From Chryseobacterium indologenes (GTDB lineage: Bacteria > Bacteroidota > Bacteroidia > Flavobacteriales > Weeksellaceae), in the NCBI GenBank assembly GCA_016025055.1, contig CP065590.1:62001-126000 (forward strand): 64,000 nt of DNA. Direction: 5' to 3'. The translations under genes and the position numbers were made by a program. Each line of letters starts with the position of its first letter. Within the stretch, counting starts at the first letter, position 1. The notes under the pieces were generated by a model. It did no database searches and was not told where the DNA came from. It saw only the letters and a program-made list of their open reading frames with translations. Positions 1 through 64,000 of the stretch are shown here, piece by piece.

Positions 1-1424
1 GGAGCAACTACGATATAGTCATTGGCTGTCATTAAAGCGAAGTTCCATCTTACACTGAAATATTGTGTCAGTGCAGATTGTGGACCTCCCTGGCAGTAAA
101 CCAATGTAGGATATTTTTTATTTGGATCGAAATTAGGCGGATAATGGAACCAAACTCCCATTTCTTTACCGTCGGAAGTTTTCACCATTTTAAGTTCAGA
201 TTTTCCTTGAGCCAGCTTAGCATAAGTATCCTTATTGGCTTCAGTCACCTGCTTCATTTCTCCGTTTTTTAGGTTTACAGAGAATAATTCCGTAGCATGG
301 TTTACGTCTGTTCTTCCTACTAAAAGAGAGGTCTTATTGTCGGTAAAAATTTCGTTAACATCGAAATCTCCTTTTGTAATCTGCTGCACTTTTGCTGATT
401 TTGAATCAAGAGAAAAAAGTTGCTTTGTACCTCTGTGCGCTGCCGTAAAATAAATAGTTTTTGAATCTGCTCCCCAAAGAACATCTCCTGAAACGCTGTC
501 ATCCCAGCCTGCGGTAAGGTTGGTTGTCTTTCCGGTTTTCCAATCCATGATTTTCACATCATTCTTATCCGCTTCATAGCCGTCTCTGGCCATACTCTGC
601 CAGATCAGTGATTTACCATCCGGGCTGAACTTAGGATTGATATCGTACCCTTTATTCGGCTCAGTTAAGTTTTTGGTAACCCCTGAAGCCATATCATAGG
701 CAAAAATATCCGTATTGGTACTTGTTGCATATTCTTTACCACTTTTAGGCTTTGTCACATACAGAAGCTGTGAGGAATCCGGACTCCAGATAAAGTCTTC
801 TGCTCCACCGAAAGGTCTTTGAGGGGAATCCCATGTTTTTCCTTCCAGCAGATCTTTTGCAGCCTCAACTTTATCGGATGTATTGACTACAAACACGTGA
901 TTGTATTTCCCTTCGTTGAAGTAATCCCAGTGTCTGTGGTTCAGATCTGTGTATACCTGTGCCGTTGTTTTAGGTGTATCGGCATATTTATCTTTGCCCA
1001 TTAACTTTTCAACCAAGACCTGCCTGCTGAAAGCAATTCTTTTACCATCCGGAGAAATAACTATATTGTCAACTTCACCGATCGTGTAAAACTCAGTCCA
1101 TGTTTTCCCTGCATCTTTGGAAAGATAAATTTTGTCTCCTTCCTGGGCATAAATTCCGTTTTTATCCCATTGGATCAGAGATTTTTTACCTAAATCAATT
1201 TTTGCAGACTGATTATTAAGAACATTCAGAAAATAGTTTTCACTTTTTGTTTTTTCTGTTTTCAGATCTACCTGTCCTACTTTGTAAATAAGGGAAGCCT
1301 GATCCGGTGAAACTGCCTGTACTCCCACTTTTTTCAAAGTCCAAAGAATTTCAGGCGTCATTACTTGTTGTGCATTCATTAAAAGCGGAGCTGCCAGCGC
1401 CAGCAGACTGTACTTAAGTTTCAT
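1..1424 (-). CDS. S9 family peptidase (prolyl oligopeptidase/acylaminoacyl-peptidase type), C-terminus outside window
   Basis: The open frame runs from an ATG at 1424 off the left edge of the window, about 474 codons without a stop. It begins with a signal peptide (MKLKYSLLALAAPLLMNA, then QQV), so the enzyme is probably periplasmic. Residues of about 30-390 carry repeated PD40/WD40-like beta-propeller blades, with motifs such as SPDGKRIAFSR, WSPDSSQLLYV and FSPDGKSLIW. The alpha/beta-hydrolase domain starts near residue 430 (YPTLVYCQGGPQSA), and the catalytic Ser, Asp and His would lie beyond the window. Family members cleave dipeptides or acylated residues from peptides. No neighbour on the same strand is visible, and the reading frame is intact as far as it can be followed. 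Confidence 0.9.
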   Translation of the reverse strand, partial: MKLKYSLLALAAPLLMNAQQVMTPEILWTLKKVGVQAVSPDQASLIYKVGQVDLKTEKTKSENYFLNVLNNQSAKIDLGKKSLIQWDKNGIYAQEGDKIYLSKDAGKTWTEFYTIGEVDNIVISPDGKRIAFSRQVLVEKLMGKDKYADTPKTTAQVYTDLNHRHWDYFNEGKYNHVFVVNTSDKVEAAKDLLEGKTWDSPQRPFGGAEDFIWSPDSSQLLYVTKPKSGKEYATSTNTDIFAYDMASGVTKNLTEPNKGYDINPKFSPDGKSLIWQSMARDGYEADKNDVKIMDWKTGKTTNLTAGWDDSVSGDVLWGADSKTIYFTAAHRGTKQLFSLDSKSAKVQQITKGDFDVNEIFTDNKTSLLVGRTDVNHATELFSVNLKNGEMKQVTEANKDTYAKLAQGKSELKMVKTSDGKEMGVWFHYPPNFDPNKKYPTLVYCQGGPQSALTQYFSVRWNFALMTANDYIVVA

Positions 1425-1622
1425 ATGTTACTATTCATTTTTAGCGGAATGAGAGAATCCGCAGATTCCTTCATCCCTTTATTACATTCAAAGATTGCCA
1501 AAGTTAATATTTAAAATAAAAACAGCCGAAAGAATTAACATTTAAGTTTCCTAAAATTGAAATAAATATCATATTGATGGGTATATTTCAGTAATTTTAT
1601 AAAAAACTAAATTCCATTGACC

Positions 1623-2489
1623 ATGAAAAAAAATCTACTTTTAGCGTCTTGCTTTGTATCATCTTTTCTTTTTTCTCAAATCACAATGCTCCCCGCGGGA
1701 ACTCATTATTATGATCCTTACCAGGCTACTGTTTCGGGAAACGGAACGATTTATTATACTACAGACGGAAGTACACCAACACTCAATTCAAATTCAGCAA
1801 TCAACACCGTACAAGTTTCTATTGATCAGAATAAGGAAATCAAAGCATTCCTTGTTGACGGCCAGGGAAATTCTTCAGCTGTCATCGCTAAAAAATATCA
1901 CACGGGAGCTATTCCCGCCTCGGCTATTTATTTTAAAGCTCCTTCCACATGGACCTCGGGAAGTTGTGTCATGATTGATATGGTTCGTCCCAATTCCATT
2001 AACGGATTTGCTATTGACACTTTCTGGCCAGGACTACCGATGCAGCCCACAGGATGTGAAACCTGGTACAAGATCAGCAGGAATTTTGAAAATGCCAATG
2101 TACGCTTCAATAATTGCTCTCCTTTTGAGAATATTCCACAAACCGTCAGTACTCATCTGATTCCAATGGGAAGTACTTTGTATTATGATTTTACAGATGG
2201 AGAGATCACCAATCCGCCTTCATGCTTGTTTCTGGGAACCAGTGAGGCCTTGCTAAACTGCAAAGATGTCTTAATCAAAGTATATCCGAATCCTGTTTCC
2301 GATATTTTAAAGATCAATACCCAAAGGGATTTCCTGGAGTATGAAATTATAGACATTAATGGAAAAACCGTCTCAAGGAATGGATATAAAAAGGAAATTT
2401 CTATTAGGCATCTGATTTCGGGAAATTATTTTTTAAAGCTAAAGGATCACCGGGGAAGTTTAGTCGTACTGAAGTTTATAAAGAAATAA
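1623..2489 (+). CDS. secreted protein with chitobiase-type C-terminal-like module and T9SS sorting domain
   Basis: The protein has 288 residues from the ATG at 1623. A TTG two codons upstream could extend it but adds nothing. A signal peptide covers residues 1-18. Residues of about 30-85 resemble the CHB_HEX_C fold often found in bacterial glycosidases (TIYYTTDGSTPTLNSN). A middle region rich in Trp, Cys and aromatic residues (about 100-205) may be carbohydrate binding, which is inference only. The last 70 residues form a type A T9SS sorting domain (VYPNPVSDILKIN, ending in basic residues), so it is probably exported by the gliding/T9SS machinery and attached to the surface. No catalytic domain is visible. 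It stands alone, followed by a terminator. Confidence 0.8.
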   Translation: MKKNLLLASCFVSSFLFSQITMLPAGTHYYDPYQATVSGNGTIYYTTDGSTPTLNSNSAINTVQVSIDQNKEIKAFLVDGQGNSSAVIAKKYHTGAIPASAIYFKAPSTWTSGSCVMIDMVRPNSINGFAIDTFWPGLPMQPTGCETWYKISRNFENANVRFNNCSPFENIPQTVSTHLIPMGSTLYYDFTDGEITNPPSCLFLGTSEALLNCKDVLIKVYPNPVSDILKINTQRDFLEYEIIDINGKTVSRNGYKKEISIRHLISGNYFLKLKDHRGSLVVLKFIKK

Positions 2490-2490
2490 A

Positions 2491-2520
2491 AAATCCGCTC
2501 ATTGAGCGGATTTATATTTT
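2491..2520. terminator. bidirectional rho-independent terminator
   Basis: A 10-bp perfect stem (AAATCCGCTC at 2491-2500 with GAGCGGATTT at 2504-2513) has a 3-nt loop and is flanked by A and T runs on both sides. It lies between the convergent genes ending at 2489 and 2539. Confidence 0.85.
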
Positions 2521-2538
2521 GATCTGAATTTTCATTCT

Positions 2539-2883
2539 TTAGTCTCCATCTGAGAACATTGAGTTTGCCAGAGAGGTTACGATTGATAACAGGATACTGA
2601 ATACAAATGCCCACCAGAAGCCATCTACAAACATACTGTCTATAAAATAGTCGGCAATCAGGATAATGGCCGCGTTGATGACCAAGGAAAAGAATCCCAG
2701 GGTAAGAATAGTCAGCGGAAGTCCGAAAAGGCTTAAAATTGGTTTTACAAAGATATTCAGTACTCCGAGTACAAGAGCAAAAATAATGGCTGATGAAAAT
2801 CCTTCAAACTGTACTCCCGGTAAAATTTTGGTTAAAAGATAGGCAACTATGGCCGTCACAAACAATCTGATAATTAAGTTCAT
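2539..2883 (-). CDS. phage holin family protein (four-helix small membrane protein)
   Basis: The protein has 114 residues and is almost entirely hydrophobic, with four predicted transmembrane helices (about residues 4-22, 28-48, 58-78 and 86-108). The order and spacing, with the motif NIFVKPILSLFGLPLTILTLGFFSLVINA, match the PF04020 (mycobacterial-type phage holin superfamily IV) proteins common in flavobacterial chromosomes. Despite the name there is no phage context here, and the cellular function of these proteins is unknown. It is transcribed alone, with the start at 2883. Confidence 0.8.
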   Translation of the reverse strand: MNLIIRLFVTAIVAYLLTKILPGVQFEGFSSAIIFALVLGVLNIFVKPILSLFGLPLTILTLGFFSLVINAAIILIADYFIDSMFVDGFWWAFVFSILLSIVTSLANSMFSDGD

Positions 2884-2986
2884 TTCGTTATTTTTTTAAT
2901 GTTTATGGGGTGTATGGAGCAAAAGCTATTCCATTTTCATGAAAAATTTTCAATAAAATTGATCGTTTAAAGGATATTTTAATTCC

Positions 2987-3409
2987 TTATTTTATTTTCA
3001 TCATGGTTACCAATGAAGTAGCCGCATGACTTTCTGATCCTGACCCTTCCTGTACCACATAAATTTCTGTTCTTACCACACTAATTTTTGTCCCACCTTT
3101 TATCACATATGATTTAGAAACTAAAGCATCTCCCAGTGCCGGACGAAGATAGTTAACTTTCAACTCTACTGTCACCACATAGCAATCCTCCTCATAATGG
3201 CTTACTGCGGCATATCCTGAAGAAACATCTACCAGGGAAGCGATCATAGCCCCGTTGAACATACCTGCTTTTCTGGTCATCATTTCCATTTTAGGAATTT
3301 TCATGGAAATAAAATCGGTTTCCACTTCCAGTAATTCTGCACGGTAAAATTTCAATGTTTCTGAACGGTTGAAGCTGTCTGTGATGAGTTTTCTTTTTTC
3401 TGGTGTCAT
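2987..3409 (-). CDS. PaaI-family hotdog-fold thioesterase
   Basis: The protein has 140 residues and a single hotdog domain covering most of its length. The segment FNGAMIASLVDVSSGYAA corresponds to the central hotdog helix carrying the catalytic-site residues, and the later strands (VTVELKVNYLRPA) are typical of PaaI/YbgC-like acyl-CoA thioesterases. The expected reaction is hydrolysis of an acyl- or aryl-CoA ester in the cytoplasm; the substrate cannot be read from the sequence. It lies downstream of, and on the same strand as, the dehydrogenase operon but is separated from it by a terminator, so it is probably an independent unit. Confidence 0.8.
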   Translation of the reverse strand: MTPEKRKLITDSFNRSETLKFYRAELLEVETDFISMKIPKMEMMTRKAGMFNGAMIASLVDVSSGYAAVSHYEEDCYVVTVELKVNYLRPALGDALVSKSYVIKGGTKISVVRTEIYVVQEGSGSESHAATSLVTMMKIK

Positions 3410-3474
3410 GAATTTATTTTTAACAAAGGTAAGTGCTGTAATGTTTTAATCCTTATTCAATTTTAAATTTCATC

Positions 3475-3505
3475 AAAAAAGCCGTTCCATCTGAGATGAA
3501 ACAGC
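3475..3505 (-). terminator. rho-independent terminator of the dehydrogenase operon
   Basis: On the minus strand an 11-bp stem with a few G-U pairs (arms 3505-3495 and 3491-3481) has a 3-nt loop and is followed by six U residues (3480-3475). It lies 23 bp after the stop codon at 3528. Confidence 0.8.
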
Positions 3506-3527
3506 TTCTTTTTGAGTGTAACTCTAT

Positions 3528-5078
3528 TTATACGAACGATAACTTTCCTGATGAATTTTCTGTTTTCAGCTGATGATCTTCTTCGATCATATCTGCGGCT
3601 TTCTCTCCGATCATTATGGTAGGCGCATTGGTATTTCCGGAAACAACGTCCGGCATAACGGAAGCATCGGCAACCCTGAGTCCCTTTATGCCGTAAACTT
3701 TTAACCTCGGATCGACAACAGAAAGACTGTCGATACCCATTTTACAGGTTCCGGTCATATGGTGGTAGGTAGAACATGATTTTTTGATATAATCGATTAC
3801 TTCTTCTTTGGTTTTGCCTTCACCCGGATAAATTTCACCATCATTCCATTCTTTCATGGCTTCAGTTTTCCCCATTTCACGGCATATTTCCACACATCTG
3901 TACAATGCTTCGAGATCTGATTCTTCGGAAAGGTACATCGGATTTATTTCTGCAGGCGCTGCAGGATCGGAAGAGGTCAATTTAATATAACCTCTACTCG
4001 CGGGTCTGATAAATCCGGCACAAAATGTAAATGCATTTTCCGGCCCTGTGAATCCGGGACTGTAATAAGGAAGCCCCATAAATAGAGGCTGCAAATCAGG
4101 AAAAACCATTTCGTCCTTGCTTTTCCAGAATAACTGTGCTTCCAGTAAATTGGCTTCCGGAGCAGGAATTTCTTTTTTCGCTTTAAAAATAACACTGGTC
4201 AACAGGTGATCCTGAAGGTTTTTACCCACTCCTTTCAAATCTTTTACCACCGAAACTCCCACTGATTCCAATTCTGCCTTATCCCCGATTCCTGAAACCA
4301 TCAGTAACTTGGCCGATTCAATCGTCCCACAGGAAACAATTACTTCTCTTTCTGCTCTTGCTTCTACCAGCTTACCATTCTGAAGGTATTGAACGCCTAC
4401 GCAACAGTCGCCTTCAAAAATTAATTTCTGTACCAGTGCCCCGGTTTGTACAGTAAGATTGCTTCGGGAAATTACAGGATCTAAAAAGGCTTTTGACGTA
4501 GAACATCTCTTACCGTCTTTTCCTACGCTCAGATGATTCAATCCGGCACCCCAGATCTCCTTATTAAAATCATCTGTTAAAGGATATCCCAACTCTTTAC
4601 ATGCTTCAATAGCGCTTATCGAAATGGCATTCGGGTTTTTAATCCGGCTTACAAATAAAGGCCCCTCTCCGCCGTGTATCTGATCTTCACCGTCTTCGTG
4701 GGTTTCGGACTTCTTAAAATAAGGCAACACACTTTTCCAGTCCCATCCCGTACATCCGTTATAAGCCCAATGGTCATAATCCTGCTGATGTCCTCTGATG
4801 TAGATCATTCCGTTGATAGAGCTGGATCCTCCCAGCGTTTTACCACGAGGCCAGTATCTTGTATTTCCTCCGGCATGTTCCTGAGGAACGGTATGATACG
4901 CCCAGTCCCTTTCTGTATTCCATATGGCGGGCCATCCGGCCTGTTCCTGCACTTCAGTCACTTTATCATCGGGACCAGCTTCCAGCAGGAGTACATTTAT
5001 ATTTTCAGTTTCACTGAGCCTGTTGGCTATGACAGCTCCTGCCGAACCGGATCCGACAATTATAAAATCGTATTTCAT
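3528..5078 (-). CDS. GMC-family oxidoreductase (choline/alcohol dehydrogenase type)
   Basis: The protein has 516 residues. The N-terminal FAD-binding Rossmann motif is FIIVGSGSAGAVIANRLSE followed by LLLEAGP, and the GMC signatures RGKTLGGSSSINGMIYIRG (about residue 78) and GTIESAKLLMVSGIGD (about 251) are present. The C-terminal active-site region YHHMTGTCKMG and the segment VSGNTNAPTIMIGEKAADMI complete a full-length GMC enzyme. It should oxidise an alcohol to an aldehyde with FAD. The start lies 17 bp after the stop of the aldehyde dehydrogenase on the same strand, so the pair probably performs alcohol to aldehyde to acid oxidation. A BetA/BetB-like choline to betaine route is possible but not shown by the sequence. 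Confidence 0.9.
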   Translation of the reverse strand: MKYDFIIVGSGSAGAVIANRLSETENINVLLLEAGPDDKVTEVQEQAGWPAIWNTERDWAYHTVPQEHAGGNTRYWPRGKTLGGSSSINGMIYIRGHQQDYDHWAYNGCTGWDWKSVLPYFKKSETHEDGEDQIHGGEGPLFVSRIKNPNAISISAIEACKELGYPLTDDFNKEIWGAGLNHLSVGKDGKRCSTSKAFLDPVISRSNLTVQTGALVQKLIFEGDCCVGVQYLQNGKLVEARAEREVIVSCGTIESAKLLMVSGIGDKAELESVGVSVVKDLKGVGKNLQDHLLTSVIFKAKKEIPAPEANLLEAQLFWKSKDEMVFPDLQPLFMGLPYYSPGFTGPENAFTFCAGFIRPASRGYIKLTSSDPAAPAEINPMYLSEESDLEALYRCVEICREMGKTEAMKEWNDGEIYPGEGKTKEEVIDYIKKSCSTYHHMTGTCKMGIDSLSVVDPRLKVYGIKGLRVADASVMPDVVSGNTNAPTIMIGEKAADMIEEDHQLKTENSSGKLSFV

Positions 5079-5095
5079 GAGTTTTTATTTTATTT

Positions 5096-6501
5096 TTACT
5101 TTTTAATGCTGATTACTTTAGGAACTGTCACAGCTTTTAACCCTTCAATTCCAAATTCCACTCCATAGCCGGATTGTTTGGCCCCTCCAAATGGTACAAA
5201 CGGATGAATAGCGCCATGCTGGTTGATCCAAACGGTTCCGGCTTCCAACTGTGTTGCCACTTTCTGTGCCTGACCGACATCATCGCTCCACACTGAAGCT
5301 CCCAGCCCGTTATCTGAGTCGTTGGCTTTCTCAATTGCTTCTTCTACAGTTTTATATTTAATAATTGGCAACACGGGTCCAAATTGTTCTTCATCCACAA
5401 TTCTGTCTCCGTTATCAACATTTCCAACCAGCGTTACCGGAATAAAATATCCTTCAAGATCCGGTTTCTGTCCTCTGAATATAAAATCGGCTCCTGTATT
5501 TTCAGTATCACGGATCAGATCCTGAATTTTATCGTACTGCATTTTATTTTGTATCGGTCCCAATACCGCATTCTCATCGGCTCCATTGCCCATGGGAATC
5601 CTGGAAGAATAATCAGCCAGAGCCTGTACTGTTTTTTCATAATCATCTTCATGAACATATAATCTTTTTAAGCAGGCACAGGTTTGTCCCATATTCAGGA
5701 AAGCTCCCCAGAAAATATTTTCTATGTGTTTTGCAAGATCAAGTCCGGGCAGAATAATTCCCGCATCATTTCCGCCGCACTCCAGCGTTAAACGCGCCAT
5801 ATTGTTAGCAGATGCTTCAACCACTTTTTTCCGGTGGCGATAGAACCTGTAAACATAATTTTTCCGATTTCCGGATGGCTTGTAAGATATCCGCCTACCT
5901 CTCCCCTACCGGTTACCACCTGTAAAAGATCTGCGGGAAGTACGGTATTGATCAGATTGATCATTTCTATACTACAGTACGTTGTATACTCAGAAGGTTT
6001 GATGATCACGGCATTTCCCATTCTGAGGGAAGGTATAATCTGCCATATGGCGATCATTAAAGGCCAGTTCCAGGGAGCAATTGCTGCGACAATTCCAATC
6101 GGATTTCTATATAAAACATCTTTTCTTGTATCATCTTCGAATACCACTTCCTCAGGTAAATCTAGGGAGGCGGGAACCTGTGTCCAGCCTACACAAGCCT
6201 GCATTTCAAATTGGGAGCCAGGTCCGTTGAGGGGTTTTCCCTGCTCGCGGGTAATCCATTCTGCGAGGTGTTTTGAATGAGTCTGCAATACATCAGCTAC
6301 CTTCAACAAAATATCTTTTCTTTCCGCATCCGGCCTGGCTGCCCATTGCTTTTGGGCTTTTTTTGCTTTTTCAATTCTGGCATCTATTTCTTCCCTGGAA
6401 GTGTTAACAACCTCACCGATAACCTCTAATGTAGAAGGATTTAAGGATAGAAAAGCAGTATCTGTAGTATGGGTTTCTTTTGCAAATGACATATTTTCCA
6501 T
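5096..6501 (-). pseudogene. aldehyde dehydrogenase, frame broken by a homopolymer indel
   Basis: The gene is split into an N-terminal frame (start 6501, NAD-binding region with IAPWNWPL and FTGSIATGKK) and a C-terminal frame (5824 to 5096). The latter holds LECGGNDAG and the catalytic cysteine in NMGQTCACLKRLYV, followed by FGGAKQSGYG. Frames join perfectly if the six-T run at 5825-5830 (AAAAAA on the coding strand) had seven bases, giving GKKVVEASANNM. The restored protein has about 468 residues, the normal family length. It would oxidise an aldehyde to an acid with NAD(P). It is the first gene of an operon with the GMC oxidoreductase and is divergent from the AraC regulator at 6603. I expect it to be functional in the organism. 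Confidence 0.88.
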
Positions 6502-6602
6502 TGTTTTAAATTATTTTGTATTTTACGTAGTTCTAAAATGGCAAAAACATGATGTAAATCATTTACCTATTCTCTATTTTTTTTAACCTAAACTCTACCT
6601 CT

Positions 6603-7472
6603 ATGGAAAAGATCGAAGAAAGAACTGTTTTCAGCATTCCTTTTGGTGAATTGAATATATTTGAAACAAATGTCGTTTGCCATGGTTTTCCTTTCTTTTT
6701 TGAACAGCCAGTCATCACGCTAATGCTGAGTGGCAGTAAAATCATTCGCAGTGAAGACGACACTTTTGAGTTTAAGGAAAGGAGTGTATTTATTCCTCCA
6801 TGCCATAAGGAACTGAGTATAGATATTCATCCTTCGTTCCGTGAACCTACGAAATGTCTGGTGTTGAATATAGAGCAGGAATATATTGACAGCGTATTCT
6901 CTGAAGTGATTGAAAACTGGCATCCTGACTGGGAAAGAACGGGTATTATGATGAAGGAAAATGCTGTAAAAAAATTTTTAAGCTCTGATGAATCTTTATG
7001 GAAAAGTCTTACCAACCTTTATAACAGGAGAATTGACGGAAATTATCATGGATCCTCAGATTTTCTCTTAAGCTTAAGTCTTAAGGAACTGATCTATGAA
7101 TTGATGAAAACGAATGCAAAAAATCTGCTGCTTCATTCTGATAAAACTGAGAATATGCAAAACGGTCTGGAGGACGTAGTGCAGTTCATCAGACAAAATT
7201 ACAGAGAGCCTATTACCATAAAAAAACTGGCTTTAGTAGCGGGAATGAGTGAAGCGAATTTGTTTAAAAAGTTTAAGCATTCCTATACCTGTACGCCGGT
7301 TGAATACATCATTCAGCTAAGGATAGAACATGCCAAAGAACTGCTGATCAGTCATCCTGAAATGGGGATTAAAAATATCTGTTTTGAATCCGGTTTCAAT
7401 ACGTTGGAATATTTTTACAGAAAATTCACCCAAATCACGGGAAAATCACCGAAGAGATTTACAATAAACTAA
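6603..7472 (+). CDS. AraC-family transcriptional regulator
   Basis: The protein has 289 residues. An N-terminal AraC_N-type cupin-like domain (about 15-170) is followed by two helix-turn-helix motifs at about 195-288 (ITIKKLALVAGMSEANLFKKF and IKNICFESGFNTLEYFYRKF), ending in the typical TGKSPKRFT. The gene is divergent from the aldehyde dehydrogenase/GMC operon, about 100 bp away. By position it is the probable activator of that operon, responding to an alcohol or aldehyde; this is inference. A small secreted-protein gene starts only 5 bp after its stop codon. Confidence 0.88.
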   Translation: MEKIEERTVFSIPFGELNIFETNVVCHGFPFFFEQPVITLMLSGSKIIRSEDDTFEFKERSVFIPPCHKELSIDIHPSFREPTKCLVLNIEQEYIDSVFSEVIENWHPDWERTGIMMKENAVKKFLSSDESLWKSLTNLYNRRIDGNYHGSSDFLLSLSLKELIYELMKTNAKNLLLHSDKTENMQNGLEDVVQFIRQNYREPITIKKLALVAGMSEANLFKKFKHSYTCTPVEYIIQLRIEHAKELLISHPEMGIKNICFESGFNTLEYFYRKFTQITGKSPKRFTIN

Positions 7473-7477
7473 GAGAT

Positions 7478-7903
7478 ATGGCTTTCAAAAAAACGTTTTT
7501 ATTTTTATGCTTTTTAATGACCGGTATTGTTCAGGCACAAACACTGCATTTGTACGGTGGTGCTGACCAGGACCAATATCTGGGGTGTCTTAATTGTGAT
7601 ACTTTTGATAAAGATTCTGTGTGGAACGAGTTCAGTGATTACGGAAATGTATTCAGTTCCAAATCCATATGGAATACAAACGGAAACTATGGAAGCATCT
7701 ACAGCACTTATTCTCCCTGGAGTACATATGCATCCTATCCTCCGGCTATTCGTGATCAGGATGGCAATTTTTATGGTTTCCTGACTTTAAATCCTTATAA
7801 ATCTGAAAGGTCTGAACTGGAGCTGGCTGTGATCCTGTATACGCATCATGAAGATATTAAAGCTGATATCGGAGGATGGTATGATAAACTATTCCGGTAT
7901 TGA
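7478..7903 (+). CDS. small secreted protein with aromatic YGN/SIWN repeats
   Basis: The protein has 141 residues with a clear signal peptide (residues 1-21, ending VQAQ). The mature part contains a CLNC motif and an imperfect tandem repeat of aromatic turns (DSVWNEFSDYGNVF, SKSIWNTNGNYGSIY, STYSPWSTYASYPP). It then has RDQDGNFYGFLTLNPYK, a form I recall from uncharacterised secreted proteins of many bacteria. The gene is probably cotranscribed with the AraC regulator (5-bp gap). No enzymatic motif is visible and the function is unknown. Confidence 0.7.
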   Translation: MAFKKTFLFLCFLMTGIVQAQTLHLYGGADQDQYLGCLNCDTFDKDSVWNEFSDYGNVFSSKSIWNTNGNYGSIYSTYSPWSTYASYPPAIRDQDGNFYGFLTLNPYKSERSELELAVILYTHHEDIKADIGGWYDKLFRY

Positions 7904-7980
7904 TCCCTGAAGAAAAGATGAATCCCTTACTAAATCTTTGATTTGTCAGGTCAAAGAGTGAACTTATATTATGCTTAAAA

Positions 7981-8040
7981 AGGCAGTGCGTTAGACTGGC
8001 AGTCAAAAGATCACGGGTTCAATCCCGTATTATCCGCTTT
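7981..8040 (+). other. tRNA-like 3' remnant (anticodon arm, T arm, one acceptor strand)
   Basis: The segment resembles the 3' two-thirds of a tRNA. It has an anticodon-arm-like stretch with the loop CTGGCAG (anticodon GGC, T33 and A37 in place), a T-arm ACGGG/CCCGT around TTCAAT, and the acceptor-like TTATCCGC. The matching 5' acceptor strand and a proper D-arm are absent upstream, and the T loop is one base short. It is therefore not a working tRNA gene as given. It may be a decayed tRNA or the scar of an insertion at a tRNA 3' end. Confidence 0.4.
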
Positions 8041-8186
8041 TTATTTCATACCAGTCTGCTCTTTTCTATATTTTGCCTTCAACCATCGGTTTGTCTGAAA
8101 TTTCTTTGATTCTTGCTTTTCAATGCCACCAATTCTCATAAATCCTAATAAAAATCAGGTTTCTCAGGTGAAATAAAGCTTTATCA

Positions 8187-8220
8187 TTGTTTAGAATTAC
8201 TATAAATAAAGGTATATTTG
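8187..8220 (+). promoter_or_regulatory. predicted Bacteroidota promoter of the PepSY/TonB-receptor operon
   Basis: A -7 box TATATTTG (8213-8220) fits TAnnTTTG, with a TTG-containing -33 region at 8187-8189. It lies 38 bp before the ATG at 8259. This also argues against using the longer upstream start of the open frame, which would lie before the promoter. Confidence 0.5.
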
Positions 8221-8258
8221 CTACTTCTTTATTTTTAATAAGACTAAATAATAATAAA

Positions 8259-9479
8259 ATGCAACAAGCTGGTAAAAAGAGATCTAAAGGTACCTTCAAA
8301 AAATATATTCTGAAAGCTCATTTGTGGCTGGGATTACTTTCCGGTATTATTGTCTTGATAGTTTCTTTATCAGGGGCATTTTTTGTTTTTAATGAAGATA
8401 TCACTGCTGCATTGCGTAAAGAACATATATTTCATGGGGAGAAAGATATTCAGCATAAAAAACCTATCCCTTTACGTGAGTTAAAAGACCTTGTAAATGC
8501 TCAGCTGAAAAATGAAATCGTAAAAACAGATGAAGTCACCATTCCTATAGACCCATCCCGCTCTTATCAATTCGGACTGATTAAAGGGAACCCTGATGGC
8601 TGGAATCATTTCAATAGCATTCTTGTTTATAAAAACGTTTATGTGAACCAATATACCGGCAAGGTACTCTCTATATATGATGTCAAATACAATCCTTTTT
8701 TTATATGTATGGCTCTGCATCGATCACTGTTGCTAACGGACAAAGTGGGAGGTACTATTGTTGGAGTGTCCAGCATTATCTTTGTGATCATGCTAATCAC
8801 GGGTATTATCTTGTGGTGGCCGAAGAATAAAAAAATGCGCAAACAGCGTCTATGGTTCCAATGGGAAAAAGTGAAAGGCTGGCGACGCAAGAACTACGAT
8901 ATGCACAATATCCTTGGCTTTTATGCATCTTTTATTGCTATTATTGTAGCGATTACGGGGATTATGTATTCGTTCCGCATTACTCAGATGTGGGTTTATT
9001 TTGTACTCAATGGATTTTCCTCTGCTACACCTGATTACAGTCAATACAAAACCACTGCTCCGGAGTCAGTTGAAACAGCAACTACGATAGACCGCATTAT
9101 AGATCAGGTCAAAATATATTATCCAAAAGCCAATTCTTTTGGTGTTGATCTTGAAGACCATTCTGAAGCAGACCATAAACACGATAATTTGAGCATCCGG
9201 ATCAAAGAAAAAGAATTCACTTATGGAGAATCTTCGCTGATGATCTTTGATGAACATTCAGGGAAACTTCTGTTTAATCGACCTCATGAACACAAACTGA
9301 TGGCTCAAAGAGCGACAGATGCTACTTATGATTTGCACGTAGGAGCCTTCTTCGGAATGCCCGGAAAAATACTTGCATTGATCATAAGCCTGTTTTGCGC
9401 TTCATTACCAGTAACCGGTTTTATGATCTGGTGGGGAAGAAAAAAAAAAAGAAAACAACAATCTAAACTATTATCATGA
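8259..9479 (+). CDS. PepSY-associated transmembrane protein (XusC/PiuB-like)
   Basis: The protein has 406 residues from the ATG at 8259, chosen because an upstream in-frame start precedes the promoter. There are four transmembrane segments with the family's conserved helix histidines (KAHLWLGLLSG, ALHRSLLLT, DMHNILGFYAS and DLHVGAFFG) and a periplasmic PepSY-like region between helices. Such PepSY_TM proteins sit with siderophore TonB receptors and are thought to reduce or release iron at the inner membrane. The gene overlaps the following TonB receptor by 4 bp (ATGA), so the two are translationally coupled. In the Bacteroides Xus system the third component (XusC) is of this type. Confidence 0.88.
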   Translation: MQQAGKKRSKGTFKKYILKAHLWLGLLSGIIVLIVSLSGAFFVFNEDITAALRKEHIFHGEKDIQHKKPIPLRELKDLVNAQLKNEIVKTDEVTIPIDPSRSYQFGLIKGNPDGWNHFNSILVYKNVYVNQYTGKVLSIYDVKYNPFFICMALHRSLLLTDKVGGTIVGVSSIIFVIMLITGIILWWPKNKKMRKQRLWFQWEKVKGWRRKNYDMHNILGFYASFIAIIVAITGIMYSFRITQMWVYFVLNGFSSATPDYSQYKTTAPESVETATTIDRIIDQVKIYYPKANSFGVDLEDHSEADHKHDNLSIRIKEKEFTYGESSLMIFDEHSGKLLFNRPHEHKLMAQRATDATYDLHVGAFFGMPGKILALIISLFCASLPVTGFMIWWGRKKKRKQQSKLLS

Positions 9480-11599
9480 AGAAACACTACATATGGCTCC
9501 CTTTAATGGCGAGCCTGAATGTCTACGGACAAACAGAGAGCCTGAATGATTCTTTACAAACAGAAAAAGTTTCAGAAATCAGTGGTATCGTAGTAAAAGG
9601 AAACAAAGCAATCTTTCAGCAGAAAGCTGACAAAATGATTTTTAATGTAGAAAATAGTGTATTGTCTGATGGTACAACTGTGCTCGAAATCCTAGGTCAG
9701 ACGCCAGGTGTAGTTGTTTCTCAGGAAGGCGAACTCTCTTTACGTGGAAAGAAAGGAGTAAGTATAATGATTAACGGGAAATTAAGTTCTCTCTCCACCA
9801 AGGAACTGGCCAACCTATTGCGTTCTACCAACTCTACCTTGGTAAAGAATATTGAAATTATCGCTAATCCTTCTTCAAAATATGATGCTGCAGGAAATGC
9901 CGGTATCATTAACATCGTGCTTATAAAGAGTTCACTCGAAGGCATTAGTGGTAACTACTATCTGAATGGCGGAAGAGGCCGAAAAAACAGGATTAATACC
10001 GGTATGAGCCTGAACTATACCCATAAAAGACTATCCTTGCACGGTGATTATAGTTATACCTTCCGTGGCGAGGAAGAAAGGCGGGAATTCAGTCAGGTAT
10101 TCTTTGATGAAAAACAACCTCAACTCATAACGAGAAAAACGGATCAGAACTCAACAACCAATGAGCCCTTAACCTCCAATAATTTTAAATTCGGAGCAGA
10201 TTATACGATCAGTGATAAAACGACTATCGGTGCTTTATTCGATGCCAAAATAGGTCGGTATGAAGATTTTTCGAAAGGAGAAAACAGAATATTTCAGCCT
10301 GCAGACCATCTTTTTGCTCATGTTCTTTCAGATAATGGCAGCAAAGAAAACTGGTATGATTATACCTATAGCCTAAAAGGGACACACCTTTTTAACGACA
10401 AGGATTATAAACTAGATGTAGATCTGGAATACGAAACTTCTCGTTTCAGCTCCCGCCAGAATCAGTTTTCAAATGCCTTAGTCAATCTTGGAACGGAGCA
10501 ATTTAACAACAGAAGAGGTACCATTGCTTCCCGTCTGAAAGTTTTCAATGCCAAGGTAGACTTTACACTACCGTTTAGTGAGATGCATAGTCTGGAAACA
10601 GGGCTGAAATCTACCATAAAGTCTAATAATAACCCTTCGGAATATCTTATACAGCAAGATCAGGAATGGATTAACGATGATAAAGCAAGCAATGAATATG
10701 CATACAAGGAACAAATACATGCATTGTATGCCAATTACAAATTAAATCTGACAAAGTGGACATTCCAGCTTGGATTAAGATCGGAAATGACTCATACAGA
10801 CATTAACCAGAAAACATCCAATGAGCAGCGAAGAAGGGATTATACCAACATATTCCCAAGTGCATCGATCAAATATCAGATGAATGATCAGCATGGATTT
10901 TATGCCTCTTATAGTAAAAGGATCAACAGACCAAGCCACTTTGACCTGAATCCTTTCCGTTTCTACGATGATCCTTTCAACTATTGGCAAGGAAACCCTA
11001 ATCTGAATCCGGAGTTTACCCATGCAACAGAATTAGGATATACCTGGGGGAAATACATTATTGCATCGGCTTACTTTAGTGTAACAAACGATGTCATCAC
11101 AGAAGTCTACAACTACCAGCCGGACACCGGAATTCTGGTTAAGACTCAGGACAACCTGAACAAATCTTATGTATATGGTGCCAATATAACAGCCACTACA
11201 AAACTTTTCAGTTTCTGGTCGCTTACTTCTATGTTTAATGTATTTAATACCGAGTATAAGGGCAATTACCAGAACTATTCCGTCAACAATTCACAACTGG
11301 CATTTACGCTCAATGCTCAAAACAGTTTCACCATTGCCAAAGGTATAAAAGCGGAAGCGAATGCACAGTATTTTTCAAAATCAAATATTGGTTTGTTTAT
11401 CCGCGATGCCTACTTTGACCTGACGATTGGAGTTTCAAAAACAGTATTGAAAGATAAAGCTACTGTAAAACTAGCCGTGACGGACTTACTTAAAACCAAC
11501 AATTACCGGGTAACGGGAAATAACTTCAGCTCTGCCATCCGACAAAAGTATAATCTGGACAGCCGTGTGGTAACGTTGTCATTTAATTACAAACTTTAG
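9476..11599 (+). CDS. TonB-dependent outer-membrane receptor (outer membrane beta-barrel family)
   Basis: The protein has 707 residues with a signal peptide (about 1-18, ending YGQ). A plug domain follows (about 45-150: TTVLEILGQTPGVVVSQEGELSLRG and NIEIIANPSSKYDAAGNAGIINI), then a long beta-barrel rich in aromatic strands ending in NYKL. It lacks the N-terminal carboxypeptidase-like extension of many flavobacterial receptors. Coupling to the PepSY membrane protein (4-bp overlap) suggests uptake of a ferric chelate. The substrate cannot be read from sequence. Confidence 0.88.
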   Translation: MKKHYIWLPLMASLNVYGQTESLNDSLQTEKVSEISGIVVKGNKAIFQQKADKMIFNVENSVLSDGTTVLEILGQTPGVVVSQEGELSLRGKKGVSIMINGKLSSLSTKELANLLRSTNSTLVKNIEIIANPSSKYDAAGNAGIINIVLIKSSLEGISGNYYLNGGRGRKNRINTGMSLNYTHKRLSLHGDYSYTFRGEEERREFSQVFFDEKQPQLITRKTDQNSTTNEPLTSNNFKFGADYTISDKTTIGALFDAKIGRYEDFSKGENRIFQPADHLFAHVLSDNGSKENWYDYTYSLKGTHLFNDKDYKLDVDLEYETSRFSSRQNQFSNALVNLGTEQFNNRRGTIASRLKVFNAKVDFTLPFSEMHSLETGLKSTIKSNNNPSEYLIQQDQEWINDDKASNEYAYKEQIHALYANYKLNLTKWTFQLGLRSEMTHTDINQKTSNEQRRRDYTNIFPSASIKYQMNDQHGFYASYSKRINRPSHFDLNPFRFYDDPFNYWQGNPNLNPEFTHATELGYTWGKYIIASAYFSVTNDVITEVYNYQPDTGILVKTQDNLNKSYVYGANITATTKLFSFWSLTSMFNVFNTEYKGNYQNYSVNNSQLAFTLNAQNSFTIAKGIKAEANAQYFSKSNIGLFIRDAYFDLTIGVSKTVLKDKATVKLAVTDLLKTNNYRVTGNNFSSAIRQKYNLDSRVVTLSFNYKL

Positions 11600-11605
11600 T
11601 CTGGG

Positions 11606-11638
11606 AGCCTTGTCAAGTTTTAAAACCTTGACAAGGCT
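11606..11638 (+). terminator. hairpin terminator after TonB receptor
   Basis: A perfect 12-bp stem (AGCCTTGTCAAG at 11606-11617 with its complement at 11627-11638) lies 6 bp after the stop codon. There is only a weak U-tract, so it may act with the next hairpin. Confidence 0.6.
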
Positions 11639-11650
11639 CTAAGTAGATAA

Positions 11651-11685
11651 AAAAAGCTGTTCTCAAAATTTGAGAACAGCTTTTT
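11651..11685. terminator. bidirectional rho-independent terminator between convergent iron operons
   Basis: AAAAAGCTGTTCTCA pairs with TGAGAACAGCTTTTT (about 15 bp). A and T runs on both ends serve the plus-strand receptor operon and the minus-strand DUF4374 gene. Confidence 0.85.
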
Positions 11686-11703
11686 ATGAAGTGAATACAC
11701 TGA

Positions 11704-12912
11704 TTAATCATAGAACTTTTCAAAGCGGGCAAAACCGGAAATATTATCAGGAAGCTTCATTCCTTTGGTAATCTTATCCGTTTGCAGATCATATATCCAC
11801 ACATAGTTTCCTCCCTTGCTGGCATTTAAGGCAATGTACAGCTTTTTATTCTGAACAAAAGCCCCTTGTTCGTAAGGTTCATCACCAGGCAACTCTTCCA
11901 ATACTCTAACCAATTGTCTGGTTTCAATATCTATAATAGCATAACGACCATTATAGCTGTTTCCTAATGCAGGGTCACGATATAAAACCACCATCTTGTT
12001 ATTACCGATGTAATCGATCATCGTTTCCAGCGTTTTGTTTCCTACCATATCAGTAAGATTGATCTGATATCCCGGATCCGGTGAGGTAGCTCCTTTCAAA
12101 ACTCTGAGGAGACTAATTTTACTAGTTCCGGCTCCCACACGCGGAAAACACGCATAATAAAAAGCTTCGTTATCTTTTCTGAAAGCAGTTTTAAAATAAG
12201 GAGAACCATTAGCCACACCCGAGCTGCGGTTATCACCTGCGGAGTGCTTTACTTTAAATGTTTTATAATCTATTACTGCGAAATTGTAATATTCGGGAGT
12301 AAGCCACTTCCCGTTGCGGAAGCTGTACTGCAAATAAATATCTCCGTCCATATAGGTCACAGCGCCTACTGTATAGAAATTATAAGCATTGGGGAAAGGT
12401 TCGAATCCTTCTATTTCTCCCTGACGGATAATGCTAAGATCGGATCCATTGAAAACCGTATAACGGATATGCTGACCATCTCCTGTTTCTCCAATCAATA
12501 CCAAAGTATTGTCATCTATCCATACATAACTGGAAATATCACTGATATAGGTAAAAGGAACTTCTTTAACAGTAGTCAGCCTGTCTTGAGTATATTTAAA
12601 CTTTTTGAAAATTCCCTGATCGGTTTTATAATTATAAATAAACCCATTTTTTACAATGTAGGAGTAGGTTCCTTTAGAATTAATTTCATCCCCTTCTTTG
12701 GTAATATCCATTTCGCCTTTTGAAAGGTCGTTAGTGGCCGTCATATAATGAACAGTATTAGGCCAGCTTCCTAAAGCGGAAAGAAGAAAATATTTATAAT
12801 CTTTTTCACCACTTCCTGAGTCGCCGTACCCCGGCTCCCTTTCACAGCTCACAATGATTAGACATGTGAGTACTAGAAATATACTGTTTCTGAAATATTG
12901 TGTCATAGTCAT
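11704..12912 (-). CDS. DUF4374 surface lipoprotein (XusB-like)
   Basis: The protein has 402 residues. A lipoprotein signal ends in LIIVSC (Cys about residue 23) and is followed by an acidic/Gly-rich linker (EREPGYGDSGSGEKDY), as in lipoproteins exported to the Bacteroidota cell surface. The rest is repetitive beta-strand segments (WIDDNTLVLIGE, YAIIDIETRQLVRVL, YVWIYDLQTDKI) consistent with a beta-propeller, and matches DUF4374. In Bacteroides the DUF4374 lipoprotein XusB binds ferric enterobactin for its partner receptor XusA. Here the gene starts directly after the stop of a TonB receptor, the same pairing. Siderophore binding is inferred from family and context. Confidence 0.85.
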   Translation of the reverse strand: MTMTQYFRNSIFLVLTCLIIVSCEREPGYGDSGSGEKDYKYFLLSALGSWPNTVHYMTATNDLSKGEMDITKEGDEINSKGTYSYIVKNGFIYNYKTDQGIFKKFKYTQDRLTTVKEVPFTYISDISSYVWIDDNTLVLIGETGDGQHIRYTVFNGSDLSIIRQGEIEGFEPFPNAYNFYTVGAVTYMDGDIYLQYSFRNGKWLTPEYYNFAVIDYKTFKVKHSAGDNRSSGVANGSPYFKTAFRKDNEAFYYACFPRVGAGTSKISLLRVLKGATSPDPGYQINLTDMVGNKTLETMIDYIGNNKMVVLYRDPALGNSYNGRYAIIDIETRQLVRVLEELPGDEPYEQGAFVQNKKLYIALNASKGGNYVWIYDLQTDKITKGMKLPDNISGFARFEKFYD

Positions 12913-15273
12913 TTACTTAAATAGATATCTGAATTTTACATAGAAAGCGCGTCCTTGCTTCTGAAGTTTAAAATTATCATATGCCAGAGCGTCGGTAAGA
13001 TTAGTTACGTCGAATGCGAGATTATACCTTCCATTCTTCATTGAATAACTTATTCCTATATTGTGGAGGGTCTGTCTCGGAATGATCGGAATATTTCTTG
13101 GGTTTCCATAGGTTTTCCAGTTTTTATAAAACCACTCAGTCATTTGAAGTCCATAATATAGCTCTACGCGGCTATCTTTCTGAAACCAGTCGTCTTTACC
13201 AATGCTTACATTCACATTTCCAAATAGCCAGGGTTGGTTAGGAACATCTTTTTTGTAAGTTGCCGAGATTACATCTTCGCTATTGTTGGCAAATTTTGTA
13301 TTGTCATAAGCTTTATTGTAGCTCACATTCATTAACACATTCAGGAGCCTTTTGTACTGGTAACTCACCTCTCCCTCCAGCCCACGGGTAAAGATATTGG
13401 ATAGGTTTTCATATTTGAAAGTACTGTTATACAAATTAGGAACGGTAAAAATAAAGTCCTTTGTATCACGGATGTATCCGGCACCTTCAATGCGAAAAGC
13501 ATGTTGTCCCCAATGATGGTTGTAGTAAAAACCAACATTTATATTATTGCTTGTTTCAGGTTTCAGATTCATGTTACTGGTTACTGCAACGCCATCCCCG
13601 AAGATTTCCTGCGGTTCTACCAAGCGGTAAGAACGTTCAAATGATCCTTTCAGACCAAGGTTTCTGGAAATTTTCACGGTAGTGGCAAAGCCATATCCCC
13701 AGCTACTGAAATTATCTTTTACAGGATTATCAGTTCTGGTTACCTGATCGAAAACCATCTTCTGAAGTCCTACCTTGTAATATTTAGCAAAGAAAATATT
13801 GGTCCAGTGTTTATTAAAAAAGTCCTGTTGATAAGCCATAGATAAGATCTGTTTAGTCATCTTTGCCGGAACTACATCATCTTTTTCCTCTTCCAGTTTA
13901 TTGAATGTAGTATTTTTAAGATAATCGAGAACATAATTAAATATAAGCTTATGATGGTCAATGATTTTGTACGTAGCCCCTAGCTGTGAATAGAGGCGGT
14001 CTTCATGCTGCATGATGATACTTCGAGCTCCTTTTTCACTGGTGGCAGAAGGTTCAAAAGTACCATCCCAGCTGTATTTACGCATAAGAGTATCGGTTGC
14101 TTTCTGGACACTTCTGGAAAAACCGACATAAAGATTCACGTCCAGGTGGTCATTAAAGAGATTGGCTTTTTTGTACTTCATCAAGTAATTCTGAGCTTCT
14201 CCGCTTTGTTTTACCCCACCATATACTACATCCTGGTTGGAACCGGTCTGTATCTGTTTGTTAAACACTGATTGTGAAGCCCCTATAAAAAAAGAATCTG
14301 CCCAGCTTTTGTTTTCAATACCAAGTTCGGCCATGCCAAAAACAGATTGATACCGGTCATTAAAACGTTTAAGATTTCTTAGTTCATACTCGTTTTTAGC
14401 AGAATTCCAAATTTTCATATCCTTCATCAGATAATTATTATCCGAGTGGTTGTAAAAACTGTTGACGCGCAGGATAAGTCCTGTTTTATCATCTTTAAAC
14501 TGTCCGTTCAGGTTGATACGCTGCGTATTAAAAGACCCTAAACTGATCCCTGCATCCAGATAATTTTTGCTGCTTCCGGGAGTAATAATATTTACCGCAC
14601 CTCCCATGGCATCCGTACTTAGATGGATAGGAACGACCCCTTTATAAATCTCCACACGCTCAGCCATATTTACAGGCAATGTACTCAGGTCTACCCCTTT
14701 TCCAAGCATTTCCAGAGGCACACCATCGATAAAGAATTTTACCGCTTTGCCGGACATTCCGTTGATAGAGAAGTTGTAATCAGAGCCTATACCACCTTGC
14801 TGGCGAACTTTAATCCCTGTGGTTCTGTTCAGAACCTGATTAAGATCAGCAGTAGTATTGGCCAACTTAGCTACGTCTATGGCATTAACAGTAAAAGCTC
14901 CATCCTGCAGTGTCTTCACCTTACTTTTTCCATGTACGATAACTTCTTTTACGACTGATTGATCTTCTGTTAACTGGATAATCACGTCTGGGCTTTCGCT
15001 ACCAAAGTTCATTTTCTTTCTGACTTTTTTATAGCCATCCAGACTGAACACCACGGTTGCTTCTCCTTTTTTGTAACTGATTTTAAAATTTCCGTTTTGA
15101 TCAGTTTGCGTTTTTATTTTTGTATTTTCGACAAAAACAGCAACTCCTTTTACTCCCTGTTTTGCGTGGTTCTGCACAATCCCCTGAATCAGAAAATCAT
15201 TATCCTGTGCAGTAATGAGAGAAATGGATAGCGTAAAAATGAGAAAAATAAAAATACGTTGATATAATTTCAT
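12913..15273 (-). CDS. TonB-dependent receptor with carboxypeptidase-like domain (XusA-like)
   Basis: The protein has 786 residues. It has a signal peptide (about 1-22), a CarboxypepD_reg-like domain (about 27-108: IQGIVQNHAKQGVKGVAV and FKISYKKGEATVVFSLDGY), a plug (about 118-230: LNQVLNRTTGIKVRQQGGIGS and FFIDGVPLEMLGKG) and a 22-strand-type barrel ending in FRYLFK. It should import a ferric siderophore across the outer membrane using TonB energy. It is directly followed by the DUF4374 lipoprotein gene, so the two form one operon. The operon points toward, and is convergent with, the PepSY/receptor operon. The promoter is listed separately. Confidence 0.9.
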   Translation of the reverse strand: MKLYQRIFIFLIFTLSISLITAQDNDFLIQGIVQNHAKQGVKGVAVFVENTKIKTQTDQNGNFKISYKKGEATVVFSLDGYKKVRKKMNFGSESPDVIIQLTEDQSVVKEVIVHGKSKVKTLQDGAFTVNAIDVAKLANTTADLNQVLNRTTGIKVRQQGGIGSDYNFSINGMSGKAVKFFIDGVPLEMLGKGVDLSTLPVNMAERVEIYKGVVPIHLSTDAMGGAVNIITPGSSKNYLDAGISLGSFNTQRINLNGQFKDDKTGLILRVNSFYNHSDNNYLMKDMKIWNSAKNEYELRNLKRFNDRYQSVFGMAELGIENKSWADSFFIGASQSVFNKQIQTGSNQDVVYGGVKQSGEAQNYLMKYKKANLFNDHLDVNLYVGFSRSVQKATDTLMRKYSWDGTFEPSATSEKGARSIIMQHEDRLYSQLGATYKIIDHHKLIFNYVLDYLKNTTFNKLEEEKDDVVPAKMTKQILSMAYQQDFFNKHWTNIFFAKYYKVGLQKMVFDQVTRTDNPVKDNFSSWGYGFATTVKISRNLGLKGSFERSYRLVEPQEIFGDGVAVTSNMNLKPETSNNINVGFYYNHHWGQHAFRIEGAGYIRDTKDFIFTVPNLYNSTFKYENLSNIFTRGLEGEVSYQYKRLLNVLMNVSYNKAYDNTKFANNSEDVISATYKKDVPNQPWLFGNVNVSIGKDDWFQKDSRVELYYGLQMTEWFYKNWKTYGNPRNIPIIPRQTLHNIGISYSMKNGRYNLAFDVTNLTDALAYDNFKLQKQGRAFYVKFRYLFK

Positions 15274-15295
15274 TATTTATAATTATTATAGATAG

Positions 15296-15326
15296 CAAAA
15301 TTAAAGGGTTCTTATGAATGATCAAA
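15296..15326 (-). promoter_or_regulatory. predicted promoter of the XusA-like/DUF4374 operon
   Basis: On the minus strand TTTG (15326-15323) is followed after 19 bp by TAATTTTG (15303-15296). Spacing and sequence fit the Bacteroidota -33/-7 consensus. The box is 22 bp before the ATG at 15273. Confidence 0.6.
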
Positions 15327-15696
15327 GAAAATGGCTTAATTATTTTTAATTATTCTAATTATAATTAATATTTTTCATCATATGTCTTAAGTCAAACGCT
15401 TTAAAGTGCTCAGGTTCATCTACAAGCATTTAAAAAATTACAATAGCTTATCTATTGAACATGAAAAATATCATCCGATCGATCAAGCCTCATCAATTGG
15501 ATTTTTCAGTTTTTTAAAGAATTATTAATAAAAACAAACAAGTTTCACCATTTATCAACTCAGGTAATACTTATTGTTGAGCTGACTACATTTTTGTAGG
15601 AGACAGATTTTATTCTCTATAGTGTATGAGGATTGAACAGACTTTTTATAGCACTTTACTTCACTTCAGAAAGTTTATAATGATACTGAAAAATTA

Positions 15697-15940
15697 GTAA
15701 GTTCACTTTACAGAAAATCGGAGATTTTCAAAAACTTTAGTGCACTTTTTATGCGTAAAGCTTGTCACTTAAAATAATTTAAGTGTTTAAAAAACTTTTA
15801 TGACTTTTGTGGTTTAATTTCCCACATATTTCAAGGATTTGCACAGGGTTTCATACATAATGAAAAGCATTCGTGCATTAGTGGGAAATAAGGTTAGAAG
15901 GGCAGCTCCAAGAAAAAGTCTTCATTTTTAAGCTTAAGTG
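15697..15940. repeat. dispersed intergenic repeat, copy A (related to 23185-23466)
   Basis: This stretch aligns through most of its length with the one at 23185-23466. Shared blocks include AAGTTCACTTTA, ATGCGTAAAGCTTGT, GTGTTTAAAAAACTTTTATG-like runs and TTTAATTTCCCACA, ending in CTTAAGTG. No open frame is shared. It occupies most of the gap between the TonB receptor promoter and topB (15327-16033), in which I see nothing else. Confidence 0.65.
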
Positions 15941-16033
15941 ATCTTCTCTATATTTTAGTTTTTGACTTTCAAAAAAGGAATGTTTAAGAGCTTTTCTGTG
16001 GCTTTTGGGGATAAAACAATTGCCTTGAGGTCA

Positions 16034-18166
16034 TCAGCTAAGCTGTACCTGGAAGTCATCACCAAGCGTCAGAACACCTTCTGCTATACTTTCCGGGTGT
16101 GTGCTGAATCCTTTCAGTTTTGAGCTTTTGCCTTTCAATACAAGGTCCATCAATTGCTTATCCGTTAATTTTTTACCGAAGATTTCAAAGCTAATTTTAA
16201 AACCGCAATTTTTGAAATCGGAGCAGCCTACGGCCGTTTTTCCTTTAATCAGATTGTGTTCTTTACACTTCGGACATTTTGTTTCTGCCCAGGACTGAAG
16301 TTCTTTTTTCTGAGCAGGCTCTCTTTTTTCTTTTCTTTCACCTCTTCTTTTACTTCTTCCTGAAGGGTAATTACTTTTCCTTTTCCGTAGACTACTTTAT
16401 CAGTCAGTTCAGTCACCATCTGAATCAATTCTTCTTTGAAAAGGTTGGCTTCATACTCGCCTTTCTCAATTTTACGAAGTTTTGATTCCCATTCACCGGT
16501 CAGTTCCGGGCTTTTTAACAGTTCGTCCTCGATAGTATCGATCAGCTGAATTCCGGTTTGGGTAGCAATAAGATTTTTCCGTTTTTTTTCGATGTACTTC
16601 CTTTTGAAAAGAGTTTCTATAATGTTGGCACGGGTAGATGGCCTTCCGATACCGTTGTTTTTCAACATCTCACGCAGCTCTTCGTCTTCTACCTGCTTTC
16701 CGGCAGTTTCCATTGCTCTCAGCAAAGTCGCTTCCGTGTAAGGTTTCGGAGGAGTGGTTTTCCCCTGGTGAATCATCGGATCATGAGGTCCGGTTTCTCC
16801 CACCACAAATTCGGGAATGGTCTGTTCTTCCTCTTTCTCCTTTTCTTTGTCCTTATCCGTAGATTCTTCTTTGGGCTCTTTGGCGTATACCGTCCTCCAT
16901 CCCGGTTCCAGAACCTGTCTTCCGCTGGTTTTGAAAGGAATTGTTCCTACTTTTCCTTCTACCAAAGTATTGGAAATTTTACATTCCGGATAGAATACGG
17001 CAATAAATCGTTTGGCAATCAGGTCATAAATCAGTTTTTCCTCCCTGCTCAGATTTTGAGAAGGCGGTACTTCTGTAGGAATGATGGCGTGGTGATCGGT
17101 TACTTTTGAATCATCAAAAACAGCTTTTGATTTTGGAATCGGAGCCTCCAGTAAAGGGGCGATCAATTCCTGATAAGGATACATTTTCTGAAGAATACCT
17201 CCTATTTTCGGGTATAAACTTTCGGATAGATAGGTAGTATCAACACGTGGATAGGTCACATGTTTCTTTTCGTAAAGACTTTGAATATAATTTAATGTAT
17301 TCTCGGCAGAATATCCATATTTTTTGTTGGCCTCCACCTGAAGACCGGTAAGGTCAAAAAGTCGCGGATTTTTTTTCTTTTCCTTCTTTAATTTCAAAAG
17401 AAACGATTTCAAAAGGGTTTACTTTAAGATATTCAAGTCCTTTTTCGGCACGTTCAAGGGTTTTTAAACGATCAATTGCGGCATTAAAAATAACGTCACG
17501 GTATTTTGTTTTCAATTCCCAATATTCTTCTGTGGTAAAAGCGTCGATTTCTTTCTGGCGCTGAACAAGCATAGCCAATGTAGGCGTCTGCACTCTTCCA
17601 ATCGAAAGAACGGCTTTATTTCCTCCGAATTTCTTGGTAAAAAGACGTGTTGCATTGATTCCCAACAGCCAGTCTCCAATCGCTCTTGCATTTCCTGCCA
17701 GGTAAAGATTTTTGTAATCATCAGCGGGTTTTAAAGTGGCAAAACCCTCTTTAATGGCTTCTTCCGTTAATGAAGAAATCCATAAACGCTGGATAGGTTT
17801 GTTGCATTTTGCTTTCTGCAAGACCCAACGCTGGATCAATTCTCCCTCCTGCCCGGCATCCCCGCAGTTGATGACCTCATCACATTCTTCGACCAATTTT
17901 TCAATTACTTTAAACTGATTTTCAACGCCTTTATTCGGGATCAGCTTGATACCAAAACTGTTGGGAATGATCGGCAGTGAAAATAAATTCCAGGATTTAA
18001 ACTGAGGACCGTAATCGTGAGGTTCTTTCAGCGTACAAAGGTGCCCGAACGTCCATGTCACGCAATAGCCGTTCCCTTCCATATAGCCTTGTTTAGGCGT
18101 GGTAGCGCCCAAGACTTTAGCAATATCTCTGGCAACACTTGGTTTTTCGGCAATACATAATTTCAT
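16034..18166 (-). pseudogene. topB: DNA topoisomerase III, frame broken twice in homopolymers
   Basis: The N-terminal frame starts at 18166 (MKLCIAEKPSVARDIAKVLG), preferred over an upstream ATG because this is the conserved family start. The Toprim acidic motif is CGDAGQEGELIQRW, and SIGRVQTPTL and the catalytic Tyr in VTYPRVDTTYLSE follow. The C-terminus holds a zinc-ribbon-like ETKCPKCKEHNLIKGKTAVGCSDFKNCGF. The frame breaks at an eight-T run (17369-17376) and again at one of two six-T runs (16304-16309 or 16324-16329). One extra base at each restores about 710 residues ending at 16034. It relaxes negative supercoils and decatenates DNA through a 5'-phosphotyrosine. It is separate from the mobile-element topoisomerase at 51190. 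Confidence 0.88.
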
Positions 18167-18454
18167 GAACTCGGGTTTATTGAAAGATTGCAAAAATCGG
18201 GATTTTTTTGACTTTTCAAATTGAGATGATTTTGTACGGGTGAAACTTGAAAACGAACGTAATTAGGTTCTGTTTTCTACCTATTTACATTCATGATGTA
18301 TGCTGTAGCAAAATAATTAAACGCAAAGGTCTATAAGGTTATGTTTATTTTTAGGGAAACAATAGTAGAATCATTTTCATTGATTCTTTTTAAGCGAGCA
18401 GTAATATTACAGATTGATCCTTGTCACTTTATTTATAATTTATTTTTTAAAAAT
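18167..18454. other. intergenic region without recognised feature
   Basis: AT-rich DNA upstream of topB. I see no open frame worth calling and no clear promoter box beyond generic AT-rich sequence. Confidence 0.5.
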
Positions 18455-18480
18455 CAAAAGCCCCCTATGAAAAGGAGGCT
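18455..18480 (-). terminator. rho-independent terminator of the pirin gene
   Basis: On the minus strand AGCCTCC pairs with GGGGGCT (one G-U pair) around a TTTTCATA loop. It is followed by TTTTG, about 55 bp after the pirin stop codon. Confidence 0.65.
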
Positions 18481-18533
18481 CAATCAACAATATTAATGAA
18501 ACCGGTTCATTATTTCTTTACTTCTGAAATTAT

Positions 18534-19409
18534 TTACATTGTCATAGGAACTTCCATGAGAAGAATTTCAGTGTTTTCCTGTTTTGCTTTTATATGTAAG
18601 TCTTTGATATCCCAAACTCCGAAGCCATCTCTTTCTTCAACAATCTGACCTCCGATTTCCGCACTTCCCTTAATCATGAACACATACACTCCGTTTCCTT
18701 TTTTCTTAATGCTGTAAGGAGTTTCTATATCTTTATCAAAAGTTCCAAGGTGAAACCACGCATCCTGATGAATCCAGACCCCTTCATCATTGGCATTAGG
18801 GGAAAGAATTTGTTGAAATTGATTTTGTCTTTTGCTTTTGTCTAAAGTAATCTGGTCATATCTCGGACTGACATTTCTTTTGTTCGGATACACCCAGATT
18901 TGAAGGAATTTCACCAGCTGGTCACTGTTTTTATTAAATTCACTATGCATAATTCCTGTTCCCGCACTCATCACCTGAATATCTCCACTCTTAATAATAG
19001 CCGTATTCCCCATGCTGTCTTTATGTTCAAGATCTCCTTCCAGGGGAATACTGATGATTTCCATATTATCATGAGGATGGGTTCCGAAACCTCTTCCCGC
19101 TTCCACTTTATCATTGTTCAGGACTCTCAGCACCCCGAAGTGCATTCTGTCAGGATTATAATAGTTGGCAAAACTGAAAGTATGATTGCTTACTAACCAT
19201 CCGTGGTCTGCCTTCCCTCTCGAATCGGCCTTATGAAGGACAGAATTTTCCTTAATCTTTGATTCTGTGTTCGGTAAATGATTGTATCCGATCGGTTCTA
19301 AAGGTTCAATCTCGTCGATTTCATTTTTCATCGCACTTGCCAGGGAAGCTGATGCTACAAACATTCCTGTTCCCAATAAACCCTTTTTTAAAAAATCTTT
19401 TCTGTCCAT
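18534..19409 (-). CDS. pirin family protein with exported-type N-terminus
   Basis: The protein has 291 residues. The N-terminus (MDRKDFLKKGLLGTG, then a hydrophobic stretch ending ASLASA) looks like a Tat or general signal sequence of the kind found on Bacteroidota pirins. The pirin cupin core runs from about 55 to 175, with metal ligands in FGTHPHDNMEI and GTGIMHSEFN. The C-terminal pirin cupin covers about 200-290. Pirins bind Fe and some cleave quercetin. Its promoter carries a 21-bp motif shared with the ring-cleaving dioxygenase at 25588, which suggests a common quinone/oxidative stress control. Confidence 0.88.
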   Translation of the reverse strand: MDRKDFLKKGLLGTGMFVASASLASAMKNEIDEIEPLEPIGYNHLPNTESKIKENSVLHKADSRGKADHGWLVSNHTFSFANYYNPDRMHFGVLRVLNNDKVEAGRGFGTHPHDNMEIISIPLEGDLEHKDSMGNTAIIKSGDIQVMSAGTGIMHSEFNKNSDQLVKFLQIWVYPNKRNVSPRYDQITLDKSKRQNQFQQILSPNANDEGVWIHQDAWFHLGTFDKDIETPYSIKKKGNGVYVFMIKGSAEIGGQIVEERDGFGVWDIKDLHIKAKQENTEILLMEVPMTM

Positions 19410-19441
19410 ATCAAGTTATTATTTGTTTGATTTTGATATGA

Positions 19442-19490
19442 CAAATGTAGAGATACCGAAAACGTTGTGCATTTAACTAGTTTAATAAAT
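19442..19490 (-). promoter_or_regulatory. pirin promoter with shared operator-like motif
   Basis: The minus strand has a -7 box TACATTTG (19449-19442). A 21-bp element at 19470-19490 (plus strand C then ATTTAACTAGTTTAATAAAT, centred on a palindromic AACTAGTT) lies 20 bp upstream of the box, over the -33 region. The identical 21 bp lies at 26565-26585 with the same spacing to the next box. I read it as a repressor or activator site. Confidence 0.6.
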
Positions 19491-19751
19491 GACTGTGGGG
19501 AAAAAAATATCGGATATATTTTTGTTGCCGATTGGTGTATTTTTGATCGGAATGGGATGGAAAACACTAAAGCTCTAATGATCTTCTACTAAGCACTTAT
19601 AAAGGCGTAAGGATTTTATCCGATAAAATTAATTTTGCAGATTTTTATAACTATGTTATTTCTCACGCAGATTTTGCTGATAACGCAGAGGTACTCCAAA
19701 GAAAATCTTTACACAAAAAGTCTGTGAAAACGCATATCATCCGGGAAAAAA

Positions 19752-20336
19752 TTATTTTTCTTTGGAAGCAAGTCTTTTCCTGATGGTACTTACAAATTCT
19801 TTGGAAACACCAAGATAAGAAGCGATGTAATATTGTGCTACCCTTTGTGGAATAGAAGGATAGACTTTAATAAATTCAAGATAGCGGTCTGACGCCGATC
19901 GGGAAATGGTATTAACCAAACGCTTCTGAACGGTAGCAAGATTTCTCTGTACAAGCATCCTGAAAACTCTTTCAAATTTTGGAATCTCATGTAAGAGTTT
20001 TTCTTTGGTAGTCGGATTCAGCATATAAATTTCTGTGTCTTCCAAAGTTTCAATGAATACATTTGATGGCTTTTGTTCCTGAAAAGATGCTATATCGCTT
20101 ATCCACCAGTCTTCGATAGCAAACAGAAGAGTCACTTCTGAACCGTTATCATCCAGACAATACATTCTGACACATCCTTTATGAATATATCCCTCAAACT
20201 GGCAGATCTCCCCTTCTCTTAATAAAATGGTCTTCTTAGGAAATGACTGACATACTAATAAGTCAGTAAAAAATTTTTCTTCTTCAGAGGTAATGGTGAT
20301 GAATCTGCTGATGTTTCTGATGATATTTTCAAACAT
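19752..20336 (-). CDS. Crp/Fnr-family transcriptional regulator
   Basis: The protein has 194 residues from the ATG at 20336 (MFENIIRNISRFITITSEEE). A longer frame from 20384 overlaps the upstream gene's end and is less likely. A cyclic-nucleotide-binding-like beta-roll domain spans about 20-125 (FEGYIHKGCVRMYCLDDNGSEVTLLF). A C-terminal HTH follows (RVAQYYIASYLGVSKEFVSTIRKRL). Such flavobacterial proteins usually lack the residues for cAMP and their ligand is unknown. It starts 10 bp from the end of the small receiver-like gene on the same strand. It is a candidate regulator of the nearby pirin gene, though this is only positional. Confidence 0.85.
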   Translation of the reverse strand: MFENIIRNISRFITITSEEEKFFTDLLVCQSFPKKTILLREGEICQFEGYIHKGCVRMYCLDDNGSEVTLLFAIEDWWISDIASFQEQKPSNVFIETLEDTEIYMLNPTTKEKLLHEIPKFERVFRMLVQRNLATVQKRLVNTISRSASDRYLEFIKVYPSIPQRVAQYYIASYLGVSKEFVSTIRKRLASKEK

Positions 20337-20346
20337 AAAATTAAGT

Positions 20347-20658
20347 TTACTCCCGCAAATTAGGAAAAAGACTGTAAACTTCATTCTTCAGAAGCCCACT
20401 TCCTCCTCCATAATGGTCGATAACTTTAACTTCTTTATCTAAACCGTTACAGAATATTTTAATTTCCTTCTCAAATTCATCCTCTAAACCAGAGCTTAAC
20501 AGGACAATATCTACCTTGTTTTGTCGGATGTATTCATAGCAGAAATTTTCATCGGTCTGCACATCGGCAGTCCAGCCTTCATTATTCTCGATTACTCTTT
20601 TTAAAACATCAAGTATTTCCTGATTTTTTCCGATTACTAAAAAATGTAGTATACTCAT
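20347..20658 (-). CDS. small receiver-like hypothetical protein
   Basis: The protein has 103 residues with alternating hydrophobic strands and helices (LHFLVIGKN, KVDIVLLSSGLEDEFE, VKVIDHYGGGSG). This resembles a response-regulator receiver fold, but the usual acidic pocket and phosphorylated Asp context are not clear. It precedes the Crp/Fnr gene by 10 bp on the same strand, so the two are probably cotranscribed. No family is recognised with certainty. Confidence 0.55.
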   Translation of the reverse strand: MSILHFLVIGKNQEILDVLKRVIENNEGWTADVQTDENFCYEYIRQNKVDIVLLSSGLEDEFEKEIKIFCNGLDKEVKVIDHYGGGSGLLKNEVYSLFPNLRE

Positions 20659-20710
20659 AAGATTGCTAGGTATTGATTGTTAGATGTCAGTTCCCGGTTG
20701 AGTGTATGTA

Positions 20711-21086
20711 GAATTAAGTTGCTTAAAGATGACAAGAAATTCAACTCCTCACCTGGATTCATTTTCAATTTTCAACTCTCAATTTTCAACTTTATATTGC
20801 TGTTTTTAGAATTAAGTTGCTTAAAGATGATAAGAAGTTCAACTTCTCACCTAGATTCATTTTCAATTTTCAACTCTCAATTTTCAACTTTATATTGCTG
20901 GTTTTAGAATTAAGTTGCTTAAAGATGACAAGAAATTCAACTCCTCACCTGGATTCATTTTCAATTTTCAACTCTCAATTTTCAACTTTATATTGCTGGT
21001 TTTAGAATTAAGTTGCTTAAAGATGACAAGAAATTCAACTCCTCACCTGGATTCATTTTCAATTTTCAACTCTCAATTTTCAACTT
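20711..21086. repeat. 98-bp tandem repeat, nearly four copies
   Basis: Units begin at 20711, 20809, 20907 and 21005 (each GAATTAAGTTGCTTAAAGAT...), exactly 98 bp apart, with only a few substitutions. The last unit is cut short at the stop codon of the antiporter gene (21087). Each unit contains short internal repeats of TTCAA(T/C)TTTTCAACT type. Open frames of 60-90 codons through the array are by-products of the repeat and not genes. Confidence 0.9.
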
Positions 21087-22697
21087 TTAAAGATGTTTAT
21101 TTCCAGTTATTTTCAATTCATTCAGGTCGAGCTGGGATTCTGCTTTTCGGATCTCATCATCGCTGTACTGTTTTTCGCGTTTCATTATGAACAATTCTTT
21201 TCTTTGTAAGGCAAAAATATCGAGCATGATCTGATGGTATTCTTTCATATCATTCTGCCTGTTGGTACACATTTCTATTGATGCTAAATGATTCTGATGA
21301 AGATGAATGTCATTTTCCAGCATCTTTTTAAGATTTCCTACCAGACTATTGGTATCTAAGCTTTCTTTATACTCATGGTTCAGCTTATCAACCGCCAGTT
21401 TGTCCAGTCTCATCTGAATTCCCGCCTGCTGCTCATGAGATGGGAGGATGTGATCAATTTCTCCGATTTTAGTTAGTTTAATAATCAGAGGCAATGTTAA
21501 TCCCTGAAAAACCAAGGTTACAAAAATTACGACAAAAGTGATAAATATAATTAAATTTCGCATCGGAAATTCTGCCTGTGAATTCATCATCACCGGAATT
21601 GACAAGGCTGTTGCCAGCGACACGACTCCTCTCATGCCTGCCCAGCCAATGATTAAAGGATTTTTCCATCCCGGGCTCGGATCACGGCGTGCTTTTTCGC
21701 TCAGCCATCTTGGAATATGAGCTACCGGATAAATCCATAACAGACGAACAATAATAACGATACAACTGATGATCAGTCCATATTCAATTCCTTTCACTAC
21801 GGAGATTTCGCCTAATCCGTTCACAATATCAGGAAGTTCCAGACCTATTAAGACGAAAACCAAAGCATTCATCACAAAAATGAGGGTATTCCAGACTCCT
21901 GTCATATTGATTCTTGTAGTTCCGGTTTTAAACATTTCATGAGCCCGGAAAGACATAAACAATCCACCGCTTACTACTGCCATTACGCCTGAAAAATGAA
22001 AATGTTCCGCTGATAAAAATAAAATATAAGGTGTCATTACGGTAAGAGCGGCATCAATAGCCGGAGTCGTGGGTAAAAACCGGTGAATAGCATAGAAAAT
22101 ATGAGCTCCTAAAATCCCTACCACAATTCCCATTCCTGCTACCAGAAAAAATTGTCCCGTCGCCTCCTGCATAGAAAATATTCCTGTCATTACTGCAGCC
22201 AGGGCAAATCTGAAAACAATCAGTGATGAAGCATCATTGATAAGGCTTTCTCCTTCTAAAATGGCGATGGTACGTTTTGGTACCTTCAAGCCTTTTAATA
22301 CGGTAGTCGCTGCTACAGCATCCGGTGGTGAAACGATACCTCCCAACAAAAAACCTAAAGCCAGCGTAAAACCGGGAATCAGCGCCTGGGAAGCATATGC
22401 CACAACCAGGGATGTTAAAAACACCAACCCGAAAGCCAGTAAACTTATAGGACGTTTCCATTTCCAGAAATCATTCCATGAGGTATACCAGGCGGCTTCA
22501 TAGAGCAATGGCGGTAAAAAAATCAGGAATATGATATCTGGATCCAGTTTAAGAACAGGAACTCCCGGAATAAAACTGATGCCCAATCCGGCCAATACGA
22601 GAAAGATAGGATAGGCAATTTTGATCTTTTGTGCCAGCATTACCAGCAGCATGACAATTAAAAGAAGTCCAAGGATGAGAAGGAAATTTTCGTGCAT
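21087..22697 (-). CDS. Na+/H+ antiporter, CPA1 family
   Basis: The protein has 536 residues and about twelve transmembrane helices in the first 410. Family signatures are present: FLIFLPPLLYEAAW (about 56-69), GGIVSPPDAVAATTVLKGLKVP (about 118-139) and the ion-site motif LEGESLINDASSLIVFRFAL (about 146-165). The last 120 residues are a charged cytoplasmic helical tail. It should exchange protons for Na+ (or K+) across the inner membrane. It is the full family length with no frameshift. The cupin-like gene lies upstream on the same strand 61 bp away. The 3' end abuts the 98-bp tandem repeat array. Confidence 0.9.
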   Translation of the reverse strand: MHENFLLILGLLLIVMLLVMLAQKIKIAYPIFLVLAGLGISFIPGVPVLKLDPDIIFLIFLPPLLYEAAWYTSWNDFWKWKRPISLLAFGLVFLTSLVVAYASQALIPGFTLALGFLLGGIVSPPDAVAATTVLKGLKVPKRTIAILEGESLINDASSLIVFRFALAAVMTGIFSMQEATGQFFLVAGMGIVVGILGAHIFYAIHRFLPTTPAIDAALTVMTPYILFLSAEHFHFSGVMAVVSGGLFMSFRAHEMFKTGTTRINMTGVWNTLIFVMNALVFVLIGLELPDIVNGLGEISVVKGIEYGLIISCIVIIVRLLWIYPVAHIPRWLSEKARRDPSPGWKNPLIIGWAGMRGVVSLATALSIPVMMNSQAEFPMRNLIIFITFVVIFVTLVFQGLTLPLIIKLTKIGEIDHILPSHEQQAGIQMRLDKLAVDKLNHEYKESLDTNSLVGNLKKMLENDIHLHQNHLASIEMCTNRQNDMKEYHQIMLDIFALQRKELFIMKREKQYSDDEIRKAESQLDLNELKITGNKHL

Positions 22698-22757
22698 AGT
22701 TTTTTAGTTGAAAATTGAGAGTTGAAAGTTGGAAATGATGGGTTAGTGTTTTATCTT

Positions 22758-23104
22758 TTACATATAAATAAACAGTGACAATCGTTCCTTTTTTTGAAGG
22801 TTTTTTGTTTTATGTCCTTTGCCGGCGGTATCTTCTACCAGAAGGATTTCTCCTGTCTGGAATTGTCTTTTTTCCCTAGTGAGGTTTTTATTTCCACTCC
22901 GCCATCCAAAAGAACAATATATTGCTTTTGAGGAGCACAGTGAAAGTCATAATCGTAGTCTGCAGACACTTTTCTGAACTGTAATTTTTTAACGTCAACG
23001 GCATCAGAAAGGAATCCTATTTCTCCCTGATCAACAAGAGGAATATAAATATCTTCAAAATAAGAATCTCCGTTTTCATCACTGTAAATGCGTGTAATCT
23101 TCAT
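22758..23104 (-). pseudogene. cupin-like small protein, frame broken by a homopolymer indel
   Basis: The open frame from 23104 reads MKITRIYSDENGDSYFEDIYI through the cupin core (FHCAPQKQYIVLLDGGVEIKTS) and then stops at 22835. Adding one base to the six-T run at 22868-22873 continues it as GKKRQFQTGEILLVEDTAGKGH to a stop at 22758, about 115 residues. That tail is the expected second half of these small cupin proteins (metal-ligand HC and GH positions, 'VEDTTGKGH'-type end). The function is unknown; it is perhaps a sugar- or acid-binding cupin. It precedes the antiporter on the same strand. Confidence 0.75.
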
Positions 23105-23184
23105 TGTTTATCAAATTAAAAAAATTTTTACATTAACCAAGTCCTTGTTCTTGCATATGGAGCAGATGAAGCAGATGTCATTTT

Positions 23185-23466
23185 AAACACTTAAGTTCAC
23201 TTTAGAAAAAAATCAGAGATTGTCAAGACTTTTGTGTACTCATATGCGTAAAGCTTGTAACTTAAATAACTTACATGTTCTAAAAGCTTTTGTGACTTTT
23301 GGGGTTTTATATTTCCCACAGATAACACAGGTTTACGTAGAGATTGTATTAAGATTTTTTGCCACTAATGCACGAACGCATTGTATTCATGTATTAGTGG
23401 CCATAAACCTTTTTCTAATAATACTATATTTTCAAAAAAATCTTCGATTTTTAAACTTAAGTGTTT
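23185..23466. repeat. MITE-like dispersed repeat, copy B, with 13-bp terminal inverted repeats
   Basis: The left end AAACACTTAAGTT (23185-23197) is the exact reverse complement of the right end (23454-23466). The interior aligns with copy A at 15697-15940. It contains an internal palindromic part (GCCACTAATGCACGAACGCA through ATTAGTGGC). It has no gene and fills most of the gap 23105-23491. Confidence 0.65.
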
Positions 23467-23491
23467 ATAAATCTTCGGTGGTTCAAATTAT

Positions 23492-24112
23492 TTATTTAAA
23501 TATAATTGTATTGGCCAGTTCCATTTCCTCCTGATTGATCGAATGTCCAAAATTCGCATATACTTTTTCAGTAACATCGGCATTCATTTCCCTGAAGATA
23601 TTGGCTGTTGCATATACTCTTTCTACCGGAACATGAAAATCCGGGTTACTGGTTCCAAGGAAAACAGGAGTTCCTGCAAAGTCACCTTTGTAATTTTCAC
23701 GATTAATTTTATCACCGATGACGCCACCGATAATTGCCGTCGCTCCGCCAAATCTCCGGGCATTCCGGGCTAAGAATTCCAAGGTAAGACAAGCGCCTTG
23801 GGAGAATCCGAAAAAATACATATTTTCCGGTTTAATTCCCGCATCCAGAGCAGCTTTTACAGTCTCTCCCACCATTTCAAGTGCTGAAGACAACCAGGGT
23901 TCATTTTGATCTACCGGGGCCATAAATGATAAAGGATACCAGGTATGATTCAAAGCCTGTGGAGCTAATAAAGCGTAATCCTTCACATTCAAATGCTGGG
24001 AAAGACTCAGAATATCCTGGGCACTTCCTCCTCTTCCATGAATCATAATCAAGGCTTTTTCAGCCTGTTTCAAAGGTATTCCTGCTGTTTTTATATTTAA
24101 CGTGTGACTCAT
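23492..24112 (-). CDS. alpha/beta-hydrolase, phospholipase/carboxylesterase family (MhqD-like)
   Basis: The protein has 206 residues. The oxyanion region is MIHGRGGSAQDILSLSQ (about 24-40), the nucleophile elbow GFSQGACL (about 102) and the catalytic His in FGHSINQEEM near the C-terminus. It belongs to the Abhydrolase_2 carboxylesterase family. It starts 6 bp after the stop of a ring-cleaving dioxygenase and is cotranscribed with it. In Bacillus subtilis the mhqED and mhqNOP operons pair the same two protein types for hydroquinone/quinone detoxification, so a similar role is inferred. Confidence 0.87.
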   Translation of the reverse strand: MSHTLNIKTAGIPLKQAEKALIMIHGRGGSAQDILSLSQHLNVKDYALLAPQALNHTWYPLSFMAPVDQNEPWLSSALEMVGETVKAALDAGIKPENMYFFGFSQGACLTLEFLARNARRFGGATAIIGGVIGDKINRENYKGDFAGTPVFLGTSNPDFHVPVERVYATANIFREMNADVTEKVYANFGHSINQEEMELANTIIFK

Positions 24113-24118
24113 TGTATT

Positions 24119-25072
24119 TTATCTGAATTTTTCTGTTGGATAATTTATTTTCGGAAGAACTTCAAGTAAATGTTGCCTTTGCTCTTCAAACTGTTGAGGC
24201 AGCTGCAGATCTTCACCAAGAAATGCCAGCTCTTCATCTGCATCGAATCCCGGGCCTGAAGTCGCAATTTCAAATAATACTCCTCCCGGTTCTTTAAAGT
24301 ATACTGAGGTAAAATATTTACGGTCTTTTACTTCGGTATGCTCCAGTCCGTAAGCGTTTAATCTTTCTACCATCTCAAGTTGTGTAGCGGCATCCGGAGT
24401 TGCAAAAGCCACATGATGCACCGTACCTCTTCCTGCAAGTCCTTTCAATGCATTTGGAGTGCTTAGTAAATCAACATATTTTCCCGGAAGATTTTCAGTT
24501 CCCAATCGAAGTCTGTCAGGTGTTTCACTGATTACTTTATGATCCATCCGGGTTGTCAAAAGCGCTGCACTTCTTTCGTACGAATCAAGCCAGATTTCCA
24601 CATGATGAATTCCTTTAAGACTGTAATCTTTAGGAATATATCCGTTGAAATATCCTTTTCTCTCATCTTTATTGTTAAAAACAAGCTCAAGACCTAATCC
24701 GTCAAAATCTTCGAGATAAATAAATACTTCATCTGACAATCTTTGCTGAGGCTGTTTGTAATGAACATTAAACTGATCCAGACGATTCATCCAATAATCC
24801 AGAGCATCTATTGAAACTGAGAAGGCCGTTGTATTCAGCATTCCTTTTCCATGTCTTCCATTGATAAGATCTTTACCGTAAGGAAAGGTAGTCATGATGG
24901 TTCCCGGAGTTCCGAATTCATCCCCGAAATAAAAATGGTATACTTCTGAATAATCAAAATTAACAGTTTTCTTTACCAAACGAAGTCCCAATACTGCTGT
25001 GTAAAAATCTATATTTTCCTGTGCATTGCCGGTGATAGCCGTAACGTGATGCAGCCCTGTGATAAGTTTCAT
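24119..25072 (-). CDS. VOC ring-cleaving dioxygenase (MhqO/MhqE-like), first paralogue
   Basis: The protein has 317 residues from the ATG at 25072 (MKLITGLHHVTAITG, the conserved family start); a longer frame to 25126 is unlikely. There are two vicinal-oxygen-chelate modules, about 5-150 and 155-290. Metal ligands are in LHHVTAI, HHVEIW and HHVAFA and the final Glu in GVLFEIATS. The family is annotated as ring-cleaving dioxygenase acting on hydroquinone-type rings. It is cotranscribed with the carboxylesterase gene and is paralogous to the gene at 25588. Confidence 0.88.
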   Translation of the reverse strand: MKLITGLHHVTAITGNAQENIDFYTAVLGLRLVKKTVNFDYSEVYHFYFGDEFGTPGTIMTTFPYGKDLINGRHGKGMLNTTAFSVSIDALDYWMNRLDQFNVHYKQPQQRLSDEVFIYLEDFDGLGLELVFNNKDERKGYFNGYIPKDYSLKGIHHVEIWLDSYERSAALLTTRMDHKVISETPDRLRLGTENLPGKYVDLLSTPNALKGLAGRGTVHHVAFATPDAATQLEMVERLNAYGLEHTEVKDRKYFTSVYFKEPGGVLFEIATSGPGFDADEELAFLGEDLQLPQQFEEQRQHLLEVLPKINYPTEKFR

Positions 25073-25177
25073 TGTGTTGATTGTTATTAATTGGTTACTG
25101 TGACAGACAAAGAAGGTAAGAGGCAAAATTGCTCAAAACACTCATTTTCTCAAACTCTCCTATCCTCTAGCATATCT

Positions 25178-25471
25178 CTACTCTCCCTTCATCCAGACAT
25201 CATTGTATTCTTCCGGATGACGCTTGAATTGTGCGTGAACGTAAGGGCACAACGGTACAATTTTCAGGTCATTTTCCCTTGCGTAGGAAACCAGCCTTTC
25301 TAGTAAAATTTTAGCAAAACCTTTTCCTTCATATTCGGGATTCACTTCGGTATGGTACACAGTAAGTTTATTCCCGATTACTGAAATATCCATTTTCCCT
25401 GCTTTATGATCATCTGAGAAAAGTTGAATCTCTCCTCTTCTTCCTTCTAATACAATTTCTGTTCTTTCCAT
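25178..25471 (-). CDS. GNAT-type small N-acetyltransferase (YjdJ/Gtn-like)
   Basis: The protein has 97 residues. The acetyl-CoA-binding motif NPEYEGKGFAKILLERLVSYAREN (about 44-67) and the terminal IVPLCPYVHAQFKRHPEEY match the minimal GNAT_14/YjdJ family. The substrate is unknown. It lies between the two ring-cleaving dioxygenase genes on the same strand, so it may be part of the same detoxification cluster. Confidence 0.85.
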   Translation of the reverse strand: MERTEIVLEGRRGEIQLFSDDHKAGKMDISVIGNKLTVYHTEVNPEYEGKGFAKILLERLVSYARENDLKIVPLCPYVHAQFKRHPEEYNDVWMKGE

Positions 25472-25587
25472 TTTATTTTTTATTTGGAGTTATCTGTTGA
25501 TGTTGTTTTTAACGTAAAGCATTTTAAAAACTTTGCGTTAAAAATTATTATTCAAATGTAGTCTCTTTATCAGATCTTGTGAATGAT

Positions 25588-26520
25588 CTATGATAAGTTC
25601 GGTAGTACTCCTTCAATTTTATTGCGCATTCCTTCATACTGTGCAGGAAGTTTAAGGTGGCTACCAAGTTCTTCCAAAGGTTCATCCACAGTAAATCCCG
25701 GATTATCAGTAGCAATTTCAAATAATACACCTCCCGGTTCACGGAAATACAGTGAGTAAAAATAGTCTCTGTTGATTTTCGGGGTGATACTTAAGCCTGC
25801 AGATAATACTTTTTCACGATATTCCATCAGTATATTGTCATCTTTTACTCTGAAAGCAATATGGTGATTGGTTCCCGCTGCATTTCTTCCGGCCGGAATT
25901 TTGTCGTTTTCAATGATATCGATCAGATTGGCCGTATCGATAGCATCTGTCGCCAATCTGTATCTTTCTCCTTCCTGCTTTTGAAGATCATATCCAAGAA
26001 TGTCGGTTAATACTTTCATTGTGGGATCTGCATCTCTCAATGTTAAAGTGACATTATGAAAGCCTTTTAAAGCCTGCCCGTCTTTGATATCATCTGTTGT
26101 CCATACTTTTCTGCTGTCATCACCGGATGGTTCTATCAATTGTAGCTGAAGGCCATCAGGATCTCTAAAGGAAATCAGTTTTTCGCCAAAAATCTCTGCT
26201 TCTTCCACTTTTATCTGTACACTTTCCAAACGATTTTTCCAGAATGCAAGGCTTCCTTTTGGTACGGCATATCCAATATGAGTAGCCATACCGCTTCCGT
26301 TAGTTCCCTGCCCAATTCCTTCCCATGGGAAGAAAGTAAGAATAGTTCCCGGAGTTCCTGTTTCATTTCCAAAGTAAAAGTGATAGGTTCCCGGATCATC
26401 AAAGTTGACTGTTTTTTTCACCAGTCTTACCCCTAATACCTGAGTATAAAAATCTAAATTTCTTTTTGCATTGTCCGCTATTGCTGTAATATGATGCAGA
26501 CCCAATATTCTGTTGTCCAT
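25588..26520 (-). CDS. VOC ring-cleaving dioxygenase, second paralogue
   Basis: The protein has 310 residues and two VOC modules, with metal ligands in LGLHHITAIAD, FHNVTLTL/NHHIAFRV and GVLFEIATDNPG. It aligns from end to end with the product of 24119-25072 (same FDYSEVYHFYFGDE / FDDPGTYHFYFGNE region), so the two arose by duplication. It is the first gene of the cluster and carries the shared 21-bp motif in its promoter. Predicted role is cleavage of quinone-derived aromatic rings, by family. Confidence 0.88.
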   Translation of the reverse strand: MDNRILGLHHITAIADNAKRNLDFYTQVLGVRLVKKTVNFDDPGTYHFYFGNETGTPGTILTFFPWEGIGQGTNGSGMATHIGYAVPKGSLAFWKNRLESVQIKVEEAEIFGEKLISFRDPDGLQLQLIEPSGDDSRKVWTTDDIKDGQALKGFHNVTLTLRDADPTMKVLTDILGYDLQKQEGERYRLATDAIDTANLIDIIENDKIPAGRNAAGTNHHIAFRVKDDNILMEYREKVLSAGLSITPKINRDYFYSLYFREPGGVLFEIATDNPGFTVDEPLEELGSHLKLPAQYEGMRNKIEGVLPNLS

Positions 26521-26536
26521 GTCTTTAATTTTAATG

Positions 26537-26585
26537 CTAAATTACAACGTATTGAAGTCCCGGACATTTAACTAGTTTAATAAAT
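26537..26585 (-). promoter_or_regulatory. dioxygenase promoter with shared operator-like motif
   Basis: The 21-bp element at 26565-26585 is identical to that at 19470-19490. Twenty bp downstream on the minus strand is TAATTTAG (26544-26537), one mismatch from TAnnTTTG. The gene starts at 26520. Confidence 0.6.
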
Positions 26586-26823
26586 CATTAAAGTTAGCTA
26601 AAAGAAGTTGCCTTGATCCGACTTTACACAATTCTTAAAAAATCGGACTTATTTTACCTTTTCAACAAAGACATTTGAGCTTCAATTCAATAACCATTGA
26701 ATTAAAAAACATAAAAAAAGACTTATTATAGCAAAATACTCAAAATAAAAATACAAATTATAAATTGAAAATCAATACATTAAATTCATTAACGATAAAT
26801 TAATATTTAAATTCCCTACTTTT

Positions 26824-26857
26824 TTAGTGGACTAATAAAAATTATATTATATATTTG
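26824..26857 (+). promoter_or_regulatory. predicted promoter of the leader peptide/metNIQ transcript
   Basis: TATATTTG (26850-26857) matches TAnnTTTG. A T-rich -33 region lies near 26824, without a clean TTTG. The leader ATG is 26 bp downstream. Confidence 0.5.
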
Positions 26858-26882
26858 CACCGTATTCAGGAAAAAAAATAAA

Positions 26883-26981
26883 ATGACGGCAGAATTAAAT
26901 AATAATTCAATAAAGAAACATAGCATCAAAAAAATGATGATGGCTACGTGTATGCCTATGCATCATGAATACTGTGGGTGA
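26883..26981 (+). CDS. Met-rich leader peptide (32 residues), probable attenuator
   Basis: An ATG at 26883 opens a 32-codon frame ending in KKMMMATCMPMHHEYCG. Five of the last 15 codons are Met and two are Cys. It is too short for normal gene calling but is followed by a strong terminator (27008-27038) and then by an amino-acid-type exporter and metNIQ. Directly after its stop codon CCTTAC (26982-26987) can pair with GTAGGG (27025-27030), the 3' arm of the terminator. A ribosome stalled on the Met codons would leave CCTTAC free to make an antiterminator, and one reaching the stop codon would cover it. This is classic attenuation logic but untested. Confidence 0.65.
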   Translation: MTAELNNNSIKKHSIKKMMMATCMPMHHEYCG

Positions 26982-27007
26982 CCTTACTTTTTATATGACA
27001 TATTTTT

Positions 27008-27038
27008 AAAGGCCCTACCAAGTTGTAGGGCCTTTTTT
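27008..27038 (+). terminator. intrinsic terminator in the metNIQ leader
   Basis: AAAGGCCCTAC pairs with GTAGGGCCTTT around CAAGTT and is followed by a T run. It lies in the 5' untranslated region, 42 bp before the EamA gene, which fits an attenuator better than the end of a separate gene. Confidence 0.85.
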
Positions 27039-27079
27039 GTTAAAAAAACACGAAACACAACAACATTAAAAAAATAAAA

Positions 27080-28078
27080 ATGAGCAATTCTAAAAACAAA
27101 TGGCTGGTTCCATTGGCGTTTACAAACATTTATGTAATATGGGGAATTACGTTTTTAGCTATTTCATTTGGCTTAAAAGGTTTTCCGCCATTCATTCTTT
27201 CGGGATTGAGATTTCTCGTAGCAGGAATTCTGATGATCGGATATCTCCTTTCAAAAGGAGAAAGAGCAAATTCTCTGACCAACTGGAAGAAAAATGCCAT
27301 CACCGGAGTGCTTATTCTTACAGGAGGAACAGGTCTGGTAGCCTGGGGAGAACAATATGTAACAGCTTCTGAAGCTGCCATTTCTATTGCGACAGGTCCT
27401 TTTTGGTTCATTGCCATCGACAGAAAAAACTGGAAATATTATTTTTCAGACAAATTTATTCCGATAGGGCTGGCCATCGGGTTTGTAGGATTGGTATTCT
27501 TCTTAAAAGGAAGTGTACATTCCAATGCAGCCCATGCTATGGTTGACGGAAATCTTAGAATTACAGCATTTATAGTCTTAGGGCTGAGTTCTATTGCGTG
27601 GGTGCTGGGTTCTTTATATTCGAAAAAAAATCCGGCCTCTCATTCTACATTCATGAATATTGCCCAACAATTAATTGTAGCGGGGGTAGCAGCCTTTCTG
27701 ATTGCTTTTATCAGAGGAGAATGGACGCATTTTTCGGTTTCTGCAGTTCCTTTGCCGGCATGGTTTGGTGTTCTGTTTTTGATTTTCTTTGGATCAATAG
27801 TCGCTTATTTGTCGTACATTTGGCTCTTGTCCGTGAAACCCGCAGCCCTTGTAAGCACCCATACCTACATCAATCCTATTGTAACCGTGATTGCAGGCTG
27901 GATTGTTGCCAACCAGAGCATCAATGGAAGCCAGTTGTATGGTTTGGCCACTATATTGCTGGGAGTACTGTTGACGAATGTCACCAAGTACTTTAAACTT
28001 TCAAAACGGTCAAAAGTTAAATTAAGAAGAGTAAGAAGATTTTTTAATAGGACAAATAAGCGATACCAGCCTATTTAA
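27080..28078 (+). CDS. EamA/DMT-family transporter
   Basis: The protein has 332 residues and ten predicted transmembrane helices arranged as two EamA repeats (about 8-140 and 155-290). Motifs include IWGITFLAISFGLKGFPPF and the later LVSTHTYINPIVTVIAGW, both typical of the drug/metabolite transporter family. A basic tail (about 305-332) is cytoplasmic. Relatives export amino acids or metabolites. It lies 17 bp upstream of metN and behind the Met-rich leader, so methionine or a related thiol compound is a reasonable substrate guess. Confidence 0.87.
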   Translation: MSNSKNKWLVPLAFTNIYVIWGITFLAISFGLKGFPPFILSGLRFLVAGILMIGYLLSKGERANSLTNWKKNAITGVLILTGGTGLVAWGEQYVTASEAAISIATGPFWFIAIDRKNWKYYFSDKFIPIGLAIGFVGLVFFLKGSVHSNAAHAMVDGNLRITAFIVLGLSSIAWVLGSLYSKKNPASHSTFMNIAQQLIVAGVAAFLIAFIRGEWTHFSVSAVPLPAWFGVLFLIFFGSIVAYLSYIWLLSVKPAALVSTHTYINPIVTVIAGWIVANQSINGSQLYGLATILLGVLLTNVTKYFKLSKRSKVKLRRVRRFFNRTNKRYQPI

Positions 28079-28095
28079 TAGTATAAAATATCAGA

Positions 28096-29123
28096 ATGAT
28101 AGAAATTAAAAACATTTCAAAAACTTTTCACCAGAAGAAACAGTCGTTTAAAGCGCTGGATCAGGTGAGTCTCAATATAGAAAAAGGAGATATTGTAGGA
28201 ATTATAGGGTTTTCCGGTGCCGGAAAGAGTACCCTGATCCGTACGGTAAATCTTTTGGAAAGACCGGATGAAGGACAGATTATCATTAATGGAAAAGATT
28301 TTACCAGATTAAGCTCAAAGCAGCTGGCTGAAGAGCGTAAAAAAATCGGAATGATCTTTCAGCACTTCAATCTTCTTTCTTCGAGAACGGTTTTTGATAA
28401 TGTAGCGCTTCCTTTGGAGCTGGATCACCTTAGTAAAGAGCAAATCAGTAAAAAAGTATATGAACTCCTGAAAATCGTAGGCCTTGAAAATAAAGCCCAT
28501 GATTACCCAAAAAGTCTTTCGGGGGCCAGAAACAGAGAGTAGCAATTGCAAGAGCATTGGCAAATGATCCGCATCTTCTGCTTTGTGATGAAGCTACCAG
28601 CGCCCTTGATCCGGTGACCACACAATCTATTTTACAGCTTTTGAAGGATATCAATGAGCGACTGGGTATTACCATTCTTTTAATTACCCATGAAATGGAG
28701 GTTATCAAAGCGGTTTGCAACCACGTTGCCGTGATAGACCACGGAAAGTTATTAAAAAAAGGAACTTTAAGTGAGATTATTTCGGACAGAGAAAATCCGG
28801 TAATCCGACAATTTATAAATTCAGATGTCATGACCCTGCCACAGGAATTCAACAGCAGACTACAGAAAGAACCGAAGGAAGGTTTATTTCCGCTGGTCGA
28901 AATCGAACTCAATGAAAATTTTAGTGTTGAACAGATTCTTTCAGCATTATACAACCAACATAAAATCCCTTACAAACTTTTGAAAGCTGATGTGGAATAC
29001 TTCGGAAATTCAAATGTCGGAAAACTGTTGCTTCAGCTTCAGGGAGAAGAGGAAGCCAACCAACAGGCCATCTCTTATTTTAATCAGAACAAAATTCAAA
29101 ATACAGTAAAAGGATATGCTTAG
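28096..29123 (+). pseudogene. metN: methionine ABC transporter ATP-binding protein, frame broken in the signature motif
   Basis: The first frame holds Walker A ([10 protein letters not shown]) and the Q-loop ([14 protein letters not shown]). It breaks at a five-G run (28521-28525), where six are needed for the signature [17 protein letters not shown]. The second frame has Walker B (LLLCDEATSALD), the H-loop (LITHEMEV) and a C-terminal NIL domain (about 265-340), which in MetN senses methionine for trans-inhibition. The restored length is about 342 residues, normal for MetN. It would hydrolyse ATP to drive D/L-methionine uptake with MetI and MetQ. The stop overlaps the metI start. Confidence 0.92.
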
Positions 29124-29772
29124 TGATGCGGTAATTGCCCTTTTGGCAAAAGGAACCTGGGAAACGGTTTACATGACATTTGTATCCGGCTTTTTTGGAT
29201 TTGTTTTAGGACTTCCGGTCGGAATTTTTTTATTTTTAACAAGAAAAGGGCAACTATTGGAAAATGCACTGTATCACAGAATATTGTCCATAGTAGTGAA
29301 TATTTTCCGGGCCATTCCTTTTATTATCTTAATTGTTTGGATGATTCCTTTTACCAGGATTCTGGCAGGAACTTCCATCGGAGTGAATGCCGCTTTGGTT
29401 CCTTTAAGTGTGGGGGCTGCACCATTTATTGCAAGACTGGTAGAAAACAGTTTACTCGAAGTTCCTCACGGATTGATAGAAACAGCAAGAGCTCTAGGCG
29501 CTTCACCTTTTCAAATTATCAGAAAAGTATTGCTTCCCGAAGCATTACCTTCCTTAATCAATAATGCAACCATTACGTTAATTACCCTTGTCGGATATTC
29601 TGCGATGGGAGGTGCTGTAGGTGCAGGAGGTTTAGGCCAGGTGGGATACCAGTACGGATATATCGGCTATGATATTGTGATTATGAACACCGTCCTGATA
29701 TTGCTTGTGCTGCTGGTATTCATTATCCAGTTTGCAGGAGACCGATTTTCAAAGCATTTTGACCACAGATAG
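29116..29772 (+). CDS. metI: methionine ABC transporter permease
   Basis: The protein has 218 residues and five transmembrane helices. The EAA loop that docks with the ATPase is ETARALGASPFQIIRKVLLPEALP (about 120-143), and the C-terminal GYSAMGGAVGAGGLGQVGYQYGY is the MetI signature. It forms the inner-membrane channel for methionine. It overlaps metN by 8 bp and precedes metQ. Confidence 0.93.
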   Translation: MLSDAVIALLAKGTWETVYMTFVSGFFGFVLGLPVGIFLFLTRKGQLLENALYHRILSIVVNIFRAIPFIILIVWMIPFTRILAGTSIGVNAALVPLSVGAAPFIARLVENSLLEVPHGLIETARALGASPFQIIRKVLLPEALPSLINNATITLITLVGYSAMGGAVGAGGLGQVGYQYGYIGYDIVIMNTVLILLVLLVFIIQFAGDRFSKHFDHR

Positions 29773-29870
29773 TTGGAGAGTTGAGTTGGAGAGTTTAAGA
29801 GTCTTAGTGTACATTTAAAATTTACTTTTTCAATTTCTTTGCCTCTTTGCTTAATAATAAATAAAAAAGA

Positions 29871-30677
29871 ATGAAAAAAATAAAAATCTTAGGATTACTG
29901 GCTGCCGGAGTTCTTCTCTTTACTGCTTGTTCGGGAAGGAAAGATGACCCCAACTTTATCAGAGTGGGAATAACCTATGGACCAGAGCAGGAAATTGCTG
30001 AAGTCGCCAAAAAAGTAGCGAAAGAAAAATATAATCTGGAAGTGGAACTTATCCCTTTCAATGATTATGTAGTTCCGAATGAAGCCCTGACCAACGGTGA
30101 TATTGATGCCAATGCTTTCCAGCATGTTCCTTATTTAACGGAACAATCCAAGCAGAGAGGGTATAACCTGGCGGTTGTGGGTAATACTTTTGTCTATCCT
30201 ATTATTGCGTATTCAAAAAAGATCAGCAACATCAGCCAACTGCAGAACGGAAGTACGATTGTGATTCCTAATGACCCTACCAACGGCGGGCGTTCCTTGC
30301 TTCTCTTACAGAAAAATGGTTTATTAAAACTGAAAGACGGCGTTGGTCTTCTTCCTAAAGTTACCGATATTACAGAAAATCCAAAGCAACTTAATATCAT
30401 GGAAATTGAGGGTGCTCAGATTCCAAGAGTGCTGGACGACAGGGATGTTGTGGTAGGAATCATCAATAATAATTTTGCGGCACAGGCCGGTCTGGATTCC
30501 GAAAAACAAGGTATCATTAAAGAAGATAAAGATTCTCCTTATGTGAATGTAGTTGTTGCAAGACAGGACAACAAAAACAGCCAGAAGGTAAAAAACTTCG
30601 TCAAAGCGTATGAATCCGATGAAGTGGAAAAGAAAGCAAAAGAAATTTTCAAAGGAGGTGCGGTGAAAGGATGGTAG
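29871..30677 (+). CDS. metQ: methionine-binding lipoprotein MetQ (NlpA family)
   Basis: The protein has 268 residues with a lipobox (LLFTACSG, Cys about 20). The NlpA/MetQ fold begins IRVGITYGPEQEIAEVAKKVAKEKYNL and includes FNDYVVPNEALTNGDIDANAFQHVPYL and NPTNGGRS-like PNDPTNGGRSLLLLQK, motifs of substrate-binding MetQ proteins. It is the lipid-anchored solute receptor of the MetNI transporter and ends the operon. The gap from metI (about 100 bp) holds a GGAGAGTT-type short repeat. Confidence 0.92.
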   Translation: MKKIKILGLLAAGVLLFTACSGRKDDPNFIRVGITYGPEQEIAEVAKKVAKEKYNLEVELIPFNDYVVPNEALTNGDIDANAFQHVPYLTEQSKQRGYNLAVVGNTFVYPIIAYSKKISNISQLQNGSTIVIPNDPTNGGRSLLLLQKNGLLKLKDGVGLLPKVTDITENPKQLNIMEIEGAQIPRVLDDRDVVVGIINNNFAAQAGLDSEKQGIIKEDKDSPYVNVVVARQDNKNSQKVKNFVKAYESDEVEKKAKEIFKGGAVKGW

Positions 30678-30855
30678 TAGGTGGAGAGTTTGAGGGTTTT
30701 AAAGTGAATCTTCTTTACCTGATAGCCAACCAACTTATCCATCAATAGTATTTGATATAAAATAATTCTTTACCTTTCCCGTTTCACCATTTCGATATAA
30801 AACTGCTCATCCATTTGGAGGCAGTTTTTTTACTAATTTATTTTTATTTTCTCAA

Positions 30856-30889
30856 TTTGAGATAATAAAGAAAATTTTCTTTACTTTTG
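30856..30889 (+). promoter_or_regulatory. predicted bglX promoter
   Basis: TTTG at 30856-30859 and TACTTTTG at 30882-30889 fit the Bacteroidota -33/-7 consensus, 26 bp before the ATG at 30915. Confidence 0.6.
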
Positions 30890-30914
30890 TTTTTAATCAA
30901 AATAAAAAGGCATT

Positions 30915-33175
30915 ATGTTAAAGAAGACCGCCATCGTAAGTTTATTCACCCTTATTTCTGTTTCTTATATGGCTCAGAACACTACTCTACCCGTTTATTT
31001 AGATGAATCAAAACCTGTGGAACAACGTATTCAGGACGCACTTTCCAGAATGACTTTGGAAGAAAAAGTTGCTATGCTTCATGCACAGTCCAAGTTCAGC
31101 TCACCGGGAGTGCCAAGATTAGGAATCCCTGAATTCTGGACAACCGACGGACCACACGGAGTACGCCCGGAAGTAATGTGGGACGAATGGGATCAAGCGG
31201 GATGGACCAATGACTCCATCATCGCCTATCCTGCCCTTACAGCATTATCAGCAACCTGGAACAAAAAGATGTCATGGAACTATGGTAAAGCTTTAGGCGA
31301 AGAGGCACGTTATAGAAAAAAGATATTCTTCTCGGACCGGGCGTCAACATTTACAGAACTCCCCTCAATGGACGAAATTTTGAATACATGGGTGAAGATC
31401 CTTATCTGACTTCAAAAATGGTGGTTCCTTACATCCAAGGGGTACAGTCTAACGGGGTAGCAACTTCTGTAAAACATTTTGCATTGAACAATCAGGAAAT
31501 GTTCCGCCATACCAGTAATGTGAACGTTGACGACAGAGCTCTTTACGAAATTTATCTTCCTCCTTTCAAAGCAGCGGTTACAGAAGGAGATTCATGGACG
31601 ATCATGGGGGCATATGACATGTACAAAGGTCAGTATGCCAGCCAGAATAAGTACCTTTTAAATGATATTCTGAAAAAGGAATGGAAATATAAAGGTGTAG
31701 TCGTTTCCGACTGGGGTGCCGTAAACAATACCGAACAGGCCATTCACAACGGGCTCGATCTGGAATTCGGCTCCTGGACCAACGGACTTTCTGCGGGAAC
31801 TAAAAATGCCTATGATAATTATTATCTGGCTAAACCTTACTTAGACCTTATCAAATCAGGAAAAGTGGGTACTAAAGAACTTGATGACAAAGTAACGAGA
31901 CTCCTTCGTCTGGCCTATAAAACAACCATGAACCGAAATAAGCCTTTCGGAAATATTGCTTCTGAAGAACATAAAGCAGTTGCTAAAGAAATCGGAGCTG
32001 AAGGGATAGTTTTATTAAAAAACGACAGGAATGTTCTCCCTATCGATATTTCAAAAGCTAAAAAGATAGCCGTCATCGGAGAAAATGCTATCAAAATTAT
32101 GACAGTCGGAGGAGGTTCTTCTTCATTAAAAGTAAAATATGAAACTCTTCCCTTAGACGGAATCAAATCCCGGTTTGGAAAACAGGCAGATGTGCAATAT
32201 GCAAGAGGGTATGTAGGAGACATCGGCGGTGAATATAACGGAGTAAAATCCGGACAGGATCTGAAAGATTCCCGTTCTGAAACTGAACTGCTGAACGAAG
32301 CAGTAGAATTAGCCAAAAAATCAGACTATGTCATTTTTGTAGGCGGATTAAACAAAGCGGACTTTCAGGACAGTGAAGGAAACGACAGAAAAAGCTATGG
32401 ACTGCCTTATAATCAGGATCATCTTATTTCTGCTTTGGCAAAAGCAAACAAAAACCTGGCTGTGATATTGGTTTCAGGAAATGCAGTGGCAATGCCCTGG
32501 ATCAAAGAAGTTCCAACCATCGTTCAGGCCTGGTATCTTGGATCGGAAGCAGGAAATTCTATAGCTTCTGTTTTAGCCGGTGATTCCAATCCTTCAGGGA
32601 AGCTGCCGTTTACTTTCCCGGTTAAGCTCGAAGATAATTCAGCGCATCAGCTTGGAGAATATCCCGGGCAAAAGGATGAGTTGGCTGCAGGAAAAGGAAA
32701 AGACCAGAAAAACCCGATCAATATTACATACAATGAAGGAATCTTTGTAGGTTACCGCTGGCACGATACAAAGAATATTAAACCTTTATTCAGTTTCGGT
32801 CATGGTTTAAGCTATACTAGTTTTGAATTTGGAAAAGCTAAAGCAGATAAGACAAAAATGTCACAGAATGACACGATCACTTTTACGGTAACCGTTAAAA
32901 ATACAGGTAAAAAAGCAGGAGCTGAAGTCGCTCAGCTGTACATCAGTGACTTAAAATCATCTGTTCCCCGTCCTGCAAAGGAACTAAAAGGTTTTGAAAA
33001 GGTATATTTAAATCCGGGTGAACAGAAGGATGTCTCTTTTACTATAGATAAAACGGCATTAAGTTATTTTGATCCTCAAAAACACGACTGGGTCGCTGAG
33101 CCGGGAGATTTTGAAGCACAGATCGGTAATTCTTCTGATGCCATCAAGACGAAACTGAAGTTTACACTACAATAA
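30915..33175 (+). pseudogene. bglX: GH3 beta-glucosidase, frame broken by a homopolymer indel
   Basis: The gene has a signal peptide (about 1-20) and the N-terminal GH3 barrel (MTLEEKVAMLHAQ, DGPHGVRPE). The frame breaks at a six-A run (31316-31321), where seven give [33 protein letters not shown]. The nucleophile Asp lies in YKGVVVSDWGAV; the GH3 C domain (EGIVLLKNDRNVLPI) and a C-terminal fibronectin-like domain (EVAQLYISDLKSSVPRPAKELKGFEKV) follow. The restored length is about 753 residues, normal for periplasmic BglX. It hydrolyses terminal beta-glucosides. It is a single gene with its own promoter. Confidence 0.92.
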
Positions 33176-33419
33176 AAGTTGAAAATCGAGAGTTGAAAGT
33201 TGAAAATTTATATGAGGCGTTCCCTATCTCTTGGTTTCCTTATAAAGATAAAACAGGTTCCTGCTTGGGGATCTGTTTTTTGTTGGTGCTTATATGTTTT
33301 ATTCTATCTGATATATTCCCTCTAGTGGATTTCGCAAATTGATCAGATCTTGTTTCCATCTGCAGAACCTGTGTAACCTGCGGTAGATAAATTGATATGC
33401 AAAGTTTTTCTATTAATAC

Positions 33420-33449
33420 AAAAAAGCGGACTTCCGAAGAAGATCCGCT
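33420..33449 (-). terminator. rho-independent terminator of the beta-barrel receptor gene
   Basis: On the minus strand AGCGGA...TCCGCT with a longer imperfect stem around UUC is followed by six T, 20 bp after the stop codon at 33469. Confidence 0.75.
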
Positions 33450-33468
33450 CACATTTAACAAAATAATT

Positions 33469-35631
33469 TTATTTAGCACCCCCGGAATTTTTCTCTACAT
33501 CCGTTTTGGTATTTTCTTTTACTTTTTGGTTTCCGAAACGTTTTACAAACGTCAGGGATACTCCGTACCAGTCCCATTTCGAATATTCTCTGAAGGTTCC
33601 GTCCGGGCTATACGTTGTATTATCGGCATACGGTCTTTTAAAGATATTCATCAACTGCATACTGAGCTCCATTTGTGTTTTAGGGAAAATTTTAGTTACT
33701 GAAATATTGTGAAACACATTGGTATTATTGGCGTATGAATTTCCGTTATTCTGATTGGCAATTTCCATCCACGCACTTATATTGATATTCTTGTTAAAAA
33801 GGTTGGTATAAGAAGCGTTAAGAGAACCGCCCCAATAGCTGATATAATTTTTACCACCCAATTGGTTTTTCTCATTAAAATCCTTGTTATTAATATAGTA
33901 CCAACCAAATCCAACATTAACATTCAGTTTGTTTTTCAGGAAATTCTGATTGGTATTGGCAAAAAGGTAATATTTCTGGACCTTTCCATCGAAATTCCCC
34001 GGTAATGATACCGTTCTTCCGTTTTCAGTAACATAAGTTGTCCAGTAATCCTGGTTCGTGTACATATATCTTGCAGAGATAAAGTATTTCTTTAAAATTC
34101 CAAATTTCAGATAAAGCCGGTCATTGGGATTGGGATTCAAATACAAATTCCCTCTGGAATAGGTTCCGTTGATATCAGGTACCAGAAAAGGGTTAAATTC
34201 TGAGTACCAGGGTCTCCAGATACTTCTGTTGTACGTAAAGCTTACGTCATATTTATCTGAGAAAGAATATTTTAGCAGCACATTAGGAAGAAAAGTTCCG
34301 TAGGAATCTCTTCTTTCTGTACCAGCCACCTCCTGACGTACTTTGAGATCAATATATTCATATCTTAATCCTACCCTGGCCTCTAATTTTTTGAAAAATG
34401 TTTTGCTATAATTGGCATAAAGGGAACCGATATTATCTTCGTAGTGAAACTTATCATTTCTAGGAAGATTAAAATATTCTGATTGGGAATCACTGATGCT
34501 CGCCCCATAAAGACTGTTCGGAATCACATGATTGTTAGCTTCTATTTTACCTCCGACCTCGAAAGTTCCTCCTGTCTTTCCAAATGGCTGGGTGTAATCC
34601 ACCTTCAGGTAATAATTCCGCATTTGATTATTACTGATAACGCCAAGTTCCTGAGTCTTAGCTCCGACTTTATTGATCAGGTTGTCGTTGTCATTTCCGG
34701 TATAGTTTGTTCCTACGTTAATATCTAAGATTTTGCTTTTTTCTTTATCGTAGTATTTATAGAACAAATTGGTTCCCAGGGTCCGGCTAAACCCCCAGGT
34801 ATTCTGTGTCTGATGAAAAGAATCAGTCAAGACTCCATTCATAGAATCTGTTCCACTGGATTCACCGAAAGACAGGTTCCGGTTCTGGAAATATTCAAGA
34901 ACAAGTCCCACATTATTCTTATCATTAATTTCAAACTCTGAAGTTGAAGAAAGAGACGGACTTTCATTTCTCATTTCAGATTCCAGGCTTAGTTGGGAAA
35001 CCCTGTTATTTTCGTAGCGGGTGTTTAAAATTTCATTCTTTTGAACATAATCGCCATTATTATAGCTTCCTATAAAGGTCTGGGTAAACTTCTTCTTATG
35101 ATAGTTCAGATTAAAATTGGTGTATTGAGAATTTTTGGTACTCTGTCTGTTATTTAAGGAAATACTTCCCTTTATTCCTTCGTCATCTCTCTTTTTAAGA
35201 ACAATATTAATAACAGATCCGGAGGTTTCGTAGCGGGAAGAAGGGCTGGTGATAACTTCAATTTTCATCAGGTTATCGGCCGGAATGGTTTTAAGATATT
35301 CTTTTAATTCTTTCCCTGTAAAAACTGATTTCCTGTCATTGATGTAAACTGTAACAGTTTGTCCTTCAGCTTTTACATCGTCATTATTATCAATACTTAC
35401 CAGCGGGGTCATTCTGAGCACATCCCAGGTTGTGTTTCCAGCTAAGATCGAGCTGTTTGACACGTTAAAAACAGTTCTGTCTACCTTGGATTCTACGGTC
35501 GGCTTTCTTGCAACAAGTGTAACACCTTCAATTTCTTTCGCTTCTGCCTTTACAGTATCATTCACAGTCTTGGTCTGGGCAAAAGTAAAGGTGCCCATTA
35601 ATACCGCGATTGGAAATAAAATTATTTTCAT
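33469..35631 (-). CDS. outer membrane beta-barrel protein (TonB-receptor-like, OMP_b-brl_3)
   Basis: The protein has 720 residues with a signal peptide (about 1-18). A plug-like region follows (about 60-150: WDVLRMTPLVSIDNNDDVKAEG, NLMKIEVITSPSSRYETSGSVINIVLKK). A barrel with aromatic strands ends in the PF14905 (OMP_b-brl_3) region (RPYADNTTYSPDGTFREY, VSLTFVKRFG). There is no obvious partner gene. It differs from SusC receptors in lacking a SusD neighbour. The substrate is unknown. Confidence 0.85.
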   Translation of the reverse strand: MKIILFPIAVLMGTFTFAQTKTVNDTVKAEAKEIEGVTLVARKPTVESKVDRTVFNVSNSSILAGNTTWDVLRMTPLVSIDNNDDVKAEGQTVTVYINDRKSVFTGKELKEYLKTIPADNLMKIEVITSPSSRYETSGSVINIVLKKRDDEGIKGSISLNNRQSTKNSQYTNFNLNYHKKKFTQTFIGSYNNGDYVQKNEILNTRYENNRVSQLSLESEMRNESPSLSSTSEFEINDKNNVGLVLEYFQNRNLSFGESSGTDSMNGVLTDSFHQTQNTWGFSRTLGTNLFYKYYDKEKSKILDINVGTNYTGNDNDNLINKVGAKTQELGVISNNQMRNYYLKVDYTQPFGKTGGTFEVGGKIEANNHVIPNSLYGASISDSQSEYFNLPRNDKFHYEDNIGSLYANYSKTFFKKLEARVGLRYEYIDLKVRQEVAGTERRDSYGTFLPNVLLKYSFSDKYDVSFTYNRSIWRPWYSEFNPFLVPDINGTYSRGNLYLNPNPNDRLYLKFGILKKYFISARYMYTNQDYWTTYVTENGRTVSLPGNFDGKVQKYYLFANTNQNFLKNKLNVNVGFGWYYINNKDFNEKNQLGGKNYISYWGGSLNASYTNLFNKNINISAWMEIANQNNGNSYANNTNVFHNISVTKIFPKTQMELSMQLMNIFKRPYADNTTYSPDGTFREYSKWDWYGVSLTFVKRFGNQKVKENTKTDVEKNSGGAK

Positions 35632-35907
35632 GTGAGATTATAGTTTATTCTATAAGACCATTATCGCTCAGTATTTGTTACATGGAAAATTAAAAAAAAT
35701 GAAATAAATATTTAATTTTCAACTATATAACGCTCCTATTACTTAAGAATAAATCAATAATAAAATGAAAACCACAACAATAACGCAACAAAACAAATAA
35801 CAATAAATTGTCTTCATGTTAAATTATCAAAAAATGGCATTTTTTTATTAATTTAATAAAACTATAGACATAAGTGAATGTTTTAACTTAATTTTTTATC
35901 AATCAAC
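35632..35907. other. AT-rich intergenic region
   Basis: Upstream region of the beta-barrel receptor gene, dominated by A/T runs. I see no gene or clear promoter box. Confidence 0.5.
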
Positions 35908-35933
35908 AAAAATGCCCGGATCTCCCCCGGGCA
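35908..35933 (-). terminator. rho-independent terminator of the DUF2652 gene
   Basis: TGCCCGG (35913-35919) pairs with CCGGGCA (35927-35933). On the minus strand the hairpin is followed by TTTTT (35912-35908). Confidence 0.85.
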
Positions 35934-35970
35934 CGTAGCAATAGCAAATTTACAAGGATTAAAAAATATA

Positions 35971-36522
35971 CTAGTTTATATTTTCAAAATAGTGAATCAT
36001 GCCCACCTCTTCCTGGTGAACTTCACCTTCATGATCATCAATATCATGCTTTTTACTGTTCTCAAGAAAAGAATGGGTGTATAATGCATACGAAGGATGT
36101 TCCGCCACTTCGTTTTTCAGGAGCTGATGAGCTTCCACTATGGTTTTTCCATATAATTTTCTGAAGTTTCCGATGTTATACTGAGAAAATGTTCCGTAAT
36201 GCACAATAAATTTCAGTGATAAATCAATGGTAGTACTCAGGCTTTTGCTTAATTCTTCAATTTTATTATTGAAAGCATCCCTCATTTTCCGAAGCATCAC
36301 TGAAATATTATGATAAGATGGCTGTTCATCATAACGATAAAACAAAATAGCATCCCCTTCAATTTCCGAAATATCAAAATAGGTATCGTTCACATCAATC
36401 AATGTAGAGAGCAATTCTCTTACAATATACTCACCAGTATACAATTTTGTATTGAACACAAACTCTGTGAATCCGCTGAAATCCGGAATAAGAATGATGC
36501 CCTCCGATATATTTGTCTTCAT
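35971..36522 (-). CDS. DUF2652 protein, nucleotidyl-cyclase-like fold
   Basis: The protein has 183 residues. It begins GIILIPDFSGFTEFV, recalling the class III nucleotide cyclase core, with ISEIEGDAILFYRY and LKFIVHYGTF at the positions of the second metal-binding and nucleotide-binding segments, as in the DUF2652 family. DUF2652 proteins are annotated as cyclase-related but several catalytic residues are not evident here, so activity is doubtful. The two neighbours do not indicate a role. Confidence 0.75.
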   Translation of the reverse strand: MKTNISEGIILIPDFSGFTEFVFNTKLYTGEYIVRELLSTLIDVNDTYFDISEIEGDAILFYRYDEQPSYHNISVMLRKMRDAFNNKIEELSKSLSTTIDLSLKFIVHYGTFSQYNIGNFRKLYGKTIVEAHQLLKNEVAEHPSYALYTHSFLENSKKHDIDDHEGEVHQEEVGMIHYFENIN

Positions 36523-36539
36523 AATAGTATGGATTAAAA

Positions 36540-36580
36540 ACCTGCTGCATCATTACAGACGAAGCAGGTTCAGTTTTACT
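36540..36580 (-). terminator. hairpin overlapping the metallophosphoesterase fragment's end
   Basis: On the minus strand AACCTGCT and AGCAGGTT form an 8-bp stem with a short inner helix, followed by TTTTT. It includes the fragment's last codons. Confidence 0.6.
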
Positions 36581-36780
36581 TTATTGGCATCCTCCGCCAA
36601 CAGAGCGATAGAGCGCAGTACATAGGTTACCGGTTTGTTGGGTATTTTAGTTTTAATCCATTCAACACCATTTATTCCCAGGTTCATATCTCCCGTAAAA
36701 ACAACTGCATCAGAATGATCAAAGCATAATTCCGTTTGCCCAAACTCCCGGTGAAGATCACTGATAATTTGTATTTTCAT
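36553..36780 (-). pseudogene. metallophosphoesterase, truncated remnant
   Basis: The 75-residue frame starts with a canonical calcineurin-like N-terminus (MKIQIISDLHREFG, then VVFTGDMNLGINGVEWIKT), giving the first metal-binding motifs DxH and GDxN-like. It ends abruptly after KPVTYVL, exactly where the GNHE motif should follow. A different 20-residue tail (ending KVKLNLLRL) replaces the remaining 150 or more residues. An internal deletion fused the N-terminus to other sequence, and no downstream frame completes the family. The gene is probably inactive. Confidence 0.65.
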
Positions 36781-36875
36781 GATAAAAGTAGTGTAGAAGG
36801 GATAAAAATATAAAAAAGAACCGACACCTAAGCACCGATTCTTTCGTCATATAGTTTGTGTAATTTTAAGGCCGC

Positions 36876-38267
36876 TTATGATGAAACAGCCATTTTTGTT
36901 TGTTTCACTTTTAAGCTTGTTACGATAAAATAAATTAACATTCCCAGTGCTAAAAGAGCATAGCCAATCAGAATGATAAGATTAAGGCTGCCTACTGCAA
37001 ATTCTGAAGGAAAGACCTGACTCATTAAAGTCATGAATGACAATCCAATTCCAGCGCCAAGGAAGTAACTTGTAGAACTCAAACTTGATGCCAATCCGTA
37101 ATTGGAAGATTCCACATCCTGAATTCCCATTACTGAAAGAGCTGTAAAGCAAAAGGTCATTCCGATCCCGGAGATACATGCCGCGCCCAGAAGCACTACA
37201 GCTAATGGATGTCCGGTGTACAACGATGTCAGCAACAATATTCCGCCCATCAGCATAAAGAGCCAACCTAAAACTCCCATTTGAGAAGAACTCAAGCGCT
37301 TTGATACATGCGGCAAAATGAATTTTGCAGTCAGAGCCGAAATCACACTGAAAGGTACAAGCATCAAACCTGCAGATGCAGCGCTATACCCCATATCTTT
37401 CTGAAGCATTAAAGAAATAAGGAATAAGAAACCTATAAAAAATGCTCCCAGCGTAAAGAAAGCGGCATTAGAAACTACCAGCGATCTGTGTTTAAACAAT
37501 TTTAAATCAAATAAGGGTTCAGAAACAGACTTTAACCGATAGAAGACCATCGTTAAAAGCAATACTGCCGTAAACAGAGAACCTACTACCAGGAATGGAT
37601 GATCTTTAATGTGAAGCAATTCATGAGTTCCATAGGTCAGGCTTAAAAGCCCCAATACTAAGAGCATTCCGGAAATAATATCAGTTTTCTGCGCGTTTTC
37701 ATTTTTCTCATCTGCCGGCAGATAATAGTAAGACAGCACTAATGTTATTAAAAGGATCGGAACATTGATTAAAAATACCCAATGCCAGCTCAGGTATGTA
37801 CTGATGATTCCTCCTACTGAAAGCCCGCTTCCAGATCCGATGGCAGCAAAAGAGCTAAAAATTCCGATCGCCCGGTTTCTTTCCTGCTCTTCCATGAAGG
37901 TATTCGTAACGATAGATAAAGCTGCCGGCATCACAAACGCTGCACCCAATCCCTGCAAAGCACGGAATACAGCTAACATATCAAAACTTTGAGAAAGCCC
38001 AGCTCCCAGTGACGTCAGCATAAAAATAAGAGCACCTGTTAAAAAGATTTTCTTTCTTCCTATCTGATCCGAAAGCTTTCCGCCAATAATCAGAAAGCCA
38101 CCGAAAAATAATACATAAAGGGTCTGCAGCCACTGAACTTTTTCTGCCCCAATATGAAACTGCTCCTGAATAGAAGGAATTGTTAAATTAATAATGGCAA
38201 TATCCAAAGCCTCCACAAACGTTCCTACCGATGCTAAAATTAATATTACATTTTTCCTTGTACTCAT
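36876..38267 (-). CDS. MFS transporter, DHA2 (EmrB/QacA-type)
   Basis: The protein has 463 residues and about 14 transmembrane helices. Motif A is GGKLSDQIGRKKIFLTG (about 61-77), and the DHA2-type motif LQGLGAAFVMPAALSIV (about 103-119) follows. It is a proton-driven efflux pump for drugs or metabolites. The gene is divergent from the Lrp/AsnC regulator at 38411, about 140 bp away, which likely controls it. An amino-acid or drug substrate is possible. Confidence 0.9.
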   Translation of the reverse strand: MSTRKNVILILASVGTFVEALDIAIINLTIPSIQEQFHIGAEKVQWLQTLYVLFFGGFLIIGGKLSDQIGRKKIFLTGALIFMLTSLGAGLSQSFDMLAVFRALQGLGAAFVMPAALSIVTNTFMEEQERNRAIGIFSSFAAIGSGSGLSVGGIISTYLSWHWVFLINVPILLITLVLSYYYLPADEKNENAQKTDIISGMLLVLGLLSLTYGTHELLHIKDHPFLVVGSLFTAVLLLTMVFYRLKSVSEPLFDLKLFKHRSLVVSNAAFFTLGAFFIGFLFLISLMLQKDMGYSAASAGLMLVPFSVISALTAKFILPHVSKRLSSSQMGVLGWLFMLMGGILLLTSLYTGHPLAVVLLGAACISGIGMTFCFTALSVMGIQDVESSNYGLASSLSSTSYFLGAGIGLSFMTLMSQVFPSEFAVGSLNLIILIGYALLALGMLIYFIVTSLKVKQTKMAVSS

Positions 38268-38410
38268 ATATTCAAATTTCCTGCAAAATTAAAATTAACA
38301 GGACGTATATAAAAATTTAATCATAAATTTGGAACAATATTATCGTAATAAAACATTTAAAAGAACAAAAATACTGTTTCGATAAACAGCAACCTTAAAA
38401 AACAGAACAA

Positions 38411-38881
38411 ATGGCAGCAGAACATTATACTCTGGATGAAAAAGACTTTTCTATCCTCAGACTTCTTCAAAAAGATGCTAAAATGAGTGTCCGAGATATT
38501 TCCGCAAGAATCAATCTGAGCCCCACTCCTACGCATGAACGTGTCAAGCGAATGGAAAAATCCGGTGTGATCAAAGAATACACAGCAGTAGTGGACCGTA
38601 AAAAAGTAAATAAAGGAATGATGGTCATCTGTATGATTGCTTTGAATGTTCACAATAAAAAAACTGCAGGAAAATTCATTGAAGAAGTGAGTAGACTCAA
38701 AGAGGTGGTAGAGTTTTATAACATCAGCGGGGATTTTGATTTTATGCTAAAAATTCTCGCTCCCAATATGGATGAATTTCATGAATTTTTCATCGGCAAA
38801 CTTTCAGAAATTGAAGGGATCGGTCAGACAAAAAGTATTTTTGTGATGAGCAGTATTAAAGAAAGTGCCCAGATCCTTTAA
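38411..38881 (+). CDS. Lrp/AsnC-family transcriptional regulator
   Basis: The protein has 156 residues. The N-terminal HTH is ILRLLQKDAKMSVRDISARINLSPTPTHERVKRMEKSGVIKEY (about 16-58). A C-terminal RAM/AsnC effector domain (about 75-150) contains EVVEFYNISGDFDFMLKI. It senses an amino acid or similar small molecule. It is divergent from the DHA2 efflux gene, its probable target. A terminator follows at 38919. Confidence 0.9.
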   Translation: MAAEHYTLDEKDFSILRLLQKDAKMSVRDISARINLSPTPTHERVKRMEKSGVIKEYTAVVDRKKVNKGMMVICMIALNVHNKKTAGKFIEEVSRLKEVVEFYNISGDFDFMLKILAPNMDEFHEFFIGKLSEIEGIGQTKSIFVMSSIKESAQIL

Positions 38882-38918
38882 AAATGAGAAGTGAAGATTA
38901 AGAACAGTAGATATCAGT

Positions 38919-38944
38919 TCAAGGTCTTCGAACCTTGTTTTTTT
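38919..38944 (+). terminator. rho-independent terminator of the Lrp gene
   Basis: CAAGGT (38920-38925) pairs with ACCTTG (38932-38937) with a CTTCGA loop and is followed by a T run, 38 bp after the stop codon. Confidence 0.75.
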
Positions 38945-39288
38945 AAACTTCAAAACACAATTCCGTTGGAGCATTATATACCACGCTCCTATGAAGGCTC
39001 TTGGAGTATTGTGCTTTTTTTACTAATTTAGGAGTATATATTTGTCAACCTATATCAGATGACAGATTTTATTAAATAACAAAGGAGATGATGACCTATA
39101 AATTTATTAATGCAGGCAGCTGTTACCAGCTGTCAATACTTTATTGCAGGCCCCCTTACATAAAAATCAAAAATTTATGCATCCATGTAGTTCATGAAAA
39201 ACTACACCAACAGATCTCTGAAAACTAATTGATTTAGAGAAGGGAATCAAATTGAAATGATGTACATGATTATAAAATCAAAAAATCA
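38945..39288. other. intergenic region, no feature recognised
   Basis: The 344 bp upstream of the TPR regulator hold AT-rich sequence and one weak inverted repeat (GCAGCTGTTACCAGCTGTC). I see no gene. Confidence 0.4.
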
Positions 39289-40716
39289 ATGAATTGCATA
39301 AATGATACTTTCTTAAAAAATTGCAAAATACTAGTACTTCTTTTTATTGCAATTTCTTTGTGCAGTTGCAACAAAAAGGTTGACATCAATGAAATCAATA
39401 CCGCCTTATCAAAGAAAAATGAAAAATTGAGGCTGGAGGGTAAAGATACTGAGCTTATAGCCCTGAATAATAAAATAATCAAACAGTCAAAAGAAAGCGG
39501 ATACCAGAAAGGGATAGCCTGGGGATATATTAACCTTGCCAATATGTATGGCACTATGGGGAGATATAAGGTCAGCCATAATTATCTGAAATCCGCCATG
39601 GCTATTATCAAGAATCTCGACGACGATTTTCTGTATGCCAAATTATATCATGAGTACGGACAGCTCAATTATGTAACCGGATTAGCTCGTACTGCTCTAA
39701 GCTATAATGCTAAAGCAATTTATTATGAAAAAAAATTGCATAATAAAGGTTGGCTGCTGGGAAATATGTATATGCAAAGAGCGGAATTTATCGATCAAAC
39801 CAACAAAGATTCTGTGCTGATCTATTTTCATAAAGGATTTGATGCAGATCCTTCAGCAATCAACTCTTCCCTTCTCGGTAATTATCATTTGTGGCAATCC
39901 AAAAATATGGATTCTGCAGCTCTCTATACCAACAATGCCCTTAAGCTTCTTAAAAAATCAGAGTATGGTACGGTAAGGCAAGGAATCGTCTATTCTTTTT
40001 ATGCCACGTTACTTTTTGAAAAGAAAGACTATGAAATGGCGCTTGGATTTTATAAGAAGGCTGCAGACATTTTAGTAAAAACCAAAAGGGTCAATAAACT
40101 GCCTGGACTTTATCAACAGATTGCTTTAACCTATGGGAAACTCAACAATAAAGAACGAGAGTCCGAATATTTTGCCAAAGCCGAGCAATTACGTAAAACC
40201 CTGGAACAATCGGGCACCGAAGCTATAGATCTTTCACTGACGGAAGCCATTGAACAAAAAGACAATGAGGATCTCAGTATTATTTTTATTGGTATAGGAG
40301 CAATTATCCTGATCATAAGTATATCTGTTTTTCTATATATTAAAAATAAAAAACATAAAAAAGTAAATATTTCCCTACATCAAGAGAATAGTCTCGAATC
40401 ACTCACAAAGGAAAAGATTTCGAAAGAAAATTTCACTGAATTGCTGGACCTTGCCAAAAGCAATGATGCCAAATTCATCAAAAGATTTGAAGAAGTAAAT
40501 CCCGGATTATTCTTAAGTCTTTTAAAAATCAATTCACAACTTACCAAATCAGAATTATCGTTATGCGCTATGATCTGGCTGGGTTTTTCATCAAAAGATA
40601 TTGCTGACTACACCTTCATCCAGCATCGATCGGTACAGACTAAAAAGGGAAGACTTCGCAAAAAGCTCCATATTTCATCAGAAACAGATCTTTACAGCTT
40701 CTTTACCTCTTTATAA
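39289..40716 (+). CDS. membrane TPR protein with C-terminal helix-turn-helix
   Basis: The protein has 475 residues. A lipoprotein-like or signal-anchor N-terminus (about 12-30, ending LCSC) precedes several tetratricopeptide repeats (about 70-300, e.g. GIAWGYINLANMYGTMGRY and YEMALGFYKKAADIL). A transmembrane helix follows (about 333-353, IIFIGIGAIILIISISVFLYI). The cytoplasmic end has a LuxR-like HTH region (ELSLCAMIWLGFSSKDIADY ... VQTKKGRLRKKLHI). This architecture is common in Bacteroidota membrane-bound regulators, which sense a periplasmic cue through the TPRs. The target is unknown, but the secreted-protein genes downstream are candidates by proximity only. Confidence 0.8.
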   Translation: MNCINDTFLKNCKILVLLFIAISLCSCNKKVDINEINTALSKKNEKLRLEGKDTELIALNNKIIKQSKESGYQKGIAWGYINLANMYGTMGRYKVSHNYLKSAMAIIKNLDDDFLYAKLYHEYGQLNYVTGLARTALSYNAKAIYYEKKLHNKGWLLGNMYMQRAEFIDQTNKDSVLIYFHKGFDADPSAINSSLLGNYHLWQSKNMDSAALYTNNALKLLKKSEYGTVRQGIVYSFYATLLFEKKDYEMALGFYKKAADILVKTKRVNKLPGLYQQIALTYGKLNNKERESEYFAKAEQLRKTLEQSGTEAIDLSLTEAIEQKDNEDLSIIFIGIGAIILIISISVFLYIKNKKHKKVNISLHQENSLESLTKEKISKENFTELLDLAKSNDAKFIKRFEEVNPGLFLSLLKINSQLTKSELSLCAMIWLGFSSKDIADYTFIQHRSVQTKKGRLRKKLHISSETDLYSFFTSL

Positions 40717-41596
40717 CAACTTATTTAAACTCAACTTTCATACATCCTGCCCGACAGCACAATTTTTCAATATAGTAAGAAACCGGCAATGAGTAAAAGC
40801 TCGAAGTCTCGAAAAAGGCCTATTTTCACTCTCACACTATTGATGCAGGAATACATAGAAATACTCTTAAAATTTAGTTTCAATTAAGATTTACTCTTAT
40901 TTTTTCTCATTATTCTATTCAACGCGAGAACCAATCTACAAAATAAACTCCTAATAATAAATCAATTAGCAGATGTGATGTATGTGTAGAGTAGCTATGT
41001 CGTACGTAGTTTTTTGGAAAATTTTAGAATTATTGAATATGTTTGCCATGTAAAATATAAACCTATAAAAATAGTCATGAAGACAAACAGAAACTAAACC
41101 TAATTTCAATACATATAATCTCTCTCCTCTCAATTAACACTTTATAATCTAGTAAAAAGTAAGAACACAAATGATAAACACAAATGATGAAGCCAGAGAG
41201 GGGGAGATTTTTAAAACATGAACAAATAATATCATTAAAAACACAAACAAAAAAGAGAAGCCTAATTAACACAATGAGCTAAGATGATCAATATCTCTAA
41301 AACTTATTATGGCAAAGCTTAACAGATTAGTTTTATTTTCGTCATAAGAAGCTATAGAATATTAAAACACATGTTATTTGTTTACCATCGGGAGATTACA
41401 TTTTTTCCACTCTCTGTAATCTCTCGTTTTTCTCACACAGCAGAAAACAAGCGGCTTCACTCCCTGTCTCAAGCCAAAAACTTCTACCTGTCCAGAAATA
41501 CCTCAGTCTGATATAAGACTAAAAAATCAGCCATATATTTTCTATATAGCTGTTTGTAAAATATGTTGATTTCGCCTACCGTAAATGTAACAAAAA
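40717..41596. other. long AT-rich intergenic region, no gene seen
   Basis: The 880 bp between the TPR regulator and the secreted-protein operon contain only short shadow frames. There is no convincing terminator hairpin or promoter box. It may hold a small RNA, but nothing in the sequence shows one. Confidence 0.5.
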
Positions 41597-42112
41597 TTAT
41601 TTCCAGTAGTTCCAGACTGAGCCATCAAAGATCGCCAGAGTTTTACTTGTAGTATCATAGCATATCATCCCCGGATAAGGACTTTTCACATTAATATGAG
41701 GTGTTGCTATCTTAGGAAGAATCATTGCTTTATTTTGAGACTCTAAGACCAACACACCATCTGCAGTACTTGAAGAATCCCCCATAACAACTCCCTTCCC
41801 TACTTCAGCAGTATTATTCGCTACAACGGCACTTGAGCTACCCGCATCTGACAAAGGCTTCCATGCATCATTTTCATACACCTTGACAATATTATCTGTA
41901 ACATCAAAAACAAATGTTCCATTCACAAGTGATCCGGAAGGAAGTCCGGAAGTTGCAGGAAGAATGATCCCTTTTGTATTGCCTGTTACATTATCAAAAT
42001 CCAATACAGTACTGTTTCCATCTACAGTTTGCTTACCTATCGCTACCTGCGCAAAGAAGGAGTTGAAGGCCATAAAGGCAACTGCAATACTTATATTTTT
42101 TATATTTTTCAT
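41597..42112 (-). CDS. secreted hypothetical protein (structural-type, C-terminal Trp-rich end)
   Basis: The protein has 171 residues with a signal peptide (about 1-21, ending FFAQ). The body has two modules of the kind seen in flavobacterial secreted/adhesin-associated proteins: DFDNVTGNTKGIILPATSG with TFVFDVTDNIVKVYENDAWKPL, and a second MILPKIATPHINVKSPYPGMICYDTTSKTLAIFDGSVWNYWK. The repeated 'G(M/T) x x Y/F D ... W' ending suggests a repeated beta-rich fold. The function is unknown. It lies 18 bp after the restored upstream gene, so they form one operon. Confidence 0.75.
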   Translation of the reverse strand: MKNIKNISIAVAFMAFNSFFAQVAIGKQTVDGNSTVLDFDNVTGNTKGIILPATSGLPSGSLVNGTFVFDVTDNIVKVYENDAWKPLSDAGSSSAVVANNTAEVGKGVVMGDSSSTADGVLVLESQNKAMILPKIATPHINVKSPYPGMICYDTTSKTLAIFDGSVWNYWK

Positions 42113-42130
42113 AATTGTATTTCCATTAGA

Positions 42131-43184
42131 TTAATCATTACAGCTTCTTTGAATACAATTCCATTCTGTACCGTTATAAAGCTTTACACACTTGTCCTGA
42201 ATATCATAAAGAAGCATTCCTTCTTTCGGATCAGCAATAAGCGTCTCCCGGTTGCGGTGTCTGATTCACATGCTGAACTCTCGTAATTACAAATCCTTTA
42301 TCTTTTGCTTCCATAGCAACAAAACCGTTTGGAATATTTTCCGGCCATGCATTAGTTTTTTGCTGTACCGTGATTCCGAATTTGGTAAATCCGTCCGGTG
42401 TTCCTGAGGTAGGTAGTTTTGTACAATATCCATCAAGATCATCAATAATTACAGGTGCATTACCACAACTTGTTTTATCATCAGATAATCCCTGAGGCCA
42501 TAGAGAAGGGCATGTCGTGTGGGTTGCATTAGGACCACAAAAACTCGATCCTCCGGCACCTAGACTTGTAACTGAACCCATCGCAATGGCGACAATCTGG
42601 CTGTCGTTACTGATGACAGATGTGGGTCCTCCCCCACTTACATCTGCTTTTGCTATACAGTAAGCCTTGCCGTTTGCAGGGCCAACATAGTTAACAGAAG
42701 GGTAAGTTGTCGATTGCTGACTAAAGGTTCCGCATATTTCTACTACACTTCCTGCATCCATTTCCATTACAGAGGTTGTTCCGGGAAATGCTCCCATAAA
42801 AGAAGGATCTCCTTGTGAAACAGATCCCGTAAGGGAAAGGTAAGATTTTTTTCCAAGTTTGACCTTCGAATTCACCTGGGATCCAAATGTTCCGATAATA
42901 ATGGAACCGGTAGACCTTACACTCGCTCCGTCTTTAATATCCAACAATCCGTTCACCTGAATATCAACGGACTGCAACTGACCCGACTGGATAATAAGAG
43001 TTGCTCCGTTAGGAATACTGATACTTGTTCCTACTGTAAGATTTCCGTTAAGACAATAGGTATTGCCTACCAAAATCGGCTGTCCCGTATAAGCAATACA
43101 CTGTGCATTTACAGCGCTGTAGAGGGCAGTCATTAATAAAAAAATGAATTTCTTATTAATATTAAAAAAATTTAAACTATTCAT
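42131..43184 (-). pseudogene. secreted hypothetical protein, frame broken near its C-terminus
   Basis: The open frame of 317 residues has a signal peptide (about 1-28) and a beta-solenoid-like region (NLTVGTSISIPNGATLIIQSG, LLDIKDGASVRSTGSI) and ends at 42231 in QTPQPGDAYC. Removing one base from the CCC run at 42247-42249 continues the frame for about 38 residues (LIADPKEGMLLYDIQDKCVKLYNG and EWNCI) to a stop at 42131. That tail is the same GMLxYD...LYNG...W module found in the next gene. The protein is probably a surface or extracellular structural protein. It is the first gene of the pair. Confidence 0.7.
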
Positions 43185-43791
43185 ATGCGTTTATAATAAA
43201 TTAACAAATTTTTCATATTCTAATGTCAAAAAAATAACTTTTCAACATCACTGCCTGCCTTATAACAATTAACATACCAAACAAGCGTTTAATAAAAAAT
43301 TAACAGGATAAATTTGTGTCAAAATTTATCTTTATTTAGTAACAACATCCAATAGCATTCATTTCAGATCAACACAAAACTAATAAACAATTCATTAGAA
43401 CGAAACCAACGATTTATTTACAGTAATATGTTCTATTAAATATAAACTATTATTTTCATAAATATTATGTTATCATTAAAAAAAACAAATTTCTTTTTAA
43501 TATTTTTATAATAACAAGGTAAATTCCCTATTGTATTAAATTCATATCAAAAATTACCTGTAAACTCCTTACTACAATTTGATTCTACATTCATTCTTTC
43601 TTTTTCATTACTTATTTGTTCAGAACCTTCTTTTGTTTTAGTAATAATTCCCGTTTCATTTTTCCACTATGGAACACTTAAATAATTAAGTCCATATACT
43701 CTTGTTTCTCTGCTATCTAGAGTGCTTACCGGTTTGCTTAAAAGTAAAAAGCTGGATTTTAGTATTGACAAGAATAGATCATGTATATGAT
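43185..43791. other. AT-rich intergenic region
   Basis: About 600 bp of very AT-rich DNA between the divergent secreted-protein operon and mnmE. I see no gene, and no repeats beyond simple runs. Confidence 0.5.
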
Positions 43792-43829
43792 TTGTATTTA
43801 TAAAAATTAGTATTTAAATTGTAAATTTG
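43792..43829 (+). promoter_or_regulatory. predicted mnmE promoter, nearly leaderless
   Basis: TAAATTTG at 43822-43829 fits the -7 box, and TTTG at 43792-43795 could be the -33 element, though the spacing of 26 bp is long. The ATG follows only 4 bp after the box, so the transcript would begin at or inside the first codons. Confidence 0.4.
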
Positions 43830-43833
43830 CCGC

Positions 43834-45219
43834 ATGAATAACGATACCATATGTGCTCTGGCTACAGCCAATGGAATAGGAGCTTTAGGCATTATCAGAG
43901 TTTCAGGAAATGAGGCTTTACCCATAGTTCAGAAAAGTTTTCCCGCTAAAAAGCTTGAAAAACAAAAATCTCACACCATTCATTACGGATTTTTTATGGA
44001 TGGTGAGGAAGCTATTGATGAAGTAATGCTTTCAATATTTTTGGCACCGAAAAGTTTCACAACAGAAAATTCTGTAGAAATAGCTTTTCACGGATCACCA
44101 CATATCGGAAAACGTATTCTTGAAACTCTTATTAAAAACGGGGCGAGAATGGCTAAAGCCGGAGAGTTTACGCTTCGTGCTTTTATCAATGGAAGAATTG
44201 ACCTTTCGCAGGCCGAAGCGATTGCAGATGTAATCGCCTCTGAAAATGAAGCTTCGAGAAAAGTGGCCATCAACCAATTAAAGGGTGGAATTACCAACGA
44301 AATATCATTATTAAGAACGGACCTTCTAAATTTTGTTTCTCTTATTGAATTAGAGCTTGATTTCGCTGAAGAAGATGTGGAATTTGCAGACAGAACGGCA
44401 TTAAGCGGTTTATTAGATAAGATTGATGTGAAATTAGTATCCCTTATTGAGAGTTTCCAATACGGAAATGCAATCAAAAACGGTACTGCTGTTGCGATCA
44501 TCGGGAAACCTAATGCAGGTAAGTCTACCTTGCTTAATGCCTTATTGAAAGAAGAAAGAGCTATTGTAAGTAATATTGCCGGAACCACAAGAGATACTAT
44601 TGAAGAGGTTCTTCACATTAAAGGTCATGCTTTCCGTTTGATTGATACGGCCGGCTTGCGTGAAACCGTGGATGAAATTGAAGCTATTGGAGTAAAAAAG
44701 GCAAAAGAAAAGGTTGAAAATGCCAATATTTTAGTGTATCTGGCAGATGCGGCTACTGAAGATTTCTCTGAGGATATAGACATGATCCAGTCTTTATTAA
44801 GAGAAGATCTGAAATTAATCATTTGTGCTACAAAGATAGACGAAGTTAGTCCTGCAAAATATGAAACAGTAGAAGATATTTTCAGAAATGCGATTTCTCA
44901 CGAGTTTGATTTCATCAAAATCTCTGCTGTGGAAAATCAAAACATGCAGGATCTTAAAAATGAGCTATCTTCTTATGTTGAGCAATTAAAATCAGAGGAA
45001 AACAATGTGGTTATTACCAACCAACGTCACTTCGAAGCTTTACAAAAGTCTTTAGATGCTGTAAACAAGGTAAAAGAAGCTATATCTTTCCAGATTTCTA
45101 CAGAATTGCTGGCGTATGAGTTGAGAAATGCTCTGGAACATCTTGGAGAAATTTCTGGTGAAGTAACAAATGATGAAGTGTTGGGGAATATATTTTCTAA
45201 GTTTTGCATTGGCAAATAA
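43834..45219 (+). CDS. mnmE: tRNA modification GTPase MnmE
   Basis: The protein has 461 residues. The N-terminal folate-binding domain (about 1-118) starts NDTICALATANGIGALGIIRVSG. The G domain (about 215-375) has G1 GKPNAGKSTL, G3 DTAG and the G4-like ATKID. The C-terminus ends FSKFCIGK with the catalytic cysteine motif. With MnmG it builds the 5-carboxymethylaminomethyl group on U34 of certain tRNAs. The gene is complete. A mobile element begins right after it, and the 3' end of mnmE is an established integration site for SGI1 of Salmonella, so this may be the attachment region. Confidence 0.96.
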   Translation: MNNDTICALATANGIGALGIIRVSGNEALPIVQKSFPAKKLEKQKSHTIHYGFFMDGEEAIDEVMLSIFLAPKSFTTENSVEIAFHGSPHIGKRILETLIKNGARMAKAGEFTLRAFINGRIDLSQAEAIADVIASENEASRKVAINQLKGGITNEISLLRTDLLNFVSLIELELDFAEEDVEFADRTALSGLLDKIDVKLVSLIESFQYGNAIKNGTAVAIIGKPNAGKSTLLNALLKEERAIVSNIAGTTRDTIEEVLHIKGHAFRLIDTAGLRETVDEIEAIGVKKAKEKVENANILVYLADAATEDFSEDIDMIQSLLREDLKLIICATKIDEVSPAKYETVEDIFRNAISHEFDFIKISAVENQNMQDLKNELSSYVEQLKSEENNVVITNQRHFEALQKSLDAVNKVKEAISFQISTELLAYELRNALEHLGEISGEVTNDEVLGNIFSKFCIGK

Positions 45220-45230
45220 GTACGACAAAT

Positions 45231-45330
45231 AAAACAAACTAAAACAAACCAAACGATTGATTATTAGCTATTTACAAAAATATTGATTTTGTATGAGTTT
45301 TTCAAAGTTTGGTTAGTTTTGTTCAGTTTT
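45231..45330. repeat. imperfect inverted repeat next to the integration end
   Basis: The left arm at 45231-45254 and the right arm at 45307-45330 are reverse complements at 19 of 24 positions. They are AT-rich with spaced AAAC motifs. Situated 12 bp after mnmE and 850 bp before the integrase gene, they resemble arm- or core-type integrase sites. Confidence 0.55.
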
Positions 45331-45394
45331 GTCCCCCAGTTGTCCCTCAAACCAATAATATTTTATTTTTTTTAACTCGGGAGAGTTAGTGTCA

Positions 45395-45450
45395 CTTAAG
45401 GTAATTTATTGTACCTAATTGTACTTAAATGTACCATAATGTACCTTAAG
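45395..45450. promoter_or_regulatory. four GTAC direct repeats phased at exactly 10 bp, inside an inverted repeat
   Basis: GTACCTAATT, GTACTTAAAT, GTACCATAAT and GTACCTTAAG start at 45411, 45421, 45431 and 45441. The block is flanked by CTTAAGGTA (45395-45403) and its reverse complement TACCTTAAG (45442-45450). One helical turn per repeat suggests cooperative binding by a small DNA-binding protein, such as the HTH protein encoded 31 bp downstream. Confidence 0.6.
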
Positions 45451-45480
45451 CCAAATTATCTCTTCCACAAATAAAATATT

Positions 45481-46086
45481 ATGAAAATCAAGAAGATTTG
45501 CGAACATTGTGGACTTGAATTTATTGCCCAAACAACAGTAACCAGATACTGTTGCAAAACCTGTAATTCCAGAGCTTACAAGATTAATGTTAGGGAACTT
45601 AGAGAAAAATTGACTGAAGCAACTCAGGAAGTTTCCAAACCTCAATCAAAACCTAAAGAAGATCCTAACTCTTATTTTGCCCTCAAAACCCTTGATTACT
45701 TAACAGTCAAGGAAGCTTCTATTTTATTGAAATGTGATAAGAGAACAGTCTATCGAATGGTTAAAAATGGCAGTATTCCTGCAGCTAATTTATCCATCAG
45801 AAAGATTCGTCTATTAAAGAAAGATATTGATGCATTATTTGAAGTCAAGCCAAAAGTAATCCAAAATCCAACAGAAGATTTGGAAAAGATTGAATGGACA
45901 CCTTTAAAGGATTGCTTCACAATGGGTCAAATTCAAAAAGAGTATAATATCTCTCCGACTTCCTTAAAAAATCTTATAGAAAGACATAATATCCCAAAAT
46001 TTCAGAAGGGCAAATTTGTATATGTACCAAGAGTTAAAATTGAGCATATTTTAAAGAGGATTGAGTTGGGTATTTATTCAGGATAA
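45481..46086 (+). CDS. zinc-finger/double helix-turn-helix protein (excisionase-like)
   Basis: The protein has 201 residues. An N-terminal zinc-binding-like cluster (CEHCGLEF ... RYCCKTCNSRAY, residues 8-32) is followed by a linker and an HTH_17/MerR-type domain (YLTVKEASILLKCDKRTVYRMVKNGSIPAANL, about 79-112). A second winged-helix-like HTH follows (FTMGQIQKEYNISPTSLKNLIERHNIPKF, about 144-172). It is likely a DNA-binding recombination-directionality factor or regulator of the mobile element. The iterons directly upstream make autoregulation plausible. No family name is certain. Confidence 0.75.
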   Translation: MKIKKICEHCGLEFIAQTTVTRYCCKTCNSRAYKINVRELREKLTEATQEVSKPQSKPKEDPNSYFALKTLDYLTVKEASILLKCDKRTVYRMVKNGSIPAANLSIRKIRLLKKDIDALFEVKPKVIQNPTEDLEKIEWTPLKDCFTMGQIQKEYNISPTSLKNLIERHNIPKFQKGKFVYVPRVKIEHILKRIELGIYSG

Positions 46087-46186
46087 CACCAATTTATTTG
46101 GCATTCTGACGCCAAATTTCCCCTAAGAGAGCCATAAAATCTGGCTTACACTATCAATTTTTAATATTACTCAAAAATCCAAAATT

Positions 46187-47355
46187 ATGTCAAAAGTAAC
46201 ATTAAGGAAAAAACCTATATCAAAAGGCAGACAATCTTTATTTCTGGACATATGGCCTCCCATTTATAATCCAGAAACAGGAAAAATGGAACGAAAACAC
46301 TATCTAAAATTATATATCTATAATCGTCCCAAAAACGAAACTGAAAGGAAGTTCAATAAAGAAACTTTAGCTTTAGGAGAATATGTAAGAGCTCAAAGGC
46401 ATATAGAATTACAAAGCAAGAGGTTTGATTTTATTTCTGAAGAAAAGATGAAATCAAACTTTATTGAATTCTTTGAAGCTGAAGCTAAAAAAAGAAACAA
46501 CTGTTATAACTGGGTAATGTCTGTTAGATATTTTAAGACTTTTGTTGGGCCCGAAATTCCATTTAATGAATTGAATGAAACGCTATGTGAGGAATATGCA
46601 GATTATTTGTTAACATGCCCCGCATTGGGACGCAGAAAAACCATAAAAAGAATACTGCCGTAGCTTATTTTGGAAGATTTAAGCTGACATTAAAGGAGGC
46701 TTTTAAAAAGCGCTTTTTACCCACAGACCTAGGTTCAATAATTGACAGTATTGCACCGCAGGAAACTCATCGTCCATTTTTATTCATGGAGGAATTAGAA
46801 AGAATGGCAAATTCTGAGTGTCGAAATCCAATAGTAAAAAAGGCAGGACTTTTCTCTGCTATGACCGGTTTCAGATATTCAGATGTTGAAAAGCTATTAT
46901 GGAGTGAAATTCATGGAACCGAAGGCAATTATTATATAGTATATAATCAGGAAAAAACAGAGAATGCAGAATATCATCCAGTATCTGATCAAACTATAAA
47001 ATTGTTAGGTCCAAGAGGAAATTCTGATTCAAGAGTATTTGAAGGATTAAATTATCATAACACAGTAGCAGAGTTGAAAAAGTGGTTGGCAAATGCTGGT
47101 ATAGAAAAACATTTCACCTTCCACGGTTTCAGACATACCTTTGCGACCTTACAAATAGCTGCTGGAACATCTATATATACAGTTTCAAAACTATTGGGAC
47201 ATAAAGATATCAAAACAACAGAGATATATGCGAAAATAGTTGACAGTTTAAAAAAAGAAGCCTCTGAAAAAATTAAAATTAATTTATTTGATATAGGTAA
47301 GAACATCGTAAATATCGACCAGATTGATCCTCCAACAGATAATTTAAATATCTAG
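46187..47355 (+). pseudogene. tyrosine recombinase/integrase of the mobile element, frame broken
   Basis: The first frame (from 46187) carries the arm-binding and SAM-like core-binding domain (MSKVTLRKKPISKGRQSLFLDIW). It breaks in one of two five-A runs (46636-46640 or 46645-46649). One extra A joins it to the catalytic frame, about 390 residues in total. The catalytic residues are Arg in SAMTGFRYSDVEKL, His-x-x-Arg in HFTFHGFRHTFATLQIA, His in LLGHKDIKTTEIYAKI and the terminal Tyr in the same segment. The family is phage-integrase-like, as in Bacteroidota conjugative elements. It would cut and join the attachment site near mnmE. Confidence 0.9.
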
Positions 47356-47474
47356 TAATTTTGAGATTTTATGAAATAGTTAGTAAGCTATAAATACCTT
47401 CAAAAGACAAATTACGACAGATCAAGTCATTATCAAGAACGTTTTTCAAGGTCTTATTAACTTGAAAAAAAAAA

Positions 47475-47816
47475 ATGGAATATACATTTGATCAAATACC
47501 AAATATTCTTAGAAGAATTGAAGAAAGATTGGAAAGTTTAGAAGAAATTTTATTGGATCGTATCCAAAATGAAATGCCAGAACTTGAATTTATTGATGCG
47601 AAAGAGGCTTGCAAAATTTTAAAATTATCATTACCAACATTATATTCTAAAGTTTGTCTACGCGAAATACCGTTTTATAAAAAGGGAAATAGATTGCATT
47701 TTTCTAAAATGGAACTATTAGAATGGATTCAAGAGGGTAAAGAAAAATCCTTAAATGAATTAAGTAGTGATGGTAATGCTATCTTAAAAAGAATAACAAA
47801 AAAAAGATGGCATTAG
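47475..47816 (+). CDS. HTH_17-type excisionase-like protein
   Basis: The protein has 113 residues. The N-terminus is a coiled-coil-like helix (RRIEERLESLEEILLDRIQNEM). A MerR/excisionase winged HTH follows (FIDAKEACKILKLSLPTLYSKVCLREIPFYKKGNRLHFSKMELLEWI, about 41-88). These small proteins bend DNA or control excision in Bacteroidota elements. It is an independent unit with a terminator downstream. Confidence 0.82.
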   Translation: MEYTFDQIPNILRRIEERLESLEEILLDRIQNEMPELEFIDAKEACKILKLSLPTLYSKVCLREIPFYKKGNRLHFSKMELLEWIQEGKEKSLNELSSDGNAILKRITKKRWH

Positions 47817-47834
47817 AAATCATACAAGCATTTT

Positions 47835-47866
47835 AAACCTTCCAACTTTATTTTGGAAGGTTTTTA
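47835..47866 (+). terminator. rho-independent terminator after the excisionase-like gene
   Basis: AAACCTTCCAA pairs with TTGGAAGGTTT around a CTTTATT loop, followed by a T run. Confidence 0.85.
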
Positions 47867-48230
47867 TTTACAATAGTTTAGACCATATATAAAGGAGATC
47901 TATCTCTTAGCACGTAAGTCGCCTATTAGAACAAATTTTGTCAATTAGTTCCTGTTATATCAAACATCACACAACGAATATTTGCTAATCACACTCAAAT
48001 ATTAAACAGCAAATAATTTCACCTTACATTAATTTAAATTGCTTATGAATCAAATTATGAACGAATAAAATATTTCAATAAAAATTTAAAAATGTAATAA
48101 AGGTTATTAGCAAAATAATATATAATTAATTGATAAATTAAATAAATCGCCACAAAGGGAAAAATATTATATTTTTAGGACTGCTGATCACTGGACCTGA
48201 TAATGAGAACCTTTCAAATATATTTTTACC
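47867..48230. other. intergenic region of the mobile element
   Basis: The 364 bp are AT-rich, contain no open frame worth calling and show no strong hairpin. They presumably contain the rteC promoter; I see no clear -7 box. Confidence 0.4.
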
Positions 48231-49079
48231 ATGACAAAATCAATTTATGATACAATAGTAAAACGTATTGAAATTCAAGAATGCAAAATTACGCTAACTA
48301 AAGAAAAGGTTATAAAAGAAGCCTATCAAATGGCGACCTCTCTCCGAGAATTATTGAATGAAACAAAAAAGCTTGTATCAGACAAAGGTTTCATTGATAA
48401 AGATCAGGAGATCAATTTTTTTAAATACGTAAAACCACAACTTCTAGGAAAGCTTATTTATTATAATAAGGTATATAGAATTGAAACATCTTGTCCAACA
48501 AAAGCTGGTGAACTTTATAAGATATATTTCGAAAATGAACTTGAAAAATTAAACAAAGAATTTCAGGAGCATTTTGTAGATTCAGATTTTTATCGATATA
48601 TAAAATCAGATCGTAAAGATCTGGATAAGAAATATTTTGCTTTAGGAAATATTGATATAATAGAAGGACTAAATAGTTTTGTCTTTGAAATCGATCCAAA
48701 TTTTTCAACATATTATGACTATAAAGTCGCTCATATCATTGCAGATGAACTATTATATACTTATATAAGAAATAGGTTGAGCCCTGACAATGAATATGAT
48801 TCACCATCGCTAACATATACCAATTACGATGATATGTTCTGGACCGATTCTAAGAACGCTCTAATAGAGTTAATATATGCATTATATGCTGCCAGGTCTT
48901 TATCCAATGGTCGATTGGCAATATCAAAAATCAGTACCATAATTGAAACACTTTTCCAGATAGAACTAGGCGATTTCCACCATGCTTTCCACCGAATGAA
49001 AGTCAGGTCCGGAAGTAAAACAGCTTTTCTTGACCATCTTAAAGTAAGTTTAGAAGAATACATGAGCAGGAACCTATAA
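48231..49079 (+). CDS. rteC: RteC-domain protein (element excision/transfer regulator)
   Basis: The protein has 282 residues. The C-terminal region (FWTDSKNALIELIYALYAARSLSNGRLAISKISTIIETLFQIELGDFHHAFHRMKVRSGSKTAFLDHLKVSL) matches the RteC family of the Bacteroides CTnDOT element, where RteC activates excision genes after tetracycline induction. Here no rteA/rteB two-component pair is seen nearby and no tetQ, so the inducing signal is unknown. The first 190 residues are helical without further motifs. Its presence is strong evidence that this is a Bacteroidota conjugative element. Confidence 0.88.
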   Translation: MTKSIYDTIVKRIEIQECKITLTKEKVIKEAYQMATSLRELLNETKKLVSDKGFIDKDQEINFFKYVKPQLLGKLIYYNKVYRIETSCPTKAGELYKIYFENELEKLNKEFQEHFVDSDFYRYIKSDRKDLDKKYFALGNIDIIEGLNSFVFEIDPNFSTYYDYKVAHIIADELLYTYIRNRLSPDNEYDSPSLTYTNYDDMFWTDSKNALIELIYALYAARSLSNGRLAISKISTIIETLFQIELGDFHHAFHRMKVRSGSKTAFLDHLKVSLEEYMSRNL

Positions 49080-49317
49080 CATTATTTGATTAAGACAGCC
49101 AATAGGTTGTCTTTTTTTACCAAGTTATGCCAAGATATGCCAAGTTGACCTAATAAACCAACAAAATAGAAACCTTTCATTCGTGAGAATTGGAGCATCT
49201 GAAGAATAAAAATTACAAAAAAAAATTTTCAATTTCTCTTGGCAGCTCTTGATTAAACTTGGGTTACTGAGCTATTTTACTCTAAGAAATTTGTCTGTGA
49301 ACAAAAATTTTAAACAG

Positions 49318-49632
49318 ATGAATATTGACAGATTAGAATTTATTGCTTGGATGGAAAGAATCATGGATCGATTCGATTTGATTTCCGAGAGCGTAAGAGA
49401 AATGAAGAAAACTAACAATGCAATTGATGGAGAAGAATTGCTAGACAATCAGGATTTGCTTCAAATGCTAAAAATTAGTAATCGTTCATTACAGAGATAC
49501 AGGTCTGATGGTAAATTACTCTATTACACTATTAGTGGTAAGCTTTATTACAAATTATCAGATGTCCACCAATTTATTCGTGATAGTTTTAACACTCCCA
49601 CTAAGCGTAAGAGGAAATTGAAAGCCGAATAA
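49318..49632 (+). CDS. helix-turn-helix DNA-binding protein of the mobile element
   Basis: The protein has 104 residues from the ATG at 49318 (MNIDRLEFIAWMERIMDRFD); a longer frame from 49249 has no support. An N-terminal helix precedes a MerR/HTH_17-like motif (LLDNQDLLQMLKISNRSLQRYRSDGKLLYYTISGKLYYKLSDVHQFI, about 45-92). The tail is basic (KRKRKLK). This type (HTH with 'LDNQDL' start) precedes DUF3945 and topoisomerase genes in many Bacteroidota elements, as here. It is likely a regulator or excision factor. Confidence 0.82.
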   Translation: MNIDRLEFIAWMERIMDRFDLISESVREMKKTNNAIDGEELLDNQDLLQMLKISNRSLQRYRSDGKLLYYTISGKLYYKLSDVHQFIRDSFNTPTKRKRKLKAE

Positions 49633-49709
49633 TACCATAAAATTCCAACTTAGTTATTGCTATTGATTTATAAAATACCTTGATCTGAGATTTACAAAAA
49701 TTTAGAGTT

Positions 49710-51178
49710 ATGAGTACTAATCAATCCAAAAATCAGAAATCTGATCAAGTAAATGATCTAACAGATACATTGCTTGTCCATGATACAGAAACCAATAAAA
49801 TTCTCGCGGTTAAAGGAATAAAGAAAAAATCCGGCAAAAAACCTGGTGAAAAAGATGAGCTTGAAACGGTTGATCCAACTAAAAGAAAAGAAAATTCTTT
49901 TTTGAAACTCAACAAAAATGAAGATATGCTTTCCAATTTTTTAAAGAATTTTTTTAGTCAGATCGGCAATCCCACACGCTTCAATTTTTTTAAAGTTCCT
50001 ATTGAAACTGCTGTCATGATAGCGAAAAAAATGCAGCAATTTATTGATACAGCAAAACTTGAAGGTAAAGAGCTTCTGGAAGGACTAAAAGATATTTTGA
50101 GTAAAAACAATAATAAAAATACTATGGCGAAACAACAAAACAAAACGGAAAATAGTAATGGTAATCACTATTCCATTGAAAAAATCGACTGGAAAAGCCT
50201 TGAAAATCTTGGATACAGCCGCGAGGAATTTGAGAAATTCAATCTTTTGGACTCTCTTTTAAAAGGTTATAAAACAAATGACATGCTTACAGTATCGTTA
50301 AAAGTTGGAAATCAAGAAATTGAAACCCAAGCTAAGTTATGGCTTGAACAGGGAAAGGATGGTCTAGCGGTATTTAACATGCTTCCCAAAAAAAATGAAA
50401 TTGAATTAGATAAAAAATTTCAAGGACATGAATTTACCGAAGAGGATAAAACCAACCTATTAGAAAGAGGAAATATGGGAAGAGCTGTAGAACTAATTAC
50501 AGATAATAATACGAAGGCTTTCCATGTGATAACGCTAGATAAGGATACAAATCAATTAGTTTCTTTTCCGGTTGAAAAGATGCGTATTGATGATATTATC
50601 AAAGGAGTGACCCTTACTCCCGATCAAAAAAATCTTTTATTGGAAGGTAAGCCTGTATATCTTGAAGGGATGCTTTCTAAAAGAGATACTTTATTTAATG
50701 GTGAAATCCAATTTAATGCTTTCAAAGGTCATATTGAATTTCAATTTGATAAAGGAAATTCCAAAATTCAAAAACAGGATAACTCTCAAAACCAATCTGC
50801 AGAAATACCAAAAACTTTTAGAAGGAAAGAATTTACATTCGACCAGTATAATAAACTTAGCAAGGGTGAAACAGTATATATTACCGATTTTAAGGATGGT
50901 GCTGGGAAGGAATATCCGGGATATGTATGGCTAAATAAAGAAAAAGGAGAATTGGATTTTAATTTTAAAAACCCCAATAAACTTAAACAAAATGCAACCA
51001 CAGCTGAAACTCATAAACCCAGGTCGCTGTTAATTCCGATGGAAAAACAAATGAAGCTACTAAAAATATCAAGGAGCCATTAAAATCAGGTCAAAGTACG
51101 CCTGCTAATAAAAGGCAGCAGAACACGCAAAAAGAAACCAACAATGCGCCTAAAAAAAGAGGTCGAAGAGTATCCTAA
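49710..51178 (+). pseudogene. DUF3945 protein, frame broken near its C-terminus
   Basis: The first 435 residues (49710 to about 51017) are in frame. One added C in the CCC run at 51018-51020 then restores HKPQVAVNSDGKTNEATK and a basic tail ending PKKRGRRVS at 51178, about 489 residues. DUF3945 domains occupy about 150-430 (SLENLGYSREEFEKFNLLDSLLKGYK, YVWLNKEKGELDFNF). The family accompanies topoisomerase and mobilisation genes of Bacteroidota conjugative elements and is of unknown function. Repeated beta-rich blocks suggest a nucleic-acid- or protein-binding scaffold. topB of the element starts 11 bp downstream. Confidence 0.8.
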
Positions 51179-51189
51179 AATAAATTAAT

Positions 51190-53276
51190 ATGAAAGCAGT
51201 AATAGCTGAAAAACCAAGCGTTGCGCGAGAAATTGCAGCACTTTTGGGAGCAACAGAAAAAAATGAAGGTTTTTTAAAAGGTAATGGCTATATCGTTACC
51301 TGGGCAATAGGTCATTTAATTTCTTTGGGAATGCCTTCGGAATATGGTATTACCGGATTTCAAAAAGACAACTTACCAATATTGCCAGATCCATTCTTAC
51401 TTACAGTAAGAAAAGTCAAAAAAGAAAAAGGTTATCTTGACGATCCCAGTGCAGTTAGGCAATTAAAAATAATAGAAACTATTTTTGAACAATGTGACAG
51501 CATAATTGTTGCAACTGACGCTGGTAGAGAAGGTGAACTAATATTTAGATATATCTATAATTATTTGAATTGTAAAAAACCTTTTGAGCGACTATGGATT
51601 AGCTCATTAACAGAAAAAGCTATTGACCAAGGTTTTGCCAATCTAAAGCCAGGAACCGATTTCGATGGATTATTTTTTGCTGCCCAAGCCAGAAGCCGTG
51701 CGGATTGGCTTGTGGGAATAAATTCAACTCAGGCATTATCTTTACAAGCTGGAAATGGAATTTATTCTCTAGGAAGAGTGCAAACACCAACTCTGAGCTT
51801 AATTTGTAAGAGGTACATTGACAATAAAAATTTTAAAATTGAAACCTATTGGCAATTGGAACTCAAATATTTAAAAGATGGACTCTATTTCTCCAGTATA
51901 TCGAAGGAAAAATGGGATGATAAAGAAAAAGCTACCGAAGTATTAAAATCGATTGAGCGTTTAGGAAGTTCTATTGTTAATTCAGTCGATAAACGTAATT
52001 CAAACGAACAGCCACCTCTACTATTCGATTTAACTTCTTTACAAAAAGAAGCTAATAGGAAATTAGATCTTACTGCCGAAGAGACTTTATCAATTGCACA
52101 AAGCTTATATGAGCAGAAATTCATTACATATCCCCGAACAGGCAGTAAATATATATCTAATGACATTTGGCCGGAGATCCCTGATCTAGTCAGAGCTTTG
52201 GAGAATCGCGTTGGTTATAAAGAGCGGATAAACAATGTAAAATGGGGCCGATTCAATAAAAGAATTGTGAATGACCTTAAAGTTACAGATCATCATGCAT
52301 TATTGATAACAGATAAAATTCCTTCAGCCCTATCGAGTAAGGAAAATGCTATCTATGATATGATTGCTATTAGGCTTCTTGAATCAATATGCTACCAATG
52401 TACAAAAGAAATTACTGAAGTTAAGCTGGAATCACTGCACTTTGAATTTATTCTGAAAGGAGCCCGTGTGATTGATCCGGGATGGAGATCTATACAAAAC
52501 CTCTTTAAAAATGAGGACAATGATGAAGAGGTATTATTGGATATACCAACATTAAAAGAGGGTGATTCACTCAGCGTTAATGAGGCAAATATATTAGAAA
52601 AAAGACCCGTCCGCCAGTTCTTTACACTGAGGCAGGTCTCCTATCGGCAATGGAAAATGCAGGGAAGCAAATTGAAAATGAAGAAGAGCGTAAATCACTT
52701 AATAATATTGGGATTGGAACGCCAGCCACTCGCGCAGCTATCATTGAAGTTTTGTTTGATCGAAATTATATTGTCCGGGAGAAAAAAAATCTAGTTCCAA
52801 CCAAAAAGGGAATTCAGGTTTATGAACTCGTAAAAGAAAAGAAAATAGCCGATGTCGCTATGACTGCGCAATGGGAGCTTGCTCTTCAGAAGATAGAAAA
52901 TAATGAGTTAAATGCTAATCTATTTCAAAATGAAATGGAAGCCTATGCTAAAGAAATTACCACAGAACTTCTATCTACTGAGTTTGTACCAAATACATTG
53001 CAATTAAAATGTCCAAAATGCAAAACTCATAATTTAATCTTTAATGAACATGTAGTAAAATGTCCAGATAAGAACTGTGAATGGATTCAGTTTAAGAAGG
53101 TCTGTGAGGTTGCCCTAAGTGATAAGGAAATGGAAAACTTAATTACCAAAAAAAGGACATCACTTTTGAAAGGCATGAAAAGTAGATCAGGAAATAAGTT
53201 TGATGCATACATTATACTTGACGAAAATGGTAAAACTTCATTTGAATTTGATAAAAAAAAAAAAAAAAATAAGTGA
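51190..53276 (+). pseudogene. topB: DNA topoisomerase III of the mobile element, frame broken
   Basis: The first frame starts MKAVIAEKPSVAREIAALLGA and includes the Toprim motif TDAGREGELIFRY, SLGRVQTPTL and the catalytic Tyr in FITYPRTGSKYIS. It breaks at a six-A run (52598-52603), where seven give EKKTRPPVLYTEAGLLSAMENAG. The second frame ends with zinc-ribbon-like CPKCKTHNLIFNEHVVKCPDKNC and a poly-Lys tail. About 695 residues result. CTnDOT-type elements carry such a topoisomerase near their excision genes. It differs from the chromosomal copy at 16034. Confidence 0.9.
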
Positions 53277-53536
53277 TTTATAAGAATGGCGCTTCCAAAG
53301 ACCGTCATTTTTGTTATTATTCTAGAATTATTACAATATGAATTTTTGCTTTGAATAAAGGAAAGTTATGGTGTTTTTCTAGAATCGTAACATCATTATG
53401 TTGCATCATGTTGTTTTCTCCCTCTACATTTGTTTGAATTATTTCTCACGACAGTTTGAAATTTATATCGAAAAAAAAATGGTAATAGCCTTTAAATTTC
53501 AACTGTGAGAAATGAAAAAGCTAAAAAACCATTGTC

Positions 53537-53983
53537 ATGCAAAAAAAGAGAATTTTTACGGAGATAGTAGTTGTATTATTGGTCATTTTGTTCCTCTATA
53601 CTGGTGTAAGCAAATTTGTTGATTTTAAGGGGTTTACTTATGATTTAAATAATCAGCCCTTTCCGAATAGCTTAACACCATTGTTAAGGTGGTTAATACC
53701 AATAACTGAAATTTCAATTGTAATTGCTCTATTATTTGAAAAAGCCAGATTGATAGGTTTATATGCATCATTGTTTTTGATGAGCTTATTTACAATTTAT
53801 ACAGCGCTAGTTCTATTTCATGTTTTTGAGTATGTGCCGTGTTCATGTGGAGGCGTCATAAAAAATCTAACATGGCCACAACATTTAATTTTTAACCTTT
53901 TTTTCGTTGTGATCACTTCACTCGCTATTCGAGTAAACAAGAAAAACTTGTCAGATCATTTACTTTATAACCAGTTACAATAA
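53537..53983 (+). CDS. MauE/DoxX-like membrane protein
   Basis: The protein has 148 residues and four transmembrane helices (about 8-28, 45-65, 72-94 and 115-135). A cysteine motif C-S-C-G-G (residue 96 onward) lies between helices 3 and 4. This matches the MauE family of quinone-linked membrane proteins that help form disulphides in other proteins. It precedes two genes for small secreted peptides with two cysteines and is opposite a thioredoxin-fold gene, so a role in oxidising or exporting those peptides is inferred. The start is at 53537. Confidence 0.8.
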   Translation: MQKKRIFTEIVVVLLVILFLYTGVSKFVDFKGFTYDLNNQPFPNSLTPLLRWLIPITEISIVIALLFEKARLIGLYASLFLMSLFTIYTALVLFHVFEYVPCSCGGVIKNLTWPQHLIFNLFFVVITSLAIRVNKKNLSDHLLYNQLQ

Positions 53984-54351
53984 TTTAGATCAGTATAAAT
54001 GAATTAAAATTATTGGGTCCAAAATAAGGGGAAGCTGAAAACCTTCAACTAGAGTAAGCAACAAATCAAAAACTTTTTATTATGAAAAATTTTAAATTAT
54101 TATTAGGTGCGGCAGTAGTATTTGCCGTTGGAAGCGCTTTTACTGCTAGCAACAAAGCTTATGCAGGAGAATATGTTTTAATCGCTCCTAATACTTATGA
54201 GCTTAAAACAAATCGACCTGCCGGAGAATGCCGAGAAATGCCAAGTCAAATTTGTGATTATACCAAAATTAATCCATCTGGCAGTAATACAGATCCAAAT
54301 AACTTCACCCCTAATACGAGAAATGCCCAATGGGTTGAAGGTGAGGACTAA
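53936..54351 (+). repeat. tandem duplication, copy 1 (mauE tail plus peptide gene)
   Basis: The last 50 bp of the MauE gene, the spacer and the peptide gene align with 54612-55016. The spacers are almost identical (GGGTCCAAAATAAGGGGAAG and on), and so are the first 24 codons of the peptide genes. Confidence 0.85.
54082..54351 (+). CDS. small secreted two-cysteine peptide, copy 1 (DUF6520-like)
   Basis: The peptide has 89 residues. A signal peptide (about 1-28, KLLLGAAVVFAVGSAFTA ... AYA) precedes a short mature part with two cysteines 8 residues apart (Cys50 and Cys58: RPAGECREMPSQICDY). The C-terminal half is hydrophilic and Asn/Pro-rich (SGSNTDPNNFTP). It resembles small secreted peptides of the DUF6520 type encoded beside MauE and SusCD/TlpA genes in other Bacteroidota; I have not verified this against any database. 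The conserved Cys pair suggests an intramolecular disulphide. Function unknown. Confidence 0.75.
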   Translation: MKNFKLLLGAAVVFAVGSAFTASNKAYAGEYVLIAPNTYELKTNRPAGECREMPSQICDYTKINPSGSNTDPNNFTPNTRNAQWVEGED

Positions 54352-54611
54352 AGAATATTTAAGGTGCTATCATTAATGGCACCTTAAATTTTGTAGTGAA
54401 TTTATTAATTTAATCTCTTTCTTTATTAGAGTTCTTAGATTTTGACTCCCATTATAAAGATATTTTAAACTTCTAACAGATTGTAAATTTACGTATTAAT
54501 CGATTTATTTCACTATAATCTCCATTATATCTTGAAGTGGAAAATTAAAAGTCATACTCCAACTAAAGAGCTATTTTGATATTTTATGATTATGTTAATT
54601 ACCATCCAGCA

Positions 54612-55016
54612 AACAAGATAAATTCGTCCAATCATTTACTTTATAACCCGCTAGAATAATTTAGATCAGTATAAGTGAATTAAAATTATTGGGTCCAAAA
54701 TAAGGGGAAGCTGAAAACCTTCAACCAGAGTAAGCAACAAATCAAAAACTTTTTATTATGAAAAATTTTAAATTATTATTAGGTGCGGCAGTAGTATTTG
54801 CCGTTGGAAGCGCATTTACTGCAAGTAATAAAGCTGCTGGAGAATATGTGCTAATTGGTTCTACTTACCAATTAAAATCAAGTAGACCTTCGGGGGGATT
54901 GTGTAACTCAGTCTAGTCAAACCTGTGATTACACTAAAATCAATCCGTCCGGTAGTAATACCGATCCTAATAATTTCCAACCTTATCACACAAATGCTAG
55001 ATGGGTTGAAGAATAG
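54612..55016 (+). repeat. tandem duplication, copy 2 (mauE tail remnant plus peptide gene)
   Basis: It starts with a decayed remnant of the MauE gene's last 16 codons, then repeats the spacer and peptide gene of 53936-54351. The region between (54352-54611) is AT-rich and contains no gene. Confidence 0.85.
54758..55016 (+). pseudogene. small secreted two-cysteine peptide, copy 2, frame broken
   Basis: Reading starts MKNFKLLLGAAVVFAVGSAF and runs to RPSGG before an early stop. Removing one G from the six-G run at 54892-54897 gives RPSGDCVTQSSQTCDYTKIN and ends at 55016, an 85-residue parallel of copy 1. The Cys pair spacing is identical. The early part is nearly identical to copy 1 at DNA level. 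The middle differs (YVLIGSTYQLKSSRPSGD against YVLIAPNTYELKTNRPAGE), so the copies have diverged where the mature peptide starts. Confidence 0.7.
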
Positions 55017-55075
55017 GAATAAGAACAGTTTAAGCCTAAGATGATATCTATTGGTAAAACCTTAGGCTTAAAATT

Positions 55076-56578
55076 TTAAAGAAGTGAGTTTATTAATTGA
55101 ATTAAATTCATCCTATTTTTTTCATCATATGGTCTAGGCGGATTTAAACTTGCAATCTTTCCCAACTTATCTATAATTAATACTGTTGGATATCCACGTA
55201 TATTATAATGACTAATAAGTTTTTCTTCTGAACCATTTCCGTTAGTATATAAGTTTAAACTTCCTCGATGCGAATATTCTAAACTTCGCACAGATTTAAT
55301 CCACTCATATTTACTCTTGTCGATACTAATATTAATAAATTTTATTTTAGGATTATCTTTATAGATATTATATATTTCAGTCATTTGATCGTTAAGAATA
55401 CGGCAATTTGTGCAGCCTGTAAAATAAAAATCTATCAACAAAACTTTTCCTAAAAAATCACTTTGTTTTACGACGTTTCCTAGAGTATCCTGCAAAGAAA
55501 AATTATATGCTAAGCTTCCTGCCAAAGAACTATCGCGATATTTTGTTAATAAGTCAATACAGTAAGGTGTTTTAACTGAATTTGTAACTTCAATAATAAT
55601 ATCAGAATATTTGTCAGATTGTAATTTTTTAACAAGTAAATATGAGGTTAACAACCTATCCTGAAATAGTCCGCTAAAATCCTTTCTAAGAAATGCAACT
55701 GCCTGAGGTGGAGGGAAGTCTTTTTTCCGTAAACCAGTTAATATAAAATCGTAGTAATAGTCGGAATACAGAAGAATATCTCTGTCAAATTTTTGGTCGA
55801 ATTTTAATAAATTTTCAGAGTAAATCTTCTTTAGTTTATTTATACAAGAATCAGCAAATTCTTTATTTTGAGCATTAGCTTCGGAAGTATAAAAGATATA
55901 AGCTTGTTGGTAGTCATTTTTATACTTGAACGTTATATTAGCCTTTAGTAATGAATAAATTGATTTAGATAATTTATCTCGGTATTTTTCCAATGCACCT
56001 AAAGCCGTCAACTTAGAATTTTCTAATGAGACAAAAGCATTATCAAACCTTCTTTCATAGCTTGTAATATCAGTTTTTCTTAAAGCAAAGTATTCATAAC
56101 CATATATTTTCTCTAACTTTCGAACCGAATCTAAAGTTTGAACGGACAATTTTTTTAAATCTTTTTGGATATCAAAAAAGAGTTCATATTTCTCTTTACC
56201 CTTTCCGGTAACAGTAATAATGTTCCTTTCAATATTAAAAGTTAAATCATCACCAGGTTCAATTATATAATTATTAAATATTGTCTGCCCATTTTCTACA
56301 GATAAATCAGCATACAAAAATGATTCATTGTTCTTAAATTCAATTTTTATTCTTTCTCCAGAATTGGAAGTTAAATTTTTATTATTAACACCTGAATTAG
56401 CACCCCATCCGTTATCCCAATAAGCTAATTTGATATTATTTTTTTTAGTTAAGTCATTTATGATAATTCTTAAATATGCCACTTTATTGCCGCCTTTCGA
56501 ATTTGTTTGAATAGTTCGAGCATTAGCATAATTTACCAAAAGAATGCCTAATATTATAAATTTGACTATCATTTTCAT
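55076..56578 (-). CDS. thioredoxin-fold (TlpA/AhpC-like) secreted protein
   Basis: The protein has 500 residues. A signal peptide (about 1-20) is followed by a large helical/beta region of unknown fold (about 25-350). A C-terminal thioredoxin-like domain (about 365-500) contains the redox motif FTGCTNCRILN (C-T-N-C) and the cis-Pro region RGYPTVLIIDKLGK. It probably acts as a periplasmic or surface disulphide reductase/isomerase. The start codon shares a base with the SusD stop (TAATG), so it is translationally coupled to SusC/SusD. Context with two-Cys peptides and MauE suggests peptide-thiol handling. Confidence 0.85.
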   Translation of the reverse strand: MKMIVKFIILGILLVNYANARTIQTNSKGGNKVAYLRIIINDLTKKNNIKLAYWDNGWGANSGVNNKNLTSNSGERIKIEFKNNESFLYADLSVENGQTIFNNYIIEPGDDLTFNIERNIITVTGKGKEKYELFFDIQKDLKKLSVQTLDSVRKLEKIYGYEYFALRKTDITSYERRFDNAFVSLENSKLTALGALEKYRDKLSKSIYSLLKANITFKYKNDYQQAYIFYTSEANAQNKEFADSCINKLKKIYSENLLKFDQKFDRDILLYSDYYYDFILTGLRKKDFPPPQAVAFLRKDFSGLFQDRLLTSYLLVKKLQSDKYSDIIIEVTNSVKTPYCIDLLTKYRDSSLAGSLAYNFSLQDTLGNVVKQSDFLGKVLLIDFYFTGCTNCRILNDQMTEIYNIYKDNPKIKFINISIDKSKYEWIKSVRSLEYSHRGSLNLYTNGNGSEEKLISHYNIRGYPTVLIIDKLGKIASLNPPRPYDEKNRMNLIQLINSLL

Positions 56579-57959
56579 TATCGAATATTTTGAGTTAATG
56601 GATGAAAATTGATTTCTACAGGAGGGATTGGGAATACATACCTTGGACTATTGGCTTCTAGAGTGTAGATATTTACGCCTATATTACGTGTTAGTTTTTT
56701 TGCAAATTTATCATCCATATTTAAACGGCGTAAATCTTCCCATCTTAAATTGGCAGTAAAGGGTAGTTCTTTTCTGCGCTCATTAATTATTAATAACAAA
56801 GCTTCAGTAGGATTTGAAGCTGTTTTATTTGAATATGTACTTCGTCCATTTTCTTTTTCCACCTCTCTTTTAAAAGCTTGTTTAAGTCGTTCATTGCTTC
56901 AACAAAATTCCCCGATCTAGCCAATGATTCTGATCTAATCAAAAATATCTCGTTTGTAGCTATTCCACAAAATAGTGCGCCTGCTCCTGTATATCTACCA
57001 CCGAAGTTAATTGCGCCATTGGTATTTTTTTTGAAAAAAATTGCCTTACGAAGATCTTCATTTTCATATGTATCAAATAAATCTTTCATTACACATAATT
57101 CCTGTCTACTGTTAAAAGTATATGAAATAGTTTGTGCATAAAATATAATTTCAGTATTATTACCTCGAACAGTAGGAAATGGAAAATTCACAGTTGTACT
57201 TAAGGTATTGAAATCAATAAGTTCTGAATTTTTAGAAAGGACAATATCTGCAAATTCTTTAGCCTTAGTATAATTTTGCATATTAAAATATACTTTTGAA
57301 AGCATGCTTTCTGCCGCTAATTTTGTAGGCCGAGTTTTGTAACTGACTTGCAGAGGGAGTAAAGATTCGGCTTCAATAAGATCATTAATAATTCTATCAT
57401 AAGTTTCTTTTAATGTGGAACGGTTTGGCAAATCATTTACATCGGAATTTAATTTAAGGGGAAGCCCTAGATCTGAATCTGCGGTACTTTCATTGTATTG
57501 TTTCGCATATAATTGTGCTAACTGATAATATGCAAAAGCTCTAAAAAATAATGCTGTTCCTTTTACTTCTGGTATTCGAGTATCATTAATATTTTTAATT
57601 TTTTCAATGCCATCAAGTACTACATTAGAATATTCGATAACTTGGTAAGGATAAGTCCAGTCTGGAGCAAATAACTCTCCCTCATAAATGTCGCTTGACC
57701 ACTTATATGCATTTCTTTCTTGTAATGTACCACCAGAGATGGCAGTTTGATCTAAAATATAGGAATTGTCAGCACCAATTAATCCAATTGCAGGGTATTT
57801 GGTATTCATCACATCAGTATTATCTAGTAAAGCCTGAAAATCTTCAACGGTAGATGGGATAATATCTGATTTATTTGATTTTTTCTCTAACCATTCATCT
57901 TGCTTTTTACAACCAACAAGGATAAATGTACATATTGCATAGATTATAATATTTTTCAT
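56578..57959 (-). pseudogene. SusD/RagB-family lipoprotein, frame broken
   Basis: The N-terminus is a lipoprotein signal (IICTFILVGCKKQ-type; Cys about 16), and SusD helices follow (PEVKGTALFFRAFAYYQLAQLYAKQY; LPLKLNSDVND). The frame breaks in the five-T run at 56854-56858, where six give LLKERWKKENGRSTYSNKTASN. The C-terminal part (LLLIINERRKELPFTANLRWEDLRRLN) is the conserved SusD end. The restored protein has about 460 residues. SusD forms the substrate-binding lid of the SusC channel at the surface. The substrate is not predictable; peptides are possible given the neighbours. Confidence 0.88.
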
Positions 57960-57967
57960 AACTGCAT

Positions 57968-60900
57968 TTATTTTAATGTTGTCCTAATACCAAATGATAC
58001 TGTTGTCGGATTTGGGTAGGAATTATAACCGGAAAGGTTATATTCACTAACATCCGGATCAATTCCTTTCTTATTTGCTCGCCACACTATACCAATATTA
58101 TTTATATAACTATAAATTTGTAATGAGGAAATTGGAAGATTTCTAAGTAATTCCTTATTAAAATCATAACTAAGGCTAATATCCTGTAATCTTATATGGT
58201 CTCCTTTCTCAACAAGAGATTCAGAGCTTTGATAAAAAATATTGCGATTATAGTTGAATTCGTATAAGACTGAGGGAACTGTAGTTCGCGTTTCATCTCC
58301 TGGGTTTTGCCATCGGTCTTGAAATTCTTGATTGGCATATCCGCTATTTACAACGTCTGACAGGTTTAATGAGGTTGACCTTCGGCGAAAGTAATATCCA
58401 AATTTATATGTAACGTTAGCGGATAAAGAGATTCCTTTAAAAGAGAAAGTGTTACGTAATGCCCCAAAATTTCTTGGTCTTGACGAACCATGATATACAA
58501 TATCTTCATTATTCGAACTTGTAATTATATTGAGGTAGTCTTTACTTATAACACCATTTAAATATCCCTGAGGATCTCCATTTGTTGGATCAAGTCCCGC
58601 TGTTTTAAAACTATATACTCCGAAAAGACTATTTCCTTCCTTGATATATAAACCATATCTTCCAGGACCATCAATATTAAGCCCTGAACTTGTTAGATAT
58701 TGCGAAGTATATTTTGTGTCATAAGATATTACTTTATCTTTATTATAACTTAATAGTATAGTCGTATTCCATTTAAAATTACCATTAAGATTTACTGAGT
58801 TTAAATTAATATCAAAACCTTTTGTCTTAACAGTTGCGGCATTTCCTTTGTAAGAAGAAAACCCGGTTGAATGTGCTAACAAAGCATCCTCGATAAGATC
58901 AGTACCCAACTTCTCATAAATTTCAAATGAACCATTCAAGCGATTACCTTTAGATGAAAAATCTAAAGCTAGATTTTTGTTTCTAATTTTCTCCCATCTT
59001 AATTCTGCGTTTGGGGCACTCGTGATGTAGGCAATTGGTAGTCCAGTAATTGGGCTGACATCATAGGTTGCCGTCAAATAGGATGAGGCATTATATACAT
59101 TTCCATTATATCCAAATGATGCCCTTAGTTTTAAATAAGGTATTAACGAAAATTTATAGAACGATTCTTTGCTGATATCATAAGCAACACCAGTTGACCA
59201 AAGTGGTGTCATTTTATCATTTGTTTTCACTCCAAAAATGTTTGCACCATCTTTTCTTCCACTCAGTGAAAAAGTATATTTACCTAAATACGTGTAAGCG
59301 CCGTTTGCATAATAAGATATATATCTATTTGTATTACCTATAATTTTCCCAAGAGGAGACGGAAGAACCGTTGATCCAAGTGCCGATGGGTTCATTGGAT
59401 AAGGAATATTATAATTTAAATTAGTCACAGAAGTTCCAAACTCATCATTGTAGCCATACAACGCTTTATCAGTACTCTCACTTACTATTTCTCTTATCTC
59501 AGCTCCCGCAATTGCAGATACTAAATGTTTTTGTGAAAATTCTTTATTGAAATTCAACTGTGTTCTGAAGTTATTGGAATACAATTTTCTGTCTGTTAAA
59601 TAGAGAATTCCTCCTTTTGGAAAGGGGTATGTAAATGAGCCCTCACTAGATCGCTGGCTGTACATATTAACGAAATTTCTCGCTTCATAACTTTCGGGAC
59701 TTCTGTAACCACGATTATTTCCGAATTCATTTTCATGCTGATATTGAATTTCAGCATTTAAGAAATCAGTGAAATTATACCGGACAATGCCTCTTATAAG
59801 GATGTTATCAGTTTTAGTACTGGTATCATAAAGGTCTCTTTCTTGAATGGGTCTATATTTCCAATCTAAAAAGCCTAAACTTTGGCTATTTTCAAGATAA
59901 CTGTCTCTTTTTCCATATGGTACCGCAAGCGGATTTTTATTATCATCAACAAAACTTATATATGGATACGGAGAAGTGTATTGATATCCAAATTTATTCT
60001 CACTCTTTGTATATAATACAGAACCTGTAATTTCCAAATTTTTAATGGGATGATATGTATTTGTTGAATTAATAGTAAACCTATTGTTTCCAGAACCAAA
60101 CAAGGTATTACGGTTTTTGTCATATCCTATAGAAAGTGAATAAATAGATTTTTCCGAACCTCCTCTAAAACCCAATGAATATTGTTGATTCATACTGGGA
60201 CGATAAAAATATTCGGATGTTTGGTCGCGAACATCCACATTTCTCAATCTATTTATTTGGTCAGTAATATTCTCATTTGAAGGATCATTTCTTTGTTTCG
60301 ATAAAAGCTCAACTACTGGTGATATTACAGGATAGTAATTGTTGTCGTTTAAATTGGGATCATAATACCCCTTATTAAAAAGAAACGTTTCGACATCTAT
60401 AAATTCAGAGGATTTAAGAAAATTTCTTGAATATTTTAAATTTGGCCTTGCCCCTACGGTTAAATTTGAATTAAAATCAATCTTTAAGGGTTGATTAAAT
60501 TTTCCTTTTTTGGTAGTGATTACAATGACACCATTCCCAGATCTCGAACCCCAGATCGAAGCTGCAGCAGCATCTTTAAGTACTGTGATACTTTCAATAT
60601 CATTTGGATTTATATTATTAATATCTCCTTCATAGGGAAAATTGTCAAGTACAACCAGAGGATCAGCGCTAACTTTATCATCAATTGTAACTCTTCCTCT
60701 TATGCTTATTCCTAATTTTTCATTCGGAGGATTTAACCCTATTGGACCTGAAATTTTATTAAAAATCAATCCACTTGTAACACCGTCCAGTCTGTCTAAA
60801 ATATTCGTGCTAACACGTCTGTTTAATAATTGGTTATCTATTTGGACAAATGAGCCCGTTGCTCGTTCTTTAGGTATGTTTTGATATCCGGTCGAAACAA

Positions 60901-61474
60901 CATCTACTATTCCAATAATATTATCGTTTTGATGCATAATAATATTACCTGAATTTATTACAGGAACTTCTACTGGTGTATAACCGATAAATGAAACTTG
61001 AAGTACCTCGTCCTTTAATGAACCAGGGATCATAACAATTCCATTTGCATCTGTCATAAAGTTTACATTGCTTCCTTTTACTCGAAGAGAAGCTCCGGAC
61101 AACGGTTCACCCCGTTCATTAGAAACCTTTCCTCTTATGGGAGTCTGATCTTTATCTATTGGGTTTTTAGAACCTGTTTCCTTCCCCCTATCGACAGAAA
61201 CTATAATTTTTCCTTCAATAGAATAATCGAACGGTTGGTCATTGAAGATTTCATCTAGAACCGCTTTTAGATCTTTTTCCTTTGCAGATATAGTGACAGC
61301 CTTAGCAATCTTCATATGCCTGCTATTTATTGAAAAAGAATAGCCCGATTGCTGGTTAATCTGGCGAATAACAGTCCTGAAAGGTGCATCTTTTTGGATC
61401 AATGTTATTTTTTGTGCAGTAAGTTTTGTGCAAGCGAGAAAAATAATCAATATAAAAAATATTAGGTTTTTCAT
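57968..61474 (-). CDS. SusC/RagA-family TonB-linked receptor with STN signalling domain
   Basis: The protein has 1168 residues. A signal peptide (about 1-20) is followed by an STN domain (about 30-95: APFRTVIRQINQQSGYSFSINSRHMKIAKAVTIS) and a CarboxypepD_reg-like domain (about 112-195: IRGKVSNERGEPLSGASLRVKGSNVNF). The plug (about 210-330) carries the SusC signature NPNDIESITVLKDAAAASIWGSRSGNGVIVITTKKGK, and a barrel completes the protein. The STN domain lets the receptor signal to an anti-sigma factor, here encoded upstream. The 8-bp spacing to SusD shows one operon. Substrate unknown. Confidence 0.93.
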   Translation of the reverse strand: MKNLIFFILIIFLACTKLTAQKITLIQKDAPFRTVIRQINQQSGYSFSINSRHMKIAKAVTISAKEKDLKAVLDEIFNDQPFDYSIEGKIIVSVDRGKETGSKNPIDKDQTPIRGKVSNERGEPLSGASLRVKGSNVNFMTDANGIVMIPGSLKDEVLQVSFIGYTPVEVPVINSGNIIMHQNDNIIGIVDVVSTGYQNIPKERATGSFVQIDNQLLNRRVSTNILDRLDGVTSGLIFNKISGPIGLNPPNEKLGISIRGRVTIDDKVSADPLVVLDNFPYEGDINNINPNDIESITVLKDAAAASIWGSRSGNGVIVITTKKGKFNQPLKIDFNSNLTVGARPNLKYSRNFLKSSEFIDVETFLFNKGYYDPNLNDNNYYPVISPVVELLSKQRNDPSNENITDQINRLRNVDVRDQTSEYFYRPSMNQQYSLGFRGGSEKSIYSLSIGYDKNRNTLFGSGNNRFTINSTNTYHPIKNLEITGSVLYTKSENKFGYQYTSPYPYISFVDDNKNPLAVPYGKRDSYLENSQSLGFLDWKYRPIQERDLYDTSTKTDNILIRGIVRYNFTDFLNAEIQYQHENEFGNNRGYRSPESYEARNFVNMYSQRSSEGSFTYPFPKGGILYLTDRKLYSNNFRTQLNFNKEFSQKHLVSAIAGAEIREIVSESTDKALYGYNDEFGTSVTNLNYNIPYPMNPSALGSTVLPSPLGKIIGNTNRYISYYANGAYTYLGKYTFSLSGRKDGANIFGVKTNDKMTPLWSTGVAYDISKESFYKFSLIPYLKLRASFGYNGNVYNASSYLTATYDVSPITGLPIAYITSAPNAELRWEKIRNKNLALDFSSKGNRLNGSFEIYEKLGTDLIEDALLAHSTGFSSYKGNAATVKTKGFDINLNSVNLNGNFKWNTTILLSYNKDKVISYDTKYTSQYLTSSGLNIDGPGRYGLYIKEGNSLFGVYSFKTAGLDPTNGDPQGYLNGVISKDYLNIITSSNNEDIVYHGSSRPRNFGALRNTFSFKGISLSANVTYKFGYYFRRRSTSLNLSDVVNSGYANQEFQDRWQNPGDETRTTVPSVLYEFNYNRNIFYQSSESLVEKGDHIRLQDISLSYDFNKELLRNLPISSLQIYSYINNIGIVWRANKKGIDPDVSEYNLSGYNSYPNPTTVSFGIRTTLK

Positions 61475-61688
61475 GACTTGTCTTTTTCTAATTGTTTTTC
61501 ATTGGTTTTCCGTTTCCATAGGGGAATAGAAATCGGTTTACCATTGTCGATAATGGTATTATTCATTACATTTGAGTTAGGGTTAGTAATTTGCTTTATT
61601 TAACTTTTAAAAACCCGCAGCCGTCCCGACTGGACCTCGGGACGGTATATTCTTACGAACTACGGGCATAAACACATATGAAACGTTC

Positions 61689-62835
61689 TTATCTGATGAT
61701 CACCTCCTTTCCGTGAATCTCAGTTTTTACACCGTATGTTTTATCTATTACTTTTAGAACAGTGGAAAGATTTTCATTTTTGTTAATGCTTAAATCTGCA
61801 CTCTCTGAATTTTTGAAATTTTGGGGAAATTTGAAGTCTACATCATACCAACGTTCAACTTCCTTTGAAAGTTCCACGAGAGAAATATTTCCCGAATTTA
61901 TCAACCCTTCCTTCCAGCCGATAAAATCAAGAGCATCGACATTTTTAATGGAAAGGCTATAATGATCAATTATAGCCTGTTCATTGGGCTTCAATTTTCT
62001 GGTAAATGTAGAGCCATTAGATTTAATTTCTACGCTTCCCTGAACGAGAGTCGTATACTGTTTGTCCTCATAGGCACGAATATTAAAGGTTGTTCCAAGA
62101 ACTTTAACTTCTTGGAGAGTTGTGTTGACGAGAAATGGATGTTTTGGGTCATGATGAACTTCAAAATAAGCTTCACCATTTAATCGGACTTCTCTATTAT
62201 TGTTTGAAAATTTTACTGGATATTCTAAAGACGAATTGGAGTTTAGCCAAACTTTAGAACCATCTGCAAGGGTAATTTTATATTGGCCACCTCTCGGGGT
62301 TTTCAGTATTGCTGATCCGATGAATTCTGAATCATTTATAGAACTCCCATCACTATAGGTTAGGCCGCTGGGAGTTACCAAAATGCCTTCCGTTTCTTTC
62401 AGATTAATAGCTTTACCATTCCCAAAAGTTATAGTAGCTTTATTTGAGCCCGGTAAGATGTCGTTTTCTATGGTTTTAAATGTTGGTTCTTGCGTACCCG
62501 ACTTATAGTTTAAATACCAAATTGACGTTCCGAAAACGACTATGAATCCAGCAGCAATGCTCATTTTTCGGAACAGCATTAATTTTCTTTTCTTTCTGAT
62601 TTTTTGTTCAATCAGTTTGAATTGAACATTTGAATCAGTATTATAAAGTTTCTTTATGGAATCAGCGACAAGATTTTCATTTTTTAAATTATTGAAATAT
62701 ATTTTATTCCCTTCATCCTTTAATAACCAAGTTTCTAAAGTTGAATGATCACTAAAAAGTCAAAGGTTCTTCCTGAACGATTTTTTTTAATATATTGCTT
62801 ATTTCAAAACTGATGTAAACATCTTTCCTTTCCAT
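61689..62835 (-). pseudogene. FecR-family anti-sigma factor, frame broken
   Basis: The C-terminal 296 residues (61689-62579) have a transmembrane helix (SIAAGFIVVFGTSIWYL) and a periplasmic FecR domain (ATITFGNGKAINL, GGQYKITLADGSKVWLNSNSSLEYP, VKVLGTTFNIRAYED) with a C-terminal STN-interacting end. Upstream the coding frame continues back to an ATG at 62835 (MERKDVYISFEISNILKKIV) if one base is removed from the five-A run at 62754-62758, giving EEPLTFSDHSTLETWLLKDEGNKIYF, the expected N-terminal domain. About 380 residues result. It inhibits the sigma factor until the SusC STN domain signals. Confidence 0.85.
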
Positions 62836-62899
62836 GATTCCGCGTTTATAATATAGAAACGGGAAATAGTATAGGTTTCTCTAAAGAAAATTGAAAAAT

Positions 62900-63484
62900 T
62901 TATAAATAAAATAATAAAAGGGCGATTCCGGCATTTCCAAGCCGTTTTTTTATGATAGAGACGGCTCTGGATTTTTGATTATTGACAGTACTTACGCTTA
63001 TGCCGAGATCATCTGCGATTTCCTTTGCATTTTTATCTTCATCTAAAAACTGCCTCATTATAATCCTGCACTTTTCAGGAAGTGCATCAATTTCAGCTCC
63101 CAATTGGCTAATAAGTTCAGCATCAATAATATTTTGAAGAATACTTTCTTCTGATTCTTCAAAATCCTGAATGTATCTACCAAAGCGATTAGATCTAACT
63201 TTTTCTTTAGCAATCTTGTCCAGACACGCATTTTTTGTTACTATGTATAGAAATGCTTTAATATTTTCAAAAGAATTAAAAGTTGATCTCTTTTCATAAA
63301 GCTTGACAAAAACATCTTGTACAATTTCCTCAGCTTCAGAATAATTGTATTCAGGTAAAAGCTTAGAAGCAAAATAAACTATTGCTTTGTGAAATGTTTG
63401 GAAGATTTGGTGAAAGGCATATTGATCTCCATTCCGCAGTCCCTGCAGTAATATTTCATAGGCCATATTTTCAACATTCTTCAT
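62900..63484 (-). CDS. FecI-like ECF sigma-70 factor
   Basis: The protein has 194 residues. Region 2 is FHQIFQTFHKAIVYFASKLLPEYNYSEAEEIVQDVFVKLYEKRSTF with the typical DVF/L pattern. Region 4 is LPEKCRIIMRQFLDEDKNAKEIADDLGISVSTVNNQKSRAV, a helix-turn-helix that recognises the -35 box. The pair FecI-FecR followed by SusC with an STN domain is the standard Bacteroidota cell-surface signalling set. Here it probably activates transcription of the SusC/SusD/TlpA genes on sensing the SusC ligand. Confidence 0.92.
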   Translation of the reverse strand: MKNVENMAYEILLQGLRNGDQYAFHQIFQTFHKAIVYFASKLLPEYNYSEAEEIVQDVFVKLYEKRSTFNSFENIKAFLYIVTKNACLDKIAKEKVRSNRFGRYIQDFEESEESILQNIIDAELISQLGAEIDALPEKCRIIMRQFLDEDKNAKEIADDLGISVSTVNNQKSRAVSIIKKRLGNAGIALLLFYL

Positions 63485-63590
63485 CTTTAGGTGGCTATAA
63501 TTTATAAAATTAGCTATTATTTCTAAATTTTAAAAATCATAATTTTTATAAAGGACTGAAAGCGTTTTGAAAATATACTTTTAAAAAGCA

Positions 63591-64000
63591 TCATAGGGGA
63601 ATTTCTACTATTGGATCATCATCGAAATTTAAGTCTTTCCGTCTTTTTTTTATAAAGGTTGTGGCTTTAATACCATTAATTTTTAGAAACTTTTCATTAA
63701 AATTCTGACGCGACCCTATACCACATTCCTCGGCTAAAGTTATAATGGTATATGACAGATATTTCCTATCATTATATAGTTTGTTTGTAATATAATTTAT
63801 TCTTAGGTGAGCCAAGTAATCGGTGAAATTCATTCCCCTAGATTCTCTGATAATACTTGTGAGATATTTGTAATTTGTATCAAACTTTTTTGCAAGGTCT
63901 TTAGATGTTAAGCCCTTTTCTATAAAACCATTGTTCTGTTCAAATTTTTTCAGTTTTTTTAATATCTCATTTATTATTTGTTGGGGAATATAAGGGTCAA
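63591..64000 (-). CDS. AraC-type HTH regulator, N-terminus outside window
   Basis: A continuous frame runs from the window end to a stop at 63591. It contains an AraC-type HTH domain (LTSKDLAKKFDTNYKYLTSIIRESRGMNFTDYLAHLRINYI; LAEECGIGSRQNFNEKFLKINGIKATTF). The part before it (IPQQIINEILKKLKKFEQNNGFIEKG) is typical of the flavobacterial TPR-transmembrane-AraC proteins. If so, the window holds only its C-terminal 136 codons and the TPR sensor lies outside. It is convergent with nothing and lies upstream of fecI on the same strand. Confidence 0.8.
   Translation of the reverse strand, partial: DPYIPQQIINEILKKLKKFEQNNGFIEKGLTSKDLAKKFDTNYKYLTSIIRESRGMNFTDYLAHLRINYITNKLYNDRKYLSYTIITLAEECGIGSRQNFNEKFLKINGIKATTFIKKRRKDLNFDDDPIVEIPL

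Follow-up and report, generated by a model that had tools for sequence, protein, structure and literature searches.

A methionine- and cysteine-rich leader frame as a candidate translation-coupled attenuator of the metNIQ importer operon in Chryseobacterium

Upstream of the methionine importer operon of Chryseobacterium indologenes, a short reading frame rich in methionine codons is followed by a sequence with the appearance of an intrinsic terminator. This arrangement raises the question of whether translation of the frame decides if transcription proceeds into the importer genes and, if so, through which alternative RNA structure. The window, that is, the whole stretch of DNA that was analysed, comprises 64,000 nucleotides of contig CP065590.1, and the features relevant to the question are listed in Table 1. 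The locus was compared with homologous leaders of the genus and with metN loci of other genera, and it is interpreted as a ribosome-mediated transcription attenuator of (EamA-)metNIQ that would read charged tRNA-Met and probably charged tRNA-Cys, an interpretation considered very likely.

Table 1. Coordinates of the leader, its putative regulatory elements and the downstream genes in the window.
Feature	Positions	Strand	Basis
Probable operator (CCCTACTTTTTTAGTGGACTAAT), an inverted repeat preceding the promoter	26814..26836	+	regular expression, homologues
Promoter element, TATATTTGC	26850..26858	+	sequence; among the homologues listed
Frame of the leader peptide (32 codons plus stop)	26883..26981	+	MTAELNNNSIKKHSIKKMMMATCMPMHHEYCG; homologues
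Met18-Met19-Met20, proposed stall codons	26934..26942	+	homologue residue counts
Cys23-Met24-Pro25-Met26, further Cys/Met codons	26949..26960	+	homologue residue counts
Segment 2, putative antiterminator 5' strand (GTGGG-TGA-CCTT), GTGGGTGACCTT	26974..26985	+	pair probabilities, compensating changes
Segment 3, terminator 5' arm common to terminator and antiterminator, AAGGCCCTAC	27009..27018	+	
Intrinsic terminator stem-loop, then T run	27008..27035	+	11 pairs
EamA-family transporter gene	27080..28078	+	PF00892
metN, methionine importer ATPase, frame-broken between 28542 and 28557	28096..29123	+	
metI, permease	29116..29772	+	NF008049 MetI above cut-off
metQ, substrate-binding lipoprotein	29871..30677	+	NF008285 MetQ above cut-off

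The identity of the downstream genes as EamA, metN, metI and metQ, proposed from the sequence at the outset, is borne out by domain matches, including PF00005 and the NIL domain for the pieces of the broken metN. This gene lies in two frames, split near a run of five G, whereas the homologues that were read are intact; the break may be a sequencing error or may mark a pseudogene. Elsewhere in the window, two matches to the DUF805b RNA (RF02914) lie above the gathering score (54025-54060 and 54701-54736).

The 32-codon frame with its Met cluster is present in the window as described originally and has homologues across the genus. The peptide holds five internal Met and two Cys in 31 codons; the corresponding frequencies over seven protein stretches of the window are 1.3% for Met and 0.2% for Cys, and the joint excess has a binomial probability of 3.5e-7 in a test chosen after the fact. 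Folding of the entire leader of the window is also better than that of shuffled versions (z -2.5), of which 5 in 200 did as well. Among 173 genomes of the genus, the peptide was recovered in 149 by a single-sequence search (E<=10), and by a 25-row profile in 167 at E<=1 and in 161 at E<=1e-3. The pattern TGYATGCC-N17-GTGGNTRACC has exactly one occurrence per genome in 119 of the 173 genomes, and zero occurrences in all 173 when read backwards as a control. Twelve genomes of the genus have a weak peptide match or none; eight of them lack metN (E<=1e-60), and inspection of the four that carry it revealed a diverged leader in three.

For closer comparison 90 loci were read, namely the 30 best matches and 60 chosen from the list, and 23 leaders of the genus added later bring the set to 113. 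L089 (a spurious match) and L002 (a weak second match) were left out, L043, whose terminator was missed by the script, was excluded from the duplex tests, and L037 stops at the contig end. The counts exclude L092-L106, L145-L147 and the diverged leaders inspected separately, and the leader region of L290 (G137) is not included.

Conservation of the Met codons across Chryseobacterium had been proposed as a check and was found: Met19 occurs in 89 of 89 homologues, Met18 in 85 and Met20 in 58, and in the larger set both an MM pair and a Cys among residues 18-26 are present in 112 of the 113 leaders. A CMP core is seen in 83 of 89 loci (100 of 113 in the larger set) and stands 7 codons before the stop in 87 of the 89 and 8 codons in the other 2; unlike this near-constant spacing, codons 26-30 are variable at each of their three bases. 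At the end of the frame the bases GTGG are mostly kept while the last two residues change (CG in 62 loci, RG in 15, SG in 7, GD in 3 and RS in 2, n = 89). This holds too for the 49 of 113 leaders that do not end in CG, in which the final Cys codon has given way to Arg, Ser, Gly, Val or His. The suggestion that the element also senses Cys, made on account of the last codons, is supported for the Cys codons adjoining the Met cluster and not for the final one, which is replaced in these leaders. Cys is enriched like Met, and every lineage has it next to the Met codons; sulfur amino acids in general may thus be the signal.

In 75 distinct frames of 32 codons, third-base variation over codons 2-17 is 0.43 versus 0.23 and 0.28. 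When close pairs are compared, 27% of the codon changes by one base are silent versus 16% expected without selection, the pairs being non-independent and transition bias uncorrected. Both signals make the frame look translated. The prevalence of third-position variation in the first half of the frame, and the many possible metal ligands in the peptide, would also suit a small independent gene (for a micropeptide or small RNA) closed by a constitutive terminator, with metNIQ reached by read-through or from an unseen promoter. Such a gene, however, leaves unexplained the pairing of the frame end with the terminator 5' arm described below, the free variation of residues 26-30 and the link to metN across genera, and is regarded as very improbable. 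Within the genus this link is close: metN lies downstream in 88 of the 90 loci read, with or without EamA, the remainder being a contig end and the spurious match. In 22 of the 88 loci with readable downstream genes EamA is missing and metN comes directly after the leader, which therefore belongs to metNIQ and not to EamA.

The recurrence of the CMP core could also point to nascent-peptide arrest, in which the Met/Cys/Pro stretch would stall in the exit tunnel on a free ligand such as Met, SAM or a metal. In its favour, codons 22, 23 and 25 show a third-base bias (C, T, T) beyond what the amino acids require; this stretch may also be held at the RNA level. MM and the nearby C are nearly invariant, and Pro is not. 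Against arrest, Pro is replaced by Arg, Ser, Ala or His in L166, L284, L287, L288, L291 and L070, and other genera have a different core in which Met and Cys return. Moreover, arrest at high Met would turn the importer on at the wrong time. Arrest is judged improbable, and in its Pro-dependent form is disfavoured by the replacements. A small hairpin, CATCA:TGATG, lies over the Met codons of the window (approximately 26925-26941) and of homologues with a mean pair probability of about 0.5-0.6; it is a possible polymerase pause hairpin.

The strong terminator noted after the frame was corroborated. Sites resembling terminators show no enrichment there as a class (6 versus 5.2 in shuffles), and the stem-loop in question has the most pairs of the six. 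In 77 homologues 98.9% of its cells are paired and 28 cells are changed on both sides, and a terminator between leader and first gene is found by script in 126 of 127 leader rows, the exception being L043. The original prediction had set against this terminator a pairing of CCTTAC, right after the stop codon (26982-26987), with GTAGGG in the terminator 3' arm (27025-27030). Both motifs were located in the window, where they can form six pairs, and 87% of the cells of this helix are paired in the 77 homologues versus 31-52% in slid versions. However, its second pair (17/71) is broken in 46 of the 77 distinct homologues, zero pairs are changed on both sides, every shuffle scores as high, and the 3' arm is synthesized last, after its 5' arm partner. 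On these homologues the pairing was rejected, and hardly any credence is given to it; the partner favoured by the comparison is instead the terminator 5' arm.

In the window, positions 26974-26978 can pair with 27018-27014 and 26982-26985 with 27012-27009, so that the 5' strand of the antiterminator begins inside the last codons (GTGG) and spans these codons, the stop and the next four bases. As predicted from its pairs, the antiterminator is mutually exclusive with the terminator and overlaps the end of the frame. In most species it takes the form GTGGT:ACCAC plus CCTT:AAGG, and GTGGG:CCTAC (the window) or GTGGA:TCTAC where the loop has lost ACCAC; compensated forms are GGAGT:ACTCC in L083 and L139, GCGGA:TCTGC in L010 and CATGGT:ACCATG in L164. 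When 110 distinct leaders were folded without constraint up to the 3' arm, the antiterminator was the main long-range helix, with mean pair probabilities of 0.64-0.66 for GTGG:CCAC, to which a second register adds 0.16-0.17, and of 0.62-0.77 for CCTT:AAGG. Mean duplex energy over 88 distinct pairs was -11.62 kcal/mol with own partners versus -10.62 with swapped ones, and 0 of 2000 permutations were as good, relatedness being uncorrected. On the other side, within the genus an average of 30% of the foreign partners bind better than the own one and few double changes occur per antiterminator pair, and in 10 of 112 leaders the helix at the end of the ORF is limited to 4 bp. When the two registers are counted separately on a fixed alignment, register A is modest: 91.3% of its cells are paired versus 91.0% in shuffles, which it does not surpass in further pair types either. 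Register B scores better.

A local hairpin around the stop codon (GTGGN..CTTAC) was tried as an anti-antiterminator and discarded, about 100 of 500 shuffles being as good. No clear protector (1:2) hairpin was seen in the folded leaders of the genus, where only a 5'UTR:GAATAC helix appears, at a mean probability of about 0.3.

The effect of ribosome position was modelled on RNA of the window that ends short of the terminator 3' arm, with an assumed footprint size. The antiterminator forms with Met18, Met20, Met24 or Pro25 in the A-site, and does not form with the A-site at the stop. In the proposed mechanism, when Met and Cys are sufficient the ribosome would reach the stop codon and cover GTGGGTGACCTT, whereupon the terminator arms could pair and transcription would stop. 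A shortage of Met (or Cys) would make the ribosome stall on the Met/Cys cluster, which begins 15 codons before the stop in the window, leaving GTGG-N-TGA-CCTT bare to pair with the terminator 5' arm; with the antiterminator formed, polymerase would continue into the importer genes. Comparison thus supports well the class of mechanism first proposed, in which translation of a Met leader governs the choice between terminator and antiterminator and a ribosome at the stop codon masks the switch. Its basis lies in features read from the sequences themselves: conserved frame, Met/Cys codons, terminator, exclusive antiterminator and near-constant spacing. Translation, stalling, the direction of the response and the identity of the signal are what we infer from them. 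The completed terminator greatly exceeds the antiterminator in stability, and the attenuator model therefore depends on kinetics. That methionine shortage limits initiation too counts against reading the leader as an attenuator.

The peptide profile gives no confident match outside the genus in the family (best E 0.0046), and leaders of other genera were therefore located via metN, a rare gene found in 18 of the 71 other family genomes searched (out of 147) and in 59 of 395 genomes of an order-wide sample. In four further genera (g9, g24, g22 and g35) metN is likewise preceded by leaders with Met/Cys clusters; of these genera, g35 belongs to another family, and in g24 and g22 the leader was seen in one genome each. 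All 14 of these leaders bear the clusters in a similar layout, with a largely different antiterminator sequence. The g9 leader, present in 4 of 6 genomes, has the core MIMCYQMAMP or MIMCLCMAMP and the putative antiterminator GTATCGG-gt-GATT:AATC-ca-CCGATGC (GTATCAG:CTGATAC in L148); the g9 MetN, although the best match, scores below its NCBIfam cut-off (445 of 499.7 bits). In g24 the peptide reads KMIMCCHIH and the pairing is TTGCTGTAA:TTGCAGCAA. In g22 two tandem leaders, KMMSYCKCM and KMMMCYRMKM, stand before EamA, with GTTGTATTGG:CCGATACAAC and with TGTCGTA:TACGACA plus CCTT:AAGG; this locus (L137) holds two complete leader-terminator units, both Met/Cys-rich, and also a group II intron match (2474-2645). 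Leaders were found at 8 of 10 g35 loci, for example MMCCNAVM with GGCTT:AAGCC.

Against 1000 mononucleotide shuffles per leader, p is <=0.03 in 9 of the 14, with values of 0.000-0.018 for the six leaders of g9, g24 and g22. Support in g35 is more uneven: p is 0.013-0.112 in six leaders, and five of the eight exceed 0.03, among them L130 and L135, which give no antiterminator signal in this test. The elements of g9 and the first of g22 are similar to one another and not independent: the pairing of the g9 strand is slightly stronger with the terminator of the first g22 element (-15.3) than with its own (-14.5). The Met cluster starts 14-17 codons before the stop in most leaders, L132 and L135 being exceptions. 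A CCAG:CTGG-type helix, seen by eye in the predicted folds of 6 of 8 g35 leaders, is a candidate 1:2 protector hairpin in that genus. No Met leader of the window type was seen on inspection of the metN loci of g11, g3, g31 and g10, nor at L134 and L136 among the ten g35 loci. Short frames with a Cys pair (such as FVCC or FCCY), followed by a terminator and a more distant metN, occur at L113, L115, L116, L121, L142 and L230, and are perhaps a cysteine-type leader. Taken across Flavobacteriales, a dual Met/Cys attenuator of metNIQ that would read elongator tRNA-Met charging, with an antiterminator rebuilt in several genera and the distance from cluster to stop roughly kept, appears a reasonably probable interpretation.

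Transcription of the leader may be under a second control. The promoter element TATATTTGC is of a type that we take to be the flavobacterial -7 element, and the regular expression for the inverted repeat upstream of it matches in 106 of the 113 leaders compared; in the other 7 the sequence departs from it by few bases. Near-perfect copies of the repeat lie elsewhere in the same genome (loci L183, L184 and L186), where they adjoin an Rrf2 regulator gene with a TauE (exporter) gene, a protein with a NIL match just below the Pfam cut-off, and a peroxiredoxin-like gene (by eye only). With two mismatches allowed the search returned fewer matches than its control (37 versus 86 in all), so that only near-perfect copies count. 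These loci form a possible sulfur regulon, and through the operator, which perhaps serves a regulator of the Rrf2 type, the operon may respond to sulfur status as well.

Attenuation by leader peptides is classic. In the attenuators of trp, his, leu, thr and phe operons, the leader carries control codons for the amino acid in question, the antiterminator uses the 5' arm of the terminator, and a ribosome at the stop codon masks it. The Chryseobacterium leader would resemble them in these three respects, and differs in having Met/Cys codons before an importer and no evident 1:2 protector in the genus of the window. Leader attenuators for other amino acids have been predicted in Bacteroidetes/Chlorobi. 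The Bacteroid-trp leader RNA (RF01692) belongs to Bacteroidetes (PMC2864571) and has been likened to the E. coli trp leader with its Trp-rich peptide and alternative structures (PMC6414381). A search of Rfam at a loose threshold gave 19 matches, none near its own cut-off, of which Bacteroid-trp was the most telling; the full-model alignment of the window leader is weak (26.7 bits versus a gathering score of 49, E 0.55). Unlike Bacteroid-trp, the peptide has no Trp, and its Met/Cys codons precede an importer operon instead. Given the sub-threshold score and the missing Trp, the leader is not a member of RF01692, though it would work like one.

RNA control of methionine genes is also exerted by SAM riboswitches and T-boxes, the latter being named before methionine transporter genes in a figure legend of one source (PMC2965389). 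The sensor in the window differs in being a translated frame, and no Rfam family, SAM riboswitches and T-boxes included, was matched at the gathering score in the leaders of the window, L107, L110, L137, L127, L129 and L083. In Mycobacterium, Cys leader peptides precede cys operons, and the authors saw no conserved terminator hairpin (PMC1262725). These share with the Chryseobacterium leader the codons for sulfur amino acids, and differ in that they involve cysteine only and come from Actinobacteria.

The original prediction was aware of no methionine leader described before metNIQ in Bacteroidota. None was found in open PMC papers among the matches listed, and one is reported in Streptomyces (PMC8079986). 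This is metL of Streptomyces lividans TK24, a leader of 29 residues with Met and Cys identified from RNA-seq directly before metNIQ; its authors describe the transcript as leaderless and a typical Rho-independent terminator as missing, so that no switch was defined in S. lividans (PMC8079986). As far as the papers searched show, such a leader has so far been described before metNIQ in Streptomyces alone, where no clear terminator accompanies it; in Chryseobacterium all parts of the probable switch are seen, in another phylum. If the interpretation holds, it provides a complete comparative picture (control codons, terminator and covarying antiterminator) of a Met/Cys leader switch, and a testable point at which Chryseobacterium and related bacteria would control their uptake of sulfur amino acids. 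It would also offer a natural system for how the ribosome reports shortage of methionine, which is needed for initiation as well, with charging of elongator tRNA-Met being read although the same synthetase feeds initiation. The leader is like metL in preceding the metNIQ importer operon and in mixing Met with Cys; unlike that actinobacterial leader, it has a terminator and a covarying antiterminator and recurs across genera, and together the two would indicate that the same idea has arisen in two phyla.
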